A DNA stretch of 64,000 bases, taken from assembly GCF_900169075.1 (NCBI RefSeq), contig NZ_LT827015.1, forward strand, positions 558,001 through 622,000, given 5' to 3'. This DNA comes from Chryseobacterium phocaeense. Lineage in GTDB: Bacteria; Bacteroidota; Bacteroidia; Flavobacteriales; Weeksellaceae. The position numbers and the translations under genes are program-made. This document shows, in pieces, positions 1 through 64,000 of this stretch (its first letter is position 1; each line of letters begins with the position of its first letter). The notes under the pieces were generated by a model, which made no database searches, had not been told where the DNA came from, and was given only the letters and a program-made list of their open reading frames with translations.

Positions 1-176
1 GGACGAGTCCGGAAATTACAGTTCCTGCAAATGCCGTTAATGTGAATATTGCAGTCAATGGTAACGGGCCGGCTTCATCAACGCTAAAGGTACAGATTTT
101 TGTAGACGGACAGCTTAAGAAAGAAGGAACATCCAGCGGGCAGATCCTTTCTGCGAATGCTAATTATACATTTTAA
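1..176 (+). CDS. C-terminal end of an unidentified protein (partial)
   Basis: A reading frame enters from the left edge and ends at the TAA at 174-176. It gives 57 residues ending VDGQLKKEGTSSGQILSAN followed by NYTF. The piece is rich in Val, Asn, Ser and Gly and reads like beta-strands of a secreted or carbohydrate-binding-like domain. I do not recognise the family. A rho-independent hairpin follows about 120 bases downstream. Function cannot be assigned from this fragment. Confidence 0.6.
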   Translation, partial: TSPEITVPANAVNVNIAVNGNGPASSTLKVQIFVDGQLKKEGTSSGQILSANANYTF

Positions 177-292
177 AACTAAAACTAACATCAAATAAAC
201 AGACACCGATCATATAATTTTTATATTAATTTTTCATGGACTCTTTAAAATCACAATTTTGTTGAGCTTTTAAAAAGTGTTAATTTCTCTAC

Positions 293-322
293 AAAGGTCG
301 CGAGCTCCTTTTCGCGGCCTTT
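293..322 (+). terminator. Hairpin downstream of the first gene
   Basis: The arms AAAGGTCGCGA and TCGCGGCCTTT pair with one G-U wobble around an 8-base loop and are followed by a TTTAATTTTAAATTTTTT stretch. It probably ends the transcript of the partial gene at the left edge. Confidence 0.6.
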
Positions 323-344
323 AATTTTAAATTTTTTACGGAAA

Positions 345-374
345 TCAAAAGGCTGTCCAAAGACAGCCTTTTGA
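345..374 (-). terminator. Terminator of tyrS
   Basis: A perfect 13-bp stem, TCAAAAGGCTGTC pairing with GACAGCCTTTTGA, encloses a 4-base loop. It lies 28 bases past the tyrS stop codon on the minus strand. The stem carries its own A/T-rich ends, so it may stop transcription from both sides. Confidence 0.7.
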
Positions 375-402
375 TGTGATGATATAATTAATAATTTAAA
401 TC

Positions 403-1698
403 TTACTGAACTTTTACAATAAAATAACTCTTTTTACCCTTTTGAAGCAGCAGGAATTTGCCGTCAATCAGGTCAGTTTCATTAGCGGTATAAGTATCGT
501 TTACCTTATTCTTATTTACAGAAATGGAATTTCCCTTGATCTCTCTTTGCGCCTCACTTTTAGACTTCAAAAACCCTGATTTTTCAGAAAGAAGATCAAT
601 AATGTTCACTCCCAAAACATCAGCCTTTGGAAGCTCTTTTTGAGGAACGCCATCAAAAACCTCAAGGAAAGTTTCTTCATCAAGGCTTACCAGGTCTTCA
701 GCGGTAGAACGTCCGAAAAGTATTTCAGAAGCCTTCAGCGCTTTTTCGTATTCTTCTCTGCCATGTACCCAAACCGTTACTTCCTCAGCCAGTCTCTTCT
801 GAAGTTTTCTTTCATGCGCGGCAGTTTTATGTTCCTCAATTAAAGCTTCGATTTCTTCTTTTCCTATAAACGTATAGAATTTAATAAATCGTTCAGCATC
901 TTCATCCGTAGCATTCAGCCAGAACTGGTAGAATTTATAAGGGGATGTTTTCTTTTTGTCCAGCCAGTAATTTTCACCGCTTTCAGACTTTCCGAATTTA
1001 GACCCGTCAGCTTTCGTGATCAAAGGAACCGTTAATGCAAACGCTTCTCCCTGAGCCTTTCTGCGGATCAGCTCGGTACCCGTAGTGATATTTCCCCACT
1101 GGTCTGAACCTCCCATCTGAAGCTTCACATTGTTATTTTGATACAGGTGAAGGAAATCATATCCCTGGATCAGCTGGTACGTGAATTCCGTAAAGCTCAT
1201 CCCATCTGCTCCGCCATCTCCGGAAAACCTCTTTTTTACGGAATCTTTAGCCATCATATAATTAACGGTGATATTCTTCCCGACATTTTTAGCAAAATCC
1301 AGGAAAGAAATATTTTTCATCCAGTCATAGTTATTAACTAATTCGGCTTTGTTAGGACCGTTATCCTCAAAATTCAAAAATCTTGAAAGCTGGTTTTTTA
1401 AGCAGTCTACATAATGAAGAAGGGTAGCTTCGTCCAGCAGGTTTCTTTCTGCAGATTTTCCGGACGGGTCACCAATCATTCCTGTAGCACCTCCTACCAG
1501 TGCAATAGGCTTATGGCCATGCTGCTGGAAATGGGCCAGGATTTTAATCTGAATAAGACTTCCGATATGCAAAGAATCAGCAGTAGGGTCGAAACCAATA
1601 TATGCAGTAGTTACCTCTTTATTCAGTTGTTCATCGGTACCTGGCATCATATCGGCAAAAAGACCACGCCATTTAAGTTCTTCTATAAAGGAATTCAT
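403..1698 (-). CDS. tyrS: Tyrosyl-tRNA synthetase
   Basis: Class I aminoacyl-tRNA synthetase that attaches tyrosine to tRNA-Tyr in the cytoplasm. The 431-residue protein has the HIGH-type motif as HIGS at residues 44-47, the tyrosine-pocket stretch [15 protein letters not shown] (here [11 protein letters not shown]), the KMSKS-type loop as KFGKS near residue 235, and a C-terminal S4-like RNA-binding domain. The ATG at 1698 gives the usual bacterial length (MNSFIEEL). The frame stays open a further 36 codons upstream, but those residues lie beyond the likely transcription start, because a -7 box sits at 1726-1733. The gene is monocistronic with its own terminator. Confidence 0.95.
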
Positions 1699-1725
1699 CT
1701 GTTTTTCTTTAAAATTTTTACCGTG

Positions 1726-1733
1726 CAAAGATA
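1726..1733 (-). promoter_or_regulatory. Probable -7 box of tyrS
   Basis: On the minus strand the sequence reads TATCTTTG, a full match to the Bacteroidota -7 consensus TAnnTTTG. It is 27 bases before the ATG at 1698, giving a leader of about 20 bases. No clear -33 TTG was seen. Confidence 0.5.
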
Positions 1734-1821
1734 GTAAATTTGATGGTAAAAATAAATGAAGAGCGGAGATGCTAATCTCAGACAGTTTCATATCTATGCC
1801 GGCCATTTCTTTTTCAGATCA

Positions 1822-2058
1822 TCACAATTGATTACAATGCCCGTATTTTGTCTCAATTTTAATTTCAGAAACGGTATCACCTTTAAAGATCAGAACGAGC
1901 ATTGTTCTTTTGGGAAACAATAGAATATTTTTGATCAGGAGAGTATAGCTCCAGGTATCGGATGGGTAGAAATTAGATTCATGCCCTAAATCTTTTATAA
2001 TTTCTCTTTTATTTTTGCCGATCAAATGGGCATACCGGCTGTTGTTTTTATTTTTCAT
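1822..2058 (-). CDS. Small conserved protein, BamE/SmpA-like fold
   Basis: 78 residues with no signal peptide. The pattern is LIGKNKREIIKDLG, then an aromatic TWSYTL strand, then MLVLIFKGDTVSEIKIE. The order 'LiGk...v...lG', followed by a Trp/Tyr strand and then 'v.F.....v..i', resembles the small BamE/SmpA-type alpha-beta domain. That domain is often seen in lipoproteins, but no Cys lipobox is present here. The fold assignment is inference. It is transcribed in the same direction as tyrS, 124 bases upstream, and probably has its own promoter because the tyrS box lies between them. Role unknown. Confidence 0.6.
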   Translation of the reverse strand: MKNKNNSRYAHLIGKNKREIIKDLGHESNFYPSDTWSYTLLIKNILLFPKRTMLVLIFKGDTVSEIKIETKYGHCNQL

Positions 2059-2148
2059 CTGTGTGTTTTTGAATCATTGATTCTAAAAAAGTAGGATTTT
2101 GGAAGTCATGGATGTTTATCTGATGAAAAAAGAAGTTATTATAATGTC

Positions 2149-2183
2149 AATATTACAGAGGGATTGTCCTCTGTAATATTTTT
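2149..2183 (+). terminator. Strong hairpin with T-run and no upstream gene
   Basis: The arms AATATTACAGAGG and CCTCTGTAATATT (13 bp, perfect) flank a 6-base loop. A TTTTT run ends at 2183. The nearest gene to the left is on the other strand, so no annotated + strand transcript needs this terminator. Confidence 0.65.
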
Positions 2184-2411
2184 GAAATCATTGTGTTTTT
2201 AGAATCCTTGGTGTATTTTTTATAAGGGAATATTGTATTTTTTGTTAAACTTTTTTAATCAGATAAACATCCGTGAACTTTAGTCCGTCCTAATTTTTTG
2301 TGTTGGCCAAATATATATTGAAAATGAGGCATCTTACAATATTAAAACGTTACTTTTTGTTATTAATCTTTAATTTTAAAATATAAAATTGTTAAAATAT
2401 AGTTTTTTAGT

Positions 2412-2429
2412 TTATTGATTATCAGTGTT
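2412..2429 (+). repeat. 18-bp motif identical to one at 49174-49191
   Basis: TTATTGATTATCAGTGTT occurs here and, without mismatch, at 49174-49191. Its core TGATTATCA is a near-perfect palindrome (TGAT-W-ATCA). The shared core TGATTATCAG also occurs at 14455-14464 and on the minus strand at 14306-14315. All four are intergenic. Confidence 0.6.
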
Positions 2430-2465
2430 TTATTTTTTAATTAGCGTTAATTTAAAAACGCATGC

Positions 2466-2492
2466 AAAAATCTACCAAAATAGTAGATTTTT
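2466..2492 (+). terminator. Terminator-like hairpin upstream of the sigma factor
   Basis: The arms AAAAATCTAC and GTAGATTTTT (10 bp, perfect) flank a 7-base loop. The 3' arm ends in five T. It lies about 80 bases before the sigma factor promoter and could end a short upstream transcript. Confidence 0.5.
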
Positions 2493-2568
2493 ATATGAAT
2501 TACTGAACTGCACCAACCCATAAATGGAATATTGGGAGTGAAATAATTAATAACAGCTTGATCTGGCA

Positions 2569-2599
2569 TTTGTTCTTTCACTTAAAAAAATTATATTTG
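2569..2599 (+). promoter_or_regulatory. Promoter of the ECF sigma factor
   Basis: A TTTG at 2569-2572, a 19-base spacer and TATATTTG at 2592-2599 match the Bacteroidota promoter (TTG, about 19, TAnnTTTG). Transcription should begin about 6 bases after the -7 box, at or next to the ATG at 2606, so the mRNA is probably leaderless. Confidence 0.65.
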
Positions 2600-2605
2600 T
2601 TAGTA

Positions 2606-3166
2606 ATGAACGACGAACAGCTATTCCAGCTTATTCAAAAAGCTAAAGAAAAAGACCAGAAGGCCCAGACCAGACTCATCAATGTTTTTTGGGTGGATGT
2701 TTTCTCTTTTGTCATGAAAAAAGTGAGGGATGAAAATGATGCAGACGAGATTACCGTTAATGTTTTTTCAAAAGTGCTGTCGAAGCTGGATATGTTTGAT
2801 CCGCATTTTCAGTTTAAAACCTGGATTTTAACCATTGCCCAGAACACCGTGATTGATTTCTGGAGAAAAAAAAGCCGGGAAAATCAGGATCCGACTGAAC
2901 ATCTGGATGAAGTTAAAAACCAGTTTGCAAAATCTCCCGAAGAACTGATGATCTCTGATGAAGAACAGAAAAAAATTATCAAGACCATCGAATCACTGGA
3001 CGCCAATTACCAGGACATTATCAAATTAAGGTTTTTTGAAGAAAAAAGCATCAAAGAAATTGCAGAAGAGCTGGGAATTTCTGTAGCCAATACCAAAGTA
3101 AGGGTCATGCGTGCTAAAAAAGTACTGGCAGAGCTCCTGAAAAATAATGACTTCGATGATAATTAA
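2606..3166 (+). CDS. RNA polymerase sigma factor, ECF type
   Basis: 186-residue sigma-70-family factor that directs RNA polymerase to alternative promoters. Region 2 covers about residues 20-90, with the core ADEITVNVFSKVLSKLDMFD followed by the DNA-melting FKTWILTIAQNTVIDFWRK stretch. Region 4 covers about 125-180, with the helix-turn-helix EKSIKEIAEELGISVANTKV. The ATG at 2606 is preferred over an in-frame TTG further upstream, because the promoter's -7 box ends at 2599. No anti-sigma gene is adjacent, since lipA follows after 157 bases, so control must be elsewhere or at the level of expression. Confidence 0.9.
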   Translation: MNDEQLFQLIQKAKEKDQKAQTRLINVFWVDVFSFVMKKVRDENDADEITVNVFSKVLSKLDMFDPHFQFKTWILTIAQNTVIDFWRKKSRENQDPTEHLDEVKNQFAKSPEELMISDEEQKKIIKTIESLDANYQDIIKLRFFEEKSIKEIAEELGISVANTKVRVMRAKKVLAELLKNNDFDDN

Positions 3167-3172
3167 TTATTT

Positions 3173-3200
3173 TAATCCCTAATCCCTAATCCCTAATCCC
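3173..3200 (+). repeat. Four tandem TAATCCC heptamers
   Basis: Perfect units lie at 3173-3179, 3180-3186, 3187-3193 and 3194-3200, followed by a degenerate TGATTCC. The reverse complement, GGGATTA, appears in tandem at 28546-28575. The repeat sits in the spacer between the sigma factor and lipA. Confidence 0.8.
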
Positions 3201-3299
3201 TGATTCCTGAATCTCCCAATTTCTCAACGTCTTGATTAATTAAAAAACATTATCTGTTCCATCAATTTTTCCGGTAGATGGTTTCCATTAAAAATTCCT

Positions 3300-3307
3300 T
3301 AACTTTG
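3300..3307 (+). promoter_or_regulatory. Probable -7 box of lipA
   Basis: TAACTTTG matches TAnnTTTG and lies 16 bases before the lipA ATG. The -33 element is not clear. Confidence 0.5.
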
Positions 3308-3323
3308 AACTTCAATTTTAGAG

Positions 3324-4190
3324 ATGGAAAATTTAGTGCAAGATACTACTGTTCAAAAACCAAAGTGGATCCGTGTAAAACTTCCTACAGGAAAGAACTA
3401 CCGGGAATTGAGAAGCTTGGTCGACAAATATAAATTAAATACCATATGCCAGAGCGGAAGCTGCCCGAATATGGGAGAATGCTGGGGAGAAGGAACGGCA
3501 ACGTTCATGATCTTAGGAAATATCTGTACCAGAAGCTGTGGATTTTGTGGCGTAAAAACCGGGAAACCGCTTGATGTGAACTGGGATGAGCCGGAAAAAG
3601 TGGCCCGCTCCATCAAATTAATGAAGATCAAGCATGCGGTTCTTACTTCTGTAGACCGCGATGATCTGAAAGATATGGGTTCTATCCTTTGGGGTGAAAC
3701 GGTAAATGCTGTAAGAAGAATATCTCCTGGGACTACTATGGAAACCCTTATCCCGGATTTCCAGGGGCTTACCAAGCATCTTGACAGGCTGGTAGCTGTA
3801 GCTCCTGAAGTGATCTCTCACAATATGGAAACCGTAAAACGTTTGACAAGAGAAGTAAGAATTCAGGCTAAATATGAACGAAGCCTGGAAGTACTGAGAT
3901 ACTTAAAGGAAGCTGGACAGAGAAGAACGAAAACAGGTGTAATGCTTGGTTTGGGCGAAACCAGGGATGAGGTTTTCCAGACCATTGAAGATATCAGAAA
4001 CGCCAACGTAGACGTAATCACGCTTGGCCAGTACCTTCAGCCAACCAAAAAACATCTGCCGGTAAAAAAATTCATTACGCCGGAAGAGTTTGATGAGTTC
4101 GGGGATTTTGCAAGAAGCTTAGGTTTCAGACATGTGGAAAGCTCACCATTAGTAAGAAGCTCTTACCACGCTGAAAAGCATATACACTAA
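3324..4190 (+). CDS. lipA: Lipoyl synthase
   Basis: Radical SAM enzyme that inserts two sulfurs into octanoyl groups on lipoyl domains, the last step of lipoate synthesis in the cytoplasm. 288 residues, normal length. The auxiliary cluster ligands are C42, C47 and C53 ([12 protein letters not shown]). The radical SAM motif CxxxCxxC is C68, C72 and C75 (CTRSCGFC). The C-terminal RSSYHAEKH stretch contains the conserved RSSY ligand region. The start at 3324 follows a -7 box, and the gene ends at a strong terminator, so it is probably monocistronic. Confidence 0.97.
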
Positions 4191-4200
4191 AAAAACAAGG

Positions 4201-4225
4201 CCGCTCGGAAGAGCGGTTTTTTTTT
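4201..4225 (+). terminator. Terminator of lipA
   Basis: The stem CCGCTC/GAGCGG has a GGAA tetraloop and nine T residues, ten bases after the lipA stop. Confidence 0.9.
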
Positions 4226-4226
4226 A

Positions 4227-4314
4227 ATTAAAAGATTAAAAGATTAAAAGATTAAAAGATTAAAAGATTAAAAGATTAAATGATTAAATGATTAAATGAT
4301 TAAATGATTAAAAG
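4227..4314. repeat. 11-unit 8-bp tandem repeat
   Basis: Exactly 88 bp: six ATTAAAAG units (4227-4274), four ATTAAATG (4275-4306), and one ATTAAAAG (4307-4314). The block arrangement of the two variants suggests expansion by slippage after a point change. It lies just past the lipA terminator in a convergent spacer, so no coding effect is expected. Confidence 0.9.
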
Positions 4315-4335
4315 AATTATCTAAAATTCAATAGG

Positions 4336-4353
4336 GGTGGGCTTTAGCCCGCC
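4336..4353. repeat. GC-rich REP-like palindrome
   Basis: GGTGGGCT and AGCCCGCC pair (one G-U) around two bases, standing out as GC-rich in an AT-rich spacer. It resembles short dispersed extragenic palindromes. Only one copy is seen in this window. Confidence 0.4.
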
Positions 4354-4457
4354 TTAAGAAAATAAATCCATCATCCCTCTTTAGCCAAAACCTGAATTTT
4401 TACGGAAAACATCTGTGCAAATCCGTATAATCCATAGTTTTTAAAATATTTCTTTGT

Positions 4458-5318
4458 CTAATCCACTACTTTAATATTCTTCAAATGCTTTCTCCTGAAC
4501 TCAGATGGCGTTTCACCCGTATGCTGCTTGAAAAGCTTATTAAAATAGGACAAACTCTCAAAACCCACCTGGAAACAAACCTCAGTTACGGAATAGTCCT
4601 TCAGAAGAAATATTTTCGCCTGATTGATCCGGTAATTATTTACAAATTCAGTGAACGTCATATTCGTCTGCTTTTTAAAATAACGACAGAAAGCAGGAGT
4701 ACTCAGGCTCACCATCTTGGCAATTTCATTGACGTTAGGCTTTTTATCATAATGCTCATGGATATAATCGTAGATGGTTCCCATCCTGATTTTGTCGTTC
4801 AGAAACCACTTGATCCGGGTGTCTTCCTTGTTCAGTTCTTTTACTTCATCTGAAGCAGCAAGGGTTTCGAGAATTTCTATAAGTCCGATCAAAGAATCAA
4901 AAGAATTTTTATCCATGATCTCATGCATTTTTCGGACTACCCGGTTTTTGGTTTCTCCTGAAAATGAAAGCCCTAAATATGATCTTTCGAGAAGTTTTCT
5001 GATATTTTCAAATTCCGGTACGGGAAGTATAATATCCTGAAGAAAATTTTCCCTCATCTGCAGAACCATCTGCCTGCATTCCGTCTGGATGCCGTAGTCG
5101 AAATTCAGATGTGGGACATTGGAGCCGATCAGAAGAAGATCACTTTCTGTAAAGCCTGAAATATCCCTTCCTACGTGACGGATACCGTTAACGGCTTCCA
5201 CATAAACCAGCTCTATTTCGGGGTGATGATGCCAGAAAAAACAGTTCTTTAAAGACGGTGAAAATAGCTTGAAAGATTTTCCCTTTTCAAATTCTATGAT
5301 TTCTTTCTGGATTTTCAT
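4458..5318 (-). CDS. AraC-family transcriptional regulator
   Basis: 286 residues. The N-terminal half is a cupin-like sensor domain (HHHPEIELVYVE, GSNVPH). The C-terminal 100 residues hold the two helix-turn-helix motifs of AraC/XylS: VNEIAKMVSLSTPAFCRYFK, then SVTEVCFQVGFESLSYFNKL with the family signature GFES..YFNKLFK...G.TPSEFR. It is divergent from an MFS exporter starting at 5506, and the 187-bp spacer between them is the likely control region. Ligand unknown; regulation of the neighbouring exporter is inference from gene order. Confidence 0.92.
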   Translation of the reverse strand: MKIQKEIIEFEKGKSFKLFSPSLKNCFFWHHHPEIELVYVEAVNGIRHVGRDISGFTESDLLLIGSNVPHLNFDYGIQTECRQMVLQMRENFLQDIILPVPEFENIRKLLERSYLGLSFSGETKNRVVRKMHEIMDKNSFDSLIGLIEILETLAASDEVKELNKEDTRIKWFLNDKIRMGTIYDYIHEHYDKKPNVNEIAKMVSLSTPAFCRYFKKQTNMTFTEFVNNYRINQAKIFLLKDYSVTEVCFQVGFESLSYFNKLFKQHTGETPSEFRRKHLKNIKVVD

Positions 5319-5505
5319 TTTGTTCTGATTTGATGATTTCTGATTTTAAAATTAAATAAAAAGGTTAATAGGGAGCAAATTTTTATCATTTAAAGAGAAG
5401 TAAAACCCGATATTTCTTACCATTTTTGCACTTTCAAAATAAAGATGGGCAACCCTCTGTATATTTTGAACCATTAAATATTAATTCGAAAATGTTTTAC
5501 TGATC

Positions 5506-6708
5506 ATGAAGATTGATAAAAGAATAATACCGCTGGCCATAGGCGGTTTAGGAATCGGAACTACGGAATTTACCGTAATGGGACTGCTTCCGGATATTGC
5601 AAATACTTTAAAAATCACCATTCCTGAAGCCGGACACCTGATCTCCGCTTACGCAATGGGAGTCGTTATCGGAGCTCCGATCCTGATAGGATATTCTGTA
5701 AAATTCCCCCCTAAAAAAGTGCTGATGGTCTTAATGATCCTTTTCACGTTGTTTAACGGTCTTTCTGCTGTGGCTCCGGATTATACGAGTATGATGATCA
5801 TCAGATTTATGTCCGGGCTTCCCCATGGAGCATTTTTCGGGGTGGGAACAGTTGTGGCATCAAGGATGGCAGGAAAAGGGAAGGAGGCCCTGTATATATC
5901 CCTAATGTTCACGGGACTTACCGTGGCCAATCTGCTTATGGTTCCGCTGGTAACCTATATCGGTCATGTATATCACTGGAGGCTTTATTTTGCTATTGTA
6001 GCTGTAATCGGACTTTTCGCCATATTATTCCTGAAACTCTGGCTTCCTGCGATAGAATCCAATCAGGGTACACACTTCCTTGAAGAGCTGAAATTTCTTA
6101 AAAATAAACAGTCGTGGCTGGTATTGGGAATTACCGCGATAGGATTTGGCGGGCTTTTTACATGGTTTAGTTATATTACTCCTTTAATGACCATCGTAGC
6201 CGGGATTCAAAGCAATCAGATGGCTTACGTAATGATCCTTGCCGGTGCCGGAATGGTGGTCGGAAACCTTGCAGGAGGATTTATTTCCGACAGGCTTGGA
6301 CCAGAAAAAACCTGTGTATTACTGATCTTTCTAATGATGATCTCTCTGGCAGGCGTGTTTTTCCTGGCCGAATATAAAAATACGGCACTTGTTCTTACGT
6401 TTATTTGCGGTGCGTTATCCATGTCGGTAGCAGCACCTATCAATATCATGATGATGAAAGCGGCTCCTAAAAGTGAAATGATGGCGGCGGCTTTTATGCA
6501 GGCAGCCTTCAATATTGCCAATGCAATGGGCGCTTTTCTGGGGGGAATTCCGTTGGAATATGGTCTTTCATTCAAATATCCGTCACTGGTAGGAGTGGGA
6601 ATGACCTTTATTGGTCTGGCCATCAGCTTAAGATACAGATATTTGTACGGTAAAGAGACTCCGGAAGACAAGGAGGCAGCTGTAGAATGTGTGCCTTGTG
6701 ATAAATAA
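5506..6708 (+). CDS. MFS transporter, DHA1/AraJ-like exporter
   Basis: 400 residues, about twelve hydrophobic segments, inner membrane. The first helix GGLGIGTTEFTVMGLLPDIA and the following ISAYAMGVVIGAP match the AraJ/YdhP group of proton-driven drug or sugar efflux proteins. GGFISDRLGPEK is the conserved cytoplasmic loop of the second half. The C-terminus carries a charged tail ending CVPCDK. It is divergent from an AraC regulator that probably controls it. The substrate cannot be predicted. Confidence 0.9.
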   Translation: MKIDKRIIPLAIGGLGIGTTEFTVMGLLPDIANTLKITIPEAGHLISAYAMGVVIGAPILIGYSVKFPPKKVLMVLMILFTLFNGLSAVAPDYTSMMIIRFMSGLPHGAFFGVGTVVASRMAGKGKEALYISLMFTGLTVANLLMVPLVTYIGHVYHWRLYFAIVAVIGLFAILFLKLWLPAIESNQGTHFLEELKFLKNKQSWLVLGITAIGFGGLFTWFSYITPLMTIVAGIQSNQMAYVMILAGAGMVVGNLAGGFISDRLGPEKTCVLLIFLMMISLAGVFFLAEYKNTALVLTFICGALSMSVAAPINIMMMKAAPKSEMMAAAFMQAAFNIANAMGAFLGGIPLEYGLSFKYPSLVGVGMTFIGLAISLRYRYLYGKETPEDKEAAVECVPCDK

Positions 6709-6715
6709 TTAAGAG

Positions 6716-6775
6716 GGCAAAAAGGCAAAAGGGCGAATTTGCTAATTTGCCTATTCGCCTTTTTGCACTTTTGCC
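6716..6775. terminator. Imperfect inverted repeat between convergent genes
   Basis: A 22-base left arm (6716-6737) and right arm (6754-6775) pair with few mismatches. Both are built from AAAAGGC-like words. Its position between the convergent MFS and STAS-like genes fits a bidirectional terminator. Confidence 0.6.
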
Positions 6776-6777
6776 TT

Positions 6778-7158
6778 TTAGACTTCTACCTCATTACCGT
6801 TCTTACACCAGTAAAGAGCATTGTATAAATTTTCTTTGGGAAAGGATTTAAATTCTCCCGGCATCAGAACACTGAAAATATCAGTGAAGTTCTGTACGCT
6901 TTCCTTGTCTGTAACAATGGCTGTCCTGTTCCATTTTGTCAGGTTTTTTAATCCTAAAAACACATCTTCAAGCCATGCCCCCATGGTAAAATTATCCAGA
7001 TCGGTATCTAAATATAAGAGGTAATTCAGCTCGCCAAACTGTTCTACTTTCTCCTTTACATGTGGAATTACAAGGTTCTCAAAATCTTCTTTAGTCACTT
7101 CTCCCGTTGCATTGAATGCCGCAACATTCTCAGGAGCTTCCGGAATAATCGTTATCAT
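6778..7158 (-). CDS. SpoIIAA/STAS-like protein (DUF3478 type)
   Basis: 126 residues beginning MITIIPEAPENVAAF. It has the alternating strand-helix pattern of the SpoIIAA-like STAS group: a first strand with 'vaafnatGevtkeDFe', a central YLLYLDTDLDNFTMGAWLED strand-helix, and RTAIVTDKESVQNF. Members are small cytosolic proteins of poorly known role. The ATG at 7158 is chosen because the open frame upstream would overlap the divergent oxidoreductase gene. It shares a short divergent promoter region with that gene. Confidence 0.75.
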   Translation of the reverse strand: MITIIPEAPENVAAFNATGEVTKEDFENLVIPHVKEKVEQFGELNYLLYLDTDLDNFTMGAWLEDVFLGLKNLTKWNRTAIVTDKESVQNFTDIFSVLMPGEFKSFPKENLYNALYWCKNGNEVEV

Positions 7159-7237
7159 ATCAGTTAATTTTATGTGGTTGGATTTTAAAGCTGGGTACAA
7201 TAATTGCACCATAAAATGATAATAAATAGTTAAAAAA

Positions 7238-7247
7238 CACATATGTG
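7238..7247. promoter_or_regulatory. Palindrome in a divergent promoter
   Basis: CACATATGTG is a perfect 10-bp palindrome 28 bases before the oxidoreductase ATG and 80 bases before the divergent STAS-like ATG. It could be an operator; no regulator is adjacent. Confidence 0.3.
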
Positions 7248-7274
7248 GTACATTTTTTAATATAATATTCAAAT

Positions 7275-8480
7275 ATGGATTTAAAATCGAACGAACCCTT
7301 CTGGCTTTTAAAAAACGGACTGACATCTTCATATCCGTCCCTCAAATCAAATGAATCCTGCGATATCCTCATTATAGGAGGAGGCATTACCGGTAGCCTT
7401 ATTGCCCATCAGATGGTCAGTGACGGTTATAAAACCATCCTGATCGATAAACGGGAGATCTGTAACGGAAGCACTTCTGCAACCACGTCTATGCTACAGT
7501 ATGAAATAGATGTTCCTCTGTTTGAACTTATAGAAAAGATCGGTGAAAAGGGAGCTGTTGAAAGTTACAAAGCCTGTTCAGATGCCATAGATATTCTCGA
7601 AAAGCTTTCAAAACAAATCCGTTCAGAGGCTGGTTTTAAAAGGAAAAAATCCCTGTATTTCGCGGCAAAAAAGAAAGATGCAAACTGGCTGAAGAAAGAA
7701 TGGGAAACCAGAAAAAATGCCGGATTTGACGTTAAATGGCTGGAAGCAGACCAGATCCTGGATCAGTTTGGCTTTGAGAATACGTATGGTGGTATCCTCT
7801 CGAAGCAGGGAGCGAGTATCGATGCATTTAAATTTGCCCACGAATTATTGGAACATAATCTAAAAAAAGGACTGGGTGTATTCGATAAAACTGAAATGAA
7901 GAAAGTAGAATATCACAAGGGTTTTAACCTGGTAACCGTAGACAGTGGTTTTCAGATTAAAGCTAAAAAAATAATCTACTGTATTGGTTATGAAAGTAAA
8001 AATCTCATTAAAGAAGATTTTGTGGATTTAAAAAGCACCTATGCCATTGTTTCAGAAATTGATGATGATAAATTCAAAAACATAGCGAACACTTTGGTCT
8101 GGAATACCAGTGACCCTTACCTCTACATGCGGACAACAGATGACAGAAGGCTTTTGATTGGCGGAGGAGATGAGGATTTTTATGATGCTGAAAAACGCGA
8201 TGCCCTGTTAAGCAAAAAGGAGCGGGAAATCCTGAGAAACCTGAAGAAAATAAAACCGGATTATCATTTCTATACCGACTTTGTCTGGGCCGGGACATTT
8301 GGGGAAACCAAGGACGGGCTTCCATACATCGGGGAACATAAAAAATTTAAGAACTCCTATTTTGTCCTTGGTTTTGGAGGTAATGGGATTACATTTTCGG
8401 TGACGGGAATGGATATGGCTTCAAAATTTATAAAAAATAAAAAGCACCCGCTGTCAGAGTATTTCAGATTCGGGAGATAG
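7275..8480 (+). CDS. FAD-dependent oxidoreductase, DAO family
   Basis: 401 residues. An N-terminal dinucleotide-binding motif, CDILIIGGGITGSLIAHQM at about residues 29-47, is followed by LIDKREICNGSTSATT, typical of D-amino-acid-oxidase-like (GlpD/SoxA-like) flavoproteins. The C-terminal GLPYIGEHKKFKNSYFVLGFGGNGITFS closes the FAD site. Such enzymes oxidise secondary amines or amino acids; the substrate here is unknown. There is no signal peptide, so it is cytosolic. The gene stands alone and is followed by REP-like hairpins. Confidence 0.88.
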   Translation: MDLKSNEPFWLLKNGLTSSYPSLKSNESCDILIIGGGITGSLIAHQMVSDGYKTILIDKREICNGSTSATTSMLQYEIDVPLFELIEKIGEKGAVESYKACSDAIDILEKLSKQIRSEAGFKRKKSLYFAAKKKDANWLKKEWETRKNAGFDVKWLEADQILDQFGFENTYGGILSKQGASIDAFKFAHELLEHNLKKGLGVFDKTEMKKVEYHKGFNLVTVDSGFQIKAKKIIYCIGYESKNLIKEDFVDLKSTYAIVSEIDDDKFKNIANTLVWNTSDPYLYMRTTDDRRLLIGGGDEDFYDAEKRDALLSKKEREILRNLKKIKPDYHFYTDFVWAGTFGETKDGLPYIGEHKKFKNSYFVLGFGGNGITFSVTGMDMASKFIKNKKHPLSEYFRFGR

Positions 8481-8494
8481 CTTAGGATGTAGTA

Positions 8495-8542
8495 TAAGAC
8501 TAAGACTAAGATTAAAGTTGAGGTTGAGGTTGAGATTGAAAA
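8495..8542 (+). repeat. Degenerate hexamer tandem repeat
   Basis: Eight 6-base units run TAAGAC, TAAGAC, TAAGAT, TAAAGT, TGAGGT, TGAGGT, TGAGAT, TGAAAA. They lead directly into the first arm of the REP-like element. Confidence 0.7.
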
Positions 8543-8647
8543 CTGCTGGTGGCTGAGGAACTCGAAGCCACCAGCAGTTAGGTAGGAAATTAAGAAAAAA
8601 CTGATACAGGAAAAATGGTGGCTTCGAGTTCCTCAGCCACCATTTTT
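8541..8647. repeat. REPIN-like doublet: two mutually inverted hairpins
   Basis: Hairpin 1 is 8541-8579 (14-bp perfect stem AACTGCTGGTGGCT with AGCCACCAGCAGTT). Hairpin 2 is 8611-8647 (13-bp stem AAAAATGGTGGCT with AGCCACCATTTTT). The 25-bp cores at 8548-8572 and 8617-8641 are exact reverse complements of each other, loops included. The second has T-runs on both strands, so it can also serve as a bidirectional terminator for the oxidoreductase and VWA genes. Confidence 0.8.
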
Positions 8648-8649
8648 TA

Positions 8650-9846
8650 TCATTTAGAAGTATATCCGTTTCTGGCCGCCTGGTCGATGATGGACCTTTG
8701 AATGGCTTTTCCAAGATCATCAGAATCTGCGCCGCCCCGTTTTTTCATTTCAGCATCAATATATTCCTGGCGTTTTTTGGAGAGTTCTTCAATTTCTTTC
8801 TGGATCTTTCCCCGTTCTGCGGATTTTACAGCGACTGCTTTTTTAATCTCCTCCTTACTTTTGCCTTTCAGTTCTGCAGGCAGGGCATCATCTTTAACTG
8901 TAGCGATAAATCCTGCATCTTTTTCTGCCTTGTCTACCAGATCCCAGTGGTCGTTTTGATAGGCATTCTTCCTGGACTTGGCTACGGTTCTTTCCACGTA
9001 GTTAGATACGGATTGTACTTCAGCATTTTTGTCCTGAGCAACCTGTTTAAGCTTGTATTCGGAGCCGTGGCTTCCGTAATAGATGTAAGTGTCATTCAGT
9101 CTGGCGTTGCATTCGGAAATCCTGATGTCGTAAGGCGTTTTAATGTAGATCACCTTCTTGTCGCTGTCTATATTGAAGTACTTACCGCCTCCCACTGTCG
9201 CTCCGTTTTGCCAGAAAGTCTGGGTTCCTTCTTCCCGGCTTCCGCAGAAAATAGTGTTGGTATAGATGTTTTTATTTTTGGCCTTTGAAATCACTTCTTT
9301 ATAATCTATTTTTCCCTGATCGAACGATTCATTTCCGGCAATATAGATCAGTTTCATGCTTTTCTCGTTTCCGTCCCAGTTCAGGTTCATCGAGGCATCA
9401 CGGATCACTGCTCCGCAATATTCATTTCCGCCGTTGGTCCTTAATGCGAATAATTTTTCAGAAACCAGGTCTAGATCCTGGGTCAGAGGGGTCACCTGGC
9501 GGATATAATTTTCGTCCCGGATACCGTCGTTTCCATATTCATAAAGGGCAATTTCCACCTGTGGGGCCTGTCCGTTGTATTTCAGAGTGGTCAGGGTGTT
9601 GACGATGCTCCATAGTCTGGATTTCGCCTGATCAATCAGCCCGTCCATACTGTTGGAAGTGTCCAGCAGCAGGGCTACCTGGATTTTATTGTCTTTTCCA
9701 ATTGTTACTGTTGGGTTCACCGAGGCATTTTGTACCTGTGTTTCCCGGTCTGATCTGTTGCTGTTTGAACATCGGATGTCTGATAAATTGCCGGAGCTTA
9801 AAAATGCTGCACCGGCGGCTATTGTTAAAATTTTTAGAGTGGTCAT
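8650..9846 (-). CDS. VWA-domain protein, exported
   Basis: 398 residues. A hydrophobic N-terminus (ILTIAAGAAFLSSG) is followed by a von Willebrand factor A domain whose metal site begins DTSNS at residues 62-66 (DxSxS). The domain continues with IALYEYGND, LRTNGGNEYCGAVIRDA and LIYIAGNE. The last 120 residues are charged and probably coiled (GKIQKEIEELSKKRQEYIDAE). Family members bind metal and proteins; in this context an envelope role is inferred. It starts 19 bases after the DUF4139 gene ends, so the two probably form an operon read from 11470. Confidence 0.85.
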   Translation of the reverse strand: MTTLKILTIAAGAAFLSSGNLSDIRCSNSNRSDRETQVQNASVNPTVTIGKDNKIQVALLLDTSNSMDGLIDQAKSRLWSIVNTLTTLKYNGQAPQVEIALYEYGNDGIRDENYIRQVTPLTQDLDLVSEKLFALRTNGGNEYCGAVIRDASMNLNWDGNEKSMKLIYIAGNESFDQGKIDYKEVISKAKNKNIYTNTIFCGSREEGTQTFWQNGATVGGGKYFNIDSDKKVIYIKTPYDIRISECNARLNDTYIYYGSHGSEYKLKQVAQDKNAEVQSVSNYVERTVAKSRKNAYQNDHWDLVDKAEKDAGFIATVKDDALPAELKGKSKEEIKKAVAVKSAERGKIQKEIEELSKKRQEYIDAEMKKRGGADSDDLGKAIQRSIIDQAARNGYTSK

Positions 9847-9865
9847 TATACTATTTTTATATGGG

Positions 9866-11470
9866 TTATCTGCTGTAATATTGAATCTGCATTTCTTTAG
9901 GATATTTCACTTCGTACGAGAAACTCACCTTATCCGAGGCTCCGCTGCTGATCGTTCTGTTCCAGAGAATGCTTCCTGTTTTTTCATCAAAGTTTCCGTT
10001 TCCAGTTTCCAGAGCTTTCACCTGGATTTTAGAATTCTGGCTGATTGGCAGCTGGTCCAGGATTTCCAGTTCAATGCTTTCTTTTGTATTGTTGCGGATG
10101 CTGATCTGGTAGGATTCTGTTTCCCATTTATTGCTGTTCAGGCTTTTTTGTGAAGTTTTATCTTCCAGTTTGAATCTTTTTACGGTTATTCTTTCATCCA
10201 CTCCCAGAGAGATCGGGAATTCATCTTTTACATACTGGCTGGTGATATCTGTTTTTCCGATATAATTATCTTCAAAATAAATATTGGCTTCCCCGGAGAT
10301 CAGGTTCAGATTCTGCCAGTTTTTAATGAAAGCCATCAGGAATACCTGGTTGTTCAGTTTCGGAACCGTATGGTATTTGTAGGTGGCATCAATCTGTTTT
10401 TTATCAAGAATAACGTATTGCTCTTTTTCCTGACTTACAATGGTTTGGTTATAATTCAGTTCATAGATCACATTCATCTGGCTGTCCGAAACATTGGCCA
10501 CAGGAATCTGGCTCGGTGCTACAGCGGCCACTTCATCTCTCATCTGGTAAGAATTAACTTCCCTTGATGCAGCTTTCAGTCGGTAACTTGCCGTTTCAGC
10601 CTGGGCATTATGAGCGGAATACTCAGCTACATAAAGCGGTGATAAAACCGGTCTGTTCTGGTTGTAAGAAGGCCTGTAGGTAGATACAAACAGTTTTACA
10701 TTTTTCCAGTCCTGTCCGGTTTTCTGGTAAATTTTTCCTTTATAAACCATGTCAAGTGGTTTCTTCACAGATTCTGCGCGGAGATCGTAGGAAGGAACCC
10801 AGCCAGCATCGGAAACAATATAGCTTATGCCTAAATTCAGGTTCGTTTCCTGGTCTGCCAGAATTTCCAGAAGAAGCTCTTTTCTGTTGGTGTTTTTATT
10901 GGTCTGCTCTTCGGCGGATTGCTTATTGATTTTAGCAATGCTTTCATCCAGAGCAGACTTCTGCTCATTCAAAAGAAAAACCTGGTTATCAATTTCCAGC
11001 ATTCTTTTTCTGTAAAATTCGGTCAGTTTAATCAGCTGTTCCTGCGGAATAGATTTATCATTGGTGGAAACTTTTAAATTATCATTAATAATATTCTGTT
11101 CACCGGTGAGGTTCTTGATCTGGATATTCAGTAAATTGGCCTGTCGCTGTAATTTTTTTCTTTCATCATCCAGCTTCTTTTCTCCTTCTGATAATTCATC
11201 ATTTTTCAGGAAATTATTTTGCGGGGTAATGGCAAGAAGGGTGGTATTTTTTTCAAGGTTGATTTTATATGTGTTTTCATCCAGATTGTTGGGAAGGTTG
11301 ATGATTCTGACCATATTCTTTCCTTTCTGAAGATTGACGTTGGTGCTTCCGAAAACCTTGGCGCCCTGCAGGTATACGGTGGCCTGCTTCACATCAATTT
11401 CTTTTTTTATTTCCTGTGCTTTTAAAAACGTGGCAGAAAATAGGGTGAGTAGTATTAAATAGCGTTTCAT
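9866..11470 (-). CDS. DUF4139 domain protein (MuiA-like), exported
   Basis: 534 residues. A signal peptide (MKRYLILLTLFSATFLKAQ) is followed by the N-terminal DUF4140-like strand region (ATVYLQGAKVFGSTNVNLQKG). Next come a long coiled coil (about residues 90-190) and the DUF4139 beta domain with GISYIVSDAGWVPSYDLRAE and SYEVKYPK near the end. Relatives are called mucoidy-inhibitor A-like; their biochemical role is unknown. It is first gene of an operon with the VWA protein. A 21-bp-period direct repeat lies 61-88 bp upstream of the start, the same spacing as for the SIMPL and sensor-kinase genes. Confidence 0.88.
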   Translation of the reverse strand: MKRYLILLTLFSATFLKAQEIKKEIDVKQATVYLQGAKVFGSTNVNLQKGKNMVRIINLPNNLDENTYKINLEKNTTLLAITPQNNFLKNDELSEGEKKLDDERKKLQRQANLLNIQIKNLTGEQNIINDNLKVSTNDKSIPQEQLIKLTEFYRKRMLEIDNQVFLLNEQKSALDESIAKINKQSAEEQTNKNTNRKELLLEILADQETNLNLGISYIVSDAGWVPSYDLRAESVKKPLDMVYKGKIYQKTGQDWKNVKLFVSTYRPSYNQNRPVLSPLYVAEYSAHNAQAETASYRLKAASREVNSYQMRDEVAAVAPSQIPVANVSDSQMNVIYELNYNQTIVSQEKEQYVILDKKQIDATYKYHTVPKLNNQVFLMAFIKNWQNLNLISGEANIYFEDNYIGKTDITSQYVKDEFPISLGVDERITVKRFKLEDKTSQKSLNSNKWETESYQISIRNNTKESIELEILDQLPISQNSKIQVKALETGNGNFDEKTGSILWNRTISSGASDKVSFSYEVKYPKEMQIQYYSR

Positions 11471-11530
11471 AGTATATTATTTTAAATTCCTGTAGTAAAA
11501 TTATCAGTATTTAAGGCCGAAAACCGGAAG

Positions 11531-11558
11531 ACTTGGTGAAACCGGGCTTTCACTTGGT
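11531..11558. promoter_or_regulatory. Candidate LytTR-type operator, copy 1
   Basis: ACTTGGT at 11531-11537 and again at 11552-11558 gives a 21-bp period. The spacer ends GAAA...CTTTC. It lies 61-88 bp before the DUF4139 start, just upstream of a -7-like TAATTTTA (minus strand). Confidence 0.6.
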
Positions 11559-11582
11559 AAGCTGAAAAACCGTTTGGAAAAA

Positions 11583-11605
11583 GAAAAACAGCCCTTTCGG
11601 ACTGT
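11583..11605 (-). terminator. Terminator of the SIMPL gene
   Basis: On the minus strand, ACAGTCC, a GAAA loop and GGGCTGT are followed by TTTTTCTTTTT, 18 bases past the SIMPL stop. Confidence 0.7.
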
Positions 11606-11623
11606 CTCTTAAATCTGTTAATT

Positions 11624-12298
11624 CTAAAGGATTTCGTATCTTGTTTTGATGCTGTATTTCAGCTTGATATTCTCAATATTGTCAAAGGAGAATTCTACCG
11701 GAGCATCCGCCGCTTCCAGCTGCACATTTCCAAGACTTCTTTTATAGGCTGCAGGCATCACCATATCACTGGTGTAGTCTTCAATTTCTACGATCTCAAG
11801 AGGAGCTCCTGTTTTTTTACCCATACTTTCCAGCAGATAGTCTGCCTTTTCTTTGGCGGCTTTCAAAGCATTGATCTTAACGGTCTTTCTGAAGTCTGTA
11901 ATTCTGGTGTTTTTTACTTCGGCTATGCTCAGGTTGCTTACCCATTTCTGGTTCAGGTCTTCAAATATTTTACTGATGTTGGCTTTCGTACTGGCTTTAA
12001 ACTGGTAGTTCTTCATAAACTTTCCGCTTTTTGCATATACATTCTGGTACATCGACTTGAACTTGATATCCTCGTTCTTTACCCCGTCATTTTTCAGGGT
12101 TTCCATCAGTTTCTTTTCATTGTCTGCCAGATCGTTCTTATTTTCTGCTTTGATGCCGATGCTGAAGATGATTTCATCCGGTTCCACTTCCATTTCTGCA
12201 ATCCCTGTAACTTCAATGGCATTTTTCTTTACTTCCTGTGCATTTGCAAAACTTCCCAGTGTAAAGATCCCGATTAATAAAAAATGTCTCAATTTCAT
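11624..12298 (-). CDS. SIMPL-domain protein (DUF541), exported
   Basis: 224 residues with a signal peptide (MKLRHFLLIGIFTLGSFANAQ), then a SIMPL domain: IEVTGIAEMEVEPDEIIFSI, LMETLKNDGVKNEDIKF, and the conserved ALKAAKEKADYLLESMGKK helix before the last strands. SIMPL proteins are periplasmic or surface proteins, often linked to oxidative stress or envelope function; the mechanism is unclear. The promoter region resembles that of the DUF4139 gene: the same 21-bp-period direct repeat 60-87 bp upstream, and a matching TAATTTTACT box. It is flanked by terminators and is probably monocistronic. Confidence 0.9.
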   Translation of the reverse strand: MKLRHFLLIGIFTLGSFANAQEVKKNAIEVTGIAEMEVEPDEIIFSIGIKAENKNDLADNEKKLMETLKNDGVKNEDIKFKSMYQNVYAKSGKFMKNYQFKASTKANISKIFEDLNQKWVSNLSIAEVKNTRITDFRKTVKINALKAAKEKADYLLESMGKKTGAPLEIVEIEDYTSDMVMPAAYKRSLGNVQLEAADAPVEFSFDNIENIKLKYSIKTRYEIL

Positions 12299-12357
12299 AA
12301 TTTCTTGTTTTAAATTCTGAAGTAAAATTACGGCGATACCGAATCGAAAACCGGGAA

Positions 12358-12385
12358 ACTTGGTAAGTAAGGGCTTTCACTGGGT
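12358..12385. promoter_or_regulatory. Candidate LytTR-type operator, copy 2
   Basis: ACTTGGT at 12358-12364 and ACTGGGT at 12379-12385, 21-bp period. It lies 60-87 bp before the SIMPL start. The spacer again ends GGGCTTTC. Confidence 0.6.
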
Positions 12386-12392
12386 GGAGGAT

Positions 12393-12422
12393 AAAAAAAA
12401 GACAATCCGGTAGGGGACTGTC
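12393..12422 (-). terminator. Terminator of the TPR regulator gene
   Basis: On the minus strand GACAGTCC, a 6-base loop and GGATTGTC are followed by eight T, 33 bases past the stop at 12455. Confidence 0.8.
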
Positions 12423-12454
12423 ATTAAAAATTCAAATGGTTGGGCTGGAAATAA

Positions 12455-14179
12455 TCAGTCTGTTAACTGTTTGATAAAGGTATTCAGGTTTTCATTTTTA
12501 TCAAGACCCAACTTGGTTTTGATTTTTGTTTTGTATACCCTCGCGCTGCCTTCTGCAATATTCTCCAGCATCGAAATTTCTTTGGAAGAAAGATTAAGCT
12601 TGAAATACACGCACATTTTTAATTCCTGCCGGGTGAGAGCCGGGAACTTTCGGGCAAGGCTTTCCGTGAACTTTTTGTTCTCCTCGGAGCTGTCGTCCAT
12701 AAAATCATAATTCTTTTTATTGATCTGAAGCAGGTTATTGATTTTAAACTGAAGGTCCTTGATCACCTCCTCGGCATCAATGTTTTTAGATTTTTTCAGG
12801 TTCTTCAGATTTTCCAGAAAGGCTTTTTCAGTTTCTGTCTTAAGATGGAGGTTAAGGTGCAGGTTCTGTACCTTTTCCTCGTAAAGCTTAATATCGGATT
12901 CTAATATTTTTCTGTTTTTTTCGAAAATAATTTTCTGATTCTGCGCAATTATTTTTTCTCTCCTGCTTTTATTCCTGGCACTCAGGATAATCTGTATGAA
13001 AATAATCACCAGCAAAATACTTACTGTAACCACGATCCATATATTCCTTTTATAAGCAGATATCTCATCATTGTATTTGTAATCAATGCTTTTGACCATA
13101 TAGCCGGTAAGCATATCTGAATTTTTGTTGAAATTTTCTTTATTCTTCTGTTCCGTTACAACGTGTAGTGAGTCTAGTTTTTTTGAGAAATATTTAAGGT
13201 TTTTAAGATCATTGAGATTGGCGTAATAGTTTTTAATAATCTCAGTGGATTTATAAATGTCTGAAACGTTTTTCAGTTTCGGTTCTATACCTGAAAGATA
13301 TGAAATAATCCTGCTTTTTTTTTCCGTTTCACCCGTTTCCGAATATAGATTGTAAAGCCGCTCAGCCGTAGTTATTGACATAGAATATTCCCCGTTTTTT
13401 TTACAGAATTCCAGTTCTTCCAATAACAGGGTTTCAGCTTCCGGATAGTTTTTAATTTTATACAAATACAAGCCTAATGACCCTTTTACATAGTGAAGAA
13501 ACATTTGTTCCTGATGAGTAGGTTGAGGCTTTGCACCAAGGATATCAATGGCTTTCCTTGCCTCTGAAATGGCTTTGGGCATATTATTCATCTGATCATA
13601 GCACATACCAAAATTGTTGTGCATAGATGCAATATAAAGAAGATCACTTTTTTTATATGTTTCCAGAGCTTTTTGAAAATAATAAATAGCTTTAGCATAA
13701 TCTTTCCTTGTATAATACCATTTTCCTTTTGCATGGTAAATATGTGGAAGGAAGTATCTCTTTCCCGTTTTTTCATCAATTCTGATCGCTTCATTAAGGA
13801 AGCTGAGGGATTGATTCGGAGAAGTATATTCTGTTTGAAGGGCCAGGTAGAAATTGGAGGCAATGGTTATATACTCGTATCGGCCGTCATTGATTTTTAA
13901 CAGTTCGTAAGCCCGGGGGAAGTGTTTGTCGTTTATTCCATCCATCTTGTAATAATCTGCAAAAAACTGGACATATACGCTGCTGATGAGATAGAGGTCA
14001 TCATTACTTTTCTTATACTTCGCAAGCTCTCTTCTGTAGATGTCATTAATTTTTTTCGGCTCCAGGTAAAAAGCAGAAACTTCCTTATCGAGCTGTTGAA
14101 GATAGGCGTTTCCGTCTTCCCTTCGGGAGTTGCAGGAGTAGACTAAAAGAAAAAAGAACACGAACTGATAGATTTTCAT
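12455..14179 (-). CDS. TPR-membrane-HTH regulator, lipoprotein-like
   Basis: 574 residues. The N-terminus MKIYQFVFFFLLVYSCNSR has a lipobox-like VYSC. About 330 residues of tetratricopeptide repeats follow (for example HIYHAKGKWYYTRKDYAKAIYYFQKALE). Then come one transmembrane helix (NIWIVVTVSILLVIIFIQIIL), a coiled coil, and a C-terminal LuxR-like helix-turn-helix (FPALTRQELKMCVYFKLNL then SSKEISMLENIAEGSARVYK). This places sensing outside and DNA binding inside, an arrangement common in Flavobacteriia. It is divergent from the first fibre-like gene, which it may control (inference). ATG at 14179 is chosen so the signal sequence is N-terminal. Confidence 0.85.
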   Translation of the reverse strand: MKIYQFVFFFLLVYSCNSRREDGNAYLQQLDKEVSAFYLEPKKINDIYRRELAKYKKSNDDLYLISSVYVQFFADYYKMDGINDKHFPRAYELLKINDGRYEYITIASNFYLALQTEYTSPNQSLSFLNEAIRIDEKTGKRYFLPHIYHAKGKWYYTRKDYAKAIYYFQKALETYKKSDLLYIASMHNNFGMCYDQMNNMPKAISEARKAIDILGAKPQPTHQEQMFLHYVKGSLGLYLYKIKNYPEAETLLLEELEFCKKNGEYSMSITTAERLYNLYSETGETEKKSRIISYLSGIEPKLKNVSDIYKSTEIIKNYYANLNDLKNLKYFSKKLDSLHVVTEQKNKENFNKNSDMLTGYMVKSIDYKYNDEISAYKRNIWIVVTVSILLVIIFIQIILSARNKSRREKIIAQNQKIIFEKNRKILESDIKLYEEKVQNLHLNLHLKTETEKAFLENLKNLKKSKNIDAEEVIKDLQFKINNLLQINKKNYDFMDDSSEENKKFTESLARKFPALTRQELKMCVYFKLNLSSKEISMLENIAEGSARVYKTKIKTKLGLDKNENLNTFIKQLTD

Positions 14180-14669
14180 AAACCGATTTTTTACTTTCTG
14201 ATTATATATATACACACTACATACAAGATAAGTCTACCTTTTTGATTTTCAATTTATTTTAAATGCAGAACCATTTTCAGTTAACATTATTTAAGAACTA
14301 ATATACTGATAATCATTTTTTTTTAACAAATAATCATTAACAAATTTAACATAATAATCTGATATAAATAAAATCATTGAAATACATGTATTCGTTGAAA
14401 TATATCCATCAGACGTTTAATAGGATTGTAAACGTTTGTTATTTTGTATTTTGCTGATTATCAGAATTGTGTAATTATAATTGTTAACATTTTTTCTTCA
14501 TTTATCCTTTATTGTATAACACAAATTAACAGGTGAAAATTGCAGACCTGAACAGACATGCTATAATTTTGGCAAAAATAAAAAGCGGTAAAACCAACAG
14601 TAAAGTGACAGCCTGTTGAGTTAATGAATTGTCCCGGAAAAATAACAATACACAAAAATAAAATTAGCT
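14180..14669. other. 490-bp divergent control region
   Basis: Non-coding and AT-rich, between the TPR regulator and the first fibre-like gene. It has two opposed copies of TGATTATCAG (minus at 14306-14315, plus at 14455-14464). From the GTTAAC at 14483 to the promoter at 14571 it is visibly similar to 17726-17814, upstream of the third fibre-like gene. Confidence 0.5.
14540..14571 (+). promoter_or_regulatory. Promoter of fibre-like gene 1
   Basis: TTG at 14540-14542, 21-base spacer, TAATTTTG at 14564-14571 (TAnnTTTG). The 5' leader would be about 93 bases long. Confidence 0.5.
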
Positions 14670-15431
14670 ATGAAAGTAAAATTATTCTGTTTAATGCTAT
14701 GGCCTGCCGTTTTTTTCGGACAGGTAGGTATTAATAAAGACAATCCTCAGGGAACCTTTGACATTACCGCTAAAAATGCCACCGGAACTTCTACGGATGT
14801 AGACGGAATCCTGATTCCCAGAGTAGACCGGCAACGCGCCCAGAGCATGACCGGCGTTCAGACCTCCACCATGGTATATGTGAACAGCATTGCTACGGGA
14901 ACACAAACGGGAACAGCTGCTCATATTGATGCAGTCGGCTATTATTATTTTAACGGCACTGTTTGGGTAAAGCTGGAAAGTCCGGCGCCTGATGCATTTA
15001 TTCCCAAAATGGTTGCGGCGGGAAGAACTACTGCCACTATGAATATTACAGGCGGAACAGGATTCAATTCGCTGAACTTTGCGTCTGTGGGGGCTAATGA
15101 CGGTAACTGGAATACGGCCAATAATACATATACGGTTGCAACTGAGGGATATTATCAGTTTTCTTTTACAGCATCCGTTAGGCCCAGTAAGGCGGCGAAC
15201 CACGCAGGCTTTCTTATATCAGTTACTGGTTTAGCGGTTTATGAGATTGCAACCCTGCATAATGCTGATCCTAATTTCTTTGTAAACAGAGGCGGATCAA
15301 TTATTTTGTACCTGGCCGCTAACTCTGCTGTGAGGTTTGGTTTAAATGGATGTAACGGATGTAATACTCCGGCTGAGACCTACCAGGTTGCACCCGGGTC
15401 TACATTTGCGATCACTGCGCTGGGGAATTAA
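14670..15431 (+). CDS. Secreted fibre-like protein 1, C1q-like C-terminus
   Basis: 253 residues. A signal peptide (MKVKLFCLMLWPAVFFGQ) is followed by a conserved N-terminal module starting VGINKDNPQGTFDITAKNAT and ending YYYFNGTVWVKLE at about residue 107. The C-terminal 140 residues look like a C1q/TNF jelly roll (TVATEGYYQFSFTASVRP ... FAITALGN). Such domains trimerise and bind ligands in other proteins. The module is shared with the next two genes, which carry different C-termini. No phage genes surround it. There is no type IX sorting domain; surface or secreted location is inferred from the signal peptide. Confidence 0.8.
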   Translation: MKVKLFCLMLWPAVFFGQVGINKDNPQGTFDITAKNATGTSTDVDGILIPRVDRQRAQSMTGVQTSTMVYVNSIATGTQTGTAAHIDAVGYYYFNGTVWVKLESPAPDAFIPKMVAAGRTTATMNITGGTGFNSLNFASVGANDGNWNTANNTYTVATEGYYQFSFTASVRPSKAANHAGFLISVTGLAVYEIATLHNADPNFFVNRGGSIILYLAANSAVRFGLNGCNGCNTPAETYQVAPGSTFAITALGN

Positions 15432-15776
15432 GGATGTGAGGAGGAGCACAGAAATAAAAAAAACGAGATTTTTTTTTACTTTTTCATTGACCAGCAGGTG
15501 ACGGTTTTTTGAACGTTTTGCGAAAAATCAGATTACCTGCTGTATCTGAAACAGCAGAAATTTCTTTCCGCGGTCAGAGTAAAAGTATTAAAATACGGAA
15601 AACATGGTGAGCAGCCGGCATGGAATAATTATTCTGTAGGGTCTGTAAAAATATCAGTTGATTAATGAATTGTATGAAATTCATACAGCATTATTCTGAC
15701 ACAGTTATAAGGTTAAATTCATAAAAAAATATAAAATACACTAAGAAAAATAAATATACTACAAACACACTAAGCA
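15432..15776. other. 345-bp spacer between fibre-like genes 1 and 2
   Basis: No ORF. A weak A-run/T-run palindrome near 15456-15478 could terminate gene 1. Nothing else recognisable. Confidence 0.35.
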
Positions 15777-17381
15777 ATGAAAGTAAAATTATTCGGATTA
15801 ATGCTTCTCCCTGCTGTTTATTTCGGGCAGGTAGGCATAAACACGGCAAATCCTCAGGGAACTTTTGACATTACTGCCAAAAACGCCACAGGAACCTCCA
15901 CAAACACAGACGGGATCCTTATCCCGAGGATAGACCGACAGAGAGCCCAGAGCATGACCGGGGTGCAGACCTCCACCATGGTATATGTGAACAGCACTGC
16001 CACAGGAACACAGACGGGAACCGCCGTTAATATTGATGCCACGGGCTATTATTTTTATAACGGTACTGTATGGGTGAAGCTGGAAAACCCCAATAATGCA
16101 GCCGCAGGGAACAACATCTACAATGGCAACGGAACGCTTACCAATAACCGTACGGTAACTCAGGGAGCCAATACCCTGGCCTTCACCGGAACAGCAACTA
16201 ATGCTTTTTCCGTAGACGGTACCACATTTTCCGTGGATGCATCGAATAACAGGGTGGGAATTGGAACATCAAGTCCAAATTTCCCGCTGGATATCAGAGG
16301 AGCAGGATATGGCTTCCAGCAGAGCAATGGAACTGTTGATATAAGAACCTGGATAGGAACCGGCTCCGGAAGTGCTGTCCCTTCCGCTTATATAGGAACG
16401 AGTAGCGGCCATCCTTTGGATCTGATGACCGGCGATAGCTCCAGGTTAAGGGTAGCCACAAACGGTAATGTGGGCATCGGGACCATGAACCCGGAAACCA
16501 GGCTGGATATCACCGCTGCTGCCGGGAGCAATACCTTTGGATTTCAGCATACGGACGGCACTATCAAACTGAGAAGCTATGTAGGAAGCGGTTCAAGCAA
16601 CGGAGGAACCCGTGCTGCATGGTTTGGAACTGTCAGCAAGGATAATCTTGATTTTATGACAGAAGATACTTTCAGAATGAGATTAGATACGAGCGGTAAT
16701 TTTGGCGTGGGTACCTATACCCCACAGAGAAAAGTTCATGTAAACGGAGGTCTTCAGGTAACCGGTGAGCTGAATGTAGGCGGTAGCGGCGCTACGGCCG
16801 GAAGCGCCGGTACCGCAGGGCAGGTGCTTGTTTCAAAAGGCGCGGACGCTGCTCCGGCCTGGGAAAATTATCTGGTAGGAAACACTACCAATGTAGGACT
16901 ATACATGCAGGCCACCGGAGGCTCTGATATTGTATGGAACAATAATACCGGATGGACTACAAATGTTCCGTCAGCTATTGCGCTGAACGAGAGTTCAGAT
17001 CCTAATGGGGTGTATGATCCTGCTACAGGTATTATCACCATAAAAGAAAACGGGATCTACATGTTCAGTACTGTTGTAAGTCTTTATGTTTCGGGGACGA
17101 ATACCTTTGACGGGAGATATGGAATTTTAAAATCTTTTATGTCTGTAGCTCCCGCCGGCAGCACTACATATACCAACTATCTGGCTGAAGATAACGCGGT
17201 TGTTTTAAAAGGAATTTCTAATGCTACCATCCCTACAAGCGTAAATATGACCATTCCTTTACATACGGGCGATAAGGTGAGGCTTAATTTCTACACCACA
17301 ACTACAAATGACATGTCTAATGATCCAAATACCATTAAAATTAATAAAAGTAATTCTGTAATCAGGATGTATAAGCTGTAG
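15777..17381 (+). CDS. Secreted fibre-like protein 2, repeats plus C1q-like C-terminus
   Basis: 534 residues. Signal peptide (MKVKLFGLMLLPAVYFGQ), then the conserved N-terminal module (about 19-107) and a linker ANTLAFTGTATNAFSVDGTT. Three fibre repeats follow, each opening with a VGIGTxxP-like turn (RVGIGTSSPNFPLDIRG, NVGIGTMNPETRLDI, NFGVGTYTPQRKVHV). The C-terminal 145 residues form a C1q-like domain (NGIYMFSTVVSLYVSG ... MYKL). The first half is nearly identical in DNA to gene 3 (compare 16090-16490 with 18255-18665), a sign of recent duplication or gene conversion. Likely an exported trimeric fibre; target unknown. Confidence 0.8.
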   Translation: MKVKLFGLMLLPAVYFGQVGINTANPQGTFDITAKNATGTSTNTDGILIPRIDRQRAQSMTGVQTSTMVYVNSTATGTQTGTAVNIDATGYYFYNGTVWVKLENPNNAAAGNNIYNGNGTLTNNRTVTQGANTLAFTGTATNAFSVDGTTFSVDASNNRVGIGTSSPNFPLDIRGAGYGFQQSNGTVDIRTWIGTGSGSAVPSAYIGTSSGHPLDLMTGDSSRLRVATNGNVGIGTMNPETRLDITAAAGSNTFGFQHTDGTIKLRSYVGSGSSNGGTRAAWFGTVSKDNLDFMTEDTFRMRLDTSGNFGVGTYTPQRKVHVNGGLQVTGELNVGGSGATAGSAGTAGQVLVSKGADAAPAWENYLVGNTTNVGLYMQATGGSDIVWNNNTGWTTNVPSAIALNESSDPNGVYDPATGIITIKENGIYMFSTVVSLYVSGTNTFDGRYGILKSFMSVAPAGSTTYTNYLAEDNAVVLKGISNATIPTSVNMTIPLHTGDKVRLNFYTTTTNDMSNDPNTIKINKSNSVIRMYKL

Positions 17382-17945
17382 AGCAATTAATCTCCGGGGC
17401 GTTATAATGGAATATGCAAAGTTCTAATTCCAGATAACCGAAACGGATTGTTTATTCTGCCATTATAAAAACATAAAAACGGCTGCGGAAAATAATCCTT
17501 TTAGCAGTAGTGCTTTTAGTTTTTTGCAGGGAGCAGGCAGGTTTCAGTTAAGATCATTTTGTACAAAACGGAAGCCTGCTTCTTTCTGAAAAGGAATTAT
17601 ATCTTGCGGATCAGAATAAAAAGACCTTTTTAAAATGCCGGAATAAGCAGCAGATTGTGATAATGAAAATATTAACAGATTATTGCTTTTATGGCACTGA
17701 TTTATAAATGGTTGCATTATGTATAGTTAACTTTTTTTCTCCATTTTTCCCTGTTCAGATAACATTCTATTAACAGGAAAATATGAAAGAGATTAATAAA
17801 AGACCCTAGTTTTGACAAAAATTTTACAGGACGGAACGGAAAGGAATGATCCGGATACCTACCAGAGCCCTCAACATTAAAATATACTATTAAACTTAGC
17901 CAATTAGATAAATTGAATTTTAACCTAAATAAAATACATAAGGAA
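17382..17945. other. 564-bp spacer upstream of fibre-like gene 3
   Basis: No convincing ORF. AGCAGGC at 17531-17537 and GCCTGCT at about 17575 pair over a long loop. From 17726 onward it resembles the upstream region of fibre gene 1, ending in a -7 box at 17807. Confidence 0.4.
17807..17814 (+). promoter_or_regulatory. -7 box of fibre-like gene 3
   Basis: TAGTTTTG fits TAnnTTTG. It occupies the same place in the aligned upstream block as TAATTTTG at 14564 before gene 1. Leader about 125 bases. Confidence 0.5.
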
Positions 17946-19265
17946 ATGAAAATTAAAGTATTCGCTTTGATGCTGCTGCCTGCAGTATACTTCGGTCAGG
18001 TAGGAATCAATAACACAACCCCTCAGGGAACCCTTGACATTACCGCAAGAAATGCAACAGGAACCTCTACCGACAGGGACGGGATCCTTATCCCAAGGAT
18101 AGACCGGCAGAGAGCCCAAAACATGACCGGGGTGCAGACCTCCACTATGGTGTATGTGAACAGCATTGCCACCGGAACACAGACGGGAGCCGCCGTTAAT
18201 ATCGATGCCACGGGCTATTATTTTTATAACGGTACCGTATGGGTGAAGCTCGAGAACCCTACTAATGCGGCGGCGGCAGAAAACATTTATAATGCCAACG
18301 GAACGCTTACCAATAACCGTACGGTAACCCAGGGAGCCAATACCCTGGCCTTCACCGGAACAGCAGCGAATGCTTTTTCCGTAGACGGAACCACATTTTC
18401 CGTGGATGCATCGAATAACAGGGTGGGAATTGGAACATCAGGTCCACTTACCCCGCTGGATATCAGAGGAGAAGGATATGGCTTCCAGCAGAGCAATGGA
18501 ACTGTTGATATAAGAACCTGGATAGGAACCGGCTCCGGAAGTACTGTCCCTTCCGGTTATATAGGAACGAGAACCGAGCATCCTTTGGATCTGATGACCT
18601 TCGATAGCTCCAGGTTAAGGGTAGCCGCAAACGGTAATGTGGGCATCGGTACCATGAACCCGGAAACCCGATTACATGTGAGAACCGCAAATAACAATTA
18701 CGGCTTTCTGCATACAGATGGAACTATCAGGATAATGAGCTATGTAGGATCCGGGAGCTCAAATGGGAATGTCCAGGCAGGCTGGATCGGTACAGAATCT
18801 GATACTCCGCTAGAGATTATGGTCAGGGATACTCCACATATACACATTAATAATTCAGCTGGCGGTTTCAGGGTAGGTATAGGTACCACCAATCCTACTC
18901 AACACTTGCACGTGATCGGAAACATTCTGGCTTCCGGGACCATCACCCCGTCAGATATCAGGATCAAAAAAGAGATCCGGGATAACACCTATGGGCTGAA
19001 TGAGGTCCTAAAGCTGCGCACCATTACCTATAAATATAAGGATGAAGCATTGAGCAGGGACAAAAAAGTAGGGTTTGTGGCACAGGAAATCCAGAAGGCA
19101 ATGCCGGAGCTGGTAACCACAGCCAATGACGAAATGAAAACTTTAGGGGTGAACTATGCGGAAATGACCGTGGTTCTTACAAAAGCAGTTCAGCAGCAGC
19201 AGGAGAAAATCAGCAGGATGGAAGAAGAGCTGAAAGCACTGAAGGCACTGATAGAAAAAAAATAG
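17946..19265 (+). CDS. Secreted fibre-like protein 3 with S74 chaperone domain
   Basis: 439 residues from the ATG at 17946 (MKIKVFALMLLPAVYFGQ signal peptide; an in-frame ATG 33 bases earlier would bury it). The N-terminal module and fibre repeats are near-identical to gene 2 up to about residue 240. The last 105 residues are a Peptidase_S74 intramolecular chaperone: ITPSDIRIKKEIRDNTYGL, YKYKDEALSRDKKVGFVAQE, then a coiled coil ending EELKALKALIEKK. In phage tailspikes this domain trimerises the fibre and cleaves itself at a Ser-Asp pair; the SD in TPSDIRIKK is the candidate. A UUCG terminator follows. Confidence 0.88.
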   Translation: MKIKVFALMLLPAVYFGQVGINNTTPQGTLDITARNATGTSTDRDGILIPRIDRQRAQNMTGVQTSTMVYVNSIATGTQTGAAVNIDATGYYFYNGTVWVKLENPTNAAAAENIYNANGTLTNNRTVTQGANTLAFTGTAANAFSVDGTTFSVDASNNRVGIGTSGPLTPLDIRGEGYGFQQSNGTVDIRTWIGTGSGSTVPSGYIGTRTEHPLDLMTFDSSRLRVAANGNVGIGTMNPETRLHVRTANNNYGFLHTDGTIRIMSYVGSGSSNGNVQAGWIGTESDTPLEIMVRDTPHIHINNSAGGFRVGIGTTNPTQHLHVIGNILASGTITPSDIRIKKEIRDNTYGLNEVLKLRTITYKYKDEALSRDKKVGFVAQEIQKAMPELVTTANDEMKTLGVNYAEMTVVLTKAVQQQQEKISRMEEELKALKALIEKK

Positions 19266-19313
19266 ATTAATTCCATTTCCATATTTTTTTCGATTCTATT
19301 AACATGAATGATG

Positions 19314-19345
19314 TAAAGCTTATCTTCGGATAAGCTTTATTTTTT
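19314..19345 (+). terminator. Terminator of fibre-like gene 3
   Basis: The 11-bp perfect stem TAAAGCTTATC/GATAAGCTTTA has a cUUCGg tetraloop and six T. Confidence 0.92.
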
Positions 19346-19352
19346 AGAAGCA

Positions 19353-19380
19353 ACTGGGTGAAACAGCACTTTCACTTGGT
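19353..19380 (+). promoter_or_regulatory. Candidate LytTR-type operator, copy 3
   Basis: ACTGGGT at 19353-19359 and ACTTGGT at 19374-19380, 21-bp period. It lies 59-86 bp before the kinase GTG at 19439. The spacer GAAACAGCACTTTC has the same GAAA...CTTTC ends as copy 1. Confidence 0.6.
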
Positions 19381-19438
19381 AAAGAATAGAAGAGGATCCG
19401 TAAAGATTTGCTTACTTTGCAGTATAGATCTGAAATCC

Positions 19439-21217
19439 GTGAAAACAGTTTTTAAAATATTTTTCATCTTCATTATGGCTGCAGGAAATTCCTGTCCGGC
19501 ACAGGATTCCACACGGGTTACGCAGGCCTATAAATCTTCGGTAAGGCTGAAAAGAGCCGTAGACAATAATGATGACAAAGGCGTTGCAGACAGCTATATG
19601 GGTATTGCCAACGATTATTACAACCAGGGGAATTATGCTAAAAGCGAAGAGTTTCTGATAAAAGCCAGAACGATCTACAAAAACCTTAACGACAAAAAAA
19701 ACCTGGAATCCGTTACCCGGAAAATTGCCCAGTCCCAGGAAAAGCAGAATAAAATAACCCCTGCCATCAGCAATTACAGCATGGCCGCCGAGATGAGCTA
19801 CAACGAAAAGAACAGAGCCGTGAATGCCAATGATGCCGCCAGGCTCTCTTCTCCCAATGTTGAGCAAAAGGCAGAAGCCATCCAGGAAAATATCAAACTC
19901 AATCTTAAAGCAAAAGATAAAGGCGATCTGGCCGCAAACTACAGTCAGCTGGCCGATGTGAACATCCAGCAGAACAATATTCCCAAAGCGGAGGAAAACC
20001 TGAACAACGCCTATGTGCTTTCTAAAAAGGAGGCACCGCAGCAGGCTCTGGAAATCAATCAGAAGCTGACGAATTTCTATGTAGAAAACCGGAATTTTGA
20101 AAAAGCCATAGAAGCCAAGAAGAAAGTATTGAAAGAAGATTTCGTTAAGGAAAATTCCCAGGAAAAAGTGAATCAGATTCAGGAGCTTGCGGATATTTAT
20201 ATTAAGAAAAATGATCCTGAAGAAGCGGTAGCCTTATTAAAAAACGCTTATGGAATTGCCCTGGAAAAAGGACATACACTGGAAGCCCGGAAAAGTGTAA
20301 AACGGCTGGACAGCCTTTATAATATAACGGGAAATACCGGTGCTTCAGTAGCATTGTACAGGGATTTCCTCGGAAAACTTCCGGATCTTGTCTCCAAAGA
20401 CAGAAGCCTTGTAGATAACAAAATACTGGAAGATACCGAACAGCGGATCTCACAGCTGGAAAAGGAAAAAGAACTGAAGGATGCGCTGATCCGGAAGAAA
20501 AATGTATTTAATTACAGCCTGATCGGAGCTTTGGTTCTGCTGACAGGTTTGATCATCTTTATTTTCAGAACCCTGAAAAAAGTTCAGATCAAAAATAAAA
20601 AAATTGCCCTGCAGTCGCTGAGGCGTGAAATGAACCCTCATTTTATCTTCAACAGCCTGAACAGTGTGAACCATTTTATTGCAACCAATAACGAGCTGGA
20701 AGCCAACCAGTATCTGACCAAATTCTCAAAGCTGATGCGAGGTGTGATGCAAAATTCTGCCGAAGATTTTATCCCTTTCCAGCAGGAGCTGGATCTTCTC
20801 CAGAATTACCTTGCCCTCGAAAAAACACGTTTTGCAGATAAATTTGACTATGAAATTAACGTAGACGAAAGCCTGAATACGCAAAGCCTGAAAATTCCTG
20901 GGATGCTGATTCAGCCGTTCCTTGAAAATGCCGTGTGGCACGGACTCCGTTACAGAAGTGATAAAGGATTTTTAAAACTTGATTTTGAAAAAGAGGATCA
21001 TCACCTGAAAATCACCATTGAAGATAATGGAATTGGTATTGAAGAAAGCAAAAAGCAGAAAACCCAGCATCAGAAAACGAGGGAAGGCCGTGGAATGAAA
21101 AATACCATGGAAAGAATCAAGCTGCTGAATGACCTATACCACCAGGATATCCGGTGTAAGGTGACTGATAAAAACGGTGAGCAGGGAGTTCTGGTGGAGA
21201 TCAGTTATAAAATTTAA
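19439..21217 (+). CDS. TPR-containing sensor histidine kinase (LytS/YehU type)
   Basis: 592 residues from the GTG at 19439. The N-terminus MKTVFKIFFIFIMAAGNSCPAQ is a signal peptide. TPR repeats fill about 25-340, a transmembrane helix (YSLIGALVLLTGLIIFIF) lies at about 358-375, and the His_kinase domain carries the phospho-acceptor H401 in NPHFIFNSLN. The ATPase N-box reads IQPFLENAVWHG, and DNGIG and GRGMKN follow. The frame is open to 19358, but that start would lie inside the direct-repeat operator, so 19439 is preferred. The likely partner is the LytTR regulator at 23469, three genes downstream. Confidence 0.9.
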   Translation: MKTVFKIFFIFIMAAGNSCPAQDSTRVTQAYKSSVRLKRAVDNNDDKGVADSYMGIANDYYNQGNYAKSEEFLIKARTIYKNLNDKKNLESVTRKIAQSQEKQNKITPAISNYSMAAEMSYNEKNRAVNANDAARLSSPNVEQKAEAIQENIKLNLKAKDKGDLAANYSQLADVNIQQNNIPKAEENLNNAYVLSKKEAPQQALEINQKLTNFYVENRNFEKAIEAKKKVLKEDFVKENSQEKVNQIQELADIYIKKNDPEEAVALLKNAYGIALEKGHTLEARKSVKRLDSLYNITGNTGASVALYRDFLGKLPDLVSKDRSLVDNKILEDTEQRISQLEKEKELKDALIRKKNVFNYSLIGALVLLTGLIIFIFRTLKKVQIKNKKIALQSLRREMNPHFIFNSLNSVNHFIATNNELEANQYLTKFSKLMRGVMQNSAEDFIPFQQELDLLQNYLALEKTRFADKFDYEINVDESLNTQSLKIPGMLIQPFLENAVWHGLRYRSDKGFLKLDFEKEDHHLKITIEDNGIGIEESKKQKTQHQKTREGRGMKNTMERIKLLNDLYHQDIRCKVTDKNGEQGVLVEISYKI

Positions 21218-21229
21218 TATGAAGTGGCT

Positions 21230-21385
21230 GGAAGCTGGAAGCGAGAGGCTGGAAGTTGCTATATGAGTTAATACTAAATACCAGCCATAGAATTTATAAA
21301 GCAGTTTAAAAAAATTAATACAATTCCTTTAAAGTTCTTTTTCAGACTTCAATAACTTCCCTCTTCAATCTTCATGCTTCCGGAC
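21230..21385. repeat. Intergenic element with GGAAG-rich and CTTCC-rich ends
   Basis: The left end (GGCTGGAAGCTGGAAGCGAG) and right end (CTTCCCTCTTCAATCTTC) are roughly complementary, enclosing an AT-rich centre. A similar layout occurs at about 46395-46500, with shared words such as AAGCAGTTT and TTTAAAGTT. Possibly a degenerate dispersed repeat. Confidence 0.35.
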
Positions 21386-21456
21386 CATTACAGGTCATTT
21401 TCATTATTCTGTAACCAATTTAAAATAAATGTTGTCTTATAGGTAAAACTAAAAAG

Positions 21457-22152
21457 ATGACTACCGAAAACAAAACGGCCAGACAGGCAGGATTCCTTTA
21501 CCTTATTGTTGTATTGACTGGGCTTTTCAGCTTAATGTATGTACCCTCGAAGCTTATCGTGCGGGAAGATCCGGCCCTTACTTTTCAACAGATTTTCCAA
21601 TCCTCACAACTTTTCAGGTTAAGTATTGCCGGAAGCATGATCTGCTATATTGCCTTTACACTGCTTCCCCTTGTTCTTTACAGATTGTTGAAAGACGTCA
21701 ATGGAGCTTACGCAAAGCTCATGGTGATCCTGGCATTGATCAGTATTCCCATTTCGTTTCTCAACTTACAGAATAAATTTTCTGTGCTCACGATCGTTGA
21801 AGGAGCCGGATATTTAAAAGCCTTCAATGCAGAGCAGTTGCAGGCACAGGTGATGTTTCTTTTGAATAGCTACAACAAAGGAATTTTAATTGTTCAGATC
21901 TTTTGGGGGCTTTGGCTTTTGCCATTTGGATACCTGGTCTGTAAATCCGGTTTTTTACCCAGAATTTTAGGAGTTTTTTTAATGCTGGGATGTGTAGGCT
22001 ATGTCCTCAATGTACTGGGAAGGACCATTATTCCTGATTTTTCAGACTACGCCATATCCGGCTATATAACGCTTCCTGCTTCAATCGGTGAAATAGGAAT
22101 GTGTCTATGGCTGCTGATTGGCGGTGTTAAAAACAGAAAACAGACCAATTAA
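21457..22152 (+). CDS. DUF4386 family membrane protein
   Basis: 231 residues with about six hydrophobic segments; inner membrane. It opens MTTENKTARQAGFLYLIVVLTGLFS and has the pattern of DUF4386, a family of unknown function common in Gram-positive bacteria and Bacteroidota. The C-terminus GEIGMCLWLLIGGVKN fits. It precedes another small membrane protein by 21 bases, so they are probably cotranscribed. It sits between the sensor kinase and the response regulator without an evident link to either. Confidence 0.75.
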   Translation: MTTENKTARQAGFLYLIVVLTGLFSLMYVPSKLIVREDPALTFQQIFQSSQLFRLSIAGSMICYIAFTLLPLVLYRLLKDVNGAYAKLMVILALISIPISFLNLQNKFSVLTIVEGAGYLKAFNAEQLQAQVMFLLNSYNKGILIVQIFWGLWLLPFGYLVCKSGFLPRILGVFLMLGCVGYVLNVLGRTIIPDFSDYAISGYITLPASIGEIGMCLWLLIGGVKNRKQTN

Positions 22153-22173
22153 CCAAACAAAAAATACTTCATC

Positions 22174-22590
22174 ATGAATACTTCTGCAAAATTTGAAGAT
22201 GCGAAAGTGAATATCAGAATGATACTTTCAAGTCTCTGGGCTGCTGTCACATTGTGCTATCTCTACGGCGATTATTTTGAATTATATGTTCCTCAGAAAG
22301 CAAAAGGCCTCGTAGAAGGAACCAATCTGCTGGATACCCCTGTGAAATTGTTCATCGCGGCGTTTGCACTCTCGCTTCCGGCTGTGATGGTTTTTCTATC
22401 TCTTATTGTAAAACCGCAGGTCAACAGAATTCTTAATATTAGTTTAGGAATATTTTTTACAGCGGTCATGCTGCTTATCGCGGTGACTTCCCTCACGGCA
22501 TGGCGTGCCTTTTATGTTTTCCTGGCCCTGGTGGAAAGCTTCATCACGATACTCATCGTGGTCTATGCCTGGAAGTGGAAACGGGTCTGA
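22174..22590 (+). CDS. Four-helix membrane protein, DUF6326-like
   Basis: 138 residues, four hydrophobic helices, with the conserved first-helix stretch LSSLWAAVTLCYLYGDYFELY. This resembles the DUF6326 group of small inner-membrane proteins; function unknown. It follows the DUF4386 gene by 21 bases, suggesting one transcript. The C-terminal AWKWKRV is basic and probably cytosolic. Confidence 0.65.
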   Translation: MNTSAKFEDAKVNIRMILSSLWAAVTLCYLYGDYFELYVPQKAKGLVEGTNLLDTPVKLFIAAFALSLPAVMVFLSLIVKPQVNRILNISLGIFFTAVMLLIAVTSLTAWRAFYVFLALVESFITILIVVYAWKWKRV

Positions 22591-22690
22591 AGGGTGATTG
22601 GGTTCAGGTTTTGTCCGGAAATAATCCTGTAAGCCAAATATTTTTTATTTTTACATGAATATCCGGATATTTTACCGGACTCAATTGAAA

Positions 22691-23410
22691 ATGAACAAAT
22701 ATGTATTTATTGCGATACTGATATCTCTATGGACAGGAACCTTGCAGGGACAGGAGATGAATATCGACAGGTTTGATAAGATGGTAAAAGCCCTGAAGCT
22801 CGATAAAACCAGAATCAAAGAAGAATTTTGCACCGAAAAGAAAATGCCGGGCGCAGAAGAGTCATACATTGCAGTGCTTCCGGTTCTGCAGGGAAAAGAG
22901 GAGGACGACTTTTTCGTAGTCCGGAATTATATTGTGATCACCAATGAAAATGGTGAAATCAAAAATAAGTATTTCGATCCGGTTGACATTACATCAGACG
23001 CTGTTATGCTCCAAAGTATGATGATAGATACAGGCCTGTACAACATCAGCAGCGGAATCCGCGCTTTTGGCGTAAAAGTAAGTGTCAGGAACGGAAGCCA
23101 GCCCAATCCGTATTCTTCTGAAACGATCTCACTGTATTATCCGGCGGGGCAAACCCTTAAAAAAGTTTTAAATGAATTTGAACTAAGCCGCTACAGTGTC
23201 GAATGGAATACCCGCTGTACCGGTGAATCTGACGATGATACTTCCGTGATTATAATGGATAAGACAAAAACGAACAGCTTTACTGATCTTAAAATCAAAA
23301 CCACCTCGGTCAACAGAAAAACCAAAGATGTAAACGGAGACTGCAAGGAAAACGAAACCTCAAAAACCTCTTACCGCATCTTGAAATTCAAAAACGGCAA
23401 ATACCAATAA
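22691..23410 (+). CDS. Exported protein of unknown function
   Basis: 239 residues from the ATG at 22691. The signal peptide is MNKYVFIAILISLWTGTLQGQ. The rest is soluble, with an acidic Glu/Asp-rich middle (QGKEEDDFFVVRNYIVI) and a Lys-rich C-terminus (SYRILKFKNGKYQ). Cysteines at CTEKK, RCTGES and GDCKEN may form disulphides. I do not recognise the family. It lies 58 bases before the LytTR regulator and may share its transcript. Confidence 0.65.
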   Translation: MNKYVFIAILISLWTGTLQGQEMNIDRFDKMVKALKLDKTRIKEEFCTEKKMPGAEESYIAVLPVLQGKEEDDFFVVRNYIVITNENGEIKNKYFDPVDITSDAVMLQSMMIDTGLYNISSGIRAFGVKVSVRNGSQPNPYSSETISLYYPAGQTLKKVLNEFELSRYSVEWNTRCTGESDDDTSVIIMDKTKTNSFTDLKIKTTSVNRKTKDVNGDCKENETSKTSYRILKFKNGKYQ

Positions 23411-23468
23411 CTTTTTCCCATATCCCCGCCACCTATTACCTAATATCTGCCACCTACAACCAGAAACA

Positions 23469-24203
23469 ATGAAAATAAAATCCGTAATCGTAGACGATGA
23501 GCTTATAGCCAGAGAAGTTTTGAGAAACTATCTCACAAAATACTGCCCGCAGGTGGAAATAGCAGGCGAGGCTGAAAATATTAAAGAAGCCGTTCCCTTG
23601 ATCAATGAAACCCAACCTCAATTGGTATTTCTGGATGTAGAGATGCCGTTCGGGAATGCGTTTGATGTGCTGGAAGCCACAAAAGATCTGTCTTACGAAA
23701 CTATTTTCATCACTGCATTTTCCCAGTATTCTTTGCAGGCGCTCAATAAATCGGCAAGCTATTATATTTTAAAGCCGATAGATATCCAGGAACTGATTCT
23801 GGCCGTGAATAAAGTCGCTGAAAGCCTTGAAAAAAAGGAAGAAATCAATCGCAATAAAATTCTTCTTGAAAATTTAAAACTGAAACCTGAAAAACAACAA
23901 CTCATTTTACCCACACTTCAGGGGTTTGATGTGGTGAAAACCGAAGATATCCTCAGGCTGCAGGCAGACGGAAATTTTACCCAGGTTTATCTTACGGACG
24001 GTTCCAAAAAAATGGTATGCCGTTTCCTGAAACATTTTGATGATCTTCTGGAGAATCCGTTCGTCAGGGTTCACCGTTCCCACATCATCAACGCAGGCTT
24101 TGTAAAATCTTACCACAAAAGCGGGACGGTCATGCTTTCGGATAATACGGAAATTGAAGTTTCCGGCAGTTTCAAAGACAATTTTCTGAAGGTCTTTTCA
24201 TAG
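23469..24203 (+). CDS. LytTR-family response regulator
   Basis: 244 residues. The receiver domain has acidic pocket D9/D10 and phospho-acceptor D56 in VFLDVEMP, with conserved TAFSQYSLQAL and K in ILKPID. The C-terminal LytTR DNA-binding domain starts near residue 140 (LQADGNFTQVYLTDGSKK, NPFVRVHRSHIINAGFVKS). LytTR domains bind pairs of short direct repeats about two helical turns apart, and three such pairs with a 21-bp period are seen upstream of the DUF4139, SIMPL and sensor-kinase genes. The kinase at 19439 is the likely partner. Confidence 0.93.
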   Translation: MKIKSVIVDDELIAREVLRNYLTKYCPQVEIAGEAENIKEAVPLINETQPQLVFLDVEMPFGNAFDVLEATKDLSYETIFITAFSQYSLQALNKSASYYILKPIDIQELILAVNKVAESLEKKEEINRNKILLENLKLKPEKQQLILPTLQGFDVVKTEDILRLQADGNFTQVYLTDGSKKMVCRFLKHFDDLLENPFVRVHRSHIINAGFVKSYHKSGTVMLSDNTEIEVSGSFKDNFLKVFS

Positions 24204-24234
24204 AATTTATCGTTCCTTAACAGCCCAAAGGCAT

Positions 24235-24242
24235 TATTTTTG
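24235..24242 (+). promoter_or_regulatory. -7 box of the lipocalin gene
   Basis: TATTTTTG matches TAnnTTTG, 33 bases before the ATG at 24276. Confidence 0.5.
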
Positions 24243-24275
24243 AAGTTTTCACGGCAACCACACAAAATATCCATT

Positions 24276-24818
24276 ATGAAAACGTTCCAGAAAATTGCTG
24301 TTCCCGTGGCATTAGGGGTTTTAGGTCTCATGATTTACAGCTCCTGTTCAACAGGAATTCCGAAAGGAGCAACAGCCGTCCGTAATTTTGATGCTAAAAA
24401 ATACCTCGGAAGATGGTATGAAATAGCCCGCTTCGATTACAGATTCGAAAAGGATATGGACAATGTAACCGCCGAGTATTCTGAAAACCCCAATGGTTCT
24501 ATCCGCGTAAGCAATAAAGGCTATAATTACGTTAAAAAAGAATGGAAAGAATCTGTGGGTGAAGCCAGATTCGTGAAAGATAAAACCGAAGCCCGGCTTA
24601 AAGTTTCATTTTTCAAACCGATATGGGCCGGCTACAACGTCATTGATATCGATGAAGATTATCAGTACGCTTTGGTTGCCGGAAACAGTTTAAAATACCT
24701 CTGGATCCTGTCCCGTACCACCACCATCCCTGAAAGCATAAAACAGCGTTTCCTCGAAAAAGCAAAAAAGATCGGCTATACTACAGATGAGCTGATCTGG
24801 GTGAAGCATAATCAGTAA
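24276..24818 (+). CDS. Lipocalin family lipoprotein (Blc-like)
   Basis: 180 residues. The N-terminus has a hydrophobic segment ending MIYSSCSTG (lipobox-like SSC). The first lipocalin signature is DAKKYLGRWYEIARFDYRFEK (G-x-W), and the last strand LWILSRTT carries the conserved Arg. Blc-type lipocalins bind fatty acids or lysophospholipids at the outer membrane and help under envelope stress. The start at 24276 is chosen to place the signal at the N-terminus. Own promoter; probably monocistronic. Confidence 0.9.
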   Translation: MKTFQKIAVPVALGVLGLMIYSSCSTGIPKGATAVRNFDAKKYLGRWYEIARFDYRFEKDMDNVTAEYSENPNGSIRVSNKGYNYVKKEWKESVGEARFVKDKTEARLKVSFFKPIWAGYNVIDIDEDYQYALVAGNSLKYLWILSRTTTIPESIKQRFLEKAKKIGYTTDELIWVKHNQ

Positions 24819-24830
24819 TTAGCTAATGAG

Positions 24831-24966
24831 GCGAAGAAAGCTGAGAAAGAAAAGATGGCAAAAAGGCTAAACCGCAAAAGGGCTAAAAAGCAAAACGGTA
24901 AAACGGCCGATTAGCAAATTCACAAATAAGCAAATTCACGCTCTTAGCTTTCTTCGCTTTCTCAGC
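24831..24966. repeat. Long-range inverted repeat
   Basis: GCGAAGAAAGCT (24831-24842) pairs perfectly with AGCTTTCTTCGC (24946-24957). The overlapping GCTGAGAAAG (24840-24849) pairs with CTTTCTCAGC (24957-24966), so two alternative foldings compete. The inside is rich in AAAAGGC words like the element at 6716-6775. Probably terminator DNA of the lipocalin gene expanded by duplication. Confidence 0.5.
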
Positions 24967-25076
24967 TTCCTTTGCCCTTTCGCCCTTTCGCCTTTTTACT
25001 ATTTTCCCCTTTTCTCCATTGCCCTCTCACCATTTTTCCCGTCCTTTGCAGAAGATTTTTTTTCAAAAATTACCAT

Positions 25077-26327
25077 ATGGAAAAAGCTGTTCTGATCACT
25101 ATTGGTGATGAAATCCTTTCCGGAAATACCGTTGATACCAATTCTAATTTTATTGCCACTGAACTTAAAAACATCGGCATACAGGTTACACAGATCTTCA
25201 CCATCTCCGATGAGATCGATACCATTAAAAATACTTTAAAAACTGCTTTTGAGCTGGGCGATCTCGTCATTACCACAGGAGGTCTGGGCCCTACGAGGGA
25301 TGACAAGACCAAAAAAGCGCTGGCCGAATTTTTTAATGACGAGATTGCACTGGATGAGGTTACGTTCAACCACCTTAGAAATTATATGGAAAAACGGGGG
25401 CGCATTGATATTCTTGAACGGAACAAAGAACAGGCGTTCGTCCCTACAAAATCGGTAGTTTTTCAGAACCACTTCGGGACCGCACCCTGTATGATGATGG
25501 AGCAGGACGGGAAATTGAGCTTCAGCCTTCCGGGAGTTCCATATGAAGTGAAACCATTAATCAGGGATCAGATTATTCCTTATCTGAAAGAAAAATTCAA
25601 CCTTTACTATATCCACACCAGAATAGTTTCCGTGGTGGGAATTCCCGAGAGTATTCTCGCAGATACCATTGAAGACTGGGAACTCGCCCTTCCCGGAAAT
25701 ATGACATTGTCTTATCTGCCGGTAGGAACCCGTGTGAAGCTGAGAATTACAGCATCCGGAGAGAATGAGGAGGCTTTAAAACAGCAGGCTGAGCATGAAA
25801 TACAGAAACTTCTCCCTCTGGTGGAAGGCCATGTCATTGCGGTGACTGAAGATAAAATAGAAAATATTCTTGCAGAGCTTCTTGCAGAAAGAAAACTGAC
25901 AATTTCCACCGCAGAAAGCTGTACCGGAGGTGAACTGGCCAAAATGATCACGTCCAATTCCGGGAGTTCAAAATACTTTCTTGGAGGAATAGTAGCCTAT
26001 GCCACGGAAAAGAAAGTTCAGATTTTAAACGTTTCTCAGGATACGGTGGATCAGTTTACGGTGGTCAGTGAGCAGGTCGCTGCGGAGATGGCACTGGGTT
26101 GTCAGAAATTGTTTGATACGGATATTTCCCTGTCTACAACAGGTGTTGCAGGCCCTGGTAAAGGGGAGGATGGCAAAGAAGTGGGAACGGTTTTCTACAC
26201 CATACGAATCAAAGATAAAGAAGTCACTTCAAAATTATACCTGCCTCATTTAGACCGGATTGATTTTATGAATTTTGTTTCACAGAAGATTATTCAGGAT
26301 CTGGTAGGGCTGTTAATTTCAGAATGA
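25077..26327 (+). CDS. cinA: CinA family protein, nicotinamide-nucleotide amidohydrolase
   Basis: 416 residues. The N-terminal MoCF-like domain starts MEKAVLITIGDEILSGNTVDTN and contains TTGGLGPTRDD. The C-terminal PncC domain (about 255-416) contains STAESCTGGELAKMITSNSG and the GVAGPGKGEDGKEVGTV stretch, typical of NMN deamidases that recycle NMN to nicotinate mononucleotide. The ATG at 25077 gives family length. An in-frame start further upstream would run through repeat DNA and is rejected. It is followed after 112 bases by an M13 peptidase gene. Confidence 0.93.
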   Translation: MEKAVLITIGDEILSGNTVDTNSNFIATELKNIGIQVTQIFTISDEIDTIKNTLKTAFELGDLVITTGGLGPTRDDKTKKALAEFFNDEIALDEVTFNHLRNYMEKRGRIDILERNKEQAFVPTKSVVFQNHFGTAPCMMMEQDGKLSFSLPGVPYEVKPLIRDQIIPYLKEKFNLYYIHTRIVSVVGIPESILADTIEDWELALPGNMTLSYLPVGTRVKLRITASGENEEALKQQAEHEIQKLLPLVEGHVIAVTEDKIENILAELLAERKLTISTAESCTGGELAKMITSNSGSSKYFLGGIVAYATEKKVQILNVSQDTVDQFTVVSEQVAAEMALGCQKLFDTDISLSTTGVAGPGKGEDGKEVGTVFYTIRIKDKEVTSKLYLPHLDRIDFMNFVSQKIIQDLVGLLISE

Positions 26328-26439
26328 GTTTTAACTATCAGGGTTTAAAATAATCAATAGATGGTGCCGTTGATATTTTATTAAAATTAACGTAACAAAT
26401 TATTAAAAAGACAGACATATAACAAAAATTGCTATCATA

Positions 26440-28497
26440 ATGAAAAAACTAACGCTTTCTTTGTTTTTATTGGCAGGAGTTTGCTCACTGAATACAGTGA
26501 ACGGGCAGGCTAAAGCCGTGAAAACAGCAGTTAACAGCACAGATAAAGGCTTGGATATTAGCCTTATGGATACTTCAGTACGTCCGCAGGATGATTTTTA
26601 TAACTACGTAAGCGGAACGTGGATGAAAACAGCTAAAATTCCTTCTGACAAACCTACATGGGGGAGTTTCAACAAACTGGCTGAGGATACAGACAACAAT
26701 TCAATGACGATTCTGAACTCTCTTTTGAAAGATAAATTTGCTGACGGAAGCGAAGGGAAAAAGATCCAGGATCTGTATGCTACGTACATGAACATGCAGA
26801 AAAGAAATGCAGACGGAATCAAACCTATCCAGGCCAACCTGAATAAAATTGATGCCATCAAAAACCTTGCAGACCTTCAGAATTACTTGATTTCAGTTAC
26901 TAAAGACGGTGAAAATACATTATACGGATGGGGAGTAGATGCTGATCTTAAAGATTCTAAAATGAATGCCGTTTACTTAGGAAATGCGTCTTTAGGATTA
27001 GGAAGAGATTACTATCAGAAAGTAAACGAAAAAAATACGGAAGCCCTTGCTGAATATCAGAAGTATGTAGCTTCCATGCTTAAAGAATTAGGCTATAAAA
27101 ACGCTGATGAAGCTGCTAAAGGAATCGTTGATTACGAAAAAAGCATTGCTAAAACATATCTGACCAACGAGCAGAGCCGTGACAATACCCTTCAGTACAA
27201 CCCAAGAACAATGGCTGAGCTTTCAACACTGGTAAAAGGAGTGGATATTCCTGCTTATCTTAAAAAAGTTGGAGTAAGCACGGATAAAGTGATCATCGGG
27301 GAAATCGGGTATTACAAAGAATTTGATAAACTGGTGAATGCCCAGAACCTTCCTGTGATCAAGGATTATCTGAAATTCCACATGATCCACGGAAGCGCTT
27401 CTTACCTGAGCGAAAACCTTGGAAATATGAAATTTGCTTTCTATGGTAAATATTTAAGAGGCCAGCAGGAGCAGAGAGCATTGAACAAAAGAGGTTTTGA
27501 GTTAATCAACGGTACTCTTGGGGAAGCTTTCGGAAAACTGTATGTTGAAAAATATTTCCCGGCTGAAGCAAAAGCCCAGATGGTGGAACTGATTGACTAT
27601 TTAAAGAAAAGCTTCGCAGTTCACATCAATAACCTGGCGTGGATGTCTTCTACCACGAAGGAAAAAGCAATGACCAAGCTGAATAAGTTTACCGTAAAAG
27701 TAGCGTATCCGGACAAATGGAAAGATTATTCAAAACTGGATATCGTTTCTGAAGCTAAAGGAGGAAGCCTGTACGGAAACCTTCAGAACATTACAGAATG
27801 GCAATACAATAAAGATCTTGCAAAGATTGGAAAAGCTGTTGACAAATCAGAATGGGGCATGACGCCTCAGACGGTAAACGCTTACTACAATCCGGTAAAC
27901 AACGAAATCGTATTCCCTGCTGCAATCCTTCAGCCGCCTTTCTTCAATCCAAAAGCTGATGCTGCCGTGAATTTCGGAGGAATCGGTGCCGTAATCGGTC
28001 ACGAAATGAGCCACGGATTTGATGATTCGGGAGCTCAGTTTGATGCAGACGGAAACCTGGTAGACTGGTGGACTCCTGAAGATAAAGCCAACTTCGAAAA
28101 AGCAACTAAAGCACTTGCCGCTCAATATGACAAATACGAACCTGTAAAAGGAACTTTCGTGAACGGTACCTTTACAAACGGTGAAAACATCGCTGATTTA
28201 GGCGGAGTAAATATCGCTTACGATGCCCTTCAGATGTATTTAAAAGATAAAGGAAACCCTGGAAAAATCAGCGGATTCTCCCAGGATCAGCGATTCTTCT
28301 TAAGCTGGGCAACCGTTTGGAGAACTTTATCCAGTGAAAAATATATGATCAACCAGGTGAAAACTGACCCGCATTCTCCGGGATATTTCAGAAGCTTTGG
28401 TCCACTCATCAACGTGGATGCTTTCTACAAAGCATTTGACGTGAAACAAGGAGACAAATTATACAAAACTCCGGAAGAAAGAATCAAAATCTGGTAA
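26440..28497 (+). CDS. M13 family zinc metallopeptidase (PepO/neprilysin type), secreted
   Basis: 685 residues. A signal peptide (MKKLTLSLFLLAGVCSLNTVNGQ) is followed by the M13 N-terminal domain from SVRPQDDFYNYVSGTWMK. The catalytic domain has zinc ligands H521 and H525 in HEMSH, and E582 in ENIADLGG. The substrate-binding NAYYNPVNNEIVFPA and the ending PEERIKIW are typical. It cleaves short peptides, probably in the periplasm. It is a close paralogue of the next gene, which is a lipoprotein form. Its own strong terminator separates the two. Confidence 0.96.
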   Translation: MKKLTLSLFLLAGVCSLNTVNGQAKAVKTAVNSTDKGLDISLMDTSVRPQDDFYNYVSGTWMKTAKIPSDKPTWGSFNKLAEDTDNNSMTILNSLLKDKFADGSEGKKIQDLYATYMNMQKRNADGIKPIQANLNKIDAIKNLADLQNYLISVTKDGENTLYGWGVDADLKDSKMNAVYLGNASLGLGRDYYQKVNEKNTEALAEYQKYVASMLKELGYKNADEAAKGIVDYEKSIAKTYLTNEQSRDNTLQYNPRTMAELSTLVKGVDIPAYLKKVGVSTDKVIIGEIGYYKEFDKLVNAQNLPVIKDYLKFHMIHGSASYLSENLGNMKFAFYGKYLRGQQEQRALNKRGFELINGTLGEAFGKLYVEKYFPAEAKAQMVELIDYLKKSFAVHINNLAWMSSTTKEKAMTKLNKFTVKVAYPDKWKDYSKLDIVSEAKGGSLYGNLQNITEWQYNKDLAKIGKAVDKSEWGMTPQTVNAYYNPVNNEIVFPAAILQPPFFNPKADAAVNFGGIGAVIGHEMSHGFDDSGAQFDADGNLVDWWTPEDKANFEKATKALAAQYDKYEPVKGTFVNGTFTNGENIADLGGVNIAYDALQMYLKDKGNPGKISGFSQDQRFFLSWATVWRTLSSEKYMINQVKTDPHSPGYFRSFGPLINVDAFYKAFDVKQGDKLYKTPEERIKIW

Positions 28498-28503
28498 CTA
28501 TAA

Positions 28504-28537
28504 CAAACCGTTCAGCAATGAGCGGTTTTGTTTTTTT
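28504..28537 (+). terminator. Terminator of the first M13 gene
   Basis: The 10-bp stem AAACCGTTCA/TGAGCGGTTT (one G-U) with a GCAA tetraloop is followed by GTTTTTTT. Confidence 0.88.
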
Positions 28538-28545
28538 AGGTAGCA

Positions 28546-28575
28546 GGGATTAGGGATTAGGGACTATAGGGATTA
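28546..28575. repeat. GGGATTA heptamer repeat
   Basis: Units at 28546-28552 and 28553-28559, a variant GGGACTA at 28560-28566, and GGGATTA at 28569-28575. It is the reverse complement of the TAATCCC array at 3173-3200. Confidence 0.7.
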
Positions 28576-28736
28576 GGGAAGTCTCACATCTGTACACTGC
28601 TATACTCTAAAACCCTAACACTCTCAAACCCTCAAACCCAAACTGTCAGATTTTCATCATTTATCAATTATCATTAATCACTTATCACTAAAGTTTGTAT
28701 ATTTGATATATTCGTATATCAACTAAAATTTTTTTA

Positions 28737-30833
28737 ATGAAAAAGCTAAATATTGGAATACTTGCTCTTTCCGGCATTGTATTTTTAAACTCGTGCGGAA
28801 CGGCGAAAACAGCAGGTACAGAAACTAAAGCTGAAACCACGATAAACGCTGCAGAACCTATGAAAGAAGATGGAAAAGAGGAAGGAATCAATTTATCTTA
28901 TATGGATAAAAATGTTCGTCCGCAGGATGATTTTTTTAGCTACGTGAACGGAAATTGGGTGAAAACCACTCAGATTCCTTCCGATAAGGCAAGCTGGGGT
29001 TCTTTCAATGCTTTGAGAGAAAATGTGGATGATGCCTCACTGGATATTTTAAACAAAATTTTATCCGAATCCTATTCTGAAGGCTCGGAAGGCCAGAAGA
29101 TCCAGAACCTGTACGCTTCTTTCATGGATGTGAACAAAAGAAATGCTGAAGGGCTGGCTCCCATCAAAGGGGATTTAGCAAAAATAGAAGCGATTAAAAA
29201 CCTTAATGACCTTCAGAAATACCTTCTTGAAGCTACAAAATTAGGAGACAATTCTTTCTACGGATGGAGGGTAAGCGCCGATATGAAGAATTCTAAAATG
29301 AACGCGGTATATTTGGGCGGTCCGGATCTGGGATTGGGTAGAGATTATTATCAGAAAGTGAATGACGCCAATACCAAAACCCTGGCAGAATACCAGACGT
29401 ACGTAGGAAAGCTGTTCGGAGTTTTAGGAAATAAAAATGCTGACCAGGCGGCACAGAATGTAGTGGCCTTTGAAAAGCAGCTGGCCAATTATCTGCTGAC
29501 ACTGGAACAAAACAGGGATGCCAATCTGAGATATAATCCGAAAAATGTAACAGAGCTTTCAGGGCTGGTTAAAAACGTTAATCTGGCGAAATACCTGAAA
29601 GATGCAGGTGTGAATACAGATAGAGTGATCATCGGGGAACTGAAATATTATCAGAATATGGATCAGTTCATCACCGAAAAGAACCTTCCGCTGCTGAAAG
29701 ATTATTTAAAATACCACTTGATCAACGGAAATGCCAGCAACCTTGATGATAACCTTGAGCAGATCAGGTTTGATTTCTATGCCAAATACCTTCAGGGCCA
29801 GAAAGAACAGCGCCCGATGGACAAAAGAGGACTTTCTCTTGTGAATGGCGTTCTGGGTGAGGCTTTCGGTAAATTATACGTTGAAAAATATTTCACTCCG
29901 GAGGCAAAAGCGCAGATGGAAACTTATATCGATTACCTTTTAAAATCATTCAGGAAACATATTAATGATATAGACTGGATGTCTGCTGAAACCAAAGTGA
30001 AGGCTCAGGAGAAACTGTCCAAATTTTCCGTGAAGATTGCTTATCCGGATAAATGGAAAGATTATACAAAACTGAAAGTAGAATCTCCGAAACAGGGAGC
30101 TACCTTATATTCCAATCTTCAGAATGTATCTGCATGGCAGTACCAGAGAAGTCTTGATAAAGTAGGTAAGCCGGTAGACAAAACGGAATGGGGAATGACG
30201 CCGCAAACCGTAAACGCTTACTACAGCGGATCCAACAATGAGATTGTGTTCCCGGCAGCTATTCTTCAGCCGCCTTTCTATAACCCTAAAGCAGATGCTG
30301 CCGTGAATTTCGGAGGCATTGGTGCGGTAATTGGTCACGAAATTTCCCACGGATTCGATGACAGCGGATCACGTTTTGACGGTGATGGAAACCTTAATAA
30401 CTGGTGGACGGATGCTGACCGTAAGAATTTTGATGCTAAAGTGGGACAGCTTGCTGCCCAGTACAGCGCTTACGAACCGGTAAAAGGAAGCTTTGTGAAC
30501 GGTAAATTTACAAGCGGTGAAAATATCGGTGATTTGGGTGGGGTAGCGGTAGCTTATGATGCCCTTCAGATGTATTTAAAAGATAAAGGAAACCCAGGAA
30601 AGATAAGCGGATTTACACAGGATCAGAGGTTCTTTATGAGCTGGGCTACGGTCTGGAGAACAAAATCCACAGACCAGTATATGATCAACCAGGTGAAGAC
30701 AGATCCGCACTCTCCGGGAGTGTTCAGGGCATTTGGTCCGCTGGTGAATCAGGATGCGTTCAACAAAGCATTTGACATAAAACCTGGCGACAAAATGTAC
30801 AAAGCACCTCAGGACAGGATAAAAATCTGGTAG
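28737..30833 (+). CDS. M13 family zinc metallopeptidase, lipoprotein
   Basis: 698 residues. The N-terminus ILALSGIVFLNSCGTAK has a lipobox (LNSC), so it is probably outer-membrane anchored, unlike the soluble paralogue upstream. Zinc ligands are H534 and H538 in HEISH, and E595 in ENIGDLGG. It ends QDRIKIW. The two proteins align along their whole length, consistent with tandem duplication followed by different sorting. A Gly/Thr/Lys/Glu-rich linker (TETKAETTINAAEPMKEDGK) follows the lipobox. Confidence 0.96.
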   Translation: MKKLNIGILALSGIVFLNSCGTAKTAGTETKAETTINAAEPMKEDGKEEGINLSYMDKNVRPQDDFFSYVNGNWVKTTQIPSDKASWGSFNALRENVDDASLDILNKILSESYSEGSEGQKIQNLYASFMDVNKRNAEGLAPIKGDLAKIEAIKNLNDLQKYLLEATKLGDNSFYGWRVSADMKNSKMNAVYLGGPDLGLGRDYYQKVNDANTKTLAEYQTYVGKLFGVLGNKNADQAAQNVVAFEKQLANYLLTLEQNRDANLRYNPKNVTELSGLVKNVNLAKYLKDAGVNTDRVIIGELKYYQNMDQFITEKNLPLLKDYLKYHLINGNASNLDDNLEQIRFDFYAKYLQGQKEQRPMDKRGLSLVNGVLGEAFGKLYVEKYFTPEAKAQMETYIDYLLKSFRKHINDIDWMSAETKVKAQEKLSKFSVKIAYPDKWKDYTKLKVESPKQGATLYSNLQNVSAWQYQRSLDKVGKPVDKTEWGMTPQTVNAYYSGSNNEIVFPAAILQPPFYNPKADAAVNFGGIGAVIGHEISHGFDDSGSRFDGDGNLNNWWTDADRKNFDAKVGQLAAQYSAYEPVKGSFVNGKFTSGENIGDLGGVAVAYDALQMYLKDKGNPGKISGFTQDQRFFMSWATVWRTKSTDQYMINQVKTDPHSPGVFRAFGPLVNQDAFNKAFDIKPGDKMYKAPQDRIKIW

Positions 30834-30859
30834 AAGAACCGGAAATTGTTAGAAAAGAA

Positions 30860-30893
30860 AAAATCCATCTCGGCTGAATGCGGGATGGATTTT
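30860..30893. terminator. Bidirectional terminator between convergent genes
   Basis: The stem AAAATCCATC/GATGGATTTT encloses a 14-base loop, with T-rich tails on both strands. It serves the M13 gene (+) and the kinase-like gene (-). Confidence 0.8.
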
Positions 30894-30897
30894 CTTT

Positions 30898-31944
30898 TTA
30901 GTAGGCTTTCTTATAATTTTTCAGGACAAACTTTATTCCCGTTTCTATAATATCTCCCATGGTTTTGCAATACTTGAAATTGACATCATAAGTAAGCTTC
31001 TGCAGAGCTGTTTTCAGCTCGGTAACATGGGCCTCCGGCGCAATATTATCTTTTTTCATAATAGCAATAAGTTCCTCGAATCTGTTTTGGCTGCTCGTCA
31101 CCCTCTTGATAATCTGTGAACGGACTTCCTTACGATATTGCTCTATCGAATTAGGTTTAAGTTTTTCCAGCACCATTTGAACCATCACATTGTTTTCTTT
31201 GAAATACTGGGGGAGATAAACCTTAAGATTCCCTTCATAGCTTTGCTGATCAAAATCAATAGGCCGGATTCTGTAAATCACCTGATCAAAATCGTGAATG
31301 GGAATGATCACATAATTATAAGACCGCATATCACCAAGCAGCCCGATGAGACAACGTTCATTGAATTTTACAAACTCTTTGGAAATCTGTGCTTTTTCCA
31401 GTTCCGTACAATTCTGTAAATGTTTCTGAATAAAAACATCTCCGGGAATCCCTAAGATATGCTCTTCTATCAGGGTGTTTTTATAAATCAGGAAGTTAAT
31501 CCGGTTGGGAGAAAGCAGGTCTTCAATTTCCAGTCCGTAAATACGCGAAGCATCGGCCTGTTTGATATAAAAATTAGTATGATTATCGTTGAGAATATTT
31601 CTCACCCGGATCCGGAAAGGTTTTGAGTTTCCGAAGGTACAAAAATCGATGGTATCTACTTTCAGGTAGGGTAAAGTAGCTTCATCACCGTCAGAATGAA
31701 GAAGGGTGTAGATCTTATTTAAATTGGCCTCTATCTCGTTAAATTCATGTTCAGGATACATGACGCCAAGCCACAAAGTATCTTTTCCGTCCTTATCCAG
31801 GATATTCACACTGTCACTGAATCTTAACAGGTCTTCATACAAAAACTGGATCTTCGTGGTCCTGTTATGTTTTTCCAGATACTGATTTAATGCTTCCGAA
31901 ACAGGATAAATGGGTTTTCTGAACGCAATCTTTACATCTTTCAT
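30898..31944 (-). CDS. Conserved protein with kinase-like motifs, next to tssBC
   Basis: 348 residues, no signal peptide or membrane segment. I do not recognise a named family. In the middle, LLGDMRSYNYVIIPIHDFDQ is followed by YRIRPIDFDQQSYEG. The order G-D-x-R-x-x-N then I-D-F-D resembles the catalytic loop and metal-binding motif of aminoglycoside-phosphotransferase-like kinases. The usual leading His is replaced by Leu-Gly, and no clear N-lobe Lys was found, so activity is uncertain. The C-terminal 100 residues are helical and basic. It is divergent from the type VI sheath genes, which makes a functional link plausible. Confidence 0.7.
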   Translation of the reverse strand: MKDVKIAFRKPIYPVSEALNQYLEKHNRTTKIQFLYEDLLRFSDSVNILDKDGKDTLWLGVMYPEHEFNEIEANLNKIYTLLHSDGDEATLPYLKVDTIDFCTFGNSKPFRIRVRNILNDNHTNFYIKQADASRIYGLEIEDLLSPNRINFLIYKNTLIEEHILGIPGDVFIQKHLQNCTELEKAQISKEFVKFNERCLIGLLGDMRSYNYVIIPIHDFDQVIYRIRPIDFDQQSYEGNLKVYLPQYFKENNVMVQMVLEKLKPNSIEQYRKEVRSQIIKRVTSSQNRFEELIAIMKKDNIAPEAHVTELKTALQKLTYDVNFKYCKTMGDIIETGIKFVLKNYKKAY

Positions 31945-32299
31945 GACGCTGTTGTTTTGTTTAAATATAAAGAATATTTTTTCCTCATTCCGTAAGAATT
32001 CTCATTTTAACAGCAGTTTGGTGCTTTTTATCCATACAGGGAGCACAAAGTTTTTATTTTACATCTCCATAGCTTATCTTTATTTATTTTTTCATAGTTT
32101 AGTGACATCGTAAAGACATGATTTTACGATATATATATTATGGGTTAATTGAAATATATCAAGAAAAATCTTGACAAAATTTTGTATGTTACAGTTTTTT
32201 TTTAAATTTAAACATTGGATTGGTAATTTATTTGATTCATCAGTAAATTACTCAAAGACAGATCCAAACCAGAATCAGAAATCTCAAAATAATAATAAT
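31945..32299. other. 355-bp divergent region before tssB
   Basis: Non-coding. Two palindromes: ATCGTAAA/TTTACGAT at 32107-32130 (8-base loop) and TCAAGA-AAAA-TCTTGA at 32159-32174, then a T9 run. These are candidate operators or leader hairpins for the sheath genes. No exact TAnnTTTG box was found. Confidence 0.4.
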
Positions 32300-32746
32300 A
32301 TGGCAATGTTTAATTATGGTGTTGGCGGAAACGAGGTAAAAGTAGACGCTAATGAAGCTATTCAGGAAATACAGGAAAACAAATCACTGATAGTAAGCCA
32401 GCTTACTACGGACGAATCTTATACCCCTGAAATCGTAACAGGACTAAAAACAGTGGATGATGTTTTCAGGCATTTCCAGCCTTCTGTAGCGGTACAGCAC
32501 GAAACGGAAGACGGAGGTATTGTGGAAGAGGAATTCCGTTTTCAGAATCTTGCAGACTTCACCCCAAAAAATCTTACTCAGAAATCAGACTATTTGCAGC
32601 AGCTTAGCATGGAGCAGGAACAGTACAATAAAATCGTACGTCAGCTGAAAACCAATAAAATTCTGCGTAATATGCTGGAGAATGAGCAGACCAGAGCTGC
32701 CTTCATTGAAGTACTGAAAGATGTGGCACAAGAACTTGAAAAATAA
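32300..32746 (+). CDS. tssB: Type VI secretion contractile sheath small subunit
   Basis: 148 residues from MAMFNYGVGGNEVKVDANEA. The central VKTV-like stretch (LKTVDDVFRHFQPSVAVQ), LADFTPKNLTQKSDYLQQL, and the C-terminal helix RAAFIEVLKDVAQELE match the TssB/VipA small sheath protein of the Bacteroidota type VI subtype. Together with TssC it forms the contractile outer sheath around the Hcp tube in the cytoplasm. The ATG at 32300 gives family length. An upstream in-frame extension rich in Phe and Asn is judged non-coding. It is 21 bases before tssC. Confidence 0.9.
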   Translation: MAMFNYGVGGNEVKVDANEAIQEIQENKSLIVSQLTTDESYTPEIVTGLKTVDDVFRHFQPSVAVQHETEDGGIVEEEFRFQNLADFTPKNLTQKSDYLQQLSMEQEQYNKIVRQLKTNKILRNMLENEQTRAAFIEVLKDVAQELEK

Positions 32747-32767
32747 TTATTTACACTAAATCAAATC

Positions 32768-34132
32768 ATGGATAGCAAATTACAGGCACAGGAAAGCCAA
32801 CAGCAGGGTCAGCAACAGCAACACTCAGGGCAGCCGAAAGGCAACCCGCTTGCCGAGCTCAATAAATTAGGAGGGTTTGGCTTTGTGGAATCCGTTGTAG
32901 ACGGTATCGCCAATATGAACCCAACCAGAAAAGCAAGGAAAGAAATTTTCCTGAATGATAATAATAAATCCGAAGAAAGAAAAGAGCTTCTCCAGAAAAT
33001 AAGCCTTTGGGTAAGTCTTCTGGAAGGAAACGAATCTGCAGATAAAATGGCGGATACCTGTAAAAATAAAGCACAGGCAGCCGATCAGAATCTGAAAACC
33101 AATTTGAAAAATGCACTTGATTCAGTTCGTATGTTGGAAACCAACTACAGAACCGTAGCCCAGTTCTATAAAAATACAGAATTGGATAAAGTGGATAACG
33201 TAAGCATCGTTAATGCAAGTCTTGAACAGGTTTCAGATTTGGATAATCCTTTATTTATTGATGCTATTTCCGAAGAATTCAAGAATTATTATGACCGTCT
33301 TGACCTTAGGGATAACTATTCAATTCTGGCCATTCCAGGCTATTTAGGATCAAATAAAGTCATTGAAAAATGGGCCAAAATCTGTAACGAGAATAAAGTA
33401 ATGATGGTTACCGATTTCGCCAACCTTGATAAGCCGGATGATGTGGTGGATTTATTCCACTCCGCCAACCTTACCGGAGGCGAGCTTCACAGAAGTAATG
33501 TGATTATGACGTGTAACTGGCTGGTAGGTAGAGGAAGAGCTGAAGAAGTAGGTGAAGAAGAGAACGTAGAACTTCCGCCTTCCACTTCATTGGCCGGAAA
33601 AATCCACAAAACCCTGATGTCTCAGGTAGCAGCCGGTAAAAAACACGGTAATATCAATGAAGTAGACGCCGTAAAATTCGAACTGAAGAAAAGCGAAATT
33701 TCTCAGTTGGAAAAAATGGGTCTTGTTCCTATGGTGAACGAATATGGAAAGATCATGGCATTCTCTGCCAAAACATTATTTACAGGGGATAACATCGGTC
33801 TTCAGACCTATTCTGTAGTACGTGTATTCGACTATGTAACTAAAGTTTTACTTGACTTCCTGAACAGAAGAGCCTTCGAGAACTGGAATGCCAAGAACGA
33901 AGATGATCTGAGAAGACAGATCGTAACCTTCCTTGACAATATCAAAGGACCGGATAAACTGATTGAAAAGTTCAAAATTGTTCGTTTCGAGCAGGACAAA
34001 GTAAACAAAGACAGAGTATGGCTTGACATCCGTATGACCCCTTATTTCCCTACAAAAAGTTTCGTGATCAAACTGGACGGACACAAAGGAGATGATGGCA
34101 ACGAATGGGATGCACAATATACTCAGGAATAA
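32768..34132 (+). CDS. tssC: Type VI secretion contractile sheath large subunit
   Basis: 454 residues. It opens with a Gln-rich segment (MDSKLQAQESQQQGQQQQHS), then the TssC/VipB body: YYDRLDLRDNYSILAIPGYLGSN, MMVTDFANLDKPDDVVDLF, SVVRVFDYVTKVLLDFLNRRAFENW. It ends with the conserved strand region VNKDRVWLDIRMTPYFPTKSFV. It pairs with TssB to build the contractile sheath. No other tss genes (baseplate, ClpV, Hcp, VgrG) occur in this window, so the sheath pair stands apart from the rest of the machine. A strong terminator follows. Confidence 0.92.
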   Translation: MDSKLQAQESQQQGQQQQHSGQPKGNPLAELNKLGGFGFVESVVDGIANMNPTRKARKEIFLNDNNKSEERKELLQKISLWVSLLEGNESADKMADTCKNKAQAADQNLKTNLKNALDSVRMLETNYRTVAQFYKNTELDKVDNVSIVNASLEQVSDLDNPLFIDAISEEFKNYYDRLDLRDNYSILAIPGYLGSNKVIEKWAKICNENKVMMVTDFANLDKPDDVVDLFHSANLTGGELHRSNVIMTCNWLVGRGRAEEVGEEENVELPPSTSLAGKIHKTLMSQVAAGKKHGNINEVDAVKFELKKSEISQLEKMGLVPMVNEYGKIMAFSAKTLFTGDNIGLQTYSVVRVFDYVTKVLLDFLNRRAFENWNAKNEDDLRRQIVTFLDNIKGPDKLIEKFKIVRFEQDKVNKDRVWLDIRMTPYFPTKSFVIKLDGHKGDDGNEWDAQYTQE

Positions 34133-34155
34133 TAATAAACCAACTTTTAATAATA

Positions 34156-34185
34156 AAAACCGATGCATTTTTACATCGGTTTTTT
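34156..34185 (+). terminator. Terminator of tssBC
   Basis: The perfect 10-bp stem AAAACCGATG/CATCGGTTTT has an 8-base loop and six T. Confidence 0.9.
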
Positions 34186-34198
34186 ACTTCCGATTCAT

Positions 34199-34672
34199 AT
34201 GAAAATTAATGTGATCAAAAAAAGCCCCGTCTTTTTCCTGCCACTGCTACTGCTAATGGCATTATCTGCATGTGAAAAAAAATACCAGGCACCGGATCAC
34301 TATTCGGTAGACCTTTTTAAAGATGAACGCCAGGAAGGAAAAGCCTATATTATGAATGAAGAAGAATGTTTTGACGGCAGTGAGCTCGTCATTGCGAGTT
34401 CCAATGTAAAGCTTGCAGACAGTTCAAAAGGAAGAGGAAAAACATTCTTTCTATATAAAGTAAGATCCGGAAAAGTACTGAAAACGGTAAGAGATTCCGT
34501 GGCAGAATACCCTTTTATGTTCCTTTCCCATCAAAGGCTTAAACTTAAAACCGATTCCATGTATCTCTACCTGAAAAAGCTGGAAGGTTACCGCTTTATT
34601 GCCGCAGAAAGAAACCTTAAATATGAATGGCTGAAAGCAGCTCCGGTATATTCAGTGAAAAAGGATAAATAG
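34199..34672 (+). CDS. Lipoprotein of unknown function
   Basis: 157 residues from the ATG at 34199 (MKINVIKKSPVFFLPLLLLMALSACEKK; lipobox LSAC). The mature part is a small alpha-beta domain with basic surface (DSSKGRGKTFFLYKVRSGKV, YRFIAAERNLKYEWLKAAP). No family recognised. An in-frame ATG 12 codons upstream falls inside the tssC terminator and is rejected. It ends immediately before the promoter box of mutY. Confidence 0.65.
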   Translation: MKINVIKKSPVFFLPLLLLMALSACEKKYQAPDHYSVDLFKDERQEGKAYIMNEEECFDGSELVIASSNVKLADSSKGRGKTFFLYKVRSGKVLKTVRDSVAEYPFMFLSHQRLKLKTDSMYLYLKKLEGYRFIAAERNLKYEWLKAAPVYSVKKDK

Positions 34673-34675
34673 TTT

Positions 34676-34683
34676 TATCTTTG
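34676..34683 (+). promoter_or_regulatory. -7 box, probably of mutY
   Basis: TATCTTTG matches TAnnTTTG. Between it and mutY lies a REP-like element (34734-34824), giving an unusually long leader of about 150-190 bases. Confidence 0.5.
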
Positions 34684-34733
34684 CAGGACGGGGATTGCGT
34701 CAGTTACATTTTGTGAGTCAATAGAATGTAAAG

Positions 34734-34824
34734 ATGCTTTCAACTCCGCTCAGCATGACAGTTTACAGTCATTCTCAGATAAGACAACTGGTTTGTTCTG
34801 TCATGCTGAGCAGAGTCGAAGCAT
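34734..34824. repeat. REP-like inverted repeat in the mutY leader
   Basis: The left arm 34734-34761 (core GCTCAGCATGACAG) and right arm 34798-34824 (core CTGTCATGCTGAGC) pair over about 27 bases with three differences. The word CATGCTGAGC followed by GAGTCGAAGCAT is, from memory, widespread between genes in Bacteroidota. The 36-base centre is AT-richer. Confidence 0.7.
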
Positions 34825-34839
34825 TCAATACAATACTGA

Positions 34840-35910
34840 GTGGAAGTCCCTTCAAATGATTTTAAACAAAGGTTTTTGAAAAGAGAAAATAAAAGCTCAG
34901 GTTTCCTTCACATCGGAAATAAACTGCTTGGCTGGTACGGAAAAAATGCAAGAGATCTGCCTTTCAGACAGACAAAAGACCCTTACAAGATCTGGATCTG
35001 TGAAATTGTTTTTCAGCAGACAAGGATCAGCCAGGGACTGAATCACTATAACAACTTCATTAAAAGATTTCCCGATGTGAAAACCCTGGCCGAAGCTGAT
35101 GAAAATGAAGTTTTACTATATTGGAAAGGCCTGGGATATTATTCAAGAGCGATCAATATTCATACAGCTTCAAAGCAGATTATGAATGATTATCAGGGAA
35201 GCTTTCCTCATGAATATGAAGAAATTTTAAAGTTAAAAGGAGTAGGAAAATATACCGCAGCAGCAGTTTCAAGCATCTGTTTCGATGGAAAAATACCTGC
35301 CGTAGACGGAAATTTTTACCGGGTTTTAAGCCGTATTTTTGCGGATGATTTTGATATTTCAAACTCAAGGGCTTTTTCTTATTTCTCTCAGCTTGCTTCA
35401 CTGATCATGCCTGACAATGTGGGCGATTTCAATCAGGCTATGATGGATCTGGGTTCCGAGATCTGTAAGCCTAAAAACCCTCTCTGCGGCGAATGTCCTG
35501 TGAATGATGACTGCCTTGCTTTTTCCATGGAAAGAACATCAGATTATCCGGTAAAAACTAAAAAAGTAAAAACCGAAGACCTGGCTATGAAATATTTTTT
35601 CGTGCACAGAAACGGGCAGTTTTTGATCCGCCAGAGAAAAGACGACTTCATCTGGAAAAAACTATTTGAGTTTCCCCAGGAAATTTCTTCTGAGCTGGAA
35701 CCTTTCATTAAGAATATAAAAACGGTTACCCATAAGCTTACCCACAAGAATCTCACCATTGAGATAGCAAACGTTGAGGTGGCTTCAGAAGAGATCTGGA
35801 ACCGCTTTGTCACACAGAATCAGCATATCATTACAGATGTTGAAGGTTCCCATGAAAAATCTTTTCCCAAGCCTCTGGAAAACTACATTCAAAACTCTCT
35901 GAAAGACTGA
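34840..35910 (+). CDS. mutY: A/G-specific adenine DNA glycosylase
   Basis: 356 residues. MutY removes adenine mispaired with 8-oxoguanine. The catalytic Glu is in WICEIVFQQTR, the helix-hairpin-helix is LKGVGKYTAAAVSSICF, and the catalytic Asp is in PAVDGNFYRV. The [4Fe-4S] ligands are CKPKNPLCGECPVNDDC. The C-terminal NUDIX-like domain that reads 8-oxoG begins about residue 235. No ATG precedes the body: GTG at 34840 or TTG at 34876 (with AAAGG just upstream) are the options, 356 or 344 residues. The start region abuts a REP-like element. Confidence 0.92.
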   Translation: MEVPSNDFKQRFLKRENKSSGFLHIGNKLLGWYGKNARDLPFRQTKDPYKIWICEIVFQQTRISQGLNHYNNFIKRFPDVKTLAEADENEVLLYWKGLGYYSRAINIHTASKQIMNDYQGSFPHEYEEILKLKGVGKYTAAAVSSICFDGKIPAVDGNFYRVLSRIFADDFDISNSRAFSYFSQLASLIMPDNVGDFNQAMMDLGSEICKPKNPLCGECPVNDDCLAFSMERTSDYPVKTKKVKTEDLAMKYFFVHRNGQFLIRQRKDDFIWKKLFEFPQEISSELEPFIKNIKTVTHKLTHKNLTIEIANVEVASEEIWNRFVTQNQHIITDVEGSHEKSFPKPLENYIQNSLKD

Positions 35911-35942
35911 AATTTGTCTCCCAAAATCTAAAATCTAATTTG

Positions 35943-35950
35943 TACTTTTG
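35943..35950 (+). promoter_or_regulatory. -7 box directly before gldD
   Basis: TACTTTTG ends four bases before the gldD ATG (CAAA between). The transcript would start at or next to the A of the ATG. Confidence 0.6.
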
Positions 35951-35954
35951 CAAA

Positions 35955-36512
35955 ATGATTAAAAACGTCATTTTTATTTTTGTATCACTGCTTTTAATTT
36001 CGTGTGGAAAAGATCACGTTCCCAAGCCTTCCGGTGAGCTGCGTCTCGAATACCCGGAACCGAGATATCAGAAATTTGAAAACAACTGTGCCTACACTTT
36101 TGAATATTCGGATTTTGCAAGGATATCAGATGCCAAAAAGCCGTGCTGGTACTACATCAATTACCCGAAAATGAAAGCAAAACTGTTCGTGACTTACTAT
36201 CCGATACAGAATGATTTTGCAGCTCACATCAAAGAAACGGAAAAAATGGTGTACGAACACACCATCAAAGCAAGCTCCATAGATACCAAATCATTTGAAT
36301 ACCCCGACAAAAAAGTCTATGGTAATTTCTATGAACTGAAGGGGCAGAGTGCTTCCAATCTTCAATTTTACATCACAGACAGTACAAAACACTTTGTGAC
36401 TGCTTATTTATACTTTAACACAAGACCGAAACCGGATTCTCTGGCCCCGGCGGTGAACTATATCAAAAATGATATGAAACACCTGCTGGACACTTTTGAA
36501 TGGAAAAAATAA
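35955..36512 (+). CDS. gldD: Gliding motility lipoprotein GldD
   Basis: 185 residues. The lipoprotein signal MIKNVIFIFVSLLLISCGKD has lipobox LISC. The mature domain has the GldD pattern GELRLEYPEPRYQKF, CAYTFEYSDFARI, CWYYINYPKMKAKLFVTYYP, and LYFNTRPKPDSLAPAVNYIK. GldD is required for gliding and type IX secretion in Flavobacterium; many non-gliding Chryseobacterium relatives keep it for secretion. Adjacency to mutY is also typical of the group. The promoter box is four bases before the ATG, implying a leaderless message. Confidence 0.93.
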   Translation: MIKNVIFIFVSLLLISCGKDHVPKPSGELRLEYPEPRYQKFENNCAYTFEYSDFARISDAKKPCWYYINYPKMKAKLFVTYYPIQNDFAAHIKETEKMVYEHTIKASSIDTKSFEYPDKKVYGNFYELKGQSASNLQFYITDSTKHFVTAYLYFNTRPKPDSLAPAVNYIKNDMKHLLDTFEWKK

Positions 36513-36539
36513 TAGACTTTAAAATACATTGAAAAATAT

Positions 36540-37463
36540 ATGAAACTTTTAGTTGTAGGAAGCGTTGCATTTGATGCAATTGAAACGCCGTTTGGTAAAA
36601 CTGATAAAATTTTAGGAGGAGCAGCCACTTATATTGGGATTACTTCTTCTATTTTGGGCGTTAAATCCGGAATTGTTTCTGTGGTAGGAGGAGATTTCCC
36701 GCAGGAACATCTTGATATGTTCTCAAACAGGAATATAAATATTGAAGGAATCGAGATCATAAAAGAAGGAAAAACCTTCTTCTGGTCCGGAAAATACCAC
36801 AATGATCTGAATACCAGAGATACTTTGGCTACAGAAGTAAACGTTTTAGAGAATTTTGATCCTAAAATTCCTGATTCTATGCAGGATGCAGAAATTCTTC
36901 TTCTCGGAAATCTTCACCCGGGTGTTCAGCTGTCCGTACTGGAAAAAATGAATAACCGTCCGAAACTGGTGATCCTTGATACCATGAATTTCTGGATGGA
37001 TTGTGCTCTTGATACCTTAATGGATATGATCGCTAAAACAGATGTGATCACCATCAATGATGAGGAGGCAAGACAGCTTTCAGGAGAATATTCTCTGGTA
37101 AAAGCAGCTAAAAAGATCCATACCATGGGTCCTGATTATGTAATCATCAAAAAAGGAGAGCACGGTGCTTTACTTTTCCACGATAATAAAGTATTTGCGA
37201 TCCCTGCGCTTCCGTTGGAGGACGTTTTCGACCCAACCGGTGCCGGAGACACTTTTGCAGGAGGTTTTGCCGCTTATCTTGCTAAAAAAGGGAAGTTTGA
37301 TTTCGACACGATGAAATCCGCTTTAATCGTAGGTTCTGCCATGGCTTCTTTCACCGTTGAAAAATTCGGAACAGAAAGAATTGAAGAGGTGAATGAATCT
37401 GATATGTTCAGCAGATTAAGACAATTTAAAGAATTAACAACATTCGATGTTGAACTGCAATAA
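36540..37463 (+). CDS. PfkB family sugar or nucleoside kinase
   Basis: 307 residues, ribokinase fold. N-terminal MKLLVVGSVAFDAIETPFG and the GGAATYIGI motif bind substrate. The C-terminal signature DPTGAGDTFAGGFAAYLA holds the catalytic Asp in GAGD and the anion hole. It phosphorylates a sugar or nucleoside; the substrate is not predictable by eye. It follows gldD by 27 bases and precedes the SurA-like gene by 87, so it may be partly cotranscribed with gldD. Confidence 0.9.
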   Translation: MKLLVVGSVAFDAIETPFGKTDKILGGAATYIGITSSILGVKSGIVSVVGGDFPQEHLDMFSNRNINIEGIEIIKEGKTFFWSGKYHNDLNTRDTLATEVNVLENFDPKIPDSMQDAEILLLGNLHPGVQLSVLEKMNNRPKLVILDTMNFWMDCALDTLMDMIAKTDVITINDEEARQLSGEYSLVKAAKKIHTMGPDYVIIKKGEHGALLFHDNKVFAIPALPLEDVFDPTGAGDTFAGGFAAYLAKKGKFDFDTMKSALIVGSAMASFTVEKFGTERIEEVNESDMFSRLRQFKELTTFDVELQ

Positions 37464-37550
37464 ATAAGTCTTTTTAAGAAATATTTATAATAAAAAATTT
37501 AGAGTAATTCGTTAAGAATTCTAAATTTGCAACTTGTTTAAAATAGTAAA

Positions 37551-38915
37551 ATGACAAATAAACTAAAAATCACTTTTCTTCTTGGGATTTTCATGATGAT
37601 ATTTTCTTCAAACATGAATGCTCAGTTAAAACCGGGAGAATTGGTGGATGGTATTGCTGCTGTTATCGGGGATGAAATTGTTCTGGAATCTGATGTGAAT
37701 GAGCAGATGAACTATGCCAAACAACAGGGAGCTTCCCAGACTGATAAATGCGACTTCCTTGAAAACCTGATCAGTAACAAACTTCTTGTATACGAAGCTA
37801 AAAAAGATACACTTATTGAAAACCGTTCTGCTGCAATTAAAGAGCAGGCGAATGCAAAATACCGTCAGCTGCTTTCCCAGTTCCCGGACGAAAAAACAAT
37901 GCTTACCGCGTATAAGTTCAGAAATTCATTTGAAATGAAAAACGCGATTGAGAAAATTGATATTGACCAATATTACGGGCAGGCAAAGTATCAGCGTATC
38001 ACTGAAAAGGCAGATGTAACGCCAAACGAGGTGACCGACTTCTATAATATGTACAAATCGCAGCTTCCTGAAGTGAAGGACGAAATTTCTTTAGCCCAGA
38101 TCATGATGTATCCTAAGCTTACAGAAGCACACAAGGAAGATCTTATCAAAAGGCTGAAGAAAATCAAGCAGGATATTGCAGGAGGGGAAACTTTCGAAAG
38201 CCAGGCCAGAATTTATTCCGAGGATGAAGGATCCGCTGCCAACGGAGGATTGTACAAGAACATCTATAAAGGACAGATGGTAAAACCATTTGAGGCTGCA
38301 GCTCTGAACCTTCAGGAAAACGAAATTTCAGAACCTGTTGAATCTGAATTCGGATACCATATCATACAGCTGATCAAAAAATCAGGGAAAGTATATGATG
38401 CAAGACATATCCTGTTGAAAGCTACTCCTACAGAGGATGAAATTAAAACGGCAAAAGCAAAATTAGACAGTATCAAAGGTCTTGTCCTTGCCGGGAAAAT
38501 GACATTTAAAGATGCGGCTTTTAAATTTTCCGACGATAAGAAAACAAAATTCAACGGAGGAATTATTACCGGAGCAGATGGTTCCGATAAAATTGAAAGA
38601 GAAAGTATTCCCGGGTCTATCAGCTATGAGCTGGCAGGTTTGAACAAAGGGGATATCACGGCTGCTTTCGAAGATGAAGACAATAAGAGAAAAGTGGTAA
38701 AGATCATCAAGCAGGAAGATGTGATTCCTGCCCACCAGATCACACTGGAGACAGATTACAACAGGATCAAGCAGATGGCGCTTAATAAAAAGCGTAATGA
38801 AATGATTGAGAAATTTGTCAATTCCAAACTGCCAACCACCTTTATATCCATTGACGGACGTTACGATACCTGTAATTTCAAAGCCAACTGGAAGAAAGAA
38901 TCGATCAAAAAATAA
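37551..38915 (+). CDS. SurA-like periplasmic peptidyl-prolyl isomerase
   Basis: 454 residues. After a signal peptide (ITFLLGIFMMIFSSNMNAQ), the SurA N-terminal chaperone region starts VDGIAAVIGDEIVLESDVNEQ. Two parvulin (PpiC) domains follow: about residues 180-275 (EISLAQIMMYP ... SEFGYHIIQLIKK) and 282-385 (DARHILLKATPTEDEIKTAK ... DKIERESIPG). A C-terminal segment similar to SurA closes the protein. It escorts outer-membrane proteins through the periplasm. It is monocistronic or last in its unit, with a terminator after the stop. Confidence 0.92.
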   Translation: MTNKLKITFLLGIFMMIFSSNMNAQLKPGELVDGIAAVIGDEIVLESDVNEQMNYAKQQGASQTDKCDFLENLISNKLLVYEAKKDTLIENRSAAIKEQANAKYRQLLSQFPDEKTMLTAYKFRNSFEMKNAIEKIDIDQYYGQAKYQRITEKADVTPNEVTDFYNMYKSQLPEVKDEISLAQIMMYPKLTEAHKEDLIKRLKKIKQDIAGGETFESQARIYSEDEGSAANGGLYKNIYKGQMVKPFEAAALNLQENEISEPVESEFGYHIIQLIKKSGKVYDARHILLKATPTEDEIKTAKAKLDSIKGLVLAGKMTFKDAAFKFSDDKKTKFNGGIITGADGSDKIERESIPGSISYELAGLNKGDITAAFEDEDNKRKVVKIIKQEDVIPAHQITLETDYNRIKQMALNKKRNEMIEKFVNSKLPTTFISIDGRYDTCNFKANWKKESIKK

Positions 38916-38921
38916 ATACTA

Positions 38922-38949
38922 AACCTTCAGAACTTCTGGAGGTTTTTTT
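38922..38949 (+). terminator. Terminator of the SurA-like gene
   Basis: The stem AACCTTCAGA/TCTGGAGGTT (one G-U) has a 3-base loop followed by TTTTT. Confidence 0.88.
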
Positions 38950-39006
38950 GTGCTTAAAAAATCAAGATATTTCCTGAAGAAACCACGGTTTTTATTATTT
39001 TTACGC

Positions 39007-39996
39007 ATGAGCAATTTTATAGATTTCAGTTCAGCCAAAAAGCTTCAGGAAGCACAGGCTGGTCAAAATAGAATTACAGAACTTTTTAACATACAGTATC
39101 CCATTATCCAGGCCGGAATGATCTGGCATTCAGGATGGAGACTGGCTTCAGCGGTGTCCAACTGCGGAGGGCTGGGTCTGATAGGTGCAGGAAGTATGTA
39201 TCCCGATATTCTGAGGGAGAACATTCAGAAATGTAAGCAGGCCACAGATAAACCTTTTGGGGTGAATGTTCCGATGTTGTATCCTAACCTGGAAGAGATC
39301 ATCCAGATTATCCTGGAAGAAGGTATAAAGATTGTTTTTACCTCTGCCGGGAACCCTAAAACCTATACGGAAACCCTTCAAAAAGAAGGAATAAAAGTAG
39401 CCCACGTAGTTTCATCCACCAAATTTGCTGTGAAATGTGAAGAAGCGGGTGTAGATGCAGTAGTAGCTGAAGGTTTTGAAGCCGGTGGGCACAACGGAAG
39501 AGATGAGACCACCACCTTCTGCCTGATCCCGAATGTAAGAAAGCATATCTCCAAACCGCTGATTGCCGCCGGAGGAATTGCACTGGGTTCACAGATGAAA
39601 GCAGCCATGATCTTAGGGGCTGACGGCGTTCAGATCGGTTCCCGGTTTGCAGCTACTGTGGAAGCAAGTGCCCATGAAAACTGGAAAAAGAAGATTACGG
39701 AGCTTAATGAAGGAGATACTCATCTTACTTTAAAAGAACTTGCCCCTGTAAGGATGGTTAAAAATAAATTCTTTACAGAGCTGGAAGATATTTACCAGTC
39801 AGGAAGAAATAAAGAAGCTCTGATAGCCTCTCTGGGGCGGGCAAGAGCCAAGCGTGGCATGTTTGAAGGAGATATGGAAGACGGAGAACTCGAAATTGGG
39901 CAGGTATCAGCTTTAATCAATGATATCCTTCCGGTAGAAACTGTTTTCCATAATTTGCTTAAGGAGTTTGAAGAAACAATAATGCCGGTATTATAA
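39007..39996 (+). CDS. Nitronate monooxygenase family flavoprotein
   Basis: 329 residues, TIM-barrel FMN enzyme of the 2-nitropropane dioxygenase/FabK group. Motifs: YPIIQAGMIWHSGWRLASAV, GVNVPML, VFTSAGNPKTYTE, VVAEGFEAGGHNGRDE (with the conserved His), LIAAGGIALGSQMKAA and ADGVQIGSRFAAT. It oxidises nitronates or acts as an enoyl reductase; which one is uncertain. The ATG at 39007 lies 3 bases after a -7-like TATTTTTA, so the message may be leaderless. The hydrolase gene follows after 14 bases, forming a two-gene operon. Confidence 0.9.
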   Translation: MSNFIDFSSAKKLQEAQAGQNRITELFNIQYPIIQAGMIWHSGWRLASAVSNCGGLGLIGAGSMYPDILRENIQKCKQATDKPFGVNVPMLYPNLEEIIQIILEEGIKIVFTSAGNPKTYTETLQKEGIKVAHVVSSTKFAVKCEEAGVDAVVAEGFEAGGHNGRDETTTFCLIPNVRKHISKPLIAAGGIALGSQMKAAMILGADGVQIGSRFAATVEASAHENWKKKITELNEGDTHLTLKELAPVRMVKNKFFTELEDIYQSGRNKEALIASLGRARAKRGMFEGDMEDGELEIGQVSALINDILPVETVFHNLLKEFEETIMPVL

Positions 39997-40010
39997 AAGG
40001 AAGATCATTA

Positions 40011-40781
40011 ATGGAAGAAAGAATAATTGAAGTAAGAGACCATAAAATTTATATAACATACAATAAATCATTTGAAGATAGGCCGGTTCTGGTTTTTCTC
40101 CATGATTCTTTAGGCTGCACCCAGCTTTGGAGGGATTTTCCTGAAAAATTATCTGAAGCTACAGGCTGCAATATCTTAATCTATGACAGGCTGGGTTACG
40201 GGAAATCCGGTCCAATGCTGACCTATGAAAGACCTGTCAATTATATGGAGCTGGAAGCTGATCTGTTGAATGATCTGCTGATTGAACTGGATATTCCCAA
40301 AGCTATTTTATTCGGACACAGTGATGGTGGGACCATTGCTCTGATCACTGCCTCAAAATATCCGGAAAGAGTGGAAGCAGTAGTTTGTGAAGCAGGACAT
40401 ATTTTTGTAGAAGAAGTTACCCTGAAAGGTGTCTATGATGCCCGGGAAGCTTATAACACCACCAATCTGGCAGAACGTCTGCGGAAATACCACGGCGATA
40501 AAGTGGAAATGCTTTTTAAAGCCTGGACGGAAACTTGGACCCGCGCAGATTACCGGAACTGGAACATTGAATCCCTTTTGAAAAACATTCAGTGTCCGTT
40601 GCTCTTCATTCAGGGGGATGCGGATGAGTACGGAACTTTGGATCAGGTTGAAAAGACCGTTTCCCAGGTAAGCGGACCCTCCGAAAAGTATATCATCCCG
40701 GAAATAGGGCATACACCGCATAAAGAGGTGCCGGAGCAGGTGATCACTAAAGTATCCCAATTTATCAGAATATACCTTTAG
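40011..40781 (+). CDS. Alpha/beta hydrolase
   Basis: 256 residues. Strand-HG-like motif VLVFLHDSLGCTQLWRDFP, nucleophile elbow GHSDGG with S104, acid in LLFIQGDADEYGT, and the catalytic His in PEIGHTPHKEVPE. No signal peptide; cytosolic esterase or C-C hydrolase of unknown substrate. It is 14 bases downstream of the nitronate monooxygenase gene and shares its terminator. Confidence 0.9.
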   Translation: MEERIIEVRDHKIYITYNKSFEDRPVLVFLHDSLGCTQLWRDFPEKLSEATGCNILIYDRLGYGKSGPMLTYERPVNYMELEADLLNDLLIELDIPKAILFGHSDGGTIALITASKYPERVEAVVCEAGHIFVEEVTLKGVYDAREAYNTTNLAERLRKYHGDKVEMLFKAWTETWTRADYRNWNIESLLKNIQCPLLFIQGDADEYGTLDQVEKTVSQVSGPSEKYIIPEIGHTPHKEVPEQVITKVSQFIRIYL

Positions 40782-41167
40782 TTATTGAGGGATTCCCTTA
40801 TCAGTTACGTTAAAAAAGTCATATGTGTACACATTATGTACACAGATGACTTTTTTAGCTCGAATTCACTTCCGCTTAATAAATCGGGTTACAGTTGAAC
40901 ATTTCTAAATTGTTTAGCTTTTAAGAAAATCAGGAAGTGATTATTTGTAATACATAATATTTTTAATCCTTTTTCCATCTGCTCATAAAATTTATCTTTA
41001 CTGGCATTCTGACAGGATTTTACACAAAGAATACAACGAAAATCAATCATATATGGTACTATGATTCTTATTTTTGAGAACTCATAAGAGAAAGTGAAAT
41101 GTGGTTTGATGAAGCTGATCAGTGAATGTTTTTAGGAGGTGCAGTTCTGCTGCATCTTCTTTTTGTA
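40782..41167. other. 386-bp convergent spacer
   Basis: Apart from the strong terminator at 40812-40856 and a small hairpin near 41131-41160, I see only AT-rich sequence without ORFs or motifs. Confidence 0.5.
40812..40856 (+). terminator. Terminator of the hydrolase operon
   Basis: The 19-bp stem (40812-40830 with 40838-40856) has one mismatch. It begins AAAAAAGTCAT and ends ATGACTTTTTT, so both strands carry T-runs. Confidence 0.92.
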
Positions 41168-41788
41168 TTAGGACAGCATGCTAAGTTCAGCAGCAATATT
41201 TTCCTTTGCCTGAAATTCATATTTCTCTTTGAAATAATCTGTCTTAAAAATACTTTCAAGTTCCAGAAAATGTTTCAGAACCTTTTTTCTTCCCGGTTTG
41301 TAGAGAAAATCAGGATAAATAAAGTATTCCTTCCGGATCTTACGGGTGTATTCCCAATATAAAGGCCATTCTTTTCCTAAAATAGAAAGATCGGCATCCA
41401 GAAGATAATTGGTATCATTATCATCAGATTTCTGGTGCTGTTTGGTTGCTAAAATCTGAGCTGATATTTTCGAGATTACAGATGGATCCAAACCTGGTTT
41501 CTGAAGCCTTTTTGCAGCGTATAATGCACTTTTCTCTTCATTGGACTTTGAAGAAGCATCATAAATAATATCATGATAAAACACGGAAAAAGAAACCGTT
41601 ACAAAATCTTCCATGAGGTTTTTCACCCCTTCCAGTTCCTGAAACATATTTTCCAGGTGAAAAAGATTGTGATAATATCTTCCTTTTTCAGAGTATTGAG
41701 TTTCAATTTCCCGCCATAGTCTGCTGATGAGCTGCTGATCACCTGTAAAAGGCAGACAGAGATCTGAAAATCTTTCTTTCAGGTTCAT
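41168..41788 (-). CDS. HD-superfamily metal-dependent phosphohydrolase-like protein
   Basis: 206 residues, helical. The pattern YYHNLFHLENMFQEL, then VSFSVFYHDIIYD (HD motif), and later NYLLDADLSILGKEW matches the predicted HD phosphohydrolases of COG4339. The ligands are probably the His of YHN/FHL, the HD pair and the Asp of DADL. Substrate unknown. It lies downstream of the rhodanese gene but is separated from it by a strong terminator, so independent expression is likely. Confidence 0.82.
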   Translation of the reverse strand: MNLKERFSDLCLPFTGDQQLISRLWREIETQYSEKGRYYHNLFHLENMFQELEGVKNLMEDFVTVSFSVFYHDIIYDASSKSNEEKSALYAAKRLQKPGLDPSVISKISAQILATKQHQKSDDNDTNYLLDADLSILGKEWPLYWEYTRKIRKEYFIYPDFLYKPGRKKVLKHFLELESIFKTDYFKEKYEFQAKENIAAELSMLS

Positions 41789-41806
41789 AATGGATAGAGA
41801 TAAAAA

Positions 41807-41828
41807 AAGGAACTTTAAAAAGTTCCTT
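41807..41828 (-). terminator. Terminator overlapping the rhodanese stop codon
   Basis: The perfect 10-bp stem AAGGAACTTT/AAAGTTCCTT has only two loop bases, followed on the minus strand by TTTTTTT. The stem includes the last codons and stop of the rhodanese gene. Confidence 0.85.
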
Positions 41829-42114
41829 GATTTGCTTCCAATACAGCTTTCAGATCAGCCCAGCCTCCGCCGTTATGGCCGTCCTTTAAGCCTTGTCCGT
41901 TAAGATATTCCAGAGCTTTTCCGCTTCTGTTTCCGCTTCTGCAGAAAAGAATCACAGGTTTTTCAATCGCTAAAATCTCTTCTTTTCTGTCTTCCACTTC
42001 ACCTAAAGGAATATTTTTGGCTCCATCTATATTTCCGTCCATTTCAAGCTCCATCGGCTCGCGAACGTCAATTAATTCATAATTTCCAGATTGTATAACT
42101 TCTATTAAAGACAT
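41815..42114 (-). CDS. Rhodanese-like single-domain protein
   Basis: 99 residues, one rhodanese domain. It has ELIDVREPMELEMDGNIDGAKNIPLGE, and the active-site loop VILFCRSGNRSGKALEYL with catalytic Cys in CRSGNRS (six-residue loop typical of sulfurtransferases). It moves sulfane sulfur between partners in the cytosol. No signal peptide. Monocistronic. Confidence 0.92.
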   Translation of the reverse strand: MSLIEVIQSGNYELIDVREPMELEMDGNIDGAKNIPLGEVEDRKEEILAIEKPVILFCRSGNRSGKALEYLNGQGLKDGHNGGGWADLKAVLEANQGTF

Positions 42115-42176
42115 AATTGTTAAATTTTTAGATTAACGAAAATACGCAATTTTTTCGTGAAAAAAATCTTAAAGTT

Positions 42177-43394
42177 TTAGAAAAGAGTATAGCCTAGAAT
42201 TACCGATGCCGTTTTATAATCTGAACTTATATTACGATAATTTCGGAAAAGAGTTCTGGCGGTTCCGAATCTGAATTCAGCACTGAACCTGTTGTTATAC
42301 TTAAAACCGGCTCCGAATACAAGATTATTACCTCCTTTCAGATCATAGGAAGATTGCCCTTGCGTAAAGTTTGATTTTACTTTAACATCTACCAGATACG
42401 CGGCGTTGACAAAAATTTTCGCATCCTTGTTCAGGAAAAAATAATGTCTTACTCCAAAAGGGATTTCTATGGACTGGTAATCGATAGTACTTTTTGTCCT
42501 GTACTCAAAGAAAGTATCCGGACTCTCAATATACTCGGCTTCACTTTTATAGGACTGGTAGGTAGGTTCAATAAAAATAGCCCATTTGTTTTTATTGAAA
42601 GGCAATACAAATTCAGCTTCCAGCCCTATCCGGAATGAAGTTTTGTTTCCAAAATCCATGTCATCCGATTTATAACCGTAAGAAATAGATCTAGTGAAGG
42701 ATGTGAAATTAATGCCTGGTCTGATGGTAAGGTTGAAAAGATCTCTTTTCTTCTTTTCCTCATCATATTTTACGATTTCACCTCCGGAACATTGATTGTA
42801 CGATACAAAAATGCGGGTTAAACTTTTTTCTTTGTATTCTGTCTGGCTAAGCAGTTTGCCGTCAATTCCACAATTCAGATGCTCGGCGATCTGTTTTTTA
42901 AAATCTTCGTTGTAAGCAATTTTGCCTTCAGAGATATAATATGGCTTGTATATAAGCTGTTCCGGTTCAGAGCCATTCAGCGTGTAGAAAGCTCTTTTTA
43001 CTGGGCCGTTATCATAATACAAAAGAGCTGCTTTTCCATCTACAATATATTTGAGAAACACGGTTTCTTCCTTAAAATCCGGAGCTTTGGTATCAGACAT
43101 TTCATTAAGATCGGCAGAAGAACGGTCAATCATTACTTTTTTTCTTACGTATCTGCTCACTCCATCAATCCCGAACTCCTGGATATTTCGGATGCTTTCC
43201 TTCTTTACTTCAGATTTTTCTTCTGAGCGATAGTCAAATTCCACAGGGTTATTTTTCCAGTCCAGGTTTTTAATAAGAACCTCTGTTCTCTCACCTGAAT
43301 TATTGATGATATACCCTTTTTCAAATTTAATTTGGGCAAATGACATCCCTGCAGCGAGAAGTCCGGTTATCAGACTTAATTTTTTCATATTCAT
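42177..43394 (-). CDS. Outer-membrane beta-barrel protein
   Basis: 405 residues. After the signal peptide MNMKKLSLITGLLAAGMSFAQ, the first 210 residues form a soluble region with repeated Lys/Glu strands (KGYIINNSGERTEVLIKNLDW). Residues about 225-405 alternate like a PorT/OMP_b-brl barrel (LTIRPGINFTSFTRSISYGY ... SVILGYTLF) and end in aromatic Phe, as outer-membrane proteins do. Similar Chryseobacterium proteins have sometimes been given unrelated names; no specific function is supported. It is divergent from queG with a 92-bp spacer. Confidence 0.8.
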   Translation of the reverse strand: MNMKKLSLITGLLAAGMSFAQIKFEKGYIINNSGERTEVLIKNLDWKNNPVEFDYRSEEKSEVKKESIRNIQEFGIDGVSRYVRKKVMIDRSSADLNEMSDTKAPDFKEETVFLKYIVDGKAALLYYDNGPVKRAFYTLNGSEPEQLIYKPYYISEGKIAYNEDFKKQIAEHLNCGIDGKLLSQTEYKEKSLTRIFVSYNQCSGGEIVKYDEEKKKRDLFNLTIRPGINFTSFTRSISYGYKSDDMDFGNKTSFRIGLEAEFVLPFNKNKWAIFIEPTYQSYKSEAEYIESPDTFFEYRTKSTIDYQSIEIPFGVRHYFFLNKDAKIFVNAAYLVDVKVKSNFTQGQSSYDLKGGNNLVFGAGFKYNNRFSAEFRFGTARTLFRNYRNISSDYKTASVILGYTLF

Positions 43395-43474
43395 GTATTT
43401 GTTTTTTATAAACAGGCTTAAATGCTTATTTATGTAACGAATTTTTTAACCGCTGCAAATCTATAAATTAATCT

Positions 43475-43482
43475 TAATTTTG
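43475..43482 (+). promoter_or_regulatory. -7 box directly before queG
   Basis: TAATTTTG ends four bases before the queG GTG (CAAA between), the same layout as gldD. Confidence 0.6.
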
Positions 43483-43486
43483 CAAA

Positions 43487-44443
43487 GTGAAAATTCTCAA
43501 TTCCGGTGCCGAAAAGCATACCCAGTTAATAAAGTCCAAAGCTGATCGTTTTGGATTTCAGAGTTGTGGGATCTCGAAAGCGGAATTTTTAGAAGAAGAT
43601 GCGCCGAATCTGGAAAAATGGCTGAAAAATAATTTTCATGGCGAAATGAAGTATATGGAGAATCATTTCGACAAAAGACTAGATCCGAGGCTTCTTGTAG
43701 AAGGTTCCAGATCTGTTATTTCACTATCCTACAACTATTTCCCTGAAGAAAAAATTTCAGCGCTGGAGAATTATAAAATCTCAAAATATGCTTATGCTGA
43801 GGATTATCATGAAGTGGTGAAAGAAATCCTCCGCGAAATGGTAGCAGAGCTTCAGCAGGAAATAGGGGAGTTCGGATTCCGGGTGTTTGTAGATTCTGCA
43901 CCCGTGCTGGAAAGAAGCTGGGCCAGAAAATCAGGAATAGGCTGGGTAGGAAAAAATGCCAACCTTATTACCAAACAGAACGGTTCATTTTATTTCCTGG
44001 CAGAGATTATCTGTGACCTGGAACTGGTTCCCGACCATGCTACCACAGACCACTGCGGGACCTGCCGGAAATGTATTGATGCCTGCCCTACAGATGCAAT
44101 TGTTTCCGAAAAGATCATTGATGGAAGCCGCTGTATTTCCTATGCAACAATAGAACTGAAAAATGAAATTCCGGACCACTTCAAGGGCCGGATGGAAGAC
44201 TGGATGTTCGGATGTGATATCTGTCAGGATGTATGCCCATGGAACAGGTTTTCAGCACCCAATCGCCAGACTAAGTTTGCACCCAACGAGGCTTTGAAAA
44301 ACTTTAAAAAAGGAGAGTGGAAGGAAATTACCCAGGAAATATTCTCTGAAATATTCAGAAAATCTCCGGTAAAAAGAACAAAATTTGCCGGGCTGAAGCG
44401 GAATATTGAATTTCTGGAACGTTCTTCAGACAACAATTTGTAA
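43487..44443 (+). CDS. queG: Epoxyqueuosine reductase
   Basis: 318 residues, GTG start. QueG reduces epoxyqueuosine to queuosine in tRNA, using cobalamin and two [4Fe-4S] clusters. The N-terminal domain includes [13 protein letters not shown] and a catalytic Asp in [24 protein letters not shown]. The ferredoxin part has [17 protein letters not shown] and, later, [15 protein letters not shown]. The C-terminus ends in an HEAT-like stretch. The start is fixed by the -7 box four bases upstream. Confidence 0.96.
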
Positions 44444-44906
44444 TGGCAGATTCATTAGAATATATAGGCTTTTAAATTCACAATTACTCCCCTTCACTCA
44501 TTGACAGTTCCCCTCTTCACTCTTCACAATCCCAGCTTTTAATAGATTTTTGGTCCGGATTTTTGGTGACAAATCCTCATCTGGAATTTTTGGGTTCCAA
44601 AACTTAGGAGGATAATCAGCCATCCCTTAAGCAACAAGCTTTAAGGAGGATAAGATCTGATAGAGTAAGATTCTTTGTAAAGTCTTTCCTAAAAAGAAAA
44701 ATTGACTTTCAGGAGACTAAAGTCCCACAGAAAATCAACGTTTTTTTTGTATTCTTTTTGGAGCTGTTTTTACTCTTACTTTAAATCTTTTTTGGGATTT
44801 TGTATTTTTACGCATATTTGTGAATATTTCGTAACTAAATTTAATCAATTTTTCGATTAAAACAAATACTTTTACGGGAAATTGAAGATTAAATTTTATT
44901 AAAAAC
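44444..44906. other. 463-bp intergenic region with small palindromes
   Basis: No ORF. CCTTAAGC-AACAA-GCTTTAAGG near 44622-44646 and GACTTT...AAAGTC near 44703-44724 are short hairpins. The second sits in a GGAGACTAAAGTCCCAC stretch that reads like a dispersed repeat. The right end holds the promoter of the next gene. Confidence 0.45.
44867..44874 (+). promoter_or_regulatory. -7-like box of the TIGR02117 gene
   Basis: TACTTTTA differs from TAnnTTTG only at the last base and lies 33 bases before the ATG at 44907. Confidence 0.4.
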
Positions 44907-45590
44907 ATGAATGTGAAAATTATATTAATCTATATTCTGAAAACTTTAGGAGTTTTAATAGGAATTGTTGCACTTTACGTTATCCTGGCACTAGTTCTGC
45001 CCATGATAGAAGTGTCCGGTGAAGATGACGGGCAGCCCAAAGATATTCCTATCTATATTTACACCAATGGTGTGCATACCGATATTGTAATGCCGGTAAA
45101 AAACGACCTTCAGGACTGGAGCGTAAAAGTTCCTTTTTCCAATACCAGATCAAAACGAACGGATTATAATTATATTGGAATTGGCTGGGGCGACAAGGGA
45201 TTTTATCTTGATACGCCAACCTGGGCTGATTTGAAGTTTTCTACTGCTTTTAACGCCGCATTCTGGCTCAGCGAATCAGCCATGCATTGCACCTACTACA
45301 CCGCAATGAAAGAAGGCGAAGACTGTAAAATGATTATGATCAGCAGAGTGCAGTATAAAAAGCTGGTAAAATTTGTTGAAGCTAAATTCGACAGAGATCA
45401 GAACGGAAATTTCATCCTGATTCCTACTGATGCCGTTTACGACGTGAATGATGCGTTTTATGATGCCAAAGGAAAATACAGTTTCCTGAATACCTGCAAC
45501 ACCTGGTCAAATGATGCGCTTAAAGCCGCAGGACAGAGAGCTGCCCTATGGACCGCCTCTGATTTCGGGATTTTCAGACATTATAAGTAA
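44907..45590 (+). CDS. TIGR02117/DUF2459 family protein
   Basis: 227 residues. One N-terminal transmembrane helix (LKTLGVLIGIVALYVILALVLP) anchors a periplasmic domain with the family pattern IYIYTNGVHTDIVMPV, YIGIGWGDKGFYLDTPTW and FLNTCNTWSNDALKAAGQRAALW. The conserved His-Thr-Asp, the Cys in TCNTW, and Asn suggest a cysteine-peptidase-like fold (inference). Function unknown. It is followed after 5 bases by a YkuD_2-type lipoprotein, so both may act on the cell wall. Confidence 0.85.
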   Translation: MNVKIILIYILKTLGVLIGIVALYVILALVLPMIEVSGEDDGQPKDIPIYIYTNGVHTDIVMPVKNDLQDWSVKVPFSNTRSKRTDYNYIGIGWGDKGFYLDTPTWADLKFSTAFNAAFWLSESAMHCTYYTAMKEGEDCKMIMISRVQYKKLVKFVEAKFDRDQNGNFILIPTDAVYDVNDAFYDAKGKYSFLNTCNTWSNDALKAAGQRAALWTASDFGIFRHYK

Positions 45591-45595
45591 TCTTG

Positions 45596-46243
45596 ATGAG
45601 GATTATTGTTTTAATGGTGGCTGTTCAGCTGATATGTTCATGCAGTCAGGAATCCAGGGAAAGACGTTCTCCGGTCCCGGATTCTGTTGCAAAAAAGGAA
45701 CAGAGAATTGAACCTGATGTATCGAAAATTAAAGCTAAAGCTGAAGAGGCTCTTCAGTTCTGTGTTTCAAAAAAGTTCAGTACAGAGTTCTGTATCCTGA
45801 TCGATATGAGCATTCACTCCGGGATCAAAAGATTTTTTGTCTGGGATTTTAAAACAAAATCGGTTGTCAGAAAATATCTGGTCGGCCACGGCTGTGGCTC
45901 AAATCCATGGAGTCTGGACAGTTCGAAGGATCATCCCCAATTCAGTAATGAAGACGGTAGCCATTTGTCATCATTAGGGAAATATAAACTGGAAGGAAGA
46001 GGTCACAGCGACTGGGGAATTAATGTCAAATACTTAATGCATGGCCTGGAAAAAACCAACAGCAATGCCCTGAAAAGATATATTGTATTTCATTCATGGG
46101 ATCAGATGAGTGATGAAGAAGTTTTTCCCAACGGTTCCCCGGAAGGATGGGGCTGTCCTACGGTTTCCAATAATGCCATGAGAGAAATCGATCCGATGCT
46201 TCAAAATTCCGGAAAACCTGTGTTAATGTGGATTTATGAATAA
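45596..46243 (+). CDS. L,D-transpeptidase-like lipoprotein (YkuD_2 type)
   Basis: 215 residues from the ATG at 45596. Signal MRIIVLMVAVQLICSCSQES with lipobox-like ICSC. The domain has FCILIDMSIHSGIKRFFVWD, then YIVFHSWDQM and SPEGWGCPTVSN, giving the His and the Ser-x-Gly-Cys-Pro-like catalytic cysteine of murein L,D-transpeptidase-like proteins. It probably acts on peptidoglycan from the periplasmic face. It is cotranscribed with the TIGR02117 gene (5-base gap). Confidence 0.88.
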   Translation: MRIIVLMVAVQLICSCSQESRERRSPVPDSVAKKEQRIEPDVSKIKAKAEEALQFCVSKKFSTEFCILIDMSIHSGIKRFFVWDFKTKSVVRKYLVGHGCGSNPWSLDSSKDHPQFSNEDGSHLSSLGKYKLEGRGHSDWGINVKYLMHGLEKTNSNALKRYIVFHSWDQMSDEEVFPNGSPEGWGCPTVSNNAMREIDPMLQNSGKPVLMWIYE

Positions 46244-46270
46244 TATTCCGTATCTGTAAATAACTTAAGA

Positions 46271-46289
46271 AGCCGCAAGAAATGCGGCT
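46271..46289 (+). terminator. Hairpin after the L,D-transpeptidase-like gene
   Basis: The perfect stem AGCCGCA/TGCGGCT has a 5-base loop. It lacks an immediate T-run, so termination strength is uncertain. Confidence 0.5.
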
Positions 46290-46394
46290 CCTGTACTTTT
46301 CATCTTTTTTCGTTTGTGTGTTTCTAGAATCGTATTTCGGAAAAGTGAATTAATAAGGATTGCCTGTTTTATAGCAGATGAAAAGGATGATTTG

Positions 46395-46500
46395 TAGATG
46401 GCAAGAAGCCGGAAGAGGGAAGCTGAAGCAGTTTTATGAATTAATCAAACTATTTTAAAGTTATGTCTTAGCACTTCAGGAACCCTCCTCTTCGAACTTC
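46395..46500. repeat. Second GGAAG/CTTC-ended intergenic element
   Basis: The left end GAAGCCGGAAGAGGGAAGC and right end CCCTCCTCTTCGAACTTC are roughly complementary. The layout and several words resemble 21230-21385. Confidence 0.3.
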
Positions 46501-46509
46501 AAATGTTTC

Positions 46510-47304
46510 TTATTGCCCTAAATAGATAAAGACATTCAGAGCAATATTTTTAGGGTTTATGGAAACCGGCGTGTTGGTTCCTCCCGTACTTACACTAAAA
46601 GTATGCGTGTGGCTGCCAGCTGCTCCTGTGCTGTAAGTTCCGGAAGTATTATCTGCCTGATTATTGACTCCACCGGTTGTTCCTGCATCATAAGTGGTAT
46701 TTCCCCTGTCTGTATAGGTATGGGTATGGCTTCCGGCCGTAAGCGCAGTACCGTTAAACGTCATGGAAGGTAAGTTAGCCTGTACAAGACTGAAAGTGGT
46801 ATTCCCTCCTGATGCTCCCAAAACTTCAGCTCCGGTTTTTGCTTTTAAATATTTATTATTGGCGTCGGGAATATTGGTTGCAAAACCGAGAGATATTGCA
46901 TTAGACCGGGCAGAAGAGGGTAAAGAAGAAACAGCTCTTCCATTGAGCAGGTACCATCCGTTATGATCACTGGTTTGCACACCATACTTTACATGCCCTA
47001 CCGGAATATCAGTCGTAGACAGACGAAGCCATTCAGCTCCGTTATTCATGTAAAGCCCTTCTGATAAAGCTCCATTATTTGTAATATTATAGACCATCAT
47101 CCCTTTTACATGCTGTGAAAGGGGAGCGGCGCTGGTGATACTTACCAAAGCTAACCTTGGGGGCAGAAAACCTTTATTGGCAGAATATAATTCTAAGAGA
47201 GCCTGCTGGTTAGGATCGGATGTATTGATTCCTACCTGCCCGTTTAGAATATTACCGGTGAATAGGGTAATAGCCAACGTGATTATTGTGTGTATTCTTT
47301 TCAT
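46510..47304 (-). CDS. Secreted tail-collar-like protein B3
   Basis: 264 residues. Signal peptide (IITLAITLFTGNILNGQ), then VGINTSDPNQQALLELYSAN and KGFLPPRLALVSI, as in fibre N-termini. GWYLLNGRAVSSLP begins a collar-like domain. The C-terminus has two HTH clusters (AGSHTHTYTDRGN and AGSHTHTFSVSTGG) and ends NIALNVFIYLGQ. In T4 long and short tail fibres, HxH motifs bind metal along the fibre tip; the same role is possible here. Last of three tandem paralogues on one transcript, 5 bases after B2. Confidence 0.8.
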   Translation of the reverse strand: MKRIHTIITLAITLFTGNILNGQVGINTSDPNQQALLELYSANKGFLPPRLALVSITSAAPLSQHVKGMMVYNITNNGALSEGLYMNNGAEWLRLSTTDIPVGHVKYGVQTSDHNGWYLLNGRAVSSLPSSARSNAISLGFATNIPDANNKYLKAKTGAEVLGASGGNTTFSLVQANLPSMTFNGTALTAGSHTHTYTDRGNTTYDAGTTGGVNNQADNTSGTYSTGAAGSHTHTFSVSTGGTNTPVSINPKNIALNVFIYLGQ

Positions 47305-47309
47305 GATAA

Positions 47310-48095
47310 TTAATTTCCTAGGTAAATAAAAACATTGGTAACCAGATAACCTGGATTAATATTGATCAGCTGGGAACTCCCCCCTGAACTGAATGAAACC
47401 GTATGGGTATGGTCACCACTGGCTTGCGTAGTATAGGTTCCGGAGGTGTTGTCAGCTTCAGGGTTGGGATTTCCACTTCCACTATTGGTGGTTGAACCTG
47501 CTCCTCTGTCAGAATAAGTGTGTGCGTGACTTCCCGCAGAAGCTGCACTACCCGTAAAAGTAACATTGGGGAGATTAGCCTGTATTAAAGAAATTGTGGA
47601 ACTTCCGGATGGAGAAGCTAAAGCTTCAGGCGTATCTTTCGTTTTTATAAACCGGTCATCTGCACTGGGCAGATTGAGCGTAAACCCTAAGCTTACCGCC
47701 CGTGCCTGAGCATTGGCAGGAAGCGATGATACAGCCCTTCCGTTCAGCAGATACCACCCATTGTTATCTGCCGCAGCAAAACTGTTTGAAAGGGTTCCGT
47801 AAGGAATATCATGAGCTACCTGAGCCCAGCTGATTCCGTCATTCTGATATAACCCTTCCGAAACATCATTTACATTAGAAATGTTATAAGTAGTCATTCC
47901 TTTGACATGGGCAGATAAAGGCACAGGAGAAATAAGTGTACTCATAGTATTCCTCATCAGCAATACGCCTTTATTAGTTGAAGAGACCTCTAAAACTGAA
48001 TTGATACTGGGAGTGCTGGTTCCTATTCCCACCTGACCTGAAATTTTGGCAGATATGCCCAGTATCAGTAATATACAAGGTAAAGTATTTTTCAT
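47310..48095 (-). CDS. Secreted tail-collar-like protein B2
   Basis: 261 residues. Signal peptide (LPCILLILGISAKISGQ), VGIGTSTPSINSVLEVSSTN, KGVLLMRNTM, and GWYLLNGRAVSSLP shared word-for-word with B3. HTH clusters are AGSHAHTYSDRG and SGDHTHTVSFSSGG. It ends YLVTNVFIYLGN. It starts 15 bases downstream of B1's stop and ends 5 bases before B3, so the three are one operon. No phage structural genes are nearby. Confidence 0.8.
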   Translation of the reverse strand: MKNTLPCILLILGISAKISGQVGIGTSTPSINSVLEVSSTNKGVLLMRNTMSTLISPVPLSAHVKGMTTYNISNVNDVSEGLYQNDGISWAQVAHDIPYGTLSNSFAAADNNGWYLLNGRAVSSLPANAQARAVSLGFTLNLPSADDRFIKTKDTPEALASPSGSSTISLIQANLPNVTFTGSAASAGSHAHTYSDRGAGSTTNSGSGNPNPEADNTSGTYTTQASGDHTHTVSFSSGGSSQLININPGYLVTNVFIYLGN

Positions 48096-48110
48096 TGTAA
48101 ATTTTTTTAG

Positions 48111-48887
48111 TTAATACCCTAAATAAATAAAAGCATTGGCCGCTATATTCTTGGGCTCAATAGTTATAGGAGTACCTGAACCACCTGATGGCACGTTAAC
48201 GGTGTGGGTGTGTGCTCCGCTTGAACTGGTTAGCTGTCCGGTTAAAACTGTCGTATTCGCAAGTTGTCCCGTTCCTGTTTTATGATCGAAGATTCCGGTA
48301 CCCCGGTCTGTATATTGATGGGTATGCTCTCCGGCTGCAGTAGTGGTTCCTGTATAGGTAAGATTCGGTAAATTGGCCTGCGTCAAAGTAACAGTCTGTG
48401 CTCCTCCGGCTGATAATAGGGCAGCAGCTCCTCTTTGTTTCAGATATCGGTCTGTAGCATTGGGGAGTGTAGAAACAATAGCAAGTTTTGATGCATTGGC
48501 TTGTGCTCCGGCTGGTAAAGTAGTTAAATTTCTTCCGTCTAATTTATACCATCCCTGATGATCAGCTGCTGCAAAACTGTAATATACATCACCTATATTG
48601 GGCTGGTTGGTATACAGTCTATACCATCGGGTGCCATCATTGATATAGATACCTTCTGCTACATCGTTGATTGCTGATATATTATAGACTACGATACCTT
48701 TTTCATGACTGGCAAGAGGAATGGGTGAAGCAGTATCGGAAAGGGAGAGCCGAGGTAATAACAGGCCTTTTGAAGCAGAAGATAATTCTAAAGCAGCATT
48801 GGAATTAGGATTGACAGTACCAATACCCACCTGGGTCTTGAGAATGCCTGAAAGACATACTGCAATTAATAATAAATTGTTTTTCAT
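48111..48887 (-). CDS. Secreted tail-collar-like protein B1
   Basis: 258 residues, first gene of the operon. Signal peptide (NNLLLIAVCLSGILKTQ), VGIGTVNPNSNAALELSSAS, KGLLLPRLSL, GWYKLDGRNLTTLP. The HTH clusters are AGEHTHQYTDRG and SGAHTHTVNVPSGG. It ends NIAANAFIYLGY. B1-B3 keep the same skeleton but differ in the segment between the HTH clusters, the part that would form the exposed tip. Upstream lies a TGATTATCAG motif also found before fibre cluster A. Confidence 0.8.
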   Translation of the reverse strand: MKNNLLLIAVCLSGILKTQVGIGTVNPNSNAALELSSASKGLLLPRLSLSDTASPIPLASHEKGIVVYNISAINDVAEGIYINDGTRWYRLYTNQPNIGDVYYSFAAADHQGWYKLDGRNLTTLPAGAQANASKLAIVSTLPNATDRYLKQRGAAALLSAGGAQTVTLTQANLPNLTYTGTTTAAGEHTHQYTDRGTGIFDHKTGTGQLANTTVLTGQLTSSSGAHTHTVNVPSGGSGTPITIEPKNIAANAFIYLGY

Positions 48888-49362
48888 ATGATAAGTTTAT
48901 TTTATCTTTTGTTTGTGTTTTATTCATAATCCTGATAAAATATTAAAAGACAATAATAATCATGACGTTTATTGAGTGGCAACGACTATTATTTGCTTAT
49001 AGATTTATCTGAGATATATTTTTATCTTTTTAAGAAACTCCTTAAAAAAGAATTGTGTTTTTATAGTGCAGATCAGTATGTATTATTTATTTGTAAAATA
49101 CACTGCAAACTTATTTTATTTATCCTTTTTACGGTAAAAATGGAGTGTTACATAGATATTACTCGTTGTTAACTTATTGATTATCAGTGTTGAATTGATT
49201 TATTGCTTTTTCTTTTAAAATTGGAGTTAATTAAATTGTAAGCAATGCAAAAATGAAAATACCCTACTTGATTCTGTTTTGAAAATGGATATCAGTATAT
49301 TTGAACATCAGAAATTTTTAATTGCTATTTAAAGCATCTTATCGTCCCTAAAATCAAAAATA
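48888..49362. other. 475-bp divergent region upstream of cluster B
   Basis: No convincing gene; a 66-codon frame at 48972 lacks any protein-like character. It contains the exact 18-base repeat TTATTGATTATCAGTGTT at 49174-49191. Confidence 0.5.
49174..49191 (+). repeat. Second copy of the 18-bp intergenic motif
   Basis: Identical to 2412-2429. Weaker similarity continues to the right in both places (GTTAATT ... ATGCAAAAAT). Confidence 0.6.
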
Positions 49363-49818
49363 ATGAAGCACAGACTTTTTCGGGAACAGCAGCTCAATTG
49401 TACAGTGGAAACAGCGTGGAAATTCTTTTCCGGAGCCGGCAATCTTTCCGAAATCACTCCAAAAGACATGAACTTTATTGTATTGACCGAAATGGAGAAT
49501 GATGAAATTTATGAAGGAATGCTGATTGATTATTACGTCTCACCACTGTTTGGAATTAAAATGAAATGGCAGACCGAAATTATAAAGGTAGATTTTCAGA
49601 AAAGCTTTATCGACTTCCAGAAAAAGGGACCTTATAAGCTATGGCACCATCATCACGAGTTTATTCCCAATGAAAAAGGAGTACTCATGAAAGATACCGT
49701 AGATTATGAGCTTCCCCTGGGATTTTTGGGTGAAATAGCCCATACGCTTTTTGTAAAAAAGAAACTGGAGCATATTTTCAATTACCGGTATAAGGTGCTG
49801 GAAGAAATGTTTAGATAG
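49363..49818 (+). CDS. SRPBCC family protein
   Basis: 151 residues, helix-grip fold of the START/Bet v1 superfamily: an N-terminal strand with VETAWKFFSGAGNLSEITP, then curved strands (MKWQTEIIKVDFQKSFIDFQ, MKDTVDYELPLGFLGEIAH) and the C-terminal helix LEHIFNYRYKVLEEMF. Members bind hydrophobic ligands; the ligand is unknown. Cytosolic. Stands alone. Confidence 0.85.
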   Translation: MKHRLFREQQLNCTVETAWKFFSGAGNLSEITPKDMNFIVLTEMENDEIYEGMLIDYYVSPLFGIKMKWQTEIIKVDFQKSFIDFQKKGPYKLWHHHHEFIPNEKGVLMKDTVDYELPLGFLGEIAHTLFVKKKLEHIFNYRYKVLEEMFR

Positions 49819-49876
49819 ATTCAAACTCAATCTGGTATTACATTCGCCCAAGCAAATCTTATTTTTTTAAATAACA

Positions 49877-49905
49877 AAAGCCGCCCCGAAGGACGACTTT
49901 CTTTT
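49877..49905 (+). terminator. Terminator-like hairpin after the SRPBCC gene
   Basis: AAAGCCGCCC and GGACGACTTT pair with two mismatches around a CGAA loop, followed by CTTTT. Confidence 0.55.
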
Positions 49906-49916
49906 ATTATTTTACC

Positions 49917-49937
49917 GTCTGCATTGAAAATGCAGAC
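49917..49937 (-). terminator. Hairpin after the cold-shock gene
   Basis: The perfect 9-bp stem GTCTGCATT/AATGCAGAC has a 3-base loop, 7 bases past the stop on the minus strand. No long T-run follows. Confidence 0.5.
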
Positions 49938-49943
49938 CTGTTA

Positions 49944-50372
49944 TTATTTGATTATCTGGATGTTAACAGCAGAGAATCCTTTTGGAGATTTTTCCTTCTC
50001 GAAAGAAACTTTATTTCCTTTCTTCACCGGCTGCGCACAGCTGTTGTTATGGAAGAAAATATTTTCCTTGGTATTGTCTTCTGTAATGAACCCGTATCCC
50101 TTTTCACTGTGAAAAGTGATGATTCCTGACTTTCTGATGTCTTCCTCAACGATAGGTGCAGCACCAAGCTGGATATCATCAATGTTTACTTCCTGTCTTT
50201 CTCTTTCTTCAGGAGGGGTAGGAGTCAATCTTCCGAATTCGTCCACATACATGAAAACGTCTTCTGCTCCTTTGTTGTTATTCGTTTTACGATCTTCGCG
50301 TCTTAGCGCCTTTTCTTTTTGCTTTTGAATTTTTTTCTTGAAATTTTCTTTTTTAGAAAAAGAGTCTGCCAT
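49944..50372 (-). CDS. Cold-shock-domain protein with basic N-terminal extension
   Basis: 142 residues. The C-terminal 65 residues are a cold-shock domain: SGIITFHSEKGYGFITEDNTKENIFFH carries RNP1 (KGYGFI) and RNP2 (NIFFH). The N-terminal 75 residues are Lys/Arg-rich, coiled (FKKKIQKQKEKALRREDRK) and then acidic. This two-part layout is common in Bacteroidota and probably binds RNA. A long upstream region could include a cold-responsive leader, but no conserved element was identified. Confidence 0.9.
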   Translation of the reverse strand: MADSFSKKENFKKKIQKQKEKALRREDRKTNNNKGAEDVFMYVDEFGRLTPTPPEERERQEVNIDDIQLGAAPIVEEDIRKSGIITFHSEKGYGFITEDNTKENIFFHNNSCAQPVKKGNKVSFEKEKSPKGFSAVNIQIIK

Positions 50373-51073
50373 AAATAATTGTAGTATTTAATTTTAAATT
50401 ATAATATTTGTTTATCTGATCTGCCTGTACCTGTAAAGTCTGCAGTTGTCCGTCTATTCTATCTTTGGAACCAAACGCCGGTGACGTTCAGGGGTAAAAA
50501 AGTCTTTTTTTAAAAAACGAGGCGTCTGAAAAAGCGGGGACTGAAAAGAGTGATTTTCTAAACTATAACAGAGGGCAAAGGCAGCAGCCTATTAATTAAT
50601 ACACAAATATACGACAATTAACTGAATAAATCTATTTTAAACCATTGATTATCAAAAAATTATTTTTGGTTCATAGAAATTGTAAGTATTTTATTTCAAT
50701 ATATGGTATTTTAAAATAAAAAAATCCTCAGTATTCTGAGGATGATAAAAAAAAATATATTATAAAAATGAAGTGGTGTATAATATGGTTGATCCAGCTG
50801 CAAATGCTGTGCCTAAAAATCACTTATTTTAGACTTTTATTGAAAAAAGATAGAATTTAAAGGCCTTTGAAGTATGTATTCTATTGGTGTTTAATGTGAT
50901 ATATTATTTTTTAAACCTGCAGAAAAAACATTTAAATTTTAAACTGAACTGCAATTTTTTGAAAATATAAGTAAGAAGTTCGGAATTCATTACAACTTTC
51001 CGAAAAATTCACCATGATGAAATGACCGTTATTTTCCATCTTTGTTTCATAATAATTCAAAAAAGTATTCAAT
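50373..51073. other. 701-bp intergenic region
   Basis: No credible ORF. It contains a strong minus-strand terminator at 50718-50743 that serves no known gene, a + strand TATCTTTG box at 50460-50467 with no gene close downstream, and a TTGATTATCA word at 50645-50654. A short minus-strand frame ending near 50763 reads GTAFAAGSTILYTTSFL but has an in-frame stop just before it. Confidence 0.45.
50718..50743 (-). terminator. Orphan minus-strand terminator
   Basis: The perfect 8-bp stem ATCCTCAG/CTGAGGAT has a 4-base loop, followed on the minus strand by seven T. No minus-strand gene lies between it and the SDR gene at 51074. Confidence 0.75.
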
Positions 51074-51829
51074 ATGTCAACACAAGATGTTAAAGGAAAA
51101 GTCGTATTAATTGCCGGAGGAGGCAAAAATTTAGGCGGATTGCTGAGCAGGGATTTTGCTGCCAAAGGAGCAAAACTGGCTATTCATTACAACAGCGAAA
51201 GCTCAAGAGAGGCCAGCGAGAAAACCCTGGCCGAAGTTCAGGCATTGGGAGCAGAAGCATTCCTGTTTCAGGGAGACCTGACTACAGTCGGCAATATCAC
51301 AAAGTTCTTTGATGAAGCCATAGCAAAATTCGGAGGAATTGATATTGCGATCAATACGGTGGGGATGGTGCTTAAGAAACCTTTCGGAGAAACCACAGAA
51401 GAAGAATATGACACCATGTTCAATGTCAATTCAAAATCAGCTTATTTCTTTCTTCAGGAAGCCGGTAAAAAACTGAATGACAATGGCAAAATCTGTACAA
51501 TCGTTACTTCACTGCTTGCGGCTTACACCGGTTTATATTCTACCTATGCAGGGGCAAAAGCTCCGGTAGAGCACTTCACAAGAGCAGCTTCCAAAGAATT
51601 CGGAGGAAGAGGGATTTCCGTAACGGCAGTTGCGCCCGGCCCTATGGATACGCCTTTCTTTTACGGACAGGAAACGGACGATGCAGTAGCCTATCATAAA
51701 TCTGCCTCTGCATTAGGAGGATTAACGGATATTAAAGACATTGCTCCGCTGGTAGAATTTCTGGTAACGGACGGATGGTGGATCACCGGGCAGACCATTT
51801 TCGCCAATGGTGGGTACACAACGAGATAA
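51074..51829 (+). CDS. SDR family oxidoreductase
   Basis: 251 residues, Rossmann fold. The cofactor motif is VVLIAGGGKNLGGLLSRDFA (a GGGKNLG variant of TGxxxGxG), with AINTVG as the NAG-like stretch. Catalytic Ser is in VTSLLAAYTG, and Tyr and Lys in YAGAK. PGPMDTPFF and ITGQTIFANGGYTT close the fold. NAD(P)-dependent reductase of unknown substrate. Its terminator seems to have been pushed 240 bases downstream by an inserted element. Confidence 0.93.
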   Translation: MSTQDVKGKVVLIAGGGKNLGGLLSRDFAAKGAKLAIHYNSESSREASEKTLAEVQALGAEAFLFQGDLTTVGNITKFFDEAIAKFGGIDIAINTVGMVLKKPFGETTEEEYDTMFNVNSKSAYFFLQEAGKKLNDNGKICTIVTSLLAAYTGLYSTYAGAKAPVEHFTRAASKEFGGRGISVTAVAPGPMDTPFFYGQETDDAVAYHKSASALGGLTDIKDIAPLVEFLVTDGWWITGQTIFANGGYTTR

Positions 51830-51845
51830 TTAAGTTGGTAAACTA

Positions 51846-52057
51846 AGAGCCTGTTTAAATTTTTCGAAAAACATTATTTAACATTACGAAGTTAAGATTT
51901 TAAGGGATTTTCACTTGAAGACCTTAATAAAATCAATTTATTGATTTCTTAATAATTGATGTATAGGAAGTTTCTTAAATCCTTAATGTTTAAAATAAGA
52001 ATAAGCTTCTTTTTATTCAGATAAGAGAAATTAAGAGTATAAAATTAAACAGGCTCT
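51846..52057. mobile_element. MITE-like element, 212 bp, with 13-bp terminal inverted repeats
   Basis: AGAGCCTGTTTAA (51846-51858) and TTAAACAGGCTCT (52045-52057) are perfect inverted repeats, and similarity extends inward with one indel (ATTTT versus AAAA). The interior is AT-rich, non-coding and partly self-complementary. No clear target duplication was found (flanks CTA and ATA). It lies between the SDR gene and a terminator. Confidence 0.6.
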
Positions 52058-52069
52058 ATATAATTCCTG

Positions 52070-52106
52070 AAAGTGAAATCGAAGACTATTTCGGTTTCAC
52101 TTTTTT
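52070..52106 (+). terminator. Terminator, probably originally of the SDR gene
   Basis: The 12-bp stem AAAGTGAAATCG/CGGTTTCACTTT (one G-U) has a 10-base loop and six T. It is 240 bases past the SDR stop, with the MITE-like element in between. Confidence 0.8.
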
Positions 52107-52174
52107 ATATACCCTTGTAAGGTGTTGATATGCTGGGAGTATGATGCTGTTTACGGGTTGTATACATTAGAGAT

Positions 52175-52570
52175 ATGAAACAGAATTTTTACCTCCGTTC
52201 CGCATTGTCGGTTATCTTACTCATGCACAGTGTGGTCTCTATTTTCAGTGGCGATGTGAATGATTTTGGACGTCTTTATCTGGATACGATAGGTTTCAAA
52301 CCTTTCGGGCTTTATCTGGCATGGGCAGTGAAACTCATTCATCTTTTCTCTGTATTTTTAATCTGGTCTGATCGTTTTGTTAAAGTCGTTTCCGTGAGCA
52401 ACCTGTTTATTATGGTGTTGGGAATTTATTTTGTACACTGGCAAAACGGCTGGTATGTAGTGGGGGGCGGAAGCAATGGAATTGAATTTAATGTGCTGAT
52501 GATCTGCTGTTTCTTACAGCTGATATTCACGAAATATCCCCACGGAAAGGGAGAAAACCGGAGTTGGTAG
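52175..52570 (+). CDS. DoxX-like membrane protein
   Basis: 131 residues with four hydrophobic segments. The arrangement LRSALSVILLMHSVVSIFSG, LYLAWAVKLIHLFSVFLIW, VVSVSNLFIMVLGIYFVHW and EFNVLMICCFLQLIF fits the DoxX family of small inner-membrane proteins (often linked to thiosulfate oxidation or redox complexes, but diverse). No catalytic motif. The gene ends 79 bases before a sensor kinase gene and may be cotranscribed with it. Confidence 0.75.
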   Translation: MKQNFYLRSALSVILLMHSVVSIFSGDVNDFGRLYLDTIGFKPFGLYLAWAVKLIHLFSVFLIWSDRFVKVVSVSNLFIMVLGIYFVHWQNGWYVVGGGSNGIEFNVLMICCFLQLIFTKYPHGKGENRSW

Positions 52571-52649
52571 ACGCTTAACCGGGATTACAGGTTTTGAATT
52601 TTTATTTTACACCGAAAGGTAGTATTTTGCATAGTAAATCCTATTACCC

Positions 52650-53723
52650 TTGAAACCAGACAGAAAATCAAAGTTATATGTCCATCTCCTCTTTTGGGTG
52701 CTGTACTATGTTCTGGAGGTGTATCTGGATTTTTACTGGTCCAGGTATCAGTTTCCGGACACAGAATGGCAGACAAGGCTTCAGCATACCATTATTCTGG
52801 AAATCGGCTATCTTTTGATCAAAATGCTGATGGCTTATGCACTGCTCTTCGTTTATGAAAAGAGCCGGATCAGGAAATGGCAGGCCTTTATTCTTTATTT
52901 TTCCATTATCGCTGCGGCTGTTCTGGCTCACCGGTTTTTTACCCATTATATTATTTATCCGCATATATATGGAGTGGTTGAAACCCTTGATGGGAAAGAG
53001 CCTTCCGGATTTATGAACGGGCTGGTAGCCTTCAATTCCTTTATGGATCTTATCTTTTTGGCAGGCCTGATGTTCGGAGTGGAAATTACCCGGCAGAAAA
53101 ATGTGCTGAAACAGCAGTACTCACAGTTGAAATCTGAAAAGCTGGATCAGGAACTTACCATGCTGAAAGCCCAGATCAACCCGCATTTTCTGTTCAACAC
53201 CCTGAATAATATCTATGGAATGGCCCTTAAAAAAGCCGATGAAACACCAGATGCCATTTTACAGCTTTCCAAAGTGATGCGGTACAATATTTATGAAGCT
53301 ACAGAACGCTATATTTCAATAGACAAAGATGTGGAAAATATCAGGGATTTCCTGCAGATACAGCAGATTCGTCATCGTGACCTCGCCATCCGTTTTAATG
53401 AAGATATTGATCATCCTTCCCAGGAGATTTCACCGCTTATCCTGATCCAGTTTGTGGAAAATGCGTTTAAACACGGCGTTTCCGAAACTTTAGGCAAAAG
53501 TTTTATTCATATTGATATTAAACTGAACAATGGAGTGCTTCATTACCATATTGAAAATTCAAAAGAAGAAAAGCCCCACGGAAATTCTACAAAGATAGGA
53601 TTGAAGAACATCCGGAGACAGCTTGAACTGCTTTACCCGAAGCATATTCTTACTGTTGAAAGTACCAATGACCGGTATATTGTAACCTTAATTATTAATT
53701 TAAATGACCCATCCCGTTTCTAA
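52650..53723 (+). CDS. LytS/YehU-type sensor histidine kinase
   Basis: 357 residues, TTG start (no ATG is available before the first helix). Four transmembrane helices fill residues 8-140, then a coiled coil. The His_kinase domain carries H179 in NPHFLFNTLNNIYG, followed by LILIQFVENAFKHG (N-box) and KIGLKNIRRQLELLYP. It overlaps the response regulator by 20 bases, so the two are translationally coupled and form a two-component system. The signal is unknown; there is no large extracytoplasmic domain, so sensing may be within the membrane. Confidence 0.93.
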   Translation: MKPDRKSKLYVHLLFWVLYYVLEVYLDFYWSRYQFPDTEWQTRLQHTIILEIGYLLIKMLMAYALLFVYEKSRIRKWQAFILYFSIIAAAVLAHRFFTHYIIYPHIYGVVETLDGKEPSGFMNGLVAFNSFMDLIFLAGLMFGVEITRQKNVLKQQYSQLKSEKLDQELTMLKAQINPHFLFNTLNNIYGMALKKADETPDAILQLSKVMRYNIYEATERYISIDKDVENIRDFLQIQQIRHRDLAIRFNEDIDHPSQEISPLILIQFVENAFKHGVSETLGKSFIHIDIKLNNGVLHYHIENSKEEKPHGNSTKIGLKNIRRQLELLYPKHILTVESTNDRYIVTLIINLNDPSRF

Positions 53724-54405
53724 AAAATACAACTGCATCATTGTGGAAGACGAACCCATAGCAGCAGAAATCCTTGAAAATTTTGTTTTGAAGGATGAAG
53801 AACTGAATCTTGTAGAAAAATGCTCAGATGCCGTATACGCCGGAAGTGTACTGAACAGGCATGACATAGATCTTATGTTTCTGGACCTGCACCTTCCTGT
53901 GGTGAAAGGTTTTGATTTCCTCAAAAAACTGAAGAAACCGCCTCTGGTAATAGTCACCACCGCTTACCATCAGTATGCATTGGAAGGCTATGAGCTTGAT
54001 ATTGTGGATTATCTGATGAAGCCCATACCTTACGCAAGATTCACCAAAGCGGTTGAAAAATTTAAGTATCTGGCTAATGCAGAAGAAGCTTTACTGGAAG
54101 CCGCAGACCGGGAGCATATCTTTATCAGCAGCGGGAAAAAACAGATAAAGATTATTTTTCACGATATTTTTTTCATCGAAAGCTTGCGGGAATACATCCA
54201 CATCCACACCAAAGCGGGAACCATTACGGTTAAAATGCCCATCAGCAGGATAGAAGAAAGCCTGGACCCGAAAATGTTTGTGAGGATCCATAAATCCTAT
54301 ATTGTTTCCAAATCTAAAATTGAAGTCCGTTCCGCCAGCATGATCCAGGTGAACGGCAAGAAACTCCCGATCGGCAGGACGTATAAGCCTTCAATTGAGT
54401 GGTAG
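53704..54405 (+). CDS. LytTR-family response regulator
   Basis: 233 residues. Receiver domain with E15, D16 and E17, and phospho-acceptor D61 in MFLDLHLP, then TTAYHQYALEGYELDIVDYL and K in LMKPIPY. The C-terminal LytTR domain is HIFISSGKKQIKIIFHDIFF to FVRIHKSYIVSKSKIEVRS and GRTYKPSIEW. It overlaps the kinase gene by 20 bases. Two terminators follow. I did not find a copy of the 21-bp-period repeat near this operon, so its targets probably differ from those of the first LytTR regulator. Confidence 0.95.
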   Translation: MTHPVSKKYNCIIVEDEPIAAEILENFVLKDEELNLVEKCSDAVYAGSVLNRHDIDLMFLDLHLPVVKGFDFLKKLKKPPLVIVTTAYHQYALEGYELDIVDYLMKPIPYARFTKAVEKFKYLANAEEALLEAADREHIFISSGKKQIKIIFHDIFFIESLREYIHIHTKAGTITVKMPISRIEESLDPKMFVRIHKSYIVSKSKIEVRSASMIQVNGKKLPIGRTYKPSIEW

Positions 54406-54577
54406 CCTTGATAGACCTGAAACTTTATTTGATAGCTCTTTATTTTTTACCTCTTTTATTTTGTGCAAATTTGAATAGCTAAACTTACTTCATAGTTCAA
54501 ATCTTATGAAGGAAAACAAGACCGATTACAGTAATTAGAATAAATGTGGAGGTGAGTATTCTGGCTGAAGAATACGG

Positions 54578-54607
54578 AATTGGCTTAATGATCTTAAGCC
54601 AATTTTT
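54578..54607 (+). terminator. Terminator of the kinase-regulator operon
   Basis: The 11-bp stem AATTGGCTTAA/TTAAGCCAATT has a 5-base loop and a TTT tail. Confidence 0.85.
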
Positions 54608-54629
54608 CATGAATTTTGAATGTAACAGA

Positions 54630-54662
54630 AACCCCTGAAATCAACTGATTTCAGGGGTTCTT
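54630..54662. terminator. Second, bidirectional terminator before lgt
   Basis: The 14-bp perfect stem AACCCCTGAAATCA/TGATTTCAGGGGTT has a 2-base loop. It lies between convergent genes and serves lgt on the minus strand. Confidence 0.85.
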
Positions 54663-54675
54663 AATTGTAAGATAT

Positions 54676-55512
54676 TTATGAAACACTTATTTTATTTTTC
54701 TCCCGGATGCTTTTCACAATAAAAAACAGACCGATGAATAAAAACGGAATGCTTAAGATCTGTCCCATATTCAGACTCATTCCGTGTTCAAAATCAACCT
54801 GGTCTTCTTTGACAAATTCTACAAAAAACCGCACGATAAAGATCAGAAGCGTTGTAATTCCGAAATAAAATCCCTTTCCGATTTTAAAACTGTTTTTCTG
54901 ATACATGAAATACACAGCAAGAAAGATCAAAAGGTAGCACACGGCCTCGTAAAGCTGCGCCGGGTGCCTCGGGATCAGATCCACCTGCGTGAAGACAAAA
55001 GCCCACGGTGCATCAGAAGGAGTTCCTATGATTTCAGAATTCATCAGGTTACCCAGCCTGATAAAAGCTCCGGCAAGAGGAGTTGCAATAGCAATCACAT
55101 CCAGGACAGACATGAATTTAATGGAGAATTTTCTCGCATACACCAGCAGCATAATAATCAGCCCGATTCCGCCGCCATGGCTGGCCAGTCCTGCATAACC
55201 CGAAAAATGATAGGCTCCGTCTGTTCCTTTCTGGATCGGAAGGAATATTTCAACAGGATGCTGGGAATAGTAATCAAAATCGTAAAAGAGGCAGTGCCCC
55301 AGTCTTGCCCCAACAAGAATTCCTATAAATGCGTATGAAAAAAGGGATTCATGGGCTTGCCGGCTCAGGTTTTCTTTTTTATAGACTGACTTTAGAATAG
55401 TGTAGCATAACACAAGTCCGGCAAGGAATAAAAGCCCGTAATATTTTAGCGGGAATCCGGCCATATTAAAAATCTCGGGACTTACATCCCAGGTAACGGA
55501 TAATAAATTCAT
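54676..55512 (-). CDS. lgt: Prolipoprotein diacylglyceryl transferase
   Basis: 278 residues, about seven transmembrane helices. Lgt transfers diacylglycerol from phosphatidylglycerol to the lipobox Cys of prolipoproteins, the first lipoprotein maturation step. The catalytic loop YAGLASHGGGIGLIIML holds the essential His. The signature AGAFIRLGNLMNSEIIGTPSD has the conserved Arg, and RHPAQLYEAVCY follows. The ATG at 55512 is chosen because a -7 box (TATATTTG, minus strand) ends four bases upstream. The longer frame would start before transcription. At least six lipoproteins in this window would be its substrates. Confidence 0.95.
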   Translation of the reverse strand: MNLLSVTWDVSPEIFNMAGFPLKYYGLLFLAGLVLCYTILKSVYKKENLSRQAHESLFSYAFIGILVGARLGHCLFYDFDYYSQHPVEIFLPIQKGTDGAYHFSGYAGLASHGGGIGLIIMLLVYARKFSIKFMSVLDVIAIATPLAGAFIRLGNLMNSEIIGTPSDAPWAFVFTQVDLIPRHPAQLYEAVCYLLIFLAVYFMYQKNSFKIGKGFYFGITTLLIFIVRFFVEFVKEDQVDFEHGMSLNMGQILSIPFLFIGLFFIVKSIREKNKISVS

Positions 55513-55516
55513 GGCG

Positions 55517-55524
55517 CAAATATA
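55517..55524 (-). promoter_or_regulatory. -7 box directly before lgt
   Basis: TATATTTG on the minus strand is separated from the ATG by CGCC, implying a leaderless message. Confidence 0.6.
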
Positions 55525-55717
55525 AAAGATATGACTCTTTTTAGTGAACAGAAACACGGTTTTAGGATATTTTTGGGAGTATATCATGTTTTCTGAAAAA
55601 ATAAACTTGGTTTTTATGTTTGAACAGAGATATTGTTATAACTTCCGTACATTGGAACCTTCCCTGATCATTATGATTTCAGAATATTGTTCCGTCAATT
55701 TTTAAACACAGAAAATT

Positions 55718-56650
55718 ATGCAAACCATATTGGGAGCCAACGGGCAGATTGGCGAAGAACTGGCCAGAGAGCTTAAAAAGAACTATACCCCAGACATCAG
55801 GATTGTAAGCAGAAATGCTGTGAAAGTAAATGATACGGACACCGTGTTTTCAGCAGACCTTTCAGACCGTGAAAAAGCCAGTGAGGCGATAAAAGGAAGC
55901 GAAATTGCTTATTTTACTCTGGGAATGCCTATGAATACTGAACTTTGGGAAAGGCAGTTTGAAATTATTCTGAGGAACATAATCGATGCCTGCAAAATTC
56001 ACGGTACAAAGCTGGTGTTTTTTGATAATACCTATATGTACCCGCAGGATAGCCGGGTGCTTACCGAACAGACACCTTTCGCACCAGTGGGGAGAAAAGG
56101 AAAGGTAAGACAGGGAATGGCAGATATGCTGCTGAAGGAAATAAAAACCGGACAAATCAGTGCGGTCATCTGCCGGGCTCCAGAATTTTATGGCCCGGGT
56201 AAAACCCAGAGCATAACCAATACCCTGATTTTCGATGCGATCAGTAACCACAAAAAGCTGAAAGTTCCTTTAAGGGATGATACCAAAAGAAGCCTGATCT
56301 GGACACCCAATGCAAGCAGAGCTACTGCTCTGATCGGTAATACAGAGGATGCATACGGGCAGACATGGCACCTGCCGGTAGATCAGGATAAACTTACTTA
56401 CAGGCAGTTTATTGAACTGACGTCACAGATATATGGCAGGGAGCTAAAATATTCAGTGATTCCCCAATTTATATTTAAGATTGGTGCATTGTTTAATAAA
56501 CAGGCAAAAGAACTTCTGGAATTGCTTCCAAGATACGGGCATGACAATATTTTTGATGATTCAAAATTCAGAAAACGTTTTCCTCACTTTGCAGTTACTT
56601 CATACAGAGAGGGAATTAAGCAAATTAAGGAAGAGCAACAAAAAAATTAA
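55718..56650 (+). CDS. NAD-dependent epimerase/dehydratase-like protein
   Basis: 310 residues, extended SDR fold. Cofactor motif ILGANGQIGEELAREL (GxxGxxG) at residues 4-19, DLSDREKASEAIKGSEIAYFTLGMP in the next strand, and RAPEFYGPGKTQS as the substrate loop. YxxxK is not clearly conserved; FFDNTYMYPQDS holds the Tyr position. Atypical SDRs of this kind may bind NAD(P) without classical catalysis. Substrate unknown; monocistronic. Confidence 0.85.
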   Translation: MQTILGANGQIGEELARELKKNYTPDIRIVSRNAVKVNDTDTVFSADLSDREKASEAIKGSEIAYFTLGMPMNTELWERQFEIILRNIIDACKIHGTKLVFFDNTYMYPQDSRVLTEQTPFAPVGRKGKVRQGMADMLLKEIKTGQISAVICRAPEFYGPGKTQSITNTLIFDAISNHKKLKVPLRDDTKRSLIWTPNASRATALIGNTEDAYGQTWHLPVDQDKLTYRQFIELTSQIYGRELKYSVIPQFIFKIGALFNKQAKELLELLPRYGHDNIFDDSKFRKRFPHFAVTSYREGIKQIKEEQQKN

Positions 56651-56691
56651 AGTTGAATCCTGAAGATAGGACGATTCAGGAATAGAAAGCT

Positions 56692-57510
56692 TTAGATTCC
56701 CCCCATCACATACATGTTTTCCATGGTGGGAACTTCGCTTCCACCCTGTTTTTCAAGCGTGATTGCAAATGCCTGTGCTGCAGGAATACTGGAAAGTGCT
56801 ATTTTGCTGTCTTTTTCTTCGGTGTACATGCCCGCATTCACAGGTTTTCCGTCTGCGATCGCCCAAAGCTGATACTGCATGCCTTCCGGAGCTTTCGGGA
56901 GATGTTCAGCATTCAGGTAGACTTCTTTTGTTTTTTTGTCCCAGAACACCATGGCTTTGGAATCGGTATGTTTTTCCACTCCTTTGAGCATTACCATCTG
57001 CATATCGGGATTAGAGAACATGCTCATCTTCTGATTCATTTTTTGCATGGCCAGATCCTGGGTTTTCTTTTCAGTCTGTATTTTGGCTATTTCTTTTTGG
57101 GTCTCAGACTGACGGTTCATCCAGAAGATATTTCCGGCAGCACTGATCAGTAATAATATCGAAGCTGCGGCTGCATACATTTTCCAGCTGCTTTTTTCCT
57201 TAGGTTTTATTTCAGCCTCAGGTCTGGCAGCAGGAATATCCGGCTGGGCAACATGTTCTGGTTCTTTTACCTCTTCACGGGTTGTTTCCTGCTGGATCTT
57301 ATTCCAGATTTTTGATTTTAAATCGGCAGGAGGAGCCACAGCCTGTTGCGTGGCCAGTGCTTCCATCGTTTTTTGAGCTTCTTCGAAAGCCGCCTTCACT
57401 TCAGCATTGTTCTTCATCACACACTCCAAAATCCCTGCCTCCTCAGGAGAAGCAAGTCCTAGAATATAAGATTCTATAATTCCGGATGATATGTATTCTT
57501 TTGTGTTCAA
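56692..57510 (-). CDS. RskA-like anti-sigma factor
   Basis: 272 residues. The N-terminal cytosolic sigma-binding region starts MNTKEYISSGIIESYILGLASPEE and continues helically to about residue 75. One transmembrane helix follows a Pro/Glu-rich linker (WKMYAAAASILLLISAAGNIFW), then a coiled coil and the periplasmic RskA domain (AMVFWDKKTKEVYLNAEHLPKAPEGMQYQLW). No HxxxCxxC zinc motif is present. It is encoded one base after the ECF sigma gene, so it should hold that sigma inactive until an envelope signal releases it. Confidence 0.9.
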   Translation of the reverse strand: MNTKEYISSGIIESYILGLASPEEAGILECVMKNNAEVKAAFEEAQKTMEALATQQAVAPPADLKSKIWNKIQQETTREEVKEPEHVAQPDIPAARPEAEIKPKEKSSWKMYAAAASILLLISAAGNIFWMNRQSETQKEIAKIQTEKKTQDLAMQKMNQKMSMFSNPDMQMVMLKGVEKHTDSKAMVFWDKKTKEVYLNAEHLPKAPEGMQYQLWAIADGKPVNAGMYTEEKDSKIALSSIPAAQAFAITLEKQGGSEVPTMENMYVMGGI

Positions 57511-57511
57511 T

Positions 57512-58021
57512 TTATTGATAATCTTTTAGCAAATCCTTTAATTTCATCAGTGCATTCCGCATTTTGGTTTTCACCGTTCCAAGGGGTATCTTCAGCTTTT
57601 CAGATATTTCGTTCTGGGTATATCCCTGGTAATAGGCCAGGTCAATAAGTTCCTGTTTATCAACCTCGAGACCTTCAAGTACATTATTAAATCCAATAAA
57701 ATCGGAAGAATTATTAGTCGTTGAAAGTTCTGCAGAATTATATACGAAATCCGGAAGAGGCTGGTTTTTAAGTTCGTTCTGAAAGCCTTTTGATTTTAAA
57801 TAATCTATGGCTGTATTCCTCGCAATATTAATCATCCAGGTATAAAATCTTCCTTTTGATGAATCGTATTGGTGAATGGCATTCCAGATTTTAACAAAAA
57901 CATCCTGGATAATCTCTTCGGTATATTCCTTTGACTGTACAATTCGGAGAACCACCCCATACAGAGCGCCTGCATAGTGGTCATACAAATAATGAAAGCC
58001 TGTTTCGTTTTTTTCTTTCAA
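57512..58021 (-). CDS. ECF sigma factor, start region disrupted
   Basis: 169 residues if read from the TTG at 58021. Region 2 has GVVLRIVQSKEYTEEIIQDVFVKIW and YTWMINIARNTAIDYLKSK. Region 4 has LAYYQGYTQNEISEKLKIPLGTVKTKMRNALMKL. The frame stays open upstream to 58072 and encodes a natural-looking N-terminus (KTTYSEEELIVLLKEKNETG) without an ATG. An ATG at 58076 sits just after a good promoter box but is out of frame because of an A5 tract (58069-58073); with four A it would read MKTIAIKTTYSEEEL. It may use a TTG or ATT start, slippage, or there is an indel. The anti-sigma gene follows one base later. Confidence 0.85.
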   Translation of the reverse strand: MKEKNETGFHYLYDHYAGALYGVVLRIVQSKEYTEEIIQDVFVKIWNAIHQYDSSKGRFYTWMINIARNTAIDYLKSKGFQNELKNQPLPDFVYNSAELSTTNNSSDFIGFNNVLEGLEVDKQELIDLAYYQGYTQNEISEKLKIPLGTVKTKMRNALMKLKDLLKDYQ

Positions 58022-58078
58022 TAGAACGATAAGCTCTTCTTCCGAATAGGTTGTTTTAATAGCAATTGTTTTTCATTC

Positions 58079-58108
58079 CAAATGTAATAAAATAAAACAT
58101 ACTACAAA
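58079..58108 (-). promoter_or_regulatory. Promoter of the sigma/anti-sigma operon
   Basis: On the minus strand: TTTG (58105-58108), 18-base spacer, TACATTTG (58079-58086), then GA and ATG at 58076. A full match to the Bacteroidota consensus. Confidence 0.6.
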
Positions 58109-58342
58109 TAACATCCGGAAAATCTTTTACATCGTACATAATTTTAAAGAATTGATGGGAATAAACCCGTATGAAAACAGAGTCGTAAAAAAAAGATTAA
58201 TCTGCTTCTGTTTGACTCTGAAAAATGAACGGTTTGTAAATTTTTAAATAAAAATCAATTTTTTTAAATCTGAATTAAAACCAACCTCGTAAATGAGATT
58301 AAGAACACAATTCAAATACTATTAATTTAAAAAATCAACACA
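58109..58342. other. Divergent spacer between sigma operon and fasciclin gene
   Basis: AT-rich and non-coding. AAAAAAAGATTAATC and repeated TTTTTAAAT words precede the fasciclin start, but no exact TAnnTTTG box was seen there. That would fit use of an alternative sigma factor (inference). Confidence 0.35.
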
Positions 58343-58915
58343 ATGAACACACAATCAAAAATCGCAGTTCTGGCAATGATCGCTTTATCATTTGCTTTCA
58401 GTGGGAAGGTAACTGCACAAACGATGAAAAAAGAAAAAACGGTAATGGTGGGAGGCGCTGCCATGTACCCATCTAAAAATATTATTGAAAATGCAGTCAA
58501 TTCTAAAGACCATAAGACTTTAGTGGCTGCCGTAAAAGCAGCTGGTCTGGTAGAAACGCTTCAGGGGGCCGGTCCGTTCACCGTGTTGGCTCCTACGGAT
58601 GCTGCCTTTGCAAAACTTCCGAAAGGAACCGTTGAAACTTTGGTAAAACCTGAAAACAAGGAAATGCTTACCAAAATCCTGACCTATCACGTTCTTGCAG
58701 GAAAATACAGTGCAAAGGATATCTGGGCTGCTGTGAAAGCCGGAAACGGGAAAAGTATGATGAAAACGGTGGAAGGCGAGGGCGTGACATTCTGGACCAA
58801 AGGAAAAGACCTTTACATCCAGGATGCTAAAGGAAACAGTGCCAAAGTTACAATTGCTGACGTGAACCAATCCAACGGAGTGATCCACGTGATCGATACC
58901 GTACTGATGCCTTAA
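58343..58915 (+). CDS. Secreted fasciclin-domain protein
   Basis: 190 residues. Signal peptide (IAVLAMIALSFAFSGKVTAQ) and one FAS1 domain at about residues 45-190: HKTLVAAVKAAGLVETLQGAGPFTVLAPTDAAFAKLP (H1 box) and NGVIHVIDTVLMP (H2 box). FAS1 domains mediate adhesion or protein contacts outside the cell. It is divergent from a sigma/anti-sigma operon and followed by two ferritin-like genes, an arrangement suggesting one sigma-controlled envelope unit (inference). Confidence 0.92.
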   Translation: MNTQSKIAVLAMIALSFAFSGKVTAQTMKKEKTVMVGGAAMYPSKNIIENAVNSKDHKTLVAAVKAAGLVETLQGAGPFTVLAPTDAAFAKLPKGTVETLVKPENKEMLTKILTYHVLAGKYSAKDIWAAVKAGNGKSMMKTVEGEGVTFWTKGKDLYIQDAKGNSAKVTIADVNQSNGVIHVIDTVLMP

Positions 58916-58995
58916 TATTTTAGTTAGTGAGCAGCATAAATCTTTATGCTGTTTTTTCTTCTTTTAAATAACCTAACACTCAAACCTATAATATT

Positions 58996-59706
58996 ATGAA
59001 AAAAACGATTAATGTTTCTAACCAGGGCGCAACCCTGGATACAAGCAGAAGAAATTTTTTGAAACTGGGCGGTATAGGGCTGGCTATGGCAGGTCTTACA
59101 CTGATCGGTTGTGATGACGATAATGACTACGGATTCATGGATGATAAGGTTTTTGACCTTGGAACTGGAGACGTAGGAGTGCTGAATTATGCCTATGCAC
59201 TGGAACAGCTGGAAGCTGATTTTTATACCAAAGTGGTCAATAATTTTTACTCCGGAATCTCAAGCGTTGAAAAGCAGGTTTTCACGGATCTCTACCATCA
59301 TGAGGTGATTCACCGGGACTTTTTCAAAGCAGCTATTGGTGGTGTAACGGCAAATGTTCTGCCTACTCTTCAGTTTCAGTACCCGAATGTGAATTTTAAT
59401 GACAGAAGTTCCGTACTGGCCACAGCGAAAGCACTGGAAGATACCGGAGTGGCTGCGTACAACGGTGCCGGAAAGTATATTACCAATCCGGCTTATCTGG
59501 TGATTGCCGGGAAAATAGTTTCTGTGGAGGCCAGACATGCTTCTGCCATCAGGAATATCATCAATCCCGGATCTACAGATTTTTCCGGGGATGATGTCAT
59601 TGATGCAAACGGACTGGATCTTGCCAAAGAGCCGAAAGATATTGTAATGGCAGCAGGCGGATTTATAAAAACCCCGTTCACCTGGAAAGAAAGAGGAATC
59701 AGCTAA
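58996..59706 (+). CDS. Tat-exported ferritin-like lipoprotein
   Basis: 236 residues. The N-terminus TSRRNFLKLGGIGLAMAGLTLIGCDDDND has a twin-arginine motif (SRRNFLK) and a lipobox (IGC). The acidic run after the Cys resembles the surface-export signal of Bacteroidota lipoproteins (inference). The body is a four-helix ferritin-like domain (Ferritin_2 type): NYAYALEQLEADFYTKV, FTDLYHHEVIHRDFFKAAI, ALEDTGVAAYNGAGKY and VSVEARHASAIRNI give the Glu/His metal ligands. Tat export suggests folding with metal before export. The second ferritin-like gene follows after 25 bases. Confidence 0.9.
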   Translation: MKKTINVSNQGATLDTSRRNFLKLGGIGLAMAGLTLIGCDDDNDYGFMDDKVFDLGTGDVGVLNYAYALEQLEADFYTKVVNNFYSGISSVEKQVFTDLYHHEVIHRDFFKAAIGGVTANVLPTLQFQYPNVNFNDRSSVLATAKALEDTGVAAYNGAGKYITNPAYLVIAGKIVSVEARHASAIRNIINPGSTDFSGDDVIDANGLDLAKEPKDIVMAAGGFIKTPFTWKERGIS

Positions 59707-59731
59707 TTATTCATTGTCAAAATCTACCATT

Positions 59732-60547
59732 ATGAACATTCTAAAAATACTCGATAAGCTTTCTAACGATAAATTTTTTACCACAGAAGCGACAAGATTA
59801 GAAACCATGACCCATATTTCCGGATTTGGAAAAAAAGCAGCCGTAGCTGCTGTTCCACTGGGACTGGGAGCATTGATGACCACATCTGCCAAAGCAGAAA
59901 CTCTGGATCAGTCAGTTTCCGCAGGCTTTTTTAAAACTGCATTGACGGAAGCCTTACAGCTGGCATTGGTGCTGGAATATCTGGAAAATGAATATTACGC
60001 ATTAGGGCTGGCAGCACCCGGATTGATTCCCAATGCAGACCGGCCTGTTTTCATGCAGATCTCAAAGCATGAATCGGCCCACGTAGGATTCTTAAAAAGC
60101 ACATTGACCTCTTTAGGAGAAACCCCGGGGGCCAAACCCATTTTTGATTTTACGGCAGGCGGAAGTTTTATGCCTTTCACAGATTACAACCAGTTTCTGA
60201 TTCTAGCCCAGGCTTTTGAAGATACCGGAGTTCGTGCCTATAAAGGACAGGCTGGAAATGTAATGTCCAATAAAGCAGTATTGCAGGCGGCTCTTCAGAT
60301 CCATTCCGTAGAGGCAAGACACGCCTCACAGGTGAGAAGAATGAGGGCCAATAAAGGCTGGATAGAACTTGCCGATGGCGGAAGTATGCCAGCTGCAACC
60401 AATCCTGTGTATGCCGGAGAAGGTAATGTGGATCAGGCCGGATTCAATACCGCTAATGCTTTCGGGGCTGCCGCAGGATCGGCCGCTTATGATGAAATTT
60501 TAACAGGAACAGAAGCCCAGGCTATTGCAGGGCTCTTTATTGTCTGA
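59732..60547 (+). CDS. Ferritin-like exported protein
   Basis: 271 residues from the ATG at 59732. The hydrophobic segment AAVAAVPLGLGALMTTSAKAE (about residues 35-55) looks like an internal or late signal, without a clear RR motif. The Ferritin_2-type helices contain ALVLEYLENEYYALGL, QISKHESAHVGFLKSTL, AFEDTGVRAYKGQAGN and IHSVEARHASQVRRMRANKGW, matching the preceding gene's Glu/His pattern. The pair may form a hetero-oligomer. A terminator follows. Confidence 0.88.
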   Translation: MNILKILDKLSNDKFFTTEATRLETMTHISGFGKKAAVAAVPLGLGALMTTSAKAETLDQSVSAGFFKTALTEALQLALVLEYLENEYYALGLAAPGLIPNADRPVFMQISKHESAHVGFLKSTLTSLGETPGAKPIFDFTAGGSFMPFTDYNQFLILAQAFEDTGVRAYKGQAGNVMSNKAVLQAALQIHSVEARHASQVRRMRANKGWIELADGGSMPAATNPVYAGEGNVDQAGFNTANAFGAAAGSAAYDEILTGTEAQAIAGLFIV

Positions 60548-60571
60548 AAAGTGATTTTATATTTTGGTGTG

Positions 60572-60611
60572 AATCCTATCCTTAGAACATGTCTGGGGAT
60601 AGGATTTTTTT
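60572..60611 (+). terminator. Terminator of the fasciclin/ferritin-like unit
   Basis: The 10-bp stem AATCCTATCC/GGATAGGATT is perfect, with a 15-base loop and seven T. Confidence 0.88.
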
Positions 60612-60642
60612 ATATTCCTTCAAATAGATACAGATAGAAAAT

Positions 60643-61650
60643 TTATAAAGTAGAAGCCCTCTGCACCAAGACCGCATCCATTAAAACCGTTCTGCCGGGT
60701 GCCGAACGGTCTTTTATTTTTTCCAGCATCAGTTCTGCCGCAGCTTCACCCATGGCAACCAAAGGCTGCTGTACACTGGTAAGCTGGGGATAAACAATTG
60801 TTGAGAGTTCAGTTCCCGAAAAGCTGGCCACGGCCACATCATCTGGTATTTTTATGTTATGTTCAAGAAGAGCATTCATCGCTCCGATGGCTAAAGTATC
60901 ACTGAAAGCAAAAATACTGTCGAATTCCACCTTTCTTCGCAGCAACTGCTGTACTGCATCTTTTCCATGTTCAAAGGACATTCCTTCCGTTTTGATGATC
61001 AGGTTTTCGTCAGCCAGATTGTATTTGGTGAGAATACGTTTATAGCCGTTAGCCCTTTCTACGGCATTCCGGATGGTAGACGGTCCCATAATGTGGGCAA
61101 TTCTTTTTCTTCCCGTTTTAATCAGGTATTCTACAAGCAGTGAGGAGCTGATATAATCATCCACCACCACTTTGGAAACATCCAGCGATTTATCCGGAAT
61201 TCTGTCAAAGAATACCAATGGTGTTCCCTGGGTCATCATCTGCCGGTACACATCATTATTATAGGTTTCATGGCAGACATTGATAATGATTCCGTCTACA
61301 TTGAAATCTTCCAGCAATTGCAGGTTTTTTCTTTCAATAAGAGGATTCTCATCAGATTGGGTAATCACCAGCCTGTAACCGAGAGGGTAAAGCACATGCT
61401 GAATCCCCTCAAGAACCTTTGCCGAAAACGGAGTGATCATCTCCGGAACCACAACCCCTATTGTTTTTGACTGCCCTGACTTTAAATTCAATGCCGTCAG
61501 GTTGGGTTTATAGCCTAATTGATCAGCAGCATCCAGCACCCGTTTCCTTGTTTCCAGGTTCACATTTTTATCATCAAGGAGCGCTCTGGAGATCGTAGAG
61601 GTAGATAATGACAAAAATTTGGCGAGGTCTTTAATCGTAATACGTTTCAT
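60643..61650 (-). CDS. LacI-family transcriptional regulator
   Basis: 335 residues from the ATG at 61650. The HTH is ITIKDLAKFLSLSTSTISRALLDDKNVNLETRKRV with hinge helix LGYKPNLTALNLKSG. The sugar-binding domain follows (TIGVVVPEMITPFSAKVLEGI, DGIIINVCHE, PLVFFDRIP). It is divergent from a mannitol-dehydrogenase-family gene and an MFS transporter. Two palindromes of LacI type in the spacer (61695-61706 and 61715-61726) are its likely operators, so it should repress both itself and the catabolic genes. An earlier in-frame start would read through the operators and is rejected. Confidence 0.93.
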   Translation of the reverse strand: MKRITIKDLAKFLSLSTSTISRALLDDKNVNLETRKRVLDAADQLGYKPNLTALNLKSGQSKTIGVVVPEMITPFSAKVLEGIQHVLYPLGYRLVITQSDENPLIERKNLQLLEDFNVDGIIINVCHETYNNDVYRQMMTQGTPLVFFDRIPDKSLDVSKVVVDDYISSSLLVEYLIKTGRKRIAHIMGPSTIRNAVERANGYKRILTKYNLADENLIIKTEGMSFEHGKDAVQQLLRRKVEFDSIFAFSDTLAIGAMNALLEHNIKIPDDVAVASFSGTELSTIVYPQLTSVQQPLVAMGEAAAELMLEKIKDRSAPGRTVLMDAVLVQRASTL

Positions 61651-61694
61651 CAGCCTGGGTTTTTGGGCTAAAATTAATAAAAAAATAGGCAATT

Positions 61695-61726
61695 GGGAAC
61701 GTTCCCTGAGTTTTGGGAACGTTCTC
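61695..61726. promoter_or_regulatory. Twin LacI-type operators
   Basis: GGGAACGTTCCC (61695-61706, perfect palindrome) and GGGAACGTTCTC (61715-61726, one change) have centres 20 bp apart, on the same face of the helix. Both contain the central CG typical of LacI-family sites. Confidence 0.85.
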
Positions 61727-61814
61727 AATGTAAATTATATAAAAAATAGTATTGATGAACGGAATGTTAATATAGTTTTAACGGATTGACTAACATATTA
61801 ATAATCTTTTATCT

Positions 61815-63251
61815 ATGAAGACCGTTTCTTATCACTATGATGTCCAAAAAATAAAAACCGGAATTGTGCACATTGGTGTGGGAAATTTCCACCGTGCCCA
61901 TCAGCAGTTTTATACCCATAAAATATTAGAGTCAGAAGATCAGCAGGAATGGGGGATCTGTGGAATCTGCTTACTGCCTTCAGATGAAAAAATAGTTAAG
62001 AATTTAAAAGCTCAGAACCTGGAATATTCTCTTACCGTATGCGGAAGAGACGGAAATGATGAGGTTTACAGGATAGGATCGCTTCGGGAACTGATCTGGG
62101 GAACAGAAGATCCGGAAGCCGTGATGGAGAAAATTGCAGACGGTTCGGTAAAAATCATCACCTTAACGATCACAGAGGGCGGCTATAATCTGGATAAGGA
62201 AACCGGAGCTTTTATTTTGGATGATGAGAACATTCAGCATGATTTAAAAACATCCGGAACTCCTTCAACAGTATTCGGATTTGTGACGGAAGGACTTCGC
62301 CGGAGAAAACTTAAAAATAACGGAGGGATTACCGTGCTTTCCTGTGATAACCTGCAGCACAACGGTAATACCGCTAAAAAAGCATTTACCACTTTCATAG
62401 AAGCTAAGGATAAAGAGCTTGTGGAATGGGTGAATGCCAATGTTACATTTCCCAACAGCATGGTAGACCGCATCACACCGGCGGTAACCCCGGAAGATGT
62501 GCAACGGCTTAATGAAAAAAGCGACCTGAAGGATCTGGCTCCTGTATATTGTGAAGATTTTGCACAATGGGTCATCGAGGATGATTTTATTGCAGGCAGA
62601 CCTGCGTGGGAAAGGGCAGGAGTAGAGTTTACGGATGATGTCACTGCTTTTGAAAACATGAAACTGAGCCTTCTGAATGCTTCCCATACCTTACTCTCTT
62701 ACCCTTCTTTCCTTATGGGGTACCGGAAAGTAGACCAAGCCATAGAAGATCAAAATGTGGTGAAATTCATCCGCAATTTTATGGATATGGATATCACGCC
62801 TCTGGTTCCCGCTCCGAAGAATACTAATCTGGAAGACTATAAAAAAACACTTCTCGAAAGATTTTCCAACCACAGTGTCAGCGACCAGGTAAGCAGGCTG
62901 TGCTTTGACGGAATGTCAAAATTCCCGGTATATATTATTCCTAATCTGTCCATAATGATCAAGGCAGGAATGGATCTTACCCGGCCGGCCTTTCTGATTG
63001 CTTCCTACAGACATTATCTCAAATATAAAACAGACGATCAGGGGCATTCCTATGAAATTGGAGAGCCCTGGCTGACTGCTGAAGATCAGAAACTGATTGA
63101 GGACGAAGATCCTGCTGCTTTTTTGAGCGTATCCGCTTTGAAAGGAACTGACTTGAAAACCTCAGCAGCGTTTGTTGACTTATTTGGTCGGTTTGTCCAT
63201 CAGATTAAAAATGAGGGAACCGGTTCTGCTCTAAAATCAATCCTAAAATAA
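61815..63251 (+). CDS. Mannitol dehydrogenase family protein
   Basis: 478 residues. Long-chain NAD-dependent polyol or hexuronate dehydrogenase. The N-terminal cofactor motif is IVHIGVGNFHRAHQ, with TVLSCDNLQHNG and MVDRITP. The catalytic Lys-Asn-His cluster is in MKLSLLNASHTLLSY. It oxidises mannitol, arabitol or similar polyols, or reduces fructuronate; the exact substrate is open. It is divergent from the LacI regulator with the operators in between, and 7 bases before an MFS sugar transporter, so they form a small uptake and catabolism operon. Confidence 0.9.
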   Translation: MKTVSYHYDVQKIKTGIVHIGVGNFHRAHQQFYTHKILESEDQQEWGICGICLLPSDEKIVKNLKAQNLEYSLTVCGRDGNDEVYRIGSLRELIWGTEDPEAVMEKIADGSVKIITLTITEGGYNLDKETGAFILDDENIQHDLKTSGTPSTVFGFVTEGLRRRKLKNNGGITVLSCDNLQHNGNTAKKAFTTFIEAKDKELVEWVNANVTFPNSMVDRITPAVTPEDVQRLNEKSDLKDLAPVYCEDFAQWVIEDDFIAGRPAWERAGVEFTDDVTAFENMKLSLLNASHTLLSYPSFLMGYRKVDQAIEDQNVVKFIRNFMDMDITPLVPAPKNTNLEDYKKTLLERFSNHSVSDQVSRLCFDGMSKFPVYIIPNLSIMIKAGMDLTRPAFLIASYRHYLKYKTDDQGHSYEIGEPWLTAEDQKLIEDEDPAAFLSVSALKGTDLKTSAAFVDLFGRFVHQIKNEGTGSALKSILK

Positions 63252-63258
63252 TTTCGCC

Positions 63259-64000
63259 ATGATCATGAATTCTGAACCCCAGCCAATGGGCACAAAATCC
63301 AATAATGCGATTCTGCCGTTTGTTATCATTACCTTCATTTATTTTATTGTGGGTTTTTTAACCACAGTGAATGAGCAGCTGCAGGCCCCTTTGAAATTTA
63401 CCTTCCTCAGTCATGCGGGAGGGCTGAAAAACACATTTACAACATTAATTTCCTTTTTCTTCTTTCTGGGCTATCTTCTGAACGGAACCTTGGGGAGTAA
63501 GTGGGTTAACACTTTCGGGTATAAAAATACTATTCTGAGAGGCCTTTTCTTTATGATCTCCGGACTGTTTATGTACCTGTGTTCTTCCTGGGTCGGGTAT
63601 CAGTATCCGGAATTGAAGTTCAGTATCAAAGATGCGGTGATTCCTTTCGGATTTGTAATTTTTGTGGTAGGATCTTACCTGATGGGAACATCGGCGGCCA
63701 TTATCCAGGTGGTGGTAAATCCTTACGCAGCTTCCTATGAATTAAAAGGAACCCAGCCCGTACAGCGTCTTAATATTTTAACAGCGATCAATTCTATAGG
63801 AACTACATCTGCCCCTTTTTTTGTGACGGTTATTATGTTCAGCGGAATTTCCATTGAAAATATAGAAATTAAGCAGCTTCTTCTGCCGCTTTCCATCCTG
63901 ATCATGTGTATCCTGATCATTATTGTCATTACGAAAAGGCTTCATTTACCGGACATCGCCCATACCAGAGCTGTCGCCGGGGAAAAGCTGGAAAGAAGCA
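63259..64000 (+). CDS. MFS sugar transporter, FucP-like (partial, runs off the right edge)
   Basis: 247 residues are visible. It starts MIMNSEPQPMGTKSNN, then hydrophobic helices AILPFVIITFIYFIVGFLTT and SFFFFLGYLLNG. The conserved helix MGTSAAIIQVVVNPYAA is typical of the FucP/NagP group of H+/sugar symporters. Translation may start at ATG 63259 or 63265. It is cotranscribed with the dehydrogenase (7-base gap) and probably imports its substrate or the product sugar. The C-terminal half lies outside the window. Confidence 0.88.
   Translation, partial: MIMNSEPQPMGTKSNNAILPFVIITFIYFIVGFLTTVNEQLQAPLKFTFLSHAGGLKNTFTTLISFFFFLGYLLNGTLGSKWVNTFGYKNTILRGLFFMISGLFMYLCSSWVGYQYPELKFSIKDAVIPFGFVIFVVGSYLMGTSAAIIQVVVNPYAASYELKGTQPVQRLNILTAINSIGTTSAPFFVTVIMFSGISIENIEIKQLLLPLSILIMCILIIIVITKRLHLPDIAHTRAVAGEKLERS

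Follow-up and report, generated by a model that had tools for sequence, protein, structure and literature searches.

In Escherichia coli, the two half-sites read by the LytTR regulator YpdB are separated by exactly 11 bp, and the direct repeat of BtsR has a 21-bp period. In Staphylococcus aureus, the P2/P3 region of the autoregulated LytTR regulator AgrA carries direct repeats between two divergent promoters, with a separate pair of repeats for each promoter. LytTR sites are described as paired repeats, each 9-11 nt long and 11-13 nt from its partner, and the YpdB direct repeat at PyhjX is given as GGCATTTCAT (PMC4847170).

The window, the whole 64-kb stretch of Chryseobacterium DNA that we analysed, carries three putative LytTR operators, each a 31-bp half-site/N11/half-site element on the plus strand. 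The sequence-only reading had reported ACTTGGT or ACTGGGT in pairs 21 bp apart at 11531/11552, 12358/12379 and 19353/19374, and all three pairs are present with a period of exactly 21. Operator 1 (11531..11561, ACTTGGTGAAACCGGGCTTTCACTTGGT; matrix score 37.7) lies upstream of a minus-strand gene (9866..11470) matching the DUF4140/DUF4139, mucoidy inhibitor MuiA family (TIGR02231). Operator 2 (12358..12388, ACTTGGTAAGTAAGGGCTTTCACTGGGT), the most degenerate copy with a matrix score of 25.6, lies upstream of a minus-strand gene matching the SIMPL/DUF541 family (11624..12298), and operator 3 (19353..19383, ACTGGGTGAAACAGCACTTTCACTTGGT; matrix score 38.5) upstream of a plus-strand gene (19439..21217) matching the LytS-type histidine kinases (PF06580) with TPR repeats. 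The repeat is therefore on the strand of the kinase gene and opposite to that of the DUF4139 and SIMPL genes. By our count 60, 59 and 58 nt separate the repeats from the starts of the DUF4139 (ATG 11470), SIMPL (ATG 12298) and kinase (GTG 19439) genes; the distances of 61, 60 and 59 bp given before differ by counting convention only.

The kinase open reading frame is listed from 19358, and we set its start at GTG 19439 by comparison with relatives. Its product scores 76.5 bits against the His_kinase model PF06580 (cut-off 25.2), as expected of a LytS-type partner, and its TPR repeats precede one apparent transmembrane stretch, judged by eye. The proposed operator-binding protein is encoded at 23469..24203 on the plus strand and combines a PF00072 domain (60.2 bits, cut-off 30.2) with a following PF04397 domain (44.0 bits, cut-off 22.6), which places it in the LytTR response regulator family. 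In this genome 2.25 kb and three genes (DUF4386, DUF6326 and PA3715-family; 21457..23410, plus strand; found in only some relatives) lie between kinase and regulator, so that the feedback would probably extend to the regulator only if it is co-transcribed with the kinase. A gene for a VWA-domain protein (8650..9846, minus strand) follows 19 bp downstream of the DUF4139 gene on the same strand. In some relatives the VWA gene has its own operator, and in a second genus described below it is divergent from the kinase gene.

The sequence-only reading had proposed a genome-wide search as a check. The exact pattern ACTKGGT-N14-ACTKGGT has three matches in the 4,864,679-base genome, all of them in the window, and the reversed-pattern control has none. 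At the base composition of the window 0.11 matches are expected in the genome (probability of at least three, 2e-4), and three random sites would fall within 7,850 bp with a probability of 8e-6. A search for the longer consensus ACTTGGTGAA-N7-TTTS-ACTTGGT with up to three mismatches returned the same three sites only (control, 0). The pair is thus confined to these promoters, and the regulon would comprise only a few neighbouring genes, provided that more degenerate sites are inactive. The bare repeat in its loose 3-mismatch form occurs 8 times in the 64-kb window against a shuffle mean of 11.6, which is no excess, and significance is confined to the exact form.

Conservation in orthologous promoters, a second check that had been suggested, extends across the genus and beyond. 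We searched 39 genomes for the exact pattern: the genome itself, 23 relatives of the same genus and 15 genomes from other families of the order. Matches were found in 26 of them, namely the genome itself, all 23 same-genus relatives of this first draw (one to three exact sites each) and 2 of the 15 other-family genomes. The genome and its 23 relatives hold 54 exact sites against 2 for the reversed control. The matches in the two other-family genomes, G028 and G037, are without the inner signature and look unrelated. In the loci fetched from the 23 relatives (20 kb each, one of 15.6 kb covering the kinase side only), kinase and regulator genes are adjacent or near each other, and the sites sit at the kinase, SIMPL and DUF4139 promoters, or at VWA where DUF4139 was not found. 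The genes at 12455-19265, between SIMPL and kinase in the window, have no match in these fetched loci. One of them encodes a TPR protein with a LuxR-like C-terminus, judged by eye (12455-14215), and was rejected as a candidate regulator because it and the next three genes are without a match in the operator-bearing loci of the 23 relatives (for L034, the kinase side only).

From a scan of named genomes we kept the 80 best of 555 loci that hold a relative, hereafter the named loci; 78 are assigned to Chryseobacterium and 2 to a Weeksellaceae or Flavobacteriaceae bacterium, so that nearly all represent one genus, and they overlap the genomes used for the matrix. In these best 80 loci a site is found upstream of the kinase in 80/80, SIMPL in 76/76, DUF4139 in 37/38, with one DUF4139 gene lacking it, and VWA in 12/55. 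We read the low VWA count as a sign that VWA usually lies behind another gene in an operon, as it does in many of the loci fetched from relatives.

The box that the sequence-only reading had noticed in both the DUF4139 and SIMPL promoters, TAATTTTACT, is located on the minus strand at 11503-11494 and 12330-12321, and resembles the -7 promoter box of Bacteroidetes. This element has the consensus TAnnTTTG and, in the published numbering, spans -12 to -5 (PMC6847099, PMC9723704). Within TAATTTTACT, the -7 boxes read TAATTTTA (11496..11503 and 12323..12330, both minus strand), each 27 nt from the operator edge; at the kinase promoter the box TTACTTTG (19412..19419, plus strand) stands 28 nt away. 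In this scoring of the -7 element, a TAnnTTTG-like box occurs at a fixed distance at all three window promoters, and each box departs from the consensus at one base. With the published numbering, the proximal operator edge would lie at about -40, just above the -33 element.

The same spacing recurs among the relatives, where two box patterns were used, TAnnTTT[ACG] and the looser T[AT]nnTTT[ACG]. A TAATTTTA-type box is present in 76/77 SIMPL, 36/37 DUF4139 and 12/12 VWA promoters (shuffles, 3-4%), and its distance from the operator edge is 27 nt in nearly all of them. At the kinase sites, TATCTTTG is found in 53/85 (shuffles, 7%) and 27 more have TTACTTTG by the looser pattern, all of these boxes being 27-28 nt from the operator edge. 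With the looser pattern, a -7-like box lies 25-29 nt away, on at least one side, from 214/215 sites of the named loci, compared to a random rate of 3.1% per side. As to polarity, the operator is on the kinase strand in 85/85 site-gene pairs and on the opposite strand to SIMPL (77/77), DUF4139 (37/37) and VWA (12/12).

To define the unit we used 104 sites, which had been chosen by a score that included the inner GAAA/TTTC. Spacer positions 11-17 carry 0.1-0.4 bits of information and half-site positions 1.2-2 bits. The bases after the half-site cores are GAA, at 88-99% for the first core and 79-82% for the second, and the positions after the second half-site played no part in choosing the sites. 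Because GAA follows both cores, it is the end of the half-site, and the unit is a 10-bp direct repeat, ACTTGGTGAA-N11-ACTTGGTGAA. TTT stands one base ahead of the second half-site in 93-99% of the 104 sites and has no equivalent ahead of the first. Since TTT belongs to the second half-site only and GAA ends a half-site, the inner GAAA...TTTC is two different features meeting; TTT may help to bend the spacer. The inner GAAA...CTTTC symmetry, which the sequence-only reading had left unexplained, is accounted for in this way by a half-site end plus TTT. With 10-bp half-sites, an 11-bp spacer and a period of 21, the element falls within the dimensions published for LytTR operators.

We next examined 120 family genomes to see whether site and regulator go together. 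Thirteen have a LytTR orthologue, defined by at least 65% identity and E below 1e-100. The pattern is matched in 20/120 genomes, and 13 of those 20 have the inner GAA...TT signature, which is missing from G142, G136, G111, G099, G042, G102 and G089. Orthologue and signature site occur together in 12 genomes, one without the other in 2 and neither in 106 (Fisher p 1.6e-14, ignoring kinship). The signature filter was set after viewing the 20 matches; unfiltered, the counts are 12 with both, 1 with the orthologue only, 8 with a match only and 99 with neither. G117 has an orthologue (65%) and a repeat changed to AATGGGT-N14-AATGGGT, whose matrix score of 14.7 is below the null maximum of 15.1 (one mononucleotide shuffle plus the reversed sequence for each of 100 loci) and which turns up in only 0.3% of shuffles. 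In G108 sites are present and no regulator was found in its sequence; the fetched piece ends at kinase residue 507/619 with only 197 bases to the contig edge, and the contig therefore ends inside the kinase gene. No site was found in G080, G134 and G148, which belong to the same genus and are without the orthologue; G279 and G328, of the same genus and also without it at E 1e-60, were left out of the site search. Evidence against the link comes from G041, whose regulator is 77% identical: no site was found at the kinase, and an exact site lies at a DUF4139 gene on another contig. Overall, site presence tracks the LytTR orthologue and the architecture fits published LytTR sites, which supports the LytTR regulon first proposed from the sequence.

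An order-wide search of 346 genomes placed orthologues of about 70% identity in a second genus (g3), very probably Flavobacterium, and of 43-50% elsewhere. The LytTR orthologue is present in 83 of the 398 g3 genomes drawn, and a site lies upstream of the kinase in all 12 g3 loci fetched first. These 12 loci contributed to the matrix, which was built on 84 sites outside g3 and 18 g3 sites after two of the 104 sites (L042 7548, L090 1480) had been removed. A further 20 loci took no part in the matrix and belong to the same genus g3; all 20 of these previously unseen loci have a site, with scores of 32-42 against the null maximum of 15.1.

We also examined eight loci with regulators 45-50% identical. 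G350, from another family (regulator 45-46% identical), has an exact site beside a VWA gene. In L148, four half-sites (AATGAGTAAA and variants) keep a 21-bp phase, an arrangement reached by 0/300 shuffles; on one side of them is the kinase gene and on the other a divergent gene of 338 aa, located ahead of VWA. Adjoining VWA, L150 and L151 each carry one AATGAGTRAA-type pair (0.7% and 0.3% of shuffles score so high). In L153 a threefold repeat, weak and matched by 2% of shuffles, lies between VWA and kinase, and L146 has one pair upstream of another gene (1.3% of shuffles); no such repeat was found in L149 and L152. The results at this distance are mixed, the half-sites being altered and the 21-bp phase retained in several loci.

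In g3, 30/32 loci have one operator with -7 boxes on both sides, at distances of 27-28 nt, the boxes of one side facing the kinase and those of the other a divergent gene, mostly VWA. The named loci have boxes on both sides at 48/215 sites, in 43/80 loci. In G139 (L109, L160), the gene opposite the kinase across a two-sided operator encodes a second SIMPL-domain protein. The simplest history suggested by these arrangements is an ancestral two-sided operator between VWA and kinase that was duplicated without inversion as SIMPL and DUF4139 joined, and the three window copies probably descend from such a shared operator.

Descent alone might be thought sufficient: the three repeats could be copies of one duplicated promoter, alike without having any function, and all copies in a locus do share a strand, as duplication without inversion predicts. 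Yet drift has left the spacer with 0.1-0.4 bits, compared with 1.2-2 bits in the half-sites, and conservation reaches another genus and another family; we give this explanation almost no credence. A different dimeric regulator could instead read the inner dyad GTGAAA-N6-TTTCAC, a perfect inverted repeat in window operators 1 and 3, the direct repeat being a by-product of the near-palindromic nature of ACTTGGT itself. However, the central TTG is kept in direct, not inverted, polarity in both half-sites, GAA also trails the second half-site, where it falls beyond the dyad, no more than 61% have C at position 21, and operator 2, with TAAG for TGAA, has no full dyad. Furthermore, both half-sites of G117 are altered together, L148 adds half-sites in the same direction, and kinase and LytTR genes are found in the fetched site-bearing loci, the short G041 (L090) and G108 pieces excepted. 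Reading of the dyad by another protein is on these grounds very unlikely.

The LytTR regulator could also bind these operators and repress, the phosphorylated form shutting off kinase and targets in a negative autoregulation. Against this, the operator stops, on the upstream side, about 27 nt short of the -7 box and leaves -33 and -7 free, a common position for activators, and activation of their promoters is reported for BtsR and YpdB of E. coli (PMC5552118). We regard repression as unlikely, if less so than the dyad.

We consider it highly probable that the repeats are operators of the LytTR regulator encoded at 23469-24203, acting with the kinase through feedback and activation and going back to a two-sided ancestor. 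Two LytTR domains would occupy one face of the DNA, bound to the two 10-bp ACTTGGTGAA half-sites at a distance of exactly two helical turns, and the bound dimer, just upstream of the -33 element with its proximal edge at about -40, would most likely activate RNA polymerase. The TPR/LytS-type kinase, its TPR part probably periplasmic, would phosphorylate the regulator. With an operator in the kinase promoter, the circuit would feed back on itself. In this genome it is predicted to act on DUF4139/MuiA together with the VWA gene behind it, on SIMPL and on the kinase operon. Kinase and regulator thus very probably govern their own expression and that of a few neighbouring cell-envelope genes whose roles are poorly understood; it is the predicted families of the gene products that suggest a possible role in envelope stress.

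A broader proposal is that divergent promoters on either side are activated from one direct-repeat LytTR operator, whose edges stand at mirrored, exact distances of 27 and 28 nt from the two -7 boxes, and that the regulon grows by uninverted duplication, in at least two genera; we hold the odds of this to be about even. If true, a polar protein array on DNA would contact RNA polymerase productively from either end. For a two-component system kept in Chryseobacterium and a second, very probably Flavobacterium, genus, the work provides an operator that is precisely described and a regulon that is small and closed. Because DUF4139/MuiA, SIMPL/DUF541 and VWA, all families of unknown function, are tied to one sensor, a shared role becomes testable through that sensor. 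In the literature searched, subscription papers and supplements aside, we met no description of an operator or regulon of this kind in the group. In Flavobacterium johnsoniae, mutations in a LytTR gene and in the kinase gene that bears the following locus tag (FJOH_RS09515/RS09520) are reported, taking the two genes together, for 5/5 lines coevolved with Burkholderia thailandensis (PMC10197871). Compared with the orthologues at hand, the mutated base positions given there are neither a clear fit nor a clear exclusion.

Among described systems, YpdA/YpdB of E. coli shares the LytS-type kinase, the LytTR regulator and the two 10-bp direct half-sites. Unlike YpdB, the half-site sequence here is unrelated and the operator can face its genes in either orientation; unlike YpdA/YpdB, it serves the kinase's own promoter and SIMPL, MuiA-family and VWA genes, and the kinase has TPR repeats. 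BtsS/BtsR (YehU/YehT) of E. coli likewise has a LytTR regulator, whereas kinase sensor and targets differ. The BtsR model PRK11697 is the best-scoring NCBIfam model for our regulator, at 100.5 bits far below its cut-off of 246, and by that cut-off the regulator is not a BtsR orthologue. In contrast to AgrA P2/P3, the second genus has one operator with a -7 box on each side. The locus is a LytS/LytTR system of known kind, for which the operator is redefined, its symmetry explained and a two-sided action proposed.

Among the named loci (L154-L233, the best 80 of 555), the -7 box of the kinase promoter is TATCTTTG at 53 of 85 sites, and at every one of these (53/53) the ATG lies exactly 4 nt past the box. 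Because of this spacing, the kinase mRNA is predicted from the sequence to be leaderless at the 53 promoters of the TATCTTTG type; for F. psychrophilum, the share of leaderless mRNAs is 5.5% (PMC9723704). The kinase promoter of the window differs in having TTACTTTG as its -7 box, with a longer leader.

On the side of the operator away from the kinase polarity, a TAAGTTTG box is found 27-28 nt from the operator at 38 sites in the same best 80 of 555 loci. A second SIMPL-domain protein (domain score 44.2 bits, cut-off 25.2) is encoded divergently from the kinase at 8237-9202 of L109, a locus from genome G139, and such a gene is likely a further target in part of the genus. In L148, whose regulator is 45-50% identical to that of the window, the stretch that separates the kinase gene from the gene divergent to it holds, at 3596-3668, four half-sites of LytTR type spaced at exactly 21 bp; this four-fold array suggests that some genera have larger half-site arrays.

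The four-gene block separating SIMPL from the kinase in the window (12455-19265) encodes a TPR protein with a LuxR-like C-terminus, two proteins without a Pfam match and a Peptidase_S74 protein. None of the four genes has a match in the compared loci of 23 relatives, and the block is probably a lineage-specific insertion. The DUF4386, DUF6326 and PA3715-family genes (21457-23410), whose presence between kinase and regulator varies among relatives, are possibly optional circuit members.

In F. johnsoniae, each of 5/5 coevolved lines is reported to have mutations in one or other member of a pair made up of a LytTR gene and, at the next locus tag, a kinase gene (PMC10197871); this pair is possibly the counterpart of the system in the window.
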